IMG/VR virus record: IMGVR_UViG_3300037558_002542
Location: 1 to 28,486 of that record
DNA length: 28,486 nt
Direction: 5' to 3' (one strand)
Origin: a virus
Below, piece after piece: positions 1 to 28,486 of the stretch (positions are counted from its first letter, which is position 1; each line of letters opens with the position of its first letter). The position numbers were made by a program, and so were the translations under genes. The notes under the pieces were generated by a model, which saw only the letters and a program-made list of their open reading frames with translations, was not told the origin of the DNA and did not search any database.

Positions 1-1349
1 GGAATATAATATGGTGATGGTGCAATTTTTGCATTAAGTGGTATACCTTTGATTACCGCATTATAATGAACATTTGAATCCAAAGCATCTACTCCATAAC
101 CAAGAGAAGATCTGCCAGTTGACCCATATTGGCTGCCACCGTCCTTGGTGCCACCGTCCCCACCACGAGATGTATTTGCTGTTCTCACATAGAAGAAATT
201 ATCATAGTATGATGATCCAGTATCCGCGAATGCACCTTTGTACCTAGTCAGAAAATCACCTACGCTATTAAAATTGCTATAACCCCATAATGCAGATCTC
301 TTAGCGGCCCGCGGGCCCATAAATGTCTGAAAATCAATTGTACAACTAGTACTATCACCAGAACCACCTGGTTCAATTAGAGTAAGTCCACCGAGATAAA
401 GGTGATCATAATCCCATAGAGACGATGTGAAATTATGCAAAAAGAATGTTGCGTAATTATTATCAGAGATCTTTGTAGAAGATCTTGTGTGTTGAGTATA
501 GTTAAAAACTACAAAATTCGTATCTAGTCCTGACTTAAATATATTCAGTTGAAGTGGTTTATCAGTTCCTCCAGAAACTGTGATATTAGTTAATTGCTGG
601 GCGTGGCCACCGGCGTCGGAACTTGAATCGGTAATCTTCGTGCCGTAACCGCCGCTGTATGAACCGCTTTGGGTACCTCCATCAAGGAAAGCACTTCCTC
701 TCCAACTATTTGCATATCCATGCTTTTTGTCAGCAGTGTCATCTGTATTTGTCGGGTGAAATGATGAACCATCATATATTTTGATCTGAGTCTCAGATGT
801 AGCTTTAAAACCAGTATAGGTATCGCCAAATCTTTTATTATTTTCAATCACACGACGAGCAACACCCCATGGATAAGTACCGTTAGTATCTTTATCAAAC
901 CAGGTAGATGCACTTCCAAATGTGCTGGGTGTTGCTCCACCAATCACATTAGCATTAAATGTTATATCTGTAGCATCATTATCAGAACCTCCAATATCAG
1001 CAGCTGATATTGTTAATGCCTCATTTTCAGCATATCCACTTCCTGGACGATTTACAAATACATTTGTAATGGAACCACCACCAGATCTTGCTACCATAAA
1101 AGACGCTCCTGAACCAGATCCCTCAGTTTCGGCAAAGCAATCTTGAAAAGTAGTGCTACCAAAAGAAGCAGCGGTACCGCCACCAGTGTATGAATCAATA
1201 TTCTTAACTAGTCCAGAAATTGCTGCACCATGAATTCCTGCCCAAGACAGTGCAGACTGTAGTTGGTCAATTAGATCTTCTTTGTTGTAAAATGGTGCTG
1301 ATCCTGAAGATTCACCACCAGCAGAATAGTGGAACGTAGTAATTGCCAT
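1..1349 (-). CDS. Large virion structural protein, N-terminal part (runs off left edge)
   Basis: The reading frame is open from the ATG at 1349 to the left edge with no stop: 449 complete codons, so the gene is partial. I do not recognise a named family. The start (MAITTFHY, then a Gly/Ser-rich stretch), Gly/Ser/Asn-rich composition and lack of a signal peptide fit a cyanophage tail or fibre structural protein. A GSGY module is visible at residues 91-114 (SITNVFVNRPGSGY), a type also present in the gp5-like and 1627-aa proteins here. Surface-loop-like glycine-rich stretches lie at about residues 219-250 and 392-415, and their DNA is visibly richer in GC than the rest. The gene starts 6 bases after the stop of the 429-aa gene. 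Its Shine-Dalgarno GGAGG (1361-1365, 11 nt spacing) overlaps the last codons of that gene, so it is probably cotranscribed and coupled to it. Virion role is inferred; exact location is unknown. Confidence 0.75.
   Translation of the reverse strand, partial: MAITTFHYSAGGESSGSAPFYNKEDLIDQLQSALSWAGIHGAAISGLVKNIDSYTGGGTAASFGSTTFQDCFAETEGSGSGASFMVARSGGGSITNVFVNRPGSGYAENEALTISAADIGGSDNDATDITFNANVIGGATPSTFGSASTWFDKDTNGTYPWGVARRVIENNKRFGDTYTGFKATSETQIKIYDGSSFHPTNTDDTADKKHGYANSWRGSAFLDGGTQSGSYSGGYGTKITDSSSDAGGHAQQLTNITVSGGTDKPLQLNIFKSGLDTNFVVFNYTQHTRSSTKISDNNYATFFLHNFTSSLWDYDHLYLGGLTLIEPGGSGDSTSCTIDFQTFMGPRAAKRSALWGYSNFNSVGDFLTRYKGAFADTGSSYYDNFFYVRTANTSRGGDGGTKDGGSQYGSTGRSSLGYGVDALDSNVHYNAVIKGIPLNAKIAPSPYYI
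306..317. repeat. 12-bp perfect GC palindrome inside a coding region
   Basis: GGCCCGCGGGCC is its own reverse complement and consists only of G and C, in an AT-rich genome. It lies in frame in the left-end structural gene, where it contributes to the residues MGPRAA (344-349). No function is assigned. Confidence 0.9.
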
Positions 1350-1355
1350 TTTTTC

Positions 1356-2645
1356 TTATGCCTCCAGTTGAAGAAGTGTTAAAGTTGCTGTAATTGTTTG
1401 TGTTGAACCAGATAAGTTAGTCACTGCAGCATAAATTGTAGTTGTTACAGTACTTTCAAGGTTTCCACCAATAACAAAGGGAGATATAGTTTTCGTTTCG
1501 GACCCAGTTGTAACGACCTCGGCAATAACACCACTGCCTGGTGTTGGATCTTCACCTACACTTCTAGAAGCATCACTTGTTCTAGACGCACCATCTGTAT
1601 ATAGTCTTATCCATGCTGCTGCACTCAACTGAACTTTCATAAGTGCATAAGTCTTAAATCCAGTAATAGTAATGTTATCTGTTGCATTATCTGCAATAGA
1701 TGCAGTTGTTTGTGCTGCTGTGGATCTAGATTGTAACGAATCTCCGCCGCCATCGCCATCGCCGCCACCACCGTCAGTGGCAACAGTAGAAATACCGGTG
1801 ATTTTTCCGGTAGAATCAACAGTAATGACTGGAGTAGCATTTGATGCACCATAACTTCCCTCAGAAGCACCGGTCAGTCCAGTGAGTGCAGAACCATCTA
1901 ATGCAGGCAATGCACCTGAAAGTTTTGATGAAGAAACTGTTGATAATAATGCATCGGTAACTATACCTGTAAGATTTCCAGCAGGAATACTTGTTAGATT
2001 CTCAGCAGATATAGCAGGTAATGTTTCTGGAAATCTTGCATTAGGAATGGTTCCTGCTCCAAGATTAGATGCATCTAAATCTGTAAGGTTTTCACCATTT
2101 ATTGTTGGTAAAGTTACTGGAAATCTTGCACTCGGAATTGTTCCTGATGCTAACTCTGAGGCATCTAAATTTGTTACTTGTGTGCCGTTTAAATTAGTTA
2201 ATTTTGATCCGTTTAATATTGGTAAAGTTCCTGGAAATCTTCCTCCAGGAATTGTTCCTGACGATAAATTATCTGCATTTAAATTGGTTAAGTTGGCACC
2301 TGATCCGGAGAATAAACCTGCCTGAATTGTTCCGCTTGATAATATAATACTTCCACTTCCGACTATATCAAAACCTGCAAGATTTAAGTTCCCACCTAGG
2401 TTTGGATTAGTGTCACTTGCAACTAGAAAGTCGGTTGCAATTCCAGTCAACCCAGAACCGTTACCGACAAATTCTGATGCAGTAACGACTCCAGCAGAAA
2501 TATTCCTCAGAGTTGTGATTCCAAGGACTTCTAATTGATTTAAAACAAGTCCCGTAACAGTTGATGCAAATGATATAGTTAAATCAGTATCATTGATTGT
2601 TACGAGACTTGCTAATTGCGATAATTCTCTATTTGCTATCGGCAC
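1356..2645 (-). CDS. Tail-fibre-like structural protein with SGTIP..RFP repeats
   Basis: A 429-aa protein built like a fibre. Residues 50-70 hold the short TASEFVGNGSGLTGIA module that recurs in phage fibres. Residues 125-225 hold three degenerate copies of SGTIP-x2-RFP-x-TLP followed by LT-x-L (RFP at 136, 174, 204). Residues 291-302 are an almost pure Gly/Asp linker. Residues 313-429 form a compact C-terminal domain (GFKTYALMKV... ending TLLQLEA) of a type I recall at the ends of several cyanophage structural proteins. The start is GTG at 2645; the next in-frame Met is residue 336, so no other start is plausible. A perfect late promoter TATAAATA ends 28 nt upstream. It is probably a fibre or fibre tip; its attachment site and receptor are unknown. 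Confidence 0.82.
   Translation of the reverse strand: MPIANRELSQLASLVTINDTDLTISFASTVTGLVLNQLEVLGITTLRNISAGVVTASEFVGNGSGLTGIATDFLVASDTNPNLGGNLNLAGFDIVGSGSIILSSGTIQAGLFSGSGANLTNLNADNLSSGTIPGGRFPGTLPILNGSKLTNLNGTQVTNLDASELASGTIPSARFPVTLPTINGENLTDLDASNLGAGTIPNARFPETLPAISAENLTSIPAGNLTGIVTDALLSTVSSSKLSGALPALDGSALTGLTGASEGSYGASNATPVITVDSTGKITGISTVATDGGGGDGDGGGDSLQSRSTAAQTTASIADNATDNITITGFKTYALMKVQLSAAAWIRLYTDGASRTSDASRSVGEDPTPGSGVIAEVVTTGSETKTISPFVIGGNLESTVTTTIYAAVTNLSGSTQTITATLTLLQLEA
1970..2270 (-). repeat. Degenerate tandem repeat region (SGTIP/RFP units)
   Basis: Three to four related units within the 429-aa gene. At DNA level they recur as similar blocks containing aatcttgca, ggaatt/ggaatg and gttcctg. 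The units are 30-38 codons apart. They are protein-level shaft repeats, not a non-coding element. Confidence 0.75.
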
Positions 2646-2673
2646 TGCAGTCTCTTATAGCGTCTATCTTTGT

Positions 2674-2681
2674 TATTTATA
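2674..2681 (-). promoter_or_regulatory. T4-type late promoter TATAAATA
   Basis: The minus strand reads exactly TATAAATA, the late -10 element recognised by the phage gp55 sigma factor in T4-like phages. It lies in the 48-base gap upstream of the 429-aa gene, 28 nt before its GTG start. Confidence 0.85.
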
Positions 2682-2693
2682 ACGTGATCAAGA

Positions 2694-5600
2694 TTAACCT
2701 TGTTTCACAATAATAAACTCACATTCAGCTGCTAGCATTGTACAACTATCACCTTGAATATTATCTCCGTATTGTGAGATTCCAATACGATCATTTGCTA
2801 CCAGGTTTAAAAATGTATGAACATTAAGATTAGATTTTCCGTATAATGAACCACGATTATAATCATAAGATGCAGTTGATGTTATCTCGGTTCCATTTTT
2901 AGTAACAAATGCTCTAACGGTATTTCGGCTTGATGTTGATCCGTTGTTATAAACCATATTGGCCTGAATACTGTACCAACCAGCTTTTGTGACTGTTACT
3001 ACACCAACATTATTGCTGACTGTAAAATGATCAGAATCATTAGTTTCTGAAAGATTAAAGTTAACTGTAGGTGGACTTGAAGAATCTGTTTCAGTTACTG
3101 CTGCAGAAACATCGGTCTTACGATGACACACCGGAATATCGCGCTCAACATTACCTTTAATGTAAACATCACCACTTCCATAAACTCTCATGACAGAGTT
3201 AGAGTTTAATGGTGCAAAACTTAGTATGTTGCTGGTTCCGTCTGGATTAGCATTACTTCTAATATCCAGTAGTTCTTCGTCTGCATCGCCATCACCGGCA
3301 ATAATAACAACCTGATTGTCTGCTGCTTCATCTTCTTTACAGAAAATTGCTACTGGATCAGCGTTTTGTCCGTCACCAAATGCAATCATAGCAACAGATG
3401 ATCCACCACCAACAACCAAATTGGGATGACCAGCAGCATTACCATCAGCATCAGTTGATGGATATGTCATGCCACTATAGAGTTGTGCCGTGTCACCAAT
3501 GGAAACTCTATCCATAAATTCTATGGATTTTTGGAATACTTGAGCATTAGATCCATTGAGTGATGCAAAATAAGTCCAGTCATAGAATGTGCCCGAATCT
3601 TTGCGTCTGACTGCTAGTTTTCCAGAACCATTGTTTCCAAAGGCAAGTTGAATTGCCTGATTGTTATCAGTAATTTGTTGAACAATAGCATAATCAAATG
3701 GTGAATTTGCTGGTTGAGTGGAACCAGTTCCCCACTTATAGAATCCATCAGAAACACTATTTAAGTCGGAACCAGAATCAAGTGCTACGGCAGTTACTTT
3801 AGTTGGTGAAAGATCCGCAAGCTGCACAGAGTCCAGAGTATCAGCATCTAGACTGGAACCGGCGCCATCATTGCCTGCGTGCCAGATAACGTTGCCGCTT
3901 ACAGATGGATTGCCTTTGAAATCACCATAACCATTGCCAGCATCAAACTCTAGACGGTTTGTTCCCTCATAAAATACTCTTAAACCACCTGTTCCATTGA
4001 AAAATTCAAATCCATTCATAAATTGTGAAGGATCCATACCGAAGTAATAGTCTCCGCTACTTCCCTGTCCACTAATTTGAAGTCCATAATTATCGCCAGC
4101 AAAATAGGCAATGGTTGCTGTTGATACACCACTAGGATTATTTCTTACATATAATGCTTTTTGTGCGACATCATTACGCTCAATATGTGCAGCACCTTGT
4201 AGAGTTACTGTTTGACCAATTCCAAGATGCATGTTTTGATCAATTATAATCTCAAAGTCTTCTAATGTTTCATGTCCATAGAAAACAGGAAGACCCCCAC
4301 TCGCAACGTGAATTAATGCTTCTCCTCTTGGGCTCACTGAGTCCTCAGTCATATACACTCCACCAAGTATATCAACACCAGAATCAATGGTTTCAAGTCT
4401 ATTAGATCCATTATAGTAGAGTACAACACCACCATCCTGACGACATTCAAGAATAGTAGTATCATCACCATCAGAAATGTTTAGTGCATCGTCAGAATTA
4501 CCATCAACAAAGATTGAGAAGTAATCACTACTATTCTTAATTTGAACACCTACATCTCTATCTTGAGTTGTCTCAACTAGAAGAGTATCTCTTGCTCCGT
4601 TATTAAATGTGTTTTTAATATGAAGAACCTTACCCTGGAGGCTGCCATCGCGATCATTACGAGTCATGGTGGTTACACCAGTGAACTGAACACCTCCATT
4701 AACATCAAGTGTTGCTATTGGTGATATTGTGCCAATTCCAACAGATCCAATACCCGTGATTGTTAAACGATCGTCTAAAGAACCATCTACTGGTTTTGTT
4801 TTAAAGCGAAGTTGTCCTCCATTTCCGCCATTAGTTCTTGCTTCAATAGTAGAACTATTTGATGTTGAACCATCATTAGCATCATAGTTTTCAAATTCAA
4901 TTTTTGCAAAAGCAGATTCGTTAGATCTTGCACCTTCAATTTTTAAAATCCTGGTTAGAGAACTAGACGTGCCTGGTCCCCTTTTAAGAGAAATATCACC
5001 AGCAACAGTAAGTTCTTCACTTGATAAGGTTGGATCTGTTCCAATGCCAAGATAACCTCCGGTTGCAACAGAATTAAGATAGATATTACCACCATCAATT
5101 CTTAGATCTTTTGCTTCAAATTTGTTTGGAATAGGTGCTTGATAAATGTAGATACTTGATACACCATAAGAGTCTCCAGTACCAGTACTAGTTCCCGTAA
5201 ACTTAATCTTGAAAGTTGATGATCCAACAAATCTTGAGATATCAATAACTACTTTACGCCATGTGGTATCTGCAGTACTATCTGCACCAGAAACATTTCC
5301 ATCACCATCTTCAAAAACTTGAGCCATCAACTCATATGTACTTCCATCATCCCTAGAACAATGTATTTCTAATCTTTCAGCGGAACTATCATTGGATTGT
5401 GCCGCACATAATACCATCATGTAGTATCTACTGTCAGCAGTAGAGTTTTTACCACCAGATGTAAGACTAGATCCATCTAGATTGCTAATACCAGTCAAAT
5501 GATCATTAACATGATATGTTGATAAATCAATCGTGGGTGATATAAATGATGGATTATCCCCACTAGCACCATGGAAAATTATGTAGTTGTGATTATCTGT

Positions 5601-8183
5601 GAGTTGAACATCATCAACCTGAGTATATGGATTAGCAGAAGTAGCAGGCGTTTCAAATGTAAATCCGGTTCCTGAGGCAACCCATGTTCCAAAATTGTGT
5701 CCGGTTGTTGTATTGATGCCACCACTCCATGTTTCTCTGAGGAGAATCATGTCGGTAAATGGAAGTGTTGATGTAACTTCACCAAATACATCAACTTTAG
5801 ACTTAGGAACCGTGGTTCCGATACCAACTGAACCATCAGAAGTTATACGAACTCTTTCGGATCTTCGATCAGTTCTATCACCAGATGGTTGAGTAGACCA
5901 ACTCCAATAAGAACCTCCATCACTTTCAATGCTACCAACTTGGTTTGCAATCGCAGCACCAGTTTCATTCACAGCATCAATGAATATACCTCTTGTCTGT
6001 GATGCAGATGAATCAGTTGTTTGTAACTGTAGTCCTTGATAATTACCACCAGAACCTTCTAATCTCAGACCAATTCCATCAAAGTTCTTAATTGTAACTA
6101 GTCCAGTTGATCCTATACGAAGTCTTTCACCACTATTGAGATTGTTCTCAGAAGAAGTTCTGAATATAATTTGACCATCATCTTTATTAGTGGTATCAGT
6201 TCCTGTTGTTAGAGCAATTTCTGCAACTGGTGTTCCGTTCCAATGTCCTTCAATTGCCAATAAGTGAGCATCCGCACCAGTTCTATTACAATCAGAAGTT
6301 ATCTGTGCATAATGATTTTCTGCTGTTTTGAATGTTAATCCTTTTCCATTAGTATGAAGGATTTGTAAGTGGTCAGATGGATTATCAGTTCCGATGCCGA
6401 CGTTGCCTTCTTTATCGATTAAAAGTGCAAGACTATTATTGGAGTCATTTGCTGCTGCTTCAAAATCTGCATGAGTATTATTAGAATCATAAGTATCAAA
6501 TCTAATATTTGCCCCAACAATTCTGACCCTATCTGGTCCTGCACTTGCAGCAGAATCATTATCTTTTAATATAAGAAGTTCTGAATCTTCAGTACCATCA
6601 TAAATTCTCTCTCCAATATAGGAGTGGAAACCCCTGGTAGCCGAAGGCAAATCACCAGTAGTTCCTTGGAATGCGATGTAATTTGATGATGCAGAACCAC
6701 CTACAACTAAATTTCCACGAACATCCAGTTTTTCTGCTGGATCATCAGTTCCGATGCCGACGTTGCCTTCTTTTGTTATACGGACTTTCTCTGTAGCATT
6801 TGTATAACCGGCTGTAGTACCTGTGTAAAATCTTATGCCTCCACCAACAGAATTTGCTGAGCTTGCCAGTACTAAAGAATTACCACTTGATGTGGAGTAG
6901 ATTGCGTTTTGATCTGTCCCGCCATCTTGTCTAAACAAGATCCTAGGGTTATCTTCCTCGTTGTTGTTATCAGTATCTGATTCTAGTATTAACTCGCAAT
7001 CACCTGAAGTCCCAGAAGAAATATGTAGTTTTCCTTGTGGATTAGTCGTGCCGATACCCATTGATCCAACACCAGTTATGCGGAGTAAATGTTCTCCACC
7101 CTGTCGGAATACAAAGTCTCCATTTCCAAGAGTTCTGATCTCATTAGATTGACTATTTTGTCTATTAAAAATCTTAATCTGACCAACAATTCCATCTCCA
7201 GGGTTTCTGTGACCATTAAGAACTATATCTGATGTAGAAAAATCACCTTCATTGGTAATACTTAATCCAATACCAGATCCATATGTTATACGAACGTCAT
7301 CACGGAATGTAGAAACTCCAGTTACAACTAAACCACCAGCAGTAACTCTTAACCCACTTCTGGCAGTAGCAATACCAAGAGAATCTACATTAGTTACATC
7401 TTCATAAGTTAATGTTCCAGCAATAGAAACATTACCACTAATGTCCAATGAAGAAGCAGTTAGAATACCTGTAACAACAGCATCAGCAGCGACTGTTCCG
7501 GTTACAGTTATACCAGTTGAAGTGGTTACAATTTTTTCAGAGTTATCGTAGAAGAGCGTTACTGCGCCATTTTGAGTAAAAGTAGCAAGCTGTTCATCAT
7601 CAGCTGCGTTTCTTATCCTAACGTCGCTAGCTAAGATCCTTAATGCTCCAGTTCCTTGATCAGAAATATAACTTATAGAACCAGTATGATAAATCTGCAA
7701 GTCATCGCCAGCGCCAAAATTGGCAATCTCGTTATCCCCCAAACTTATCCCACCAACTGTAGCAACTCCAGTAACATTAAGTGATCCTGCTACATCAAGT
7801 TTTGCTCCGGGAGAAGCGGAACCAATACCAAGACCAGTATTGGTGAGACGCATCTTTTCGTCTCCTGCACCAGTGCCATCAATATCAAATCTAATATATG
7901 AATCTGCATTTGTGTCAAGTAAATCTGCGGTAAATCTAAAATTACCGTCAATATTTCTAATTCTTACCTGCCCATCACTATCATATAAATCTAAGTTCGC
8001 ACCAGCACCTCTAGAGGTAAAGATTCCTAGAGTATTTGCGGAATTGGATAGGACATGCAAAAATGCCTCGGGGGTATCAGTATTGATACCCACCTTCTCG
8101 GCATTGACAATTGATATATCACCAGTAGAATCGTTTACCGAGACATTGCGTCCAAATTGTCCTAACTCTAGATTCTTAGTCAC
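2694..8183 (-). CDS. Giant tail fibre with VGIGT repeats, knob domain and C1q-like tip
   Basis: 1829 aa, probably a trimeric distal adhesive fibre. Eight VGIGT-type motifs (VGIGT-x2-P-x2-KLDV) start at about residues 31, 118, 375, 475, 595, 786, 1045 and 1148. Three LFYDNSEK/LYYNGSNRLET-type motifs lie near 210, 1254 and 1403. Between the sixth and seventh VGIGT motifs, residues about 808-1015 lack repeats and look like an inserted globular beta-sandwich (FKIKFTGTSTGTGDSYGVSS near its end). A WHAGNDGAGSSLDADTLDS motif, common in phage fibres, lies at 1434-1452. A pyocin-knob-like domain follows at 1465-1541. The C-terminus, about 1685-1829, resembles a C1q/TNF-like jelly roll (TKAGWYSIQANMVYNNG, then NDRIGISQYG). 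The start is GTG at 8183: an in-frame stop lies just upstream and the next Met is residue 111. Domain names are by eye; the fibre role is strongly suggested. Confidence 0.88.
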   Translation of the reverse strand: MTKNLELGQFGRNVSVNDSTGDISIVNAEKVGINTDTPEAFLHVLSNSANTLGIFTSRGAGANLDLYDSDGQVRIRNIDGNFRFTADLLDTNADSYIRFDIDGTGAGDEKMRLTNTGLGIGSASPGAKLDVAGSLNVTGVATVGGISLGDNEIANFGAGDDLQIYHTGSISYISDQGTGALRILASDVRIRNAADDEQLATFTQNGAVTLFYDNSEKIVTTSTGITVTGTVAADAVVTGILTASSLDISGNVSIAGTLTYEDVTNVDSLGIATARSGLRVTAGGLVVTGVSTFRDDVRITYGSGIGLSITNEGDFSTSDIVLNGHRNPGDGIVGQIKIFNRQNSQSNEIRTLGNGDFVFRQGGEHLLRITGVGSMGIGTTNPQGKLHISSGTSGDCELILESDTDNNNEEDNPRILFRQDGGTDQNAIYSTSSGNSLVLASSANSVGGGIRFYTGTTAGYTNATEKVRITKEGNVGIGTDDPAEKLDVRGNLVVGGSASSNYIAFQGTTGDLPSATRGFHSYIGERIYDGTEDSELLILKDNDSAASAGPDRVRIVGANIRFDTYDSNNTHADFEAAANDSNNSLALLIDKEGNVGIGTDNPSDHLQILHTNGKGLTFKTAENHYAQITSDCNRTGADAHLLAIEGHWNGTPVAEIALTTGTDTTNKDDGQIIFRTSSENNLNSGERLRIGSTGLVTIKNFDGIGLRLEGSGGNYQGLQLQTTDSSASQTRGIFIDAVNETGAAIANQVGSIESDGGSYWSWSTQPSGDRTDRRSERVRITSDGSVGIGTTVPKSKVDVFGEVTSTLPFTDMILLRETWSGGINTTTGHNFGTWVASGTGFTFETPATSANPYTQVDDVQLTDNHNYIIFHGASGDNPSFISPTIDLSTYHVNDHLTGISNLDGSSLTSGGKNSTADSRYYMMVLCAAQSNDSSAERLEIHCSRDDGSTYELMAQVFEDGDGNVSGADSTADTTWRKVVIDISRFVGSSTFKIKFTGTSTGTGDSYGVSSIYIYQAPIPNKFEAKDLRIDGGNIYLNSVATGGYLGIGTDPTLSSEELTVAGDISLKRGPGTSSSLTRILKIEGARSNESAFAKIEFENYDANDGSTSNSSTIEARTNGGNGGQLRFKTKPVDGSLDDRLTITGIGSVGIGTISPIATLDVNGGVQFTGVTTMTRNDRDGSLQGKVLHIKNTFNNGARDTLLVETTQDRDVGVQIKNSSDYFSIFVDGNSDDALNISDGDDTTILECRQDGGVVLYYNGSNRLETIDSGVDILGGVYMTEDSVSPRGEALIHVASGGLPVFYGHETLEDFEIIIDQNMHLGIGQTVTLQGAAHIERNDVAQKALYVRNNPSGVSTATIAYFAGDNYGLQISGQGSSGDYYFGMDPSQFMNGFEFFNGTGGLRVFYEGTNRLEFDAGNGYGDFKGNPSVSGNVIWHAGNDGAGSSLDADTLDSVQLADLSPTKVTAVALDSGSDLNSVSDGFYKWGTGSTQPANSPFDYAIVQQITDNNQAIQLAFGNNGSGKLAVRRKDSGTFYDWTYFASLNGSNAQVFQKSIEFMDRVSIGDTAQLYSGMTYPSTDADGNAAGHPNLVVGGGSSVAMIAFGDGQNADPVAIFCKEDEAADNQVVIIAGDGDADEELLDIRSNANPDGTSNILSFAPLNSNSVMRVYGSGDVYIKGNVERDIPVCHRKTDVSAAVTETDSSSPPTVNFNLSETNDSDHFTVSNNVGVVTVTKAGWYSIQANMVYNNGSTSSRNTVRAFVTKNGTEITSTASYDYNRGSLYGKSNLNVHTFLNLVANDRIGISQYGDNIQGDSCTMLAAECEFIIVKQG
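6384..6413 (-). repeat. 30-bp exact direct repeat, copy 1
   Basis: This 30-base stretch is identical to 6744-6773, exactly 360 bp (120 codons) away in the same frame. It encodes KEGNVGIGTD of the fifth VGIGT module in the 1829-aa fibre and is more GC-rich than its surroundings. Confidence 0.9.
6744..6773 (-). repeat. 30-bp exact direct repeat, copy 2
   Basis: Second copy of the 30-base identity, encoding the same residues in the fourth VGIGT module. Neighbouring bases on both sides differ, so the identity is confined to the motif. Confidence 0.9.
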
Positions 8184-8209
8184 GTCAGTTACTTATCTCT
8201 TTGTTAAAT

Positions 8210-8217
8210 TATTTATT
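8210..8217 (-). promoter_or_regulatory. T4-type late promoter variant AATAAATA
   Basis: The minus strand reads AATAAATA in the 42-base gap before the 1829-aa fibre gene, 26 nt from its GTG start. It keeps the ATAAATA core shared by the other large genes in the window. Confidence 0.75.
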
Positions 8218-8225
8218 TTGATTAA

Positions 8226-11200
8226 TCAGAGATAGAAGTTGTTCCATGAAGAACCATCCCATCCTTGATGCTTACCGACTGTTGTATTGAATAGAATCGC
8301 GCCAGCAGTTGTAGATGCAACACCATCTCTTTGTGCTGTTGTCATTCTAGGTACGATGAAGAACTTATCAGTAGACTTCAGTTCCAGAATTGCGTCAGCA
8401 GCAGGAGTGTGAGTTCCTACACCTACGCTGTATCCTGTTCCGATTCCGAGGATGTTATTATCACCAAGTAGTGATACATCTCCTTCAGAAACAAATGCCG
8501 CAGCAGTTACGATACCAATCAGATCAAGTGATGCATTTGTATCAACCGAAAGTGCAGTTGTTGCTGTGGTTGCGGTTCCTGTGAGATCACCTGTGACATT
8601 ACCTGTAAGATCGCCAGTTATGTTTGATGTAATAGTTGCAGGCAATCTAGCATCATCAATTGTTCCAGTCAGTTCTCCTGCAGGGATGCTTACAAGACCA
8701 GAACCAGAACCAGTGAATGATGATGCAGTTACAACACCAATGACACTAGCGCCGATAGAGACATTCAGTTGAGTAATTGATGTAATTCCTAGAGAGGAAA
8801 TGCCAGATACTGTGAGATCGCTAGTAAGGGTAAGATTGGATCCAGTTGCACTTGCCCCGAGTGTGTTAGCAGTAGACGCAGTACCTGCTAGATCGCCCGT
8901 AAATGACGCTGCAGTGATGATTCCGGAGGTATTGACACTTCCATTGGTAGTGAGTGCCAGAGCGACCTGTGCGATGCTTGCAGTGCCGAATACGTTGCCA
9001 ATTAGAGCACCACTGAAGGTCGTAGCAGTGATAATTCCACTTGTGTTGACACTTGCAGTAGAATTTAGACTATTTGCAACCGTAGCAGTAGAAGCAACAC
9101 CCGTAAGATCACCGATAAATGTTGCAGTAATAATACCAGTGGTATTAATGTTTGCATTAGATGTCAGGGAAAGTGCTTCAGTTGCAGTAGATGCAGTACC
9201 TGTAAGAGTTCCCGTTACTGTCAGGTTTGTAACTCTAGATGTGGTTGCAAACAGCGATCCCGAAGTAATAATGCCAGTTGTATTGATGTTAGCATTATTG
9301 GTGAATCCAAGAGCAACTCTTGCCTCGTTTGCATGTGTTGCAGTTCCAATAAAGGATCCTGCAGTGATAATACCTGTAGTATTGATAGATCCGTCACCAG
9401 TAAATCCAAGAGCGACGGTTGCAACCTCAGCAGATGTTGCACTAGAGATAGTACCAACAAATGTGTTTGCAGTAACAATACCAGTAGGAATGTTCAGTGA
9501 CGTTGATGTTAATACATCCGATCCATTGATTGCAAGACTACTCTCCGTAATACTGAGAGAACTTCCAACCCGTATAATATTACTTTCAATCGTGAGACCC
9601 GATCCAACAAGAACCTGATTTCTAATACCATCAATAACAACACTGTCCGGACCAACAGTCAGAACACCAGTAATTCTAGCGTCAGCATTGACCCAGAGTT
9701 GAGTTCCTGCTGCACCTACATTTCCAACCTCGAGTTTGTATCTTGGATAAGTTGTGCCAATACCAACATTAGATAGTGTGTAAACACCTGTAGCATTTCT
9801 CTGCCAATCTTCTGCTAACTTAGGAGCATATGTAATTAGTTCTACTTCATCACCAGATCTCAGTGCTTTGTGTAGAGTAATTACTATACCGCTTGTATCG
9901 GTATAATGATGCTTTCTAATCAGTTTAACACCATTAATGAATACATCAATTAGACCCTCAGTGTAGATTGCTGGGAACTCAGTTTGTCCCTCATATGCGG
10001 TAAACTTACTATCAGATCTTCTCTCCTGAGAACCATCTTTATTATATTCAACAATTTCAATAGTCTCATCATCAAATAGGGATGCAACGTTAAATTCAAT
10101 TGTGAGTGTTGAATCTGATTCATCCTTCGTATACTGAGAAGGAATTAACTTAACACCATTGTTATATACTTCAATATAACCAGAAGAGTCGGTTACAGGA
10201 ATAACGTTTCTGTTATCTGTAATTGTGTGGGAGGTGATGATTCCAGTTCTTGCTGTAGTGGCAATACCAATAATCTCAACAATATCTCTATTTCCCGCTC
10301 CAACGTCTAATTGAATTGTATTACCAGCACCGACTACGGAATATTCGTCAGGTGATAGAAGAACTCCATTAACATAAACATCATTATCAGGCACAGCAGT
10401 TGGAATACCGACAGTAAAGTTGATTTGACCTGCTCCTGCAATTACTGTCGTAACACCAGTTCTTGTATAATCAGCATATTCAAAGATCTCAATAGTATCT
10501 CCTGATGTAAAGTCTTGATCAAACAATGCATAATTGTCTGGTGCAAAGGTATTGTACTCACTTTTACTGAGTTTGATACCATCAAGGAATACTATATTTT
10601 CTCCATCATGATTGGTAATATCAAATACGTTTTTAAGTGCGTTACCAGTCTCATCAAAAACATTGCTTGCTGTAGTTGCAAGTCCAACGACAGTAACAAC
10701 GTCATCATTTAAGGATCCTACGGTCAGTTGGATTGTGTTACCGGTCCCAATTGAATTGAATTCTGATGGTGCAAGTTTTACACCATTGACATATACTTCA
10801 TTGTTTGTGACACCCGTTCCAATACCAGCAATGTTAGTTACACCAATACCAGTAAGTGATGTACTGACACCAGTTATTGCATATGAAGCATACTTAAGAA
10901 TATCAACACTATCGTTTGCATAAGTTCCTTTGGTTAGGACAACTGTCGTTCCAACACCAACGGCATTACCTAGACTATCTGCAATAGTAAATTCATTGTG
11001 ATGTAGTCTTACGCCATTAACAAATACTTCAGAGTTTGCTGCTGTGATGTCTTCATCTGTATAGAAGACTGTTTGACCTGCACCAGCAGTGATAGTAGCA
11101 ACACCAGTCTTTGCATTATTATATGAAATAATATTAACTTGTGACTCATTATGTGGAGCAAGTGTAATTTGAATAACTGATCCAATACCAGAGTAACCAC

Positions 11201-12584
11201 CTTGTGAAGGTGCTAACTTAATACCATTGACAATTACGTCATAATCAAATAGTTCTTTAGTTAGATCAATGATGGAAATACCAGCACCAACAATGACTGT
11301 TGTAAGACCTACTTTATCTTTATTCCTGTAGCTCTTTGCATCAATTTTATCAATATTGTTAGTAATCTGATTGATTCTTACAATATCACCGAATGATAGG
11401 AAGTAATCTTCTACCTCAGAATACTTAATACCGTTGATATAAACATCAAGAGGTTTAGAATCTGTTTGACTTCCAATTCCAATTGGGAAGTAGTATGTAT
11501 CTAATCCTCTTGTTGTTGTTTGAGATGAGGATACACGGACACCTTCTGGATATCCAATGATTTCAATTTCATCACCAATAAAGGTTGACTGTTGTAATTG
11601 AATCTCATTTCTATTAGGAACATTATATGTAATTACCTCTGGTAACTGCTTAACACCATTGATGAATAGATCAGTGTTACTTCTATTATTGGTAGTAGCA
11701 ATACCTACGTGTGAGAATGTGGTCTGAGCAGCACCAACATCAATATAACCAATCTGTCTTCTTACGTCTTTAGTCTCTACGAAACCTTTTCTTGGTGGAA
11801 TAAGAACTGTTGCTGAGTTAGAACTACCAACAAATTCTAGATCACTTCCTTGGAACTCTAGAACCTTAATATTACCTATGTCACCATGGATATTTCCATT
11901 ACCCTTAATAGTTAAACTCTGGAATGCCAGGTTTGGTCCAGCAGTTACACCAAATCCAACCAGTTGGAGAATATCTCCTTTATCTGCTCCAACGTTTAAA
12001 AATACTTTTGAACCACCATCAGAGTAGAACTGACTATCTGGCAGTTTTACACCGTTTAAGTAAACGTCTATACCAGCTGGATCATGAACAAAGTTAAACT
12101 CAGTTGTTCCTGCTGCAACGTTTGTATATGTAAAGTCTGATCTGATACCTGGAGCATACTCCCACTCCAGACCTGTACCATTGTGAACTATAAACTGTCC
12201 ATCCTTACCAGTCGTGCCACCGAGACTGACTAGACTATTGACTGTTGTAATTCCAGTAAACGTTGAATCGTTGAAGGATCCAGCAAAAACTGATCCGCCA
12301 ATATTAACGTTCCCACCAAAGGTAGAAATACCCGTGATATTTAAATTGTTTATTGTGGCAATACCACTAATATTAATATTGTTTATCTCTTGGGAAGATG
12401 CTGCTGAGAGTGCAATTCCCGTCAGGTTAGAACCATCACCATAGTAAGTCGTAGCTGAGACAGCACCACTGACCTGGATTTTCGCACCAATAGAAGATGT
12501 ACCCAAACCAACTTGTGATCGGGATTCATTTTGGTTGAACAGATTGGGAGTTACTAACGCCGCTAAATCTCTTGCTCTTGACAT
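8226..12584 (-). CDS. Giant fibre protein with ten NGVKL repeats and WDGSSW-type cap
   Basis: 1452 aa with two repeat systems. Residues about 150-925 hold ten VYVNGVKL-x-P-type units. The Asn (Asp in one unit) of each motif lies at 177, 309, 384, 453, 523, 600, 668, 739, 809 and 884. Except for the first gap, spacing is 68-77 aa. Each unit continues as IQL...GD-x-VEI and often ends TGVTTVIAGAGQ. The pattern recalls the VDGV/NGV units in the N-terminal region of T7-like tail fibres, an inferred similarity. A single VGIGT motif at 940-944 separates these from a second array (about 1055-1245) of five INTTGIIT-type units. The C-terminal 55 residues (LELKSTDK... PRMTTAQRDG... WDGSSWNNFYL) match a fibre-end motif seen in many phage tail proteins. 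ATG start at 12584; no strong Shine-Dalgarno. A late promoter ends 16 nt upstream. Confidence 0.88.
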   Translation of the reverse strand: MSRARDLAALVTPNLFNQNESRSQVGLGTSSIGAKIQVSGAVSATTYYGDGSNLTGIALSAASSQEINNINISGIATINNLNITGISTFGGNVNIGGSVFAGSFNDSTFTGITTVNSLVSLGGTTGKDGQFIVHNGTGLEWEYAPGIRSDFTYTNVAAGTTEFNFVHDPAGIDVYLNGVKLPDSQFYSDGGSKVFLNVGADKGDILQLVGFGVTAGPNLAFQSLTIKGNGNIHGDIGNIKVLEFQGSDLEFVGSSNSATVLIPPRKGFVETKDVRRQIGYIDVGAAQTTFSHVGIATTNNRSNTDLFINGVKQLPEVITYNVPNRNEIQLQQSTFIGDEIEIIGYPEGVRVSSSQTTTRGLDTYYFPIGIGSQTDSKPLDVYINGIKYSEVEDYFLSFGDIVRINQITNNIDKIDAKSYRNKDKVGLTTVIVGAGISIIDLTKELFDYDVIVNGIKLAPSQGGYSGIGSVIQITLAPHNESQVNIISYNNAKTGVATITAGAGQTVFYTDEDITAANSEVFVNGVRLHHNEFTIADSLGNAVGVGTTVVLTKGTYANDSVDILKYASYAITGVSTSLTGIGVTNIAGIGTGVTNNEVYVNGVKLAPSEFNSIGTGNTIQLTVGSLNDDVVTVVGLATTASNVFDETGNALKNVFDITNHDGENIVFLDGIKLSKSEYNTFAPDNYALFDQDFTSGDTIEIFEYADYTRTGVTTVIAGAGQINFTVGIPTAVPDNDVYVNGVLLSPDEYSVVGAGNTIQLDVGAGNRDIVEIIGIATTARTGIITSHTITDNRNVIPVTDSSGYIEVYNNGVKLIPSQYTKDESDSTLTIEFNVASLFDDETIEIVEYNKDGSQERRSDSKFTAYEGQTEFPAIYTEGLIDVFINGVKLIRKHHYTDTSGIVITLHKALRSGDEVELITYAPKLAEDWQRNATGVYTLSNVGIGTTYPRYKLEVGNVGAAGTQLWVNADARITGVLTVGPDSVVIDGIRNQVLVGSGLTIESNIIRVGSSLSITESSLAINGSDVLTSTSLNIPTGIVTANTFVGTISSATSAEVATVALGFTGDGSINTTGIITAGSFIGTATHANEARVALGFTNNANINTTGIITSGSLFATTSRVTNLTVTGTLTGTASTATEALSLTSNANINTTGIITATFIGDLTGVASTATVANSLNSTASVNTSGIITATTFSGALIGNVFGTASIAQVALALTTNGSVNTSGIITAASFTGDLAGTASTANTLGASATGSNLTLTSDLTVSGISSLGITSITQLNVSIGASVIGVVTASSFTGSGSGLVSIPAGELTGTIDDARLPATITSNITGDLTGNVTGDLTGTATTATTALSVDTNASLDLIGIVTAAAFVSEGDVSLLGDNNILGIGTGYSVGVGTHTPAADAILELKSTDKFFIVPRMTTAQRDGVASTTAGAILFNTTVGKHQGWDGSSWNNFYL
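8849..9419 (-). repeat. INTTGIIT tandem repeat array
   Basis: Five degenerate units (INTTGIIT at residues 1067, 1100 and 1146; VNTSGIIT at 1179 and 1217) spaced 33-46 codons apart. DNA similarity is visible as repeated ccagt/gtattgatgtt-like blocks on the plus strand. It encodes a Thr/Ala/Gly/Ser-rich shaft in the 1452-aa protein. Confidence 0.8.
9809..12134 (-). repeat. NGVKL repeat array (ten units)
   Basis: Coding region of ten diverged units of about 70-75 codons in the 1452-aa fibre protein. On the plus strand the recurring signature is a variant of acaccatt(g/a)acatatac, the complement of the VYVNGVK codons. The units are diverged at DNA level, so the array is old or under diversifying change. 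Confidence 0.82.
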
Positions 12585-12600
12585 GGTGAAAGTTTTTAGT

Positions 12601-12608
12601 TATTTATT
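12601..12608 (-). promoter_or_regulatory. T4-type late promoter variant AATAAATA
   Basis: AATAAATA on the minus strand in the 41-base gap between the 449-aa and 1452-aa genes, 16 nt before the ATG at 12584. This is the shortest leader among the late promoters here. Confidence 0.75.
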
Positions 12609-12625
12609 GATTGATTATTAATTCA

Positions 12626-13975
12626 TCAAACTTGAACTGTTTTAAGAGTTCCATCATTTTCCACAAATAAGCGATAATTGTTGCCATCACCAGCAGTAAG
12701 AATTACACCCTGAGATGTATTTACTCCGACCTTGGCGTTACCGTCTATTGTTAATCTATGAGTTGCAAATGTTGTTCCAATTCCAACGTTACCTGTTGTA
12801 TGTATTCCACCACCCAGACCAGTCCAATACGAACGATCAATGGATGATATAGAGTTGGTATACGTAACTATCTCAACAGTATCTCCTGGTTGAGTTGAGA
12901 ACTGAAGATTTACAGTTGAACCATTATCCGCAACATAGTCAAGATCTTTAACAAGTTTTGCACCATTATAATAAACTTCTACTGCTCCAGCATTATATTC
13001 GTAGTTGAATATTGAAGTTTGAATAGCAACTGTTGAGATATTATTCTCAAATACTACAGTAGATACACCAATAAAGACTTGTGCAACATCATTGTTTATA
13101 GTTACTATGGATACTCCAGAACCTACAAAATTTAATGTTGTCGCATTACCAACAAAACTTCCTCCTGATTCAATACCAACCGAGGAAATACCAGTATTAC
13201 CACTGACATATACATTAGCAGTTGTCCCATCAACAGTTACTAGTGTTGCACCAACACCAGCAAAGTTAATAGTTGTTACGCCACCTCCAACATAAACACC
13301 ACCAGATTGTATTCCAGTAGCAGCAAAAAACTCGGTCGCAAGACCTGCTTGGAGGTTTGTAATTGTTGTTAACCCAGTTAGGTTAACATCTCCATTTATA
13401 TCAACTGATGCATTAATATCAACAAGACCTGTAAATGTTGAAGGTCCTGTTACACTAAGTGCGCTTGTGACTGTTAATATACCAGCATTTATATTTCCAT
13501 CTTGTATGTAGACAGAACTGAGAGTTGAAGGACCAGTTACATTTAATCCCGCCGTAGCAGTGATCATACCAACAGAGATTTCTCCATCGGCAGCGTAAAT
13601 AGATCCAAAGGTTGCAGCACCGCTTACATTAATTTGACTTAAGTCTGCAACATCAAACGATATATCGTCAGCATTAATATCGCCAGTAACTCGTAAGTCA
13701 CCAATAACAGTAAGAGATGTTGTTCCGGTGCTAACACCACCGTCAACTGTGCTTATGCCCGATACGTATGTATTATGCGAAAAGGTTGATACACCAATGA
13801 AAGTAGATACCCCAGCGACTACTAAATCAGTGACACCTATTCCGCCATTTACATGGAAGTCATAAATTGGTTCAGTAAGTAAGATACCTACTCTGCGGTT
13901 TTGGTCATCCGCAAAGATAAGATCAGTACTGACCTCTAAACCATTCTTGACTACGAAATTTTTATTGATTGCCAT
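12626..13975 (-). CDS. Fibre/structural protein with duplicated FVG-GV module
   Basis: 449 aa, Gly/Thr/Val/Ser-rich, no signal peptide. Residues 50-200 are short beta-rich stretches of the VSGISTVD, LTVIGDLRVTGDI and LNVTGPSTLSSVYI type, typical of phage fibre shafts. A module is duplicated at 221-256 and 267-302 (GIxSGG...TTINFAGVGATLVT and SFVGNATTLNFVGSGVSIVT). One NGAKL unit (Asn 337) matches the ten NGVKL units of the next gene. A VGIGT motif lies at 397-401, and the end is a short GNNYRLFVENDGTLK cap. It is thus a hybrid of the modules of its two downstream neighbours. ATG start at 13975 with a strong Shine-Dalgarno CAGGAG at 13981-13986. Its late promoter is CATAAATA. Probably a fibre or fibre-connector protein; exact position unknown. 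Confidence 0.82.
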   Translation of the reverse strand: MAINKNFVVKNGLEVSTDLIFADDQNRRVGILLTEPIYDFHVNGGIGVTDLVVAGVSTFIGVSTFSHNTYVSGISTVDGGVSTGTTSLTVIGDLRVTGDINADDISFDVADLSQINVSGAATFGSIYAADGEISVGMITATAGLNVTGPSTLSSVYIQDGNINAGILTVTSALSVTGPSTFTGLVDINASVDINGDVNLTGLTTITNLQAGLATEFFAATGIQSGGVYVGGGVTTINFAGVGATLVTVDGTTANVYVSGNTGISSVGIESGGSFVGNATTLNFVGSGVSIVTINNDVAQVFIGVSTVVFENNISTVAIQTSIFNYEYNAGAVEVYYNGAKLVKDLDYVADNGSTVNLQFSTQPGDTVEIVTYTNSISSIDRSYWTGLGGGIHTTGNVGIGTTFATHRLTIDGNAKVGVNTSQGVILTAGDGNNYRLFVENDGTLKTVQV

Positions 13976-13980
13976 TAGTA

Positions 13981-13986
13981 CTCCTG
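13981..13986 (-). promoter_or_regulatory. Strong Shine-Dalgarno CAGGAG
   Basis: GGAG lies 5 nt before the ATG at 13975. It is the strongest ribosome-binding site in the fibre block; the other fibre genes have weak or no recognisable sites. It fixes the start of the 449-aa gene. Confidence 0.75.
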
Positions 13987-14010
13987 AGGTTCACTATCCC
14001 CCCCTCTGTA

Positions 14011-14018
14011 TATTTATG
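14011..14018 (-). promoter_or_regulatory. T4-type late promoter variant CATAAATA
   Basis: CATAAATA on the minus strand in the 65-base gap between the 1627-aa and 449-aa genes, 35 nt before the ATG at 13975. A run of seven G residues (13998-14004 on the minus strand) follows in what should be the start of the transcript. Confidence 0.75.
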
Positions 14019-14040
14019 GATTTAAAATTTCTATAATATA

Positions 14041-17000
14041 TTAATTATCAATTTGTCCAAATGCCTTCCACTCACTAGTAGTGGTGTAAACCCATCCAAT
14101 AAAGTCTCCATTTTCTGGTGATGCATTAAATACAACGTCACCAACTGTTCCTGCAGATACAGGTGTTGAGATTCCAACTGTATATTTTCTAGATACGGTT
14201 TGATCTCCTTGAATAAACATTGAGGAGACCTCAACACCCTTCGTTGATGTAGAAGTAATTTTCTCATTAAAAACAACTGGTCCATCAAACTCCGACAAAA
14301 CATTATTATCAGGACCACCCTCAACTCTAATTGATCGGGTAATATTTGCTTCAAGTGGAGTCAAAACATCAAAACCAACACTAACATCACCTTCTGTTAA
14401 ATCTTGACCAGTTACAGTTGGAATTGGTGCATCAACAACTTCCTCTTTACCAGTCACAGAACTTACTCTTTTGTTTCCAATATAGAATTCACCTGCATCA
14501 TTCATACCGGTGTAAACTACGATACCACCATTTTGCTTGGATGATTGGGCAAGGAATTTTTCTTTGATTGAAAGTGATCTATCTTGCTTAGATGGAATTG
14601 CTGTGGAGTAGTTTCCTGGACCAAAACCAACATATTCAAATGTATGTCCAGATGCACGAATGAATGAGTTTCTTCTGAGTTCAACTGGGAATACTCTAAT
14701 TCTCTTTGCAACTGCACCATTAGAATGCCTCTGTCTTCTTGTTCCCAGAGAACCACGGAATACTCTTAATGAATCTCCAGGAACCACACTTCTCTTAATT
14801 CGGACAATCTCATCATCAATTAAGATATATTCCCCAATTCTAAAGTTGATATTGTCTTGATTTACAAGATTTAGATTCTCATCAGTGAGACTGGTGATTT
14901 CAGCAGATAAAGTTGTTCTTACTTCACCATATGGAGCAATCAATCTTCCTCCAATATTTTCATTTTCATTGGTAATATTTCCATCATTTGATCTGAAGTT
15001 GAGTAAATCTGAGCAAACAAAGACGTTACTTGACAATGCTGGAGTGGTTGTTCCTGTTCCAAGATTTACAGAGAATGTAGTAAGACCAACAACTTCTGTG
15101 ACAACAACCCTCTGATTATATAAAGAATCTGATGCACCAGCAATTTCAATACCATTTCCAATTCTAAATCCATGTGCTGCACTAGTAGTAACAGTAGCAA
15201 CACCTGTATTTTGAGTATAAGAGATAGAAGAAACTTCTAGAGATTCATCACTGTAATACGCGCTTACGAGAGAAGTTTGTATCGCACCGAGACCGTTGGT
15301 ATTTAATGTATGGCATGGGATATCTTCAAATGATTTTACGTCAACTCTGGTCACATCGCCGGTAGGGACACCAACAATTCTATAGTTATTGTTATAATTA
15401 TCAAAAGTCTTATCAAAGATTCCTGCAAGTGAAATAATACTATCTACATTATTATAAATTGAAGTTACACTTACAACACCAACAACGTGATTTATTGATG
15501 TTGACACACCAACAATTGCTAGAGTATTGCCAATACCATATGCACTTCCACCATCCATAATTTCAACAGCAGAAATAGTTCCTCCAGATCCTACAGTAAT
15601 CTTTGCAGTAGCAAACTTACCTGTTGTTGAGTTACCAATACTTACAAGTTTTGCATTATAAAAATATTCAGTTCCCGATCCACTACCATAATTAGCACCA
15701 GCACTTACAATGCCAACCTTCTCAAGTCTGTTGAATCTATGCTCGTTCTTGAAATATAATGTATGTGAAGTTGCAGAATTAGAAACAATATCAGTAATTC
15801 CTAGTCCAACACCGACAGCAGCAAGACCTTGATCAACTGCTTGTCTAGTAATACTATTAACTGGATCATTAATTACAACATCTCCGATTGTTTCCGATAA
15901 AGCATGTACAGAAGATGACTTAGGATCTGAAGATGGGTTATCTCTATCAAGTTGTGGATAGAAATTTGCAATAGGTTGAGATAGTTTAATATTATTAAAT
16001 GGAGCCACTGTAGGTTTAACACTATTTGAGATCATCAAGACATGATATACACCATCTTGTTGATTCTTGATATATTCTTTATACTGCGTTGATCTATAAA
16101 TTGTAAACGTTTCTCTAAATTCTTTCTCAAGGAATCTTGGAAGATTAGTGTCTCTAATGGATGTATTACTAGTAAATGTTCCTGGATTAGTTGATATTCC
16201 TATATTAAACTGTTTTGCACTTGAAATACCAGTAACAATATATTCGCCATTGAAACCACTTTGACCAACTCCTGTTGTGTTGACAGAACTCTTAATGTTA
16301 TCAAGTTTTACTAACGAACCAACTTGAAGATAGTGTGGTAATTCTGAGTCAATAGTTGCTATATTTGAGGACCAGGTAGCATTTGCAATAAAGTTAAACA
16401 GACGCAAATCTGTTGGAGAACCAAGAGTAGTCGTGGTATTTGAGAATTGTTTTTCAATAATTGAAGTTGTAAATCCAGATATATTAGAAGATAATTGGAT
16501 TGCATATCCATCAATAGGAGGTCTTGCAATTACAGACTCTTTTGGCGTTACATAACGAACTTTATGAACAGTATCAACAGAATTTCTCTTTTCTACAGTT
16601 CTTGTAAAGAACGTTCTTGGTGTTCCTTGCCCCAAGACAGAAACTCCATCCGTAATAATTTTATCATATAGATCATTTTGTGTGGATGCAGTGGATACAT
16701 TTACATACCACTGACCCACCAAGGAATCAAATTGCATTGGGTGACCAATTTCACCCGGTCTCTTATCAACAACTCTACTACGAATCTCTATTGTTCCCCC
16801 ATTGGCATTGAATGTCAATGAATCATCATTTACGGAGTCATTTAAACTAGTTGCAAGTTTTATTTGTGTTGTGGAGGTAATTCCAGAACCATTAGTTATA
16901 GCATAGTATATCTTATTAGATCTTAATCCATCCGGAATTTGTCCAGTATTAGAATAAACACGAACACTCTCCCCATTTACAAATTGATGAGGTCTCTTTA

Positions 17001-18924
17001 ATGTTACAACATTACTAGAAATACTATTGATTCCTACAGGACTTCTATTAACAACTGAAATTTTTTCTGAAATACACTTGTTATCATCATAAGATGTCAC
17101 TGGCATGACAATACTAGCAGAGAACTCACTAGACACACCTGAAGATGCTAATAGAGTTTTGATCTTATCTGATCTATTAGCGCCAAATGAGTATCCTTGA
17201 AGAACGTTTTCTGGAGGAATATCAAGGTTAGAAGAATTAAGAAGATAGAGTCTGCCAGTAGAAGCAACTCCAACAGTTCTTGATACATCAATTGGAGAAA
17301 ACTCAATATTTACTTTTTTATTTGGATCAATAAATCTCGGTGGAATGACATGTGTAATATAACCAGCATCATCCTGAGGGAATGAAGTGTCCCTAAATCC
17401 TCTAGAGATTAAAGCTTTTGCACCAAAATTTGAGTTTGAATTGGTAACACTTTGATCTCCTCCAGTTTCAGCAACGAAGTGTTCTGCATATCCAATAGCA
17501 AAGATTGAGACTAATTGAAGAATTGAATTATTGGAGCATTTAATGTGGAAGTTTGTATACTCTGGTTTATATACTGCGCTAGAATTTGTATGAATATTTT
17601 CATTGCCTGCAATGTTTCCATCTTCATAAAGACCAGTTGAACTATTATACTTTACAAAGGCGTTATCATCTCTTTGGAGACCAATTCCCGTGAATTGAGC
17701 CACAACCATAGATTTAAATCCAGATGCCTTATTGCCGTCAGCATGGAGACCACACATACCAAAAACAGATCTCAAAGATATGTTAAAGATATATGGTGAT
17801 GCAGAAGTAACAGTGTCAACAGAGATATTCAGAGTTGCGCCTGGAACACTTGGAAGAGCATCTCCTGGAGGGGATTGAACTTGGTATACAACTTCTCTGG
17901 CATTATTAACTTCTTTAATAACATACTGCCCATCATATCCAACAGAACCAACACCATCAATTCTAATTGGCGTATCAACATCTAGACCTGGAAGATCCTG
18001 AGATAGACGAACCGTAATTAAATTATTTGCAATGATACCATCACCAGATCTAATACTTGTAATTCCAACTTCATCACCAGTTGAACCTACAATTCTATAT
18101 TCGTCAACTTTTGCCTGAATATCAACAATAGATGATGGAGGATAATCTGGAGAAATCTCACGACCACTCGTTGGTCCATATGCCATACCAACTTTTTCAT
18201 AGTATAAATCAAGATCAGTTCTAGTTGTACTATATGTGAGGAAAGTATCATTAATATCTACAGAATTTACTCCGTCTGCATACTCAAAACAAGTGAGTTT
18301 ATGGTGAGAATAATTTGGAATAAAAGAGTTTGATGCATAATCACCATAAACATTTCTATTTGGATCACCATCAAATAATGAGAACTGCCACAGATAAGTT
18401 GTTCCGGTTAATCTAAAAATAGCAGATCTGTCAATGTTAGCATTATCTGCTCTAGGAACGTATAGTGGTCTAATTCTAGTTTTTCTTAGATCATATCCAA
18501 CGATTGAAGTTCCTCTTGGGATGATGATTCCACCATGAATACTATTAAACTTATAGAGAATATTATTTCTTGAGTTTAAATCAAAATTACTCGTCAGATC
18601 AAGTTCTAGTGACTCAATAACTTCTGCACCAGATCTATCGTAAAATTTGTTAGCACCAATGGGAATAAGACCAGGGCGATTGTCTACAAAGTGATCACCT
18701 GGATATACAAATATTGTTGTTTTACTAAATCTATCGTTATCTTTTCCACCTTGATACGAGAACCTTGCAGATTCAAGAAGAGCTCTTTGTATGGTTTTGA
18801 AGGGTTTTGCTAAAGAGTTTCCTTGATTCTCTATACTATCTGTAGAATCACGATCATTGGGATTTACGTAGAGAATTACTCCACGATTATTTTTTAGAAA
18901 ATTATCCAGTCTGCTAAGACCCAT
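14041..18924 (-). CDS. Large conserved virion structural protein (1627 aa, beta-helix-like N-terminus)
   Basis: Residues 18-80 (YVNPNDRDSTDS, then SLAKPFKTIQRALLESARFSY and VYPGDHFVDNRPG) resemble the first turns of pectate-lyase-type beta-helices. At least four beta modules of the HGF-xxG-xx-I-x-I-xG...NG-xYxVTxV type recur along the chain, one near 15130-15240. GSGY-type modules lie around residues 1065-1150 (VGIVSAGANYG; ISAVEIMDGGSAYG). The C-terminal quarter has an RVFRGSLGTRRQRHSNGA motif and the very characteristic RNSFIRASGHTFEYVGFGPG and VYTGMNDAGEFYIGN blocks, which I recall as strongly conserved in T4-like cyanophages. The last 40 residues (GTVGDVVFNASPENGDFIGWVY) look like a fibre-type cap. 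ATG start at 18924. A late promoter ends 28 nt upstream. It is a virion protein of tail, baseplate periphery or fibre; which of these I cannot tell. Confidence 0.85.
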   Translation of the reverse strand: MGLSRLDNFLKNNRGVILYVNPNDRDSTDSIENQGNSLAKPFKTIQRALLESARFSYQGGKDNDRFSKTTIFVYPGDHFVDNRPGLIPIGANKFYDRSGAEVIESLELDLTSNFDLNSRNNILYKFNSIHGGIIIPRGTSIVGYDLRKTRIRPLYVPRADNANIDRSAIFRLTGTTYLWQFSLFDGDPNRNVYGDYASNSFIPNYSHHKLTCFEYADGVNSVDINDTFLTYSTTRTDLDLYYEKVGMAYGPTSGREISPDYPPSSIVDIQAKVDEYRIVGSTGDEVGITSIRSGDGIIANNLITVRLSQDLPGLDVDTPIRIDGVGSVGYDGQYVIKEVNNAREVVYQVQSPPGDALPSVPGATLNISVDTVTSASPYIFNISLRSVFGMCGLHADGNKASGFKSMVVAQFTGIGLQRDDNAFVKYNSSTGLYEDGNIAGNENIHTNSSAVYKPEYTNFHIKCSNNSILQLVSIFAIGYAEHFVAETGGDQSVTNSNSNFGAKALISRGFRDTSFPQDDAGYITHVIPPRFIDPNKKVNIEFSPIDVSRTVGVASTGRLYLLNSSNLDIPPENVLQGYSFGANRSDKIKTLLASSGVSSEFSASIVMPVTSYDDNKCISEKISVVNRSPVGINSISSNVVTLKRPHQFVNGESVRVYSNTGQIPDGLRSNKIYYAITNGSGITSTTQIKLATSLNDSVNDDSLTFNANGGTIEIRSRVVDKRPGEIGHPMQFDSLVGQWYVNVSTASTQNDLYDKIITDGVSVLGQGTPRTFFTRTVEKRNSVDTVHKVRYVTPKESVIARPPIDGYAIQLSSNISGFTTSIIEKQFSNTTTTLGSPTDLRLFNFIANATWSSNIATIDSELPHYLQVGSLVKLDNIKSSVNTTGVGQSGFNGEYIVTGISSAKQFNIGISTNPGTFTSNTSIRDTNLPRFLEKEFRETFTIYRSTQYKEYIKNQQDGVYHVLMISNSVKPTVAPFNNIKLSQPIANFYPQLDRDNPSSDPKSSSVHALSETIGDVVINDPVNSITRQAVDQGLAAVGVGLGITDIVSNSATSHTLYFKNEHRFNRLEKVGIVSAGANYGSGSGTEYFYNAKLVSIGNSTTGKFATAKITVGSGGTISAVEIMDGGSAYGIGNTLAIVGVSTSINHVVGVVSVTSIYNNVDSIISLAGIFDKTFDNYNNNYRIVGVPTGDVTRVDVKSFEDIPCHTLNTNGLGAIQTSLVSAYYSDESLEVSSISYTQNTGVATVTTSAAHGFRIGNGIEIAGASDSLYNQRVVVTEVVGLTTFSVNLGTGTTTPALSSNVFVCSDLLNFRSNDGNITNENENIGGRLIAPYGEVRTTLSAEITSLTDENLNLVNQDNINFRIGEYILIDDEIVRIKRSVVPGDSLRVFRGSLGTRRQRHSNGAVAKRIRVFPVELRRNSFIRASGHTFEYVGFGPGNYSTAIPSKQDRSLSIKEKFLAQSSKQNGGIVVYTGMNDAGEFYIGNKRVSSVTGKEEVVDAPIPTVTGQDLTEGDVSVGFDVLTPLEANITRSIRVEGGPDNNVLSEFDGPVVFNEKITSTSTKGVEVSSMFIQGDQTVSRKYTVGISTPVSAGTVGDVVFNASPENGDFIGWVYTTTSEWKAFGQIDN

Positions 18925-18952
18925 GGTATTAAAGCACTATATTCCGTTGGAT

Positions 18953-18960
18953 TATTTATC
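18953..18960 (-). promoter_or_regulatory. T4-type late promoter variant GATAAATA
   Basis: GATAAATA on the minus strand in the 58-base gap upstream of the 1627-aa gene, 28 nt before its ATG. A run of six G residues (18970-18975) lies just upstream of it. It restarts late transcription after the small-gene/tRNA island. Confidence 0.75.
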
Positions 18961-18982
18961 AGATATAATCCCCCCGAGTATT

Positions 18983-19159
18983 TTATTCTTTAGGATCTAG
19001 AATGTACTCTACAGTGTTTGCAACATCATTCATAGCATCTCTCAACATAGGTTGTTGACCTGAGTGTTGTTCAAGTTTGGTGACACCATTTTTCCATTCC
19101 TCGGTGAGAGTCCACCTCCACTGCTCCATACTTCTTGAATACCAAAGATTAATTTTCAT
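18983..19159 (-). CDS. Small conserved-type protein, 58 aa
   Basis: A short reading frame, ATG at 19159 to TAA, of 58 codons. The protein starts MKINLWYSRSMEQWRWTLTEEW and ends TVEYILDPKE. It is rich in Trp (four in the first 22 residues) with a charged, probably helical C-terminal half, so it does not look like a chance frame. I recall similar Trp-rich MKINLWY starts among small proteins of T4-like cyanophages; function unknown. It lies between tRNA-Thr and the 1627-aa gene and has no clear Shine-Dalgarno. Its neighbours suggest a non-virion, early-type small gene, which is inference. Confidence 0.75.
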   Translation of the reverse strand: MKINLWYSRSMEQWRWTLTEEWKNGVTKLEQHSGQQPMLRDAMNDVANTVEYILDPKE

Positions 19160-19189
19160 TGAACCATTTTTGAATGTTTAGGTTTTTAA

Positions 19190-19263
19190 AGCCAATTAAC
19201 AGACTTGAACTGTTGACCTGTTGTTTACAAAACAACTGCTCTATCCAACTGAGCTAAATTGGC
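19190..19263 (-). tRNA. tRNA-Thr (anticodon TGT)
   Basis: A complete 74-nt cloverleaf on the minus strand. It has a perfect 7-bp acceptor stem (GCCAATT/AATTGGC), D stem GCTC/GAGC, anticodon stem GTTGT/ACAAC with loop TTTGTAA, T stem AACAG/CTGTT and loop TTCAAGT. The anticodon is TGT, decoding ACA. CCA is not encoded. There is no D-loop or stem damage, so it should be functional. Confidence 0.95.
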
Positions 19264-19292
19264 AATTAGAACACTTTATAAAATTTACAAAT

Positions 19293-19571
19293 TTAGTCTT
19301 CTGGTAAGAGTTCTGGATTTTCTAGTGCCATTTCAAAAAAACATGGATGACACTCTTCCATAATCAAGTAACCAGACGATAAGTATAAGTCTTCCATAGT
19401 ATATGTCTTATGGTGTTTCTTAGCTAGATTAATTATATTTGGATCTTTTTCTACTTCTGGACTCAAGTGATCAAATGTAAATGCATATCCATTTATAGAA
19501 TACATGACTACCGGAAGTATCTTTCCTTTAGCATCATATAGACAGTAGAATTTATCTATCGTATGTTGCAT
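19293..19571 (-). CDS. Hypothetical protein, 92 aa, between the two tRNA genes
   Basis: ATG at 19571 (MQHTIDKFYCLYDAKGKILPV) to TAA at 19293. A soluble, acidic, mixed alpha/beta small protein with no signal peptide or membrane segment. Residues 2-30 look like a short beta-hairpin start, and the C-terminal third (LYLSSGYLIMEECHPCFFEMALENPELLPED) is acidic with two Cys around His-Pro. I do not recognise a family. It begins 24 bases after the 3' end of tRNA-Leu and ends 29 bases before tRNA-Thr. The Shine-Dalgarno is weak. Location among tRNAs and small genes suggests an early or accessory role rather than a virion role; this is inference. Confidence 0.75.
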   Translation of the reverse strand: MQHTIDKFYCLYDAKGKILPVVMYSINGYAFTFDHLSPEVEKDPNIINLAKKHHKTYTMEDLYLSSGYLIMEECHPCFFEMALENPELLPED

Positions 19572-19595
19572 ATATTACTTTTTGATTTTATTTAG

Positions 19596-19679
19596 TAGGA
19601 ACGAAGAGACTTGAACTCTCACGACCATATGGTCAACAGATTTTAAGTCTGGTGCGTCTACCGATTCCGCCACATTCCC
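19596..19679 (-). tRNA. tRNA-Leu (anticodon TAA)
   Basis: An 84-nt class II tRNA on the minus strand. The acceptor is GGGAATG/CGTTCCT with wobble pairs at the end, D stem GCG/CGC, and anticodon loop CTTAAAA with anticodon TAA. The long variable arm has a GACC-ATAT-GGTC hairpin, and the T arm is GAGAG-TTCAAGT-CTCTT. It decodes UUA. The outermost anticodon-stem pair looks mismatched (C27-U43). CCA is not encoded. Confidence 0.95.
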
Positions 19680-19697
19680 ATTTATGAAAGATAGTTT

Positions 19698-20123
19698 TTA
19701 ACCACCATCAACTTGACATCCAACTAGTGCTCCACCAACAATACCAAGAGGAATTGCCCACAATCTTCCTTCCTTACGGGAAAGTGCAGCACCTGCTCCA
19801 CCACCAGCAATTCCACCTAAAATAGAACCTTCAATGCATGAATTGTCATCAGCGGGAACTGATCTACGGGTATGTTTATCAACCCGTACTTCGTGCCCAT
19901 TAATATATGTTCGTCGTACACTTACGTTATCACAAGGAACCTTTATTCTCTCTTTGTATGATTTTACATAACCAGGATTATTCATGGTGCCTGGGACATA
20001 AGTTTCCCTATAGACCCTCTTATAGCACTTCTGCTCACGAGAATATCCACCCTGAGACTCATAGGGTGCTGCAAGTGCTGCAGCAGGTGTGAGAGCAATG
20101 ATTGTGAAGAGAATGAGTTTCAT
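19698..20123 (-). CDS. Secreted glycine-zipper protein, 141 aa
   Basis: Residues 1-18 (MKLILFTIIALTPAAALA) are a classical signal peptide with an Ala-x-Ala cleavage site, so the protein is predicted to leave the host cytoplasm. The mature part, about 20-90, is basic and Tyr-rich with Cys at about 33 and 64. Residues about 98-137 form a glycine zipper (SILGGIAGGGAGAALS... IPLGIVGGALVGC) like those of the Rickettsia 17-kDa antigen and OmpA-like lipoprotein families, which insert in or associate with membranes. There is no lipobox Cys after the signal. It starts 6 bases after the 80-aa gene. The role in phage infection is unknown; an envelope or lysis/exclusion-related function would be a guess. 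Confidence 0.8.
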   Translation of the reverse strand: MKLILFTIIALTPAAALAAPYESQGGYSREQKCYKRVYRETYVPGTMNNPGYVKSYKERIKVPCDNVSVRRTYINGHEVRVDKHTRRSVPADDNSCIEGSILGGIAGGGAGAALSRKEGRLWAIPLGIVGGALVGCQVDGG

Positions 20124-20129
20124 GATTGA

Positions 20130-20372
20130 TCAGTTGTAAGAATTACGTTTGTCTGTGACTAGAACATCAGAATATACAAGTTCATCTTGAAGAAAGTCTT
20201 TACATACGGAGAGAATATCCATAAAATCGTCAATGTCATTACATTCAACAACTTGTTCTGCCCCCTCACTTGAATAGAGGTAAAAACTACGAGAGCAAGT
20301 ATCTACAACGCAGCGAGTAAGATACTCTTCATTATTGGATTGTACGTATAGATCTCTGTCTCGTTTGGACAT
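20130..20372 (-). CDS. Hypothetical acidic protein, 80 aa
   Basis: I place the start at the ATG at 20372 (MSKRDRDLYVQSNNEEYLTRC). It has a good Shine-Dalgarno AAGGA at 20382-20386, 9 nt before it, and a sigma70-like promoter just upstream. A longer frame starting near 20498 would run into the end of the preceding gene and lacks these signals. The protein is small, soluble and acidic, with a VVECNDIDDFMDILSVCKDFLQDEL helix-like segment and three Cys. I do not recognise a family. It is the first gene of the small-gene/tRNA island and is followed 6 bases later by the glycine-zipper gene, so it probably heads a short operon. Confidence 0.75.
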   Translation of the reverse strand: MSKRDRDLYVQSNNEEYLTRCVVDTCSRSFYLYSSEGAEQVVECNDIDDFMDILSVCKDFLQDELVYSDVLVTDKRNSYN

Positions 20373-20397
20373 GTGTTCTTTTCCTTCGGACACTCTT

Positions 20398-20426
20398 ATA
20401 ATAACACCAATAAACCCCTGGTGCAA
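20398..20426 (-). promoter_or_regulatory. Candidate host sigma70-type promoter
   Basis: On the minus strand TTGCAC (20421-20426) is followed after exactly 17 bases by TATTAT (20398-20403). The -10 differs from consensus at one base and the -35 at three. It is placed about 26 nt before the 80-aa gene, with no ATAAATA late element nearby. This is the expected layout of an early, host-polymerase promoter driving the island; the weak -35 keeps confidence low. Confidence 0.4.
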
Positions 20427-20445
20427 GGGATTATGTGCCAGTTTA

Positions 20446-20922
20446 TCAATCGGTAAACCCACCACCATCAAAGTCCCCGTCAACGTTAACGTTTGCAACG
20501 TTGTTGGTTATAGATGCTGTAACTCCAAGACCAGTAAAGTTAAGAGATGTGACAATACCGACAGGTATGTTTTCATCCTTGATGAGGATTGTACCACCTC
20601 CACCAACCGAACCTGCAGGGATAGAAACGGTGAAATTAAAAGATGATATAGCAGTATCCCCAAATATATTTTGTATAGATGCGGTTATTTCATATGATTT
20701 ACCATTTTTGAGTTGTTGTAAATCAGATGTAGGAACTGAGACTATAGTACTATTATTTGATACTGCCTGAACATATGAAATGTTTGGGTTATTAGTTATA
20801 GCGATAGATACTGATTGTGTATTTTCAATACCTGATGTGCTGACCAATATAGATTGATTTGACAATTTTTCATCAGGAGACAATACTTCACCAAAACTAG
20901 GAAGTAATGTGATTTGTGGCAT
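20446..20922 (-). CDS. Small virion-type protein with FVG/FTG-GV module, 158 aa
   Basis: I choose the ATG at 20922 (MPQITLLPSFGEVLS). The frame extends to a TTG at 20952, but a late promoter at 20956-20963 would start transcription at about 20949, leaving that TTG without a leader. No good Shine-Dalgarno precedes either start. Residues 1-100 are a probable beta domain (SVSIAITNNPNISYVQAV). A Gly linker (SVGGGGT) at about 108 leads to a module (TSLNFTGLGVTASITNNVANVNV) that matches the duplicated module in the 449-aa structural gene. The end, DGDFDGGGFTD, is abrupt. It is probably a virion component with an immunoglobulin-like N-terminal fold, by inference; no close family is recognised. Confidence 0.7.
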   Translation of the reverse strand: MPQITLLPSFGEVLSPDEKLSNQSILVSTSGIENTQSVSIAITNNPNISYVQAVSNNSTIVSVPTSDLQQLKNGKSYEITASIQNIFGDTAISSFNFTVSIPAGSVGGGGTILIKDENIPVGIVTSLNFTGLGVTASITNNVANVNVDGDFDGGGFTD

Positions 20923-20948
20923 TACTGTAAAAATTTTAAATATTTGTT

Positions 20949-22022
20949 TCAATCATATTTATCTTCAATCATTCGGATAGAAAGATTATTGGTATTAATT
21001 CTCCTATTATTCTCTCTAATAGCATAACTTAGTGACCACTCAGCCAATTGTTCATTGGTTTTAGCATCCTTAATTGCACTGACACCTGTTGCTAATTCAG
21101 TAATTCTTGCACGTAAACCATTAATACGAGCCATTAGAGGATTTATTTGAGCACGAATACTGCAAATTTGATTTCTATTTGAATTATTTTTTTTATGGGC
21201 AGGAATATCACTTGGTCCAGTGATATTGTAGAAAAATCCCAAACTACCAGTATAATTTCTTATTCCATTAGACTCTTGATTAAAGAAAGAGACTGATGTC
21301 TTACCTATTCCAAGATTATTTCTATTTGTTGCTAGTGTTTGATACTCACCGGGTTCTAGAGGGTTAATTACACTAGAGTTTACAGTCTCTAAGTTTTCAA
21401 AATACCAAGCTCGCAATGTATCGGGATATATTGGTGCTCTAGTAATAGTAGATATTTTATCCTTATATGTAATCTTCTGTTGTTGAGGGTCAATGATATT
21501 GCCATTGAGATCTACACATTCAGTTATCTCAGGTCTGAGAGTATCGCCGCAAAGATAATATCTTCCTGCTTCTTCAACTTCTCCCCTATGCGCCTGAAAA
21601 GTTTCTACTGTATCTGGAGAAATAAAATTGTATACATCATAAGATGAAGTATTTGCACTAACTTTACATGAATACCAGTTAGTTCCGGTTTCATCATTAG
21701 GAACTTTTCCTTGGAAATTATATGAGCTAAATGGAGCTTCACTAGGCATATTTGAAGATGTAATACCTACGCTAGTAATTCCAGATATATTGTTATATGC
21801 TCTTTGAGAAATTTCTATAATTTCTCTCTTTATTTGATTAATCTCGTCTATCTTTTCAATAATTTCTTGATCAATCTCCAGACAAGTCTGTCTATATTGT
21901 GTGGGTAACGTCGCAGCTATGCTCACGGATTCGTTTAGTCTATCATTACTTAATCGTAAGTTCTTTACACTTTCATTGAATTCGTGAAGAACAAATATAT
22001 CATGTGATCTAAAGTTTGGCAT
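20949..22022 (-). CDS. Coiled-coil structural protein, 357 aa
   Basis: ATG at 22022, 13 bases after the oxygenase-like gene. Residues about 10-75 (RLNESVSIAATL... EKIDEINQIKREIIEISQ) and about 285-357 (RAQINPLMARINGLRARITELATG... ENNRRINTNNLSIRMIEDKYD) have strong heptad-like patterns and probably pair as coiled coils. The middle 90-280 is beta-like with several Cys-containing stretches (NWYSCKVSA, GRYYLCGDTLRPEITECVDLNG) and LRAWYFENLE. There is no signal peptide or membrane segment. I do not recognise a family. Its place at the end of the tail operon suggests a baseplate or tail-attached structural part. Its last codons (Glu-Asp-Lys-Tyr) contain a late promoter for the next gene. Confidence 0.75.
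   Translation of the reverse strand: MPNFRSHDIFVLHEFNESVKNLRLSNDRLNESVSIAATLPTQYRQTCLEIDQEIIEKIDEINQIKREIIEISQRAYNNISGITSVGITSSNMPSEAPFSSYNFQGKVPNDETGTNWYSCKVSANTSSYDVYNFISPDTVETFQAHRGEVEEAGRYYLCGDTLRPEITECVDLNGNIIDPQQQKITYKDKISTITRAPIYPDTLRAWYFENLETVNSSVINPLEPGEYQTLATNRNNLGIGKTSVSFFNQESNGIRNYTGSLGFFYNITGPSDIPAHKKNNSNRNQICSIRAQINPLMARINGLRARITELATGVSAIKDAKTNEQLAEWSLSYAIRENNRRINTNNLSIRMIEDKYD
20956..20963 (-). promoter_or_regulatory. Intragenic T4-type late promoter GATAAATA
   Basis: GATAAATA on the minus strand overlaps the last codons (GAA GAT AAA TAT) of the 357-aa gene and lies 33 nt upstream of the ATG at 20922. It has the same spacing as the intergenic late promoters here, so it is probably real in spite of being inside a gene. 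Confidence 0.65.
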
Positions 22023-22035
22023 TTTTAATATGTAG

Positions 22036-22713
22036 TTACAGTTGTGACCATTGACTTGGATGAGTAGATCCCTGATGGTGATTGTGATATTCCGGTTTCA
22101 ACGTAACTCTTACGTCTCCTGCAATAACGATTCTCTCACCAATTCTTTTTTCGTTCTTCTTAGTAAAGTGTAGAACATTACTTGGAAAGATGATTACAGA
22201 TCCCTCATGAGGTGTAATCGTGTAAAAATTACAATTATATTTATTATAATTCAATAGGATATTATTGTCTCTTGCAACTTCAAACATACCAGACACAGAT
22301 TCATTTCTATTGTTTGCTTGCTGCAGACAAAATTTGTCAGAAGAGTTATCAGTCTTTAAGTAATAAACAAAACTTAGATTTGCTTCATTATGAAAATGTG
22401 CCGGAATTGATGGAGTTTCATCATCTTTATGATATCCAACCCAAGACTTAGTGATGTGGTAGTCTAGTTTTCTAAAGTCAACACCAATATTTTGATGATA
22501 AAAATCTAATGATGTTTTAAGATCATCAAAGAAAAACTTATATTGATGATCTCTATGTAAAAATATTTTTCCAGAACACTCCGGACTCTCATTTTTATAT
22601 CCATCAAACCAATATTCTTTAACGTCATCTAGATGCTCGTCCTTGAACTGTTGATGACAATCTATGTTGTTTTGATAGATTACTAGAGGAAAGATCTCAT
22701 GAACCTTATTCAT
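22036..22713 (-). CDS. 2-oxoglutarate/Fe(II)-dependent oxygenase-like protein, 225 aa
   Basis: The ATG at 22713 shares one base with the stop of the upstream gene (TGATG), so translation is coupled; a TTG one codon upstream is less likely. The fold of the TIGR02466 / 2OG-FeII_Oxy_5 type is indicated by PAHFHNEANLSFVYYL (His106, His108, Glu110; Fe ligands are probably among these), then HEGSVIIFPSNVLHFTKKNEKRIGERIVIAGDV, giving the distal His182 and the 2-oxoglutarate-binding Arg194. Family members hydroxylate proteins or small molecules using 2-oxoglutarate and O2. T4-like cyanophages carry several such genes, mostly of unknown substrate. This one sits inside the tail operon between structural genes, so its substrate could be a virion or host protein, which is speculation. 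Confidence 0.82.
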   Translation of the reverse strand: MNKVHEIFPLVIYQNNIDCHQQFKDEHLDDVKEYWFDGYKNESPECSGKIFLHRDHQYKFFFDDLKTSLDFYHQNIGVDFRKLDYHITKSWVGYHKDDETPSIPAHFHNEANLSFVYYLKTDNSSDKFCLQQANNRNESVSGMFEVARDNNILLNYNKYNCNFYTITPHEGSVIIFPSNVLHFTKKNEKRIGERIVIAGDVRVTLKPEYHNHHQGSTHPSQWSQL

Positions 22714-23522
22714 CAATCACTATTAACGATGTACTGATCATTATCGCCCGGATAATCATCTTCCGTCAAGCCCTGGTACTCTGAAATATTTTTACTTACA
22801 TCCTTTCTCTCACCATAGACAACATAACTACAATTAATTGCATCACCTGATCTATTCTTTACAATGATGTTTTGACTACCCTCAATCTTCTCAACAAATA
22901 ACTCTTGATAACATCCAATTGGAGTAAGACTGACTCCAATGGTATTAGCATTTACAAGTTCATTCCAATAATCTGGCAGTTTAATTACTGTACTATCTTT
23001 TAACTTACCTCTATAGTAAACCTCTGCTTCTGGACCCTCAAGACAAACATATCTCAATCTATGATTTTCTTTTGTTGGGTGTGGAATGTCAAATGATTTT
23101 TTAGATCCTGCAAGGGCACTATTTTTATTAATTCTAGATGCAACATCACCACACCCAGCAACATTAAGTGATGATGAACAAACAACAGAACCTCCACAAA
23201 AGACACTTCTTGTTGCAAATATATTACCATCAATATTAATGTCTCCATTAAAGAAAGTTTGAGATACATTTGCTACAAGAGAACCGAGTGGACCAACATT
23301 AGACTCTAGAATAATGTTATTTACATCATTACCGTTTGCGTGGAACCAGGCATATCTTCCCCTATTCTTATAGAATAAGATGCCAATGTCGGTAACGTTA
23401 AATTCTGGACCTTCTGTCGGAAGTTGTTTATACCAATTTGGTTCACTATCATCAAAAGTAAAGTTACCATTACTAGGTCCAGTGAATGTTCCGTAATTCT
23501 TAAAATCAAATAAATCTGCCAT
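22713..23522 (-). CDS. Tail structural protein with LEGPE/LPDYW domain (paralogue 2)
   Basis: 269 aa. Residues about 1-140 are beta-rich (NFTFDDSEPNWYKQLPTEGPEF, then SQTFFNGDINIDGNIFATRSVFCGGSVVC, which looks like short beta-helix or spike rungs) and Cys-containing. Residues 144-243 are a compact domain starting FDIPHPTKENHRLRYVCLEGPE and including LPDYW and SLTPIGCYQ. The same domain occurs in the preceding gene. Similar domains are found in proteins of phages and bacteria near fibre-type or S74-type ends. An acidic tail follows (LTEDDYPGDND). The ATG at 23522 has a good Shine-Dalgarno GAGGAG at 23532-23537, lying in the last codons of the upstream gene, 9 nt away. Probably a baseplate or spike-tip component; the precise role is unknown. 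Confidence 0.78.
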   Translation of the reverse strand: MADLFDFKNYGTFTGPSNGNFTFDDSEPNWYKQLPTEGPEFNVTDIGILFYKNRGRYAWFHANGNDVNNIILESNVGPLGSLVANVSQTFFNGDINIDGNIFATRSVFCGGSVVCSSSLNVAGCGDVASRINKNSALAGSKKSFDIPHPTKENHRLRYVCLEGPEAEVYYRGKLKDSTVIKLPDYWNELVNANTIGVSLTPIGCYQELFVEKIEGSQNIIVKNRSGDAINCSYVVYGERKDVSKNISEYQGLTEDDYPGDNDQYIVNSD

Positions 23523-23525
23523 TGA

Positions 23526-24215
23526 TTAATTCTCCTCGTATTCTCCAGTGTCGTTTACTTCTACTTCTAATTTATCAACATCTTTCCTTTCTGCAAAGAT
23601 GTGATAGTAACAATCAATCGGCATATTTCCTTTTGATTGCAGATGAACCTGATTTTGACCAACTCTCTTGATAATAATATCTTGATGAGCACCAATTGGC
23701 GTTAATGATACTGTAATACTTGTTTCATGTACAAGTCCTGTCCAATAATCTGGAAGATTTATAACATTTCTTCCAGTAAGTCTACCTCTTATATACACAG
23801 AGACTTCTGGACCCTCTAAACACGAATACACCAACCTTTTATTTTCTTTTGTTGGGTGGGGAATATTAAAGTTTTTAATCGATGCACATAAGATCTTTGT
23901 GTAAATGATCTTAGCCTTAATTAAAGGTACAGAAAGTAAAACATCAACTTTTAGATATCCTTTTATTCTAGCAAAAGCTGTGACAATCAAAGAATAAAAT
24001 GGAGTTGGTTTCATATCGGGGTTGGTTGTCGGAGCAACCATTAATGTCCCCAAATCTGTCGGAACAGGAGAAGTATATATTGAAGGTTGCCCCACAATCT
24101 CAGGACCTTCTACATATGAAGTACCTCTTACGGTGAGTGGACCTCTACCAAAAATCTCAGGATTACCAACACCAACAAAAGACTGCCTCCCTACGGAAAT
24201 ATCATCAAATTCCAT
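23526..24215 (-). CDS. Tail structural protein with LEGPE/LPDYW domain (paralogue 1)
   Basis: 229 aa, start ATG at 24215 overlapping the upstream stop (TAATG). Residues 1-70 are beta-rich with Gly/Pro turns (GNPEIFGRGPLTVRGTSYVEGPEIVG). Residues 75-112 are hydrophobic and basic. Residues 115-214 are the same domain as in the following gene: FNIPHPTKENKRLVYSCLEGPE, then LPDYWTGLV, SLTPIGAHQ and YHIFAERKDV. Both paralogues end in an acidic tail; here it is VNDTGEYEEN. The N-terminal halves are unrelated by eye, so the pair arose by duplication or shuffling of the C-terminal domain. An 18-base identity at the KEN codons is the best-preserved DNA match (23841-23858 and 23064-23081). Virion role inferred from the operon. 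Confidence 0.78.
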   Translation of the reverse strand: MEFDDISVGRQSFVGVGNPEIFGRGPLTVRGTSYVEGPEIVGQPSIYTSPVPTDLGTLMVAPTTNPDMKPTPFYSLIVTAFARIKGYLKVDVLLSVPLIKAKIIYTKILCASIKNFNIPHPTKENKRLVYSCLEGPEVSVYIRGRLTGRNVINLPDYWTGLVHETSITVSLTPIGAHQDIIIKRVGQNQVHLQSKGNMPIDCYYHIFAERKDVDKLEVEVNDTGEYEEN

Positions 24216-24817
24216 TATTTGAATGCCTCTTCAACGATTTCTTTTGTACTCTTACCACCATATTTAGATGGAATGTTTGCAGATCCTCCAGTAGCACACT
24301 TTGTAAATCCAGAGTACATCTGCATTGATGTTCTACATACGATTTGACCTACACCAGAAGAAATAAATTTCCAGGCAACTTCTGCGTCAATAGTAACTTT
24401 TTTGGAGTTTAATTTAATTTCTTCGTTTGCAGTTATATTGCAAGTTCCTTTTGAATTATTACTACCACTGGCAATAATTTCTATGTTTCTACCTTCAAAA
24501 CGAATATCACCATCCTCTGCTCTAAAAACAATGTCCCCAGATTTTGCAATAACCATGAATGAATTTTCAGATCCAGGACCCTGAGCAAATTCACCACAGG
24601 TAATATTAAAAGATCCTGGACAACGTGATACTGTCCATCCCTCTCTGGGACCATCTTTATCTAGAGTAAGGTAATGACCTTCATAGGATCCTTGAAGTTT
24701 TACATCCGAAGTTACCTCTCCAGAAACTTTAGAAACTCCACACTCGAGTGAACCAAATTTTATTGCTCCGTCACTGTTACCATATTCAACTGTATAAAAA
24801 TTTTCCTTTTCGCTCAT
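24215..24817 (-). CDS. Beta-helix spike-like protein, 200 aa
   Basis: Start ATG at 24817 overlaps the stop of the gp5-like gene by 4 bases (ATGA). Residues about 85-160 show short repeating rungs (GDIVFRAEDGDIRFEGRNIEIIASG, then ITANEEIKLNSKKVTIDAEV) typical of triple-stranded beta-helices such as the T4 gp5 C-terminal needle and VgrG spikes. The N-terminal 80 residues include a Cys-containing segment (ECGVSKVSGEV) and a GYSK-like GPREGWTVSRCPGSF. A helical tail follows (KSTKEIVEEAFK). Its place directly after gp5 and its fold suggest it is the separate needle or spike part of the central hub, which T4 encodes within gp5. Inference from pattern and context. Confidence 0.75.
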   Translation of the reverse strand: MSEKENFYTVEYGNSDGAIKFGSLECGVSKVSGEVTSDVKLQGSYEGHYLTLDKDGPREGWTVSRCPGSFNITCGEFAQGPGSENSFMVIAKSGDIVFRAEDGDIRFEGRNIEIIASGSNNSKGTCNITANEEIKLNSKKVTIDAEVAWKFISSGVGQIVCRTSMQMYSGFTKCATGGSANIPSKYGGKSTKEIVEEAFK

Positions 24818-27735
24818 GTTACTTGACCTACGCAGTCTATTACTTGGACAACAGGTGTTCCTTCTGGAATAGTAATTGAGTCTTCAATATCTTCACCTAC
24901 TCTAATGACTTCAAATACTGGTAGCAACTTAGCGTTAATTCCTGCATCTGAGTCAATAAAGACATTTGGAAGTTCAGTAAACCCAATTCCACCATCAACG
25001 ACTTTAACATCGGTGACTCTACCAAACTTATCAAAGATTGGTTCAAACGAAGCTCCCCCGGAATTTGGGAAAACTTTTATTTGATCACCCTCATTATAAT
25101 TTATTCCTTGCTTTAACACAAGTACATCCTTTATTCTAAGAACTGTTGGATATTGCCCCAATCCATTAGAAAACTCATCTCCAGTAGATACGAAAGTTCC
25201 AAGAGTTATTGGTTGACCATTTTGACCACCTACTTTAATTGTGGTGCCACCAACACTATCAGTATTGAGGTTTTCACTAGCAGACACTAAATCAATTCCA
25301 CCGAAAATTATATTAGATCCTCCACTACCACCAGAAGATACGATATTACCATCAAGTAAAACGGTTTCTGTTCCGGTAGAACCAGCAAAAATTTGCTCTC
25401 CACCATTTCCACCAATGAATACTGGTGTTCCTCCACTTGTTGTTAGTGCTGATCCTCCAATCACAACAGGAATACCACCAGTAGAACCTGCAATCAAAGG
25501 TAATCCAATTAAATCATTGATTGGTTCTGGAGTTGTAAACCCACCACTAGAACCAGGACCGACCAAAACAGGAACTTTTGGACCTTTTCCAGTCAAAGTT
25601 GCAACCACATTTCCTAAATCATCTGTTACCTGCGAAGTTGTATTCAGAGGCATATAAACTTCATCACCCTCTACTAATGTTAAGTTGGTATTTGGGGGAT
25701 ATGCATTGAATCCATAATCTAAAAGACCACTGTAATCACCTGGTTCTAGAATATTGGTAAATGTTCCCACCGTTAAGGTATCGGTAATTTGATTGGGAAG
25801 ATCCAATACATCAGGAACTTCAACTGGATAAGGTAAAGCAGTTTTTGCTGGAATTGTAGTTCCTGTAGGAATTTTATTGAAATAATCAACTGTAATATCT
25901 TCAGTCAATACCTGACCAGTTTCAAAAGTTTGTGGACTTGGACTAGATGTGTTTACAACAATTGGAGTTATTATCTCTGTACCAGATTCAATAACTGTTC
26001 CATTTGGTACTTTTCCACCTTCATATAAAGTATAATCTTGTTCCAACTCGGTTCCCTTTGGAATTACTGGTCCTGGGGCAGGGTGTTTAACAATTGTATC
26101 GTTAGGTCCACTGAAGACTGTTCCAGAAGAAGTTACTGTTGTTCCATTTGATGATGGAATATAACCAGACCCAGATTCTTTTACAACAACTGAATCAACT
26201 TTACCATTTTTTACGATTGGTATGATTACAGATCCACCACCAATAACTTCAGTTCCCTCTGTTGATGTTTGACCAATCTTAGGAGTTGATTTATAACCTT
26301 CTCCAGGATCTACAACATCAAGACCTATAACACTGCCCGTTTTTTTATCAATAATTGGATTAAATTTTGCAGGTTTATCTGGGTTTCCACCAAATGAAAC
26401 AAATGATGGTACTCCCGCAAGAATAGGACCAACGTCACAATCTCCAGTTGCTCCTAAACCAGCGTTAGAAATAATATCACTCAATGAACCAGAAAGAGGA
26501 TCTTGAATGTTTATACCACCCCAAGGACTCCACTCTCTTATCTGTGGTGGTTCTGCTTTAGGATCGCAGAATGGAAATTGTAAAATACCCGCTATTGTCC
26601 CAGCAAGATCGCCACCAACACCACTAAGTCCTGATGCAACATTAGATACTGCCTCAATTGGAGCCATAACATCACCAAGTGCTCCAGACACTGAATCTAG
26701 TGCCTTTGACAAGACCTTTCCTGCCATTTTTTCAGCAGCACATATTGGGGCACTAACAGAATTTTGAAGAAATCCTTTAAGAGCACTTTCAACTAATGCA
26801 ACAAGACCATCAATAATTTTGTTTATAATACAAGCGAGAGTATCTGACGCTTTATTTGATACTTCATTTAGTATAGGTCTTTCATTTGGCATTAACAAAT
26901 CAATTGTATTTTTCAGGACTTCATCCTTTGCCTTTAAAATTGCGCCACGAATTTTTGAGATAATTACTTTTATAAAACTAGCAATCATCTGAGTTGCCTT
27001 ATTAACCTCCGACTGTAATACCGCATTTGAAGCAACTGATGCTCCAAAAAAACTACTTTGTGCAGATTTTACTCTATTAACAACTGCCATCAATGTCTTC
27101 ATGACAATTTGAATTGAGATAGTTTCACTATCTTCTTCTTTCTCTGCAACATTAAGAGAAGTAGATTCATTACCGGCATACGCTTGCATTGGATCTGCGA
27201 TAGAACCAATGTTTGCAGAAGATCCTTCTCTAATAGGTTTTCCGCTACCCTGTGATTTTAAGTGCTGATCTTTAGCTGCGACAGGAACTTCTCCAGATAA
27301 ACCTGCAGAAGATGTTCTTGCCTTAAATCCATCTTGAGGATCTTTTCCCTCTAATTCAGTATTGTCATTATTACCCAAAACACCCAAGATTATTGGTTGT
27401 TGAGCATCCAAACCATCTTTATAGAATCCAAGAACAAAGTTTCCTTGACGAATATTGGGTGATTGTTTGGATCCACCACCACCAGATCCTGCAGTTACTG
27501 GATAAAGAACCTCTGCCATCGGAAGTTCTTCATCAGTAACTTCGGTCTGTTTATCTTTTGACTGGTTACCAAAAATTCTCACCTTATACCGATAACCCCA
27601 ACCTTTAGTATCTTTAGGGTCTTCATGCAACTTAGGATTGATATTATCTCTCCAGGTAGAATCATCAACAACTTGTCCAAGCCACCAGTAAAAACTACTC
27701 GTTCCTAGGGATTGTTCTTCAAGGAGTTTACTCAT
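24814..27735 (-). CDS. gp5: gp5-like baseplate hub/central spike protein, no visible lysozyme domain
   Basis: 973 aa. The N-terminal 20-150 (SSFYWWLGQVVDDSTWRDN, GWGYRYKVRIFG, PNIRQGNFVLGFYKDG, QQPIILGVLGNND) matches the OB-fold start of T4 gp5, which anchors the spike in the hub. Where T4 gp5 has lysozyme, this protein has a helical, alanine-rich, partly hydrophobic region, about 205-395 (TQMIASFIKVIISKIRG and similar); I see no lysozyme motif. From 450 on it is Gly/Pro/Thr-rich and beta-like. It has GSGY modules at about 465-482, 510-526, 865-885 and 905-925, and a Gly-rich VIGGSALTTSGGTPVFIGGNGG stretch near 758-780. The start ATG overlaps the stop of the 75-aa gene (TAATG). As hub protein it would pierce the host outer membrane together with the 200-aa product. 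Confidence 0.85.
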   Translation of the reverse strand: MSKLLEEQSLGTSSFYWWLGQVVDDSTWRDNINPKLHEDPKDTKGWGYRYKVRIFGNQSKDKQTEVTDEELPMAEVLYPVTAGSGGGGSKQSPNIRQGNFVLGFYKDGLDAQQPIILGVLGNNDNTELEGKDPQDGFKARTSSAGLSGEVPVAAKDQHLKSQGSGKPIREGSSANIGSIADPMQAYAGNESTSLNVAEKEEDSETISIQIVMKTLMAVVNRVKSAQSSFFGASVASNAVLQSEVNKATQMIASFIKVIISKIRGAILKAKDEVLKNTIDLLMPNERPILNEVSNKASDTLACIINKIIDGLVALVESALKGFLQNSVSAPICAAEKMAGKVLSKALDSVSGALGDVMAPIEAVSNVASGLSGVGGDLAGTIAGILQFPFCDPKAEPPQIREWSPWGGINIQDPLSGSLSDIISNAGLGATGDCDVGPILAGVPSFVSFGGNPDKPAKFNPIIDKKTGSVIGLDVVDPGEGYKSTPKIGQTSTEGTEVIGGGSVIIPIVKNGKVDSVVVKESGSGYIPSSNGTTVTSSGTVFSGPNDTIVKHPAPGPVIPKGTELEQDYTLYEGGKVPNGTVIESGTEIITPIVVNTSSPSPQTFETGQVLTEDITVDYFNKIPTGTTIPAKTALPYPVEVPDVLDLPNQITDTLTVGTFTNILEPGDYSGLLDYGFNAYPPNTNLTLVEGDEVYMPLNTTSQVTDDLGNVVATLTGKGPKVPVLVGPGSSGGFTTPEPINDLIGLPLIAGSTGGIPVVIGGSALTTSGGTPVFIGGNGGEQIFAGSTGTETVLLDGNIVSSGGSGGSNIIFGGIDLVSASENLNTDSVGGTTIKVGGQNGQPITLGTFVSTGDEFSNGLGQYPTVLRIKDVLVLKQGINYNEGDQIKVFPNSGGASFEPIFDKFGRVTDVKVVDGGIGFTELPNVFIDSDAGINAKLLPVFEVIRVGEDIEDSITIPEGTPVVQVIDCVGQVT

Positions 27736-27962
27736 TAGTCCTCGTAAATTCTACATTCGTCTGCTTCTGGTTCCATTTCACAGAAGAGTTCTAATGGTGA
27801 TGGATCGTGATGATCCCCTGCCTCAATATCTTCTTTATGATTCTCGGCATAAACTTCAAGTTCATGAAGTTCACCTTCAATGTGACGACGTTGTTGTGGA
27901 GAGATGGTAGGATCGTCAAGGATCTTCTTATCTGTCTCGATGTGTGTTTCTATGTTTTTCAT
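27735..27962 (-). CDS. Small acidic conserved-type protein, 75 aa
   Basis: Start ATG at 27962, four bases after the hub gene (stop TAA at 27966), and end coupled to gp5 (TAATG). The protein is strongly acidic and helical: MKNIETHIETDKKILDDPTIS is followed by QQRRHIEGELHELEVYAENHKEDIEAGDHHD, and it ends PEADECRIYED. I recall similar proteins between the hub and gp5 genes of other T4-like cyanophages; function unknown. Its tight coupling between two hub genes suggests a chaperone or assembly role, which is only inferred. Confidence 0.82.
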   Translation of the reverse strand: MKNIETHIETDKKILDDPTISPQQRRHIEGELHELEVYAENHKEDIEAGDHHDPSPLELFCEMEPEADECRIYED

Positions 27963-27965
27963 TTG

Positions 27966-28486
27966 TTACCTATCGTAGGAATCTCTTACAAGAATTAGTT
28001 TACTCACCGATCTTTTCGGTGTCAACTTATGACATAACTCTGATATCATATATAGTCCACTATTTGCCTCTTCTGGATTTGGGACCTTTTGGTTTGATGA
28101 AGAAACCTCTGGAACATCCACAAATACTATGTCTCCAACATTCACTCCCGTCTCTGCAGGAATTGTAATTTCCATTTGAATAGTAAATGCCTGTTGGTAT
28201 CTCATTGTTGCTTGAGCAGCAATGTCAGGTAATTGTAGATTTTCCTCTGCCGATTTATCTAACTGTTTTTTTAGATCTGATCCCTCTGGAAGAGTGCCAA
28301 TATCCTTCATGTATGTAAAGTAACGTGAAGGTTCACTAATAAATTTGGAGTTAACATAATCAGTTATGTTGGTTTTTCCTGGATTTTTGATACCACCTTC
28401 TTGATCACTAAATGAAAAATTATTCTCATCATAGGTTTGTTCTTGGGGATTAAAATCAAACTTCTCTGTATTATATGATCCAGTAG
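27966..28486 (-). CDS. Probable baseplate hub protein (gp27-like), C-terminal part, runs off right edge
   Basis: The frame is open from the stop TAA at 27966 through the ATG at 28310 to the right edge with no stop (173 codons visible), so that ATG is most likely internal and the gene is partial. The visible part starts in an Asp/Asn/Phe-rich stretch (QTYDENNFSFSDQ). It has an amphipathic segment (LPEGSDLKKQLDKSAEENLQ) and then a beta domain (AFTIQMEITIPAETGVNVGDIVFVDVPE). It ends NSGLYMISELCHKLTPKRSVSKLILVRDSYDR. That ending, with GLYxI...H...T.LILVRDS, is typical of gp27/gpD-type hub proteins, which form the ring that carries gp5. Position directly upstream of the gp5-like gene agrees. The gp27 identity is inferred, as the N-terminal part is outside the window. 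Confidence 0.6.
   Translation of the reverse strand, partial: TGSYNTEKFDFNPQEQTYDENNFSFSDQEGGIKNPGKTNITDYVNSKFISEPSRYFTYMKDIGTLPEGSDLKKQLDKSAEENLQLPDIAAQATMRYQQAFTIQMEITIPAETGVNVGDIVFVDVPEVSSSNQKVPNPEEANSGLYMISELCHKLTPKRSVSKLILVRDSYDR

Follow-up and report, generated by a model that had tools for sequence, protein, structure and literature searches.

The window analysed here, a viral record used over its full length, is a fragment of 28,486 bases, on whose minus strand the end of a gene for a 'tail protein', the gene for a gp5 homologue and a gene for a 200-aa protein follow one another in this order (Table 1). The gp5 stop codon and the start of the 200-aa gene share the four bases ATGA, and the coordinates that the first-pass annotation gave are correct. 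The window ends before the positions of X1 and X2, two long genes that in relatives lie just upstream of the hub genes and bear peptidoglycan hydrolases; the record being a fragment, the genes preceding the tail protein lie outside the sequence available for this virus. By sequence, the tail protein, a candidate hub, has no relative in the PDB, and sequence comparison did not link it to T4 gp27. Directly after the 200-aa gene come tandem paralogues of phrog_17490 (22713-23522 and 23526-24215, both on the minus strand) with a C-terminal domain of the form HPTKEN.RL.Y.CLEGPE..VY.RG; they are kept beside the spike gene in relatives and are possible spike-tip or fibre parts. Other genes on the minus strand include a 2OG-Fe(II) oxygenase gene inside the baseplate gene block (22036-22716; Pfam 2.7e-12) and a strong match to phrog_767, 'cAMP phosphodiesterase' (19698-20123; 4.3e-51).

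Table 1. Features of the gp5 and spike genes and of the gene preceding them in the window.
Feature	Positions	Strand	Basis
'Tail protein', C-terminal part, phrog_350; truncated at record end	27966..28484	-	precedes gp5 in relatives
gp5 homologue, hub protein without lysozyme, 973 aa	24814..27735	-	PHROG 1922, E 1.7e-75
gp5 OB-fold domain, residues 13-135	27331..27699	-	T4 gp5 superposition, hhalign, family profile
OB-to-helical linker, residues 136-202, low confidence	27130..27330	-	AF2 pLDDT mostly <65
Helical domain at the place of T4 lysozyme, residues 203-384	26584..27129	-	AF2; Cys302 and Cys332 inside
gp5 beta-rich variable C-terminal part, residues 401-973	24817..26535	-	AF2; an ORF of its own in many relatives
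Detached spike/needle protein, 200 aa	24215..24817	-	phrog_26118, E 1.7e-42; profile and model
Spike N-terminal five-strand neck, about residues 5-65	24623..24805	-	predicted model
Spike intertwined beta-helix (predicted), residues 66-168	24314..24622	-	model, structural matches, hydropathy

The PHROG families to which the window's gp5 is assigned bear the name 'baseplate hub and tail lysozyme'. That it starts with an OB fold, as the first-pass annotation had proposed, is borne out by family profiles, profile alignment and structure prediction. In the window protein itself the Pfam family Gp5_OB is matched with an E value of 0.0063, under the curated cut-off, and the same family is found in 48 of 64 family members. 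The family alignment comprises 67 gp5 proteins (the window's and those of viral contigs); the best PDB sequence match of its profile is T4 gp5, in the OB part only, and hhalign pairs gp5 with residues 1-135 of T4 gp5 at 96.6%. The AF2 model (mean pLDDT 72.7) places a beta barrel at about residues 17-120, and its OB domain superposes on residues 6-131 of T4 gp5 with a Z score of 12.1 and an rmsd of 2.8 over 119 aligned residues. Single-protein phmmer searches of the PDB with gp5 and with the spike returned nothing useful.

The second part of the earlier proposal, that the lysozyme domain is missing from gp5, is likewise upheld. No hydrolase family of Pfam was detected in the window's gp5, in 10 relatives or in the 64 family members scanned, and the helical region did not match a lysozyme profile (hhalign 0.6%), whereas a lysozyme profile obtained from the upstream genes, used as a positive control, matched the T4 gp5 lysozyme at 92%. 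The VIA list for gp5 contains no lysozyme either, an absence that alone proves nothing. A lysozyme-like fold in residues 205-395, named beforehand as the observation that would count against this claim, was looked for and not found.

The region at this place had been described as helical and partly hydrophobic. Its helical character is evident from the AF2 model, with long helices at residues 204-227, 236-278, 286-325, 331-368 and 374-384 (pLDDT of the block mostly 66-89) that agree with the 205-395 given earlier. Its hydrophobicity is real but mild, the best 19-residue Kyte-Doolittle window reaching 1.58, and 27 of the 67 family members exceed 1.6 in this region. Three cysteines are near-invariant in the family, Cys302 (66 of 67 sequences), Cys332 (67 of 67) and Cys390 (66 of 66), the last just past the end of the helical domain. 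Structurally the helical part matches generic bundles only, with a designed bundle as the best match (Z 8.9); such matches carry little meaning for helical models. The C-terminal part that follows is modelled as long and beta-rich, with very low confidence at about residues 775-856. In some relatives (loci L003, L010 and others) gp5 ends after the helical domain, as an OB-plus-helical ORF of some 500-600 aa, and the beta-rich part is an ORF of its own. The window's protein ends in VIDCVGQVT, and those of L002, S-SCSM1, P-TIM68 and S-SSM7 continue with PYYGPFH.H.GRKMVG..HT, after which most of them have a Pro-rich tail.

A needle within gp5 itself, which would also have spoken against a detached one, was not found, the spike family profile giving no match in any gp5 ORF; since this profile also misses the T4 needle, the result excludes only a needle of this family. 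The beta-rich residues 540-640 of gp5 were considered as a hidden needle, which they probably are not, as they are absent from compact relatives and have no spike-profile match.

The claim that a beta-helix, needle-like part is encoded separately in the next gene is supported for the 200-aa protein at the level of prediction, with modest scores. The profile of its family (49 aligned members) matches VgrG (E 0.0062) and the Anabaena injection-system spike All3320 (E 0.033), and DUF2345, the spike domain of VgrG, was found in 23 of the 49 members. In the predicted model (pLDDT 80.5) a five-strand neck at residues 10-65 precedes a confidently predicted stretch, up to about residue 160, that has no intrachain strands; a monomer model of an intertwined trimer would be expected to look like this. 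Hydropathy alternates with a two-residue period over residues 66-168 (p 0.0005). The best VIA-align match is VgrG 9jg9 (Z 7.4, 2.8 A, 143 residues), and the next ranks are held by VgrG 8gra, PVC1, Afp8, a Streptomyces system, the VgrG of the PdpA-VgrG complex and the Anabaena spike; the T4 needle (1k28, 385-529) is matched with a Z score of 3.9. The top four Foldseek matches are without exception central spikes or T4 gp5, none of them significant individually (E values of the matches to spikes 0.3-2.5). Comparison with the T4 needle by hhalign gave a weak 3.9%, and a search for related loci seeded with the spike alone found nothing.

The way the two proteins divide the known structures between them is consistent with this assignment. 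The 200-aa protein aligns solely to the post-OB part of single-chain spikes, its beta-helix stretch overlapping residues 385-529 of T4 gp5 and 458-603 of VgrG, and the OB domain resides in gp5 and is absent from the spike chain. The ranges covered by gp5 and by the spike, respectively, are 363-455 and 457-612 in 8gra, 364-455 and 458-603 in 9jg9, 362-458 and 465-589 in 7b5h, 264-438 and 441-527 in 6rbk, and 267-444 and 447-532 in 9qgm. The two sets of matches thus adjoin without overlap, as expected of one spike cut at the border of OB domain and needle.

This arrangement is not specific to the window. By tblastn, gp5 relatives were found in 426 phage records, nearly all of them Synechococcus or Prochlorococcus phages, and the order gp26, gp51, X1, X2, tail protein, gp5, spike recurs in those genomes that are annotated. 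Among viral-contig loci in which 7 kb or more of downstream sequence is present or the spike can be seen, a detached spike is present in 63 of 63, directly adjacent to gp5 in 34 and 1.0-6.5 kb further on in the others; in the loci checked it is never fused to gp5. A detached needle together with a lysozyme-less gp5 is the standard of the T4-like cyanophages (Kyanoviridae). Extra genes also occur in this structural block. A small CP12 carbon-metabolism gene lies between the tail protein and gp5 in loci L007, L006 and L011, and in L006 (S-SM2, 7636-11910) gp5 and the spike are separated by the insertion of a 1,424-aa virion protein with a PA14 domain.

The peptidoglycan hydrolases of relatives are found in X1 and X2, a placement outside the spike as in phages of the P1/T5/TM4 type. 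The domains present are Phage_lysozyme in locus L002, GH19, Phage_lysozyme2 and M23 in B23, glucosaminidase and VanY in S-SCSM1, and M23 in S-B05. Over 46 X2 and 42 X1 proteins, M23 was counted in 12 X2 and 2 X1, Hydrolase_2 in 9 X2, Phage_lysozyme in 2 X2 and 3 X1, and glucosaminidase and M15 each in 3 X2 and 1 X1, with further families present. A search of whole records with just three hydrolase families gave matches in 26 of 46 records, located in X1/X2 at 1.7-5.5 kb upstream of gp5 and never in gp5, the lone exception to this placement being a separate lysozyme ORF 29 kb away. The closest relative, L013, has a gp5 about 52% identical to that of the window. The lysozyme in its X1/X2 went unseen by Pfam, NCBIfam and PDB sequence searches, and was recognised by tblastn from the homology of X2 residues 978-1145 to phage proteins that bear the annotation muramidase, endolysin or lysozyme. 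The profile of this segment matches the first 102 residues of the lambda R endolysin at 97.5% (E 7.7e-12), the alignment including the EGT and GRYQ segments, and X1 of L013 contains a second copy of the lambda-R-like domain. No hydrolase was seen in X1/X2 of L014. A conserved C-terminal segment of X2 in L013 (7926-8294, plus strand), also present in X2 of L002, has zinc-peptidase-like H/D/HxH motifs; it has no library match, and tblastn found it in phage Bellamy only.

Virion data for phage S-CREM2 bear on the location of these proteins. Mass spectrometry detected two 'endolysins' at the X1/X2 position, where the proteins are abundant, as well as the proteins at the hub and gp5 positions and the product of the next gene (PMC10665884). 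Its authors considered that the endolysins may sit inside the capsid, not the tail (PMC10665884); from the gene order we would place X1 and X2 with the tail. An identification of X1/X2 as tape measures, the name that the S-SCSM1 record gives to X2, was not adopted, since a virion gene of S-CREM2 of about 2,670 codons appears to fit its 418-nm tail better.

The OB fold, the absence of a recognisable lysozyme from gp5, the similarity of the 200-aa protein to spikes, the pairing of the two genes and the X1/X2 hydrolases of relatives were all obtained by computation, and our assessment is that the virus quite probably has a tail of T4-like cyanophage type with a two-gene spike and with its hydrolases on the upstream virion proteins X1 and X2. 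The gp5 and 200-aa genes would together encode the central cell-puncturing spike. In gp5, the OB adaptor would sit on the hub and be joined to the helical bundle, and the 200-aa product would form a trimeric beta-helix needle that docks non-covalently under the OB trimer, in a manner comparable to the gp5C needle of T4, which remains attached to gp5* after cleavage. Upon sheath contraction the needle would pierce the outer membrane, and the hydrolase domains of X1/X2 and not of gp5, presumably encoded by this phage as by its relatives and located at the tail tip, would then cut the peptidoglycan. Needle and enzyme most likely still act together, the enzyme having moved to other virion proteins, a relocation that has been proposed for phage P1 too.

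Two other accounts of the split spike were weighed against this one. Because the gp5 and spike genes overlap by four bases, an assembly or frameshift artefact that broke a single gp5 gene could be imagined. It is refuted by the relatives, as the identical break occurs in all 63 loci and in isolate genomes, with the genes having their own start codons, and it can practically be dismissed. The 200-aa protein could also be, in place of the central needle, a short fibre or a wedge accessory that contains a beta-helical repeat. Its individual scores are weak, and in S-CREM2 the gene that follows gp5 was annotated 'baseplate wedge protein, inner' (PMC10665884). But of the ten structures that match it best, nine (VgrG, Afp8, PVC, CIS) are the central spikes of contractile machines, the top twelve also include T4 gp5 and the P1 baseplate spike, the matched ranges start right past the OB domain, and the family profile points to VgrG and All3320; we regard this possibility as unlikely.

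The role of the helical domain allows more than one reading. One reading, which develops the proposal of the first-pass annotation, is that it functionally replaces the lysozyme, for example as a membrane-active or wall-opening element, so that entry would not require an enzyme. The domain does sit exactly at the place of the T4 lysozyme, is kept across the clade with its three near-invariant cysteines, and has some hydrophobic helices. Its hydropathy is however moderate, mostly under transmembrane level, and most relatives have hydrolases in genes adjacent to the hub genes, so that such a replacement appears very unlikely to us. The proposed different way of crossing the envelope is only faintly supported, since the hydrolases of relatives are in X1/X2 and include the lambda-R-like lysozyme of the closest relative; relocated hydrolases, together with the precedents of T4 and P1, suggest that the route is probably conventional and that its parts have been redistributed. 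We consider it about an even chance that the domain is a structural collar or clamp for the needle, or a binder of X1/X2 or the tape measure, with no enzymatic or membrane role, which is a sub-hypothesis compatible with the two-gene spike. The helical bundle fold with its generic matches and its conservation together with the detached needle at all loci fit this reading, and the lysozyme domains of T4 likewise pack against the needle (PMC3004832); contact of the helical domain with the needle is itself a proposal. Most simply, the domain may be viewed as a structural clamp or adaptor, with a membrane role as a less likely alternative. That the domain with its three cysteines is a new functional part of the puncturing device across T4-like cyanophages appears unlikely, if somewhat less so than a functional replacement of the lysozyme; it could then be, for example, a disulfide-braced clamp from which contraction frees the unlinked needle, or an element that inserts into the membrane.

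What the clade shows is a wrong label, 'tail lysozyme', and not a new route into cells: gp5 of the cyanophage branch bears this label in many records, and the domain was found in none of the 64 members scanned. With an exchangeable set of hydrolases apparently encoded in X1/X2, the specificity of wall cutting may be read there and not from gp5. A paper on pelagimyophages described gp5 as very divergent, supposedly reflecting host cell walls (PMC7029224). In the open-access subset of the literature we found no statement of a lysozyme-less cyanophage gp5 or of a separate needle gene.

We regard the arrangement as a T4-type puncturing device whose three functions are distributed among several genes, and the window virus is a marine cyanophage relative. 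T4 gp5 is cut between Ser351 and Ala352, and the fragments remain bound to each other (PMC3004832). Like the window's protein, it has an N-terminal OB fold, a domain on a linker past it, and a needle that forms its own chain in the mature particle. Unlike it, the window's gp5 has a helical bundle and no lysozyme, as well as a long, variable, beta-rich C-terminus, and the cyanophage needle is a separate gene whereas that of T4 is a cleavage product. The unlinked needle may thus be seen as a natural genetic counterpart of the T4 protein cleavage, and could serve as a simple test system for how a needle is held and released.

In phage P1, gp5 consists of OB domain and needle only, and an SLT domain is assigned to the tape measure Sit (PMC9024508). 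P1 thus shares a gp5 without lysozyme and a hydrolase proposed on another virion protein, but it has OB domain and needle in one short chain without a helical insert, whereas the cyanophage relatives use two upstream proteins with varied hydrolases. Among the Kyanoviridae, S-SCSM1, B23, P-TIM68, S-SM2, S-B05 and SynMITS9220M01 agree with the window in gene order and domain layout; their gp5 is about 27-38% identical to that of the window and is mostly annotated 'tail lysozyme', and differences lie in the C-terminal modules, the additional genes (CP12, PA14-type) and the type of hydrolase. The spikes of VgrG and eCIS (8gra, 9jg9, 7b5h, 6rbk) have the same OB domain and beta-helix with DUF2345-type repeats, but each is one chain, with the hub part included. 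In the Anabaena myophage A-1(L), the hydrolases are in the hub protein gp15 and the spike gp25 is a single chain (PMC10966104); it is likewise a cyanophage with hydrolases outside the OB/needle spike, differing in placing them in the hub protein and in having the spike in one chain.
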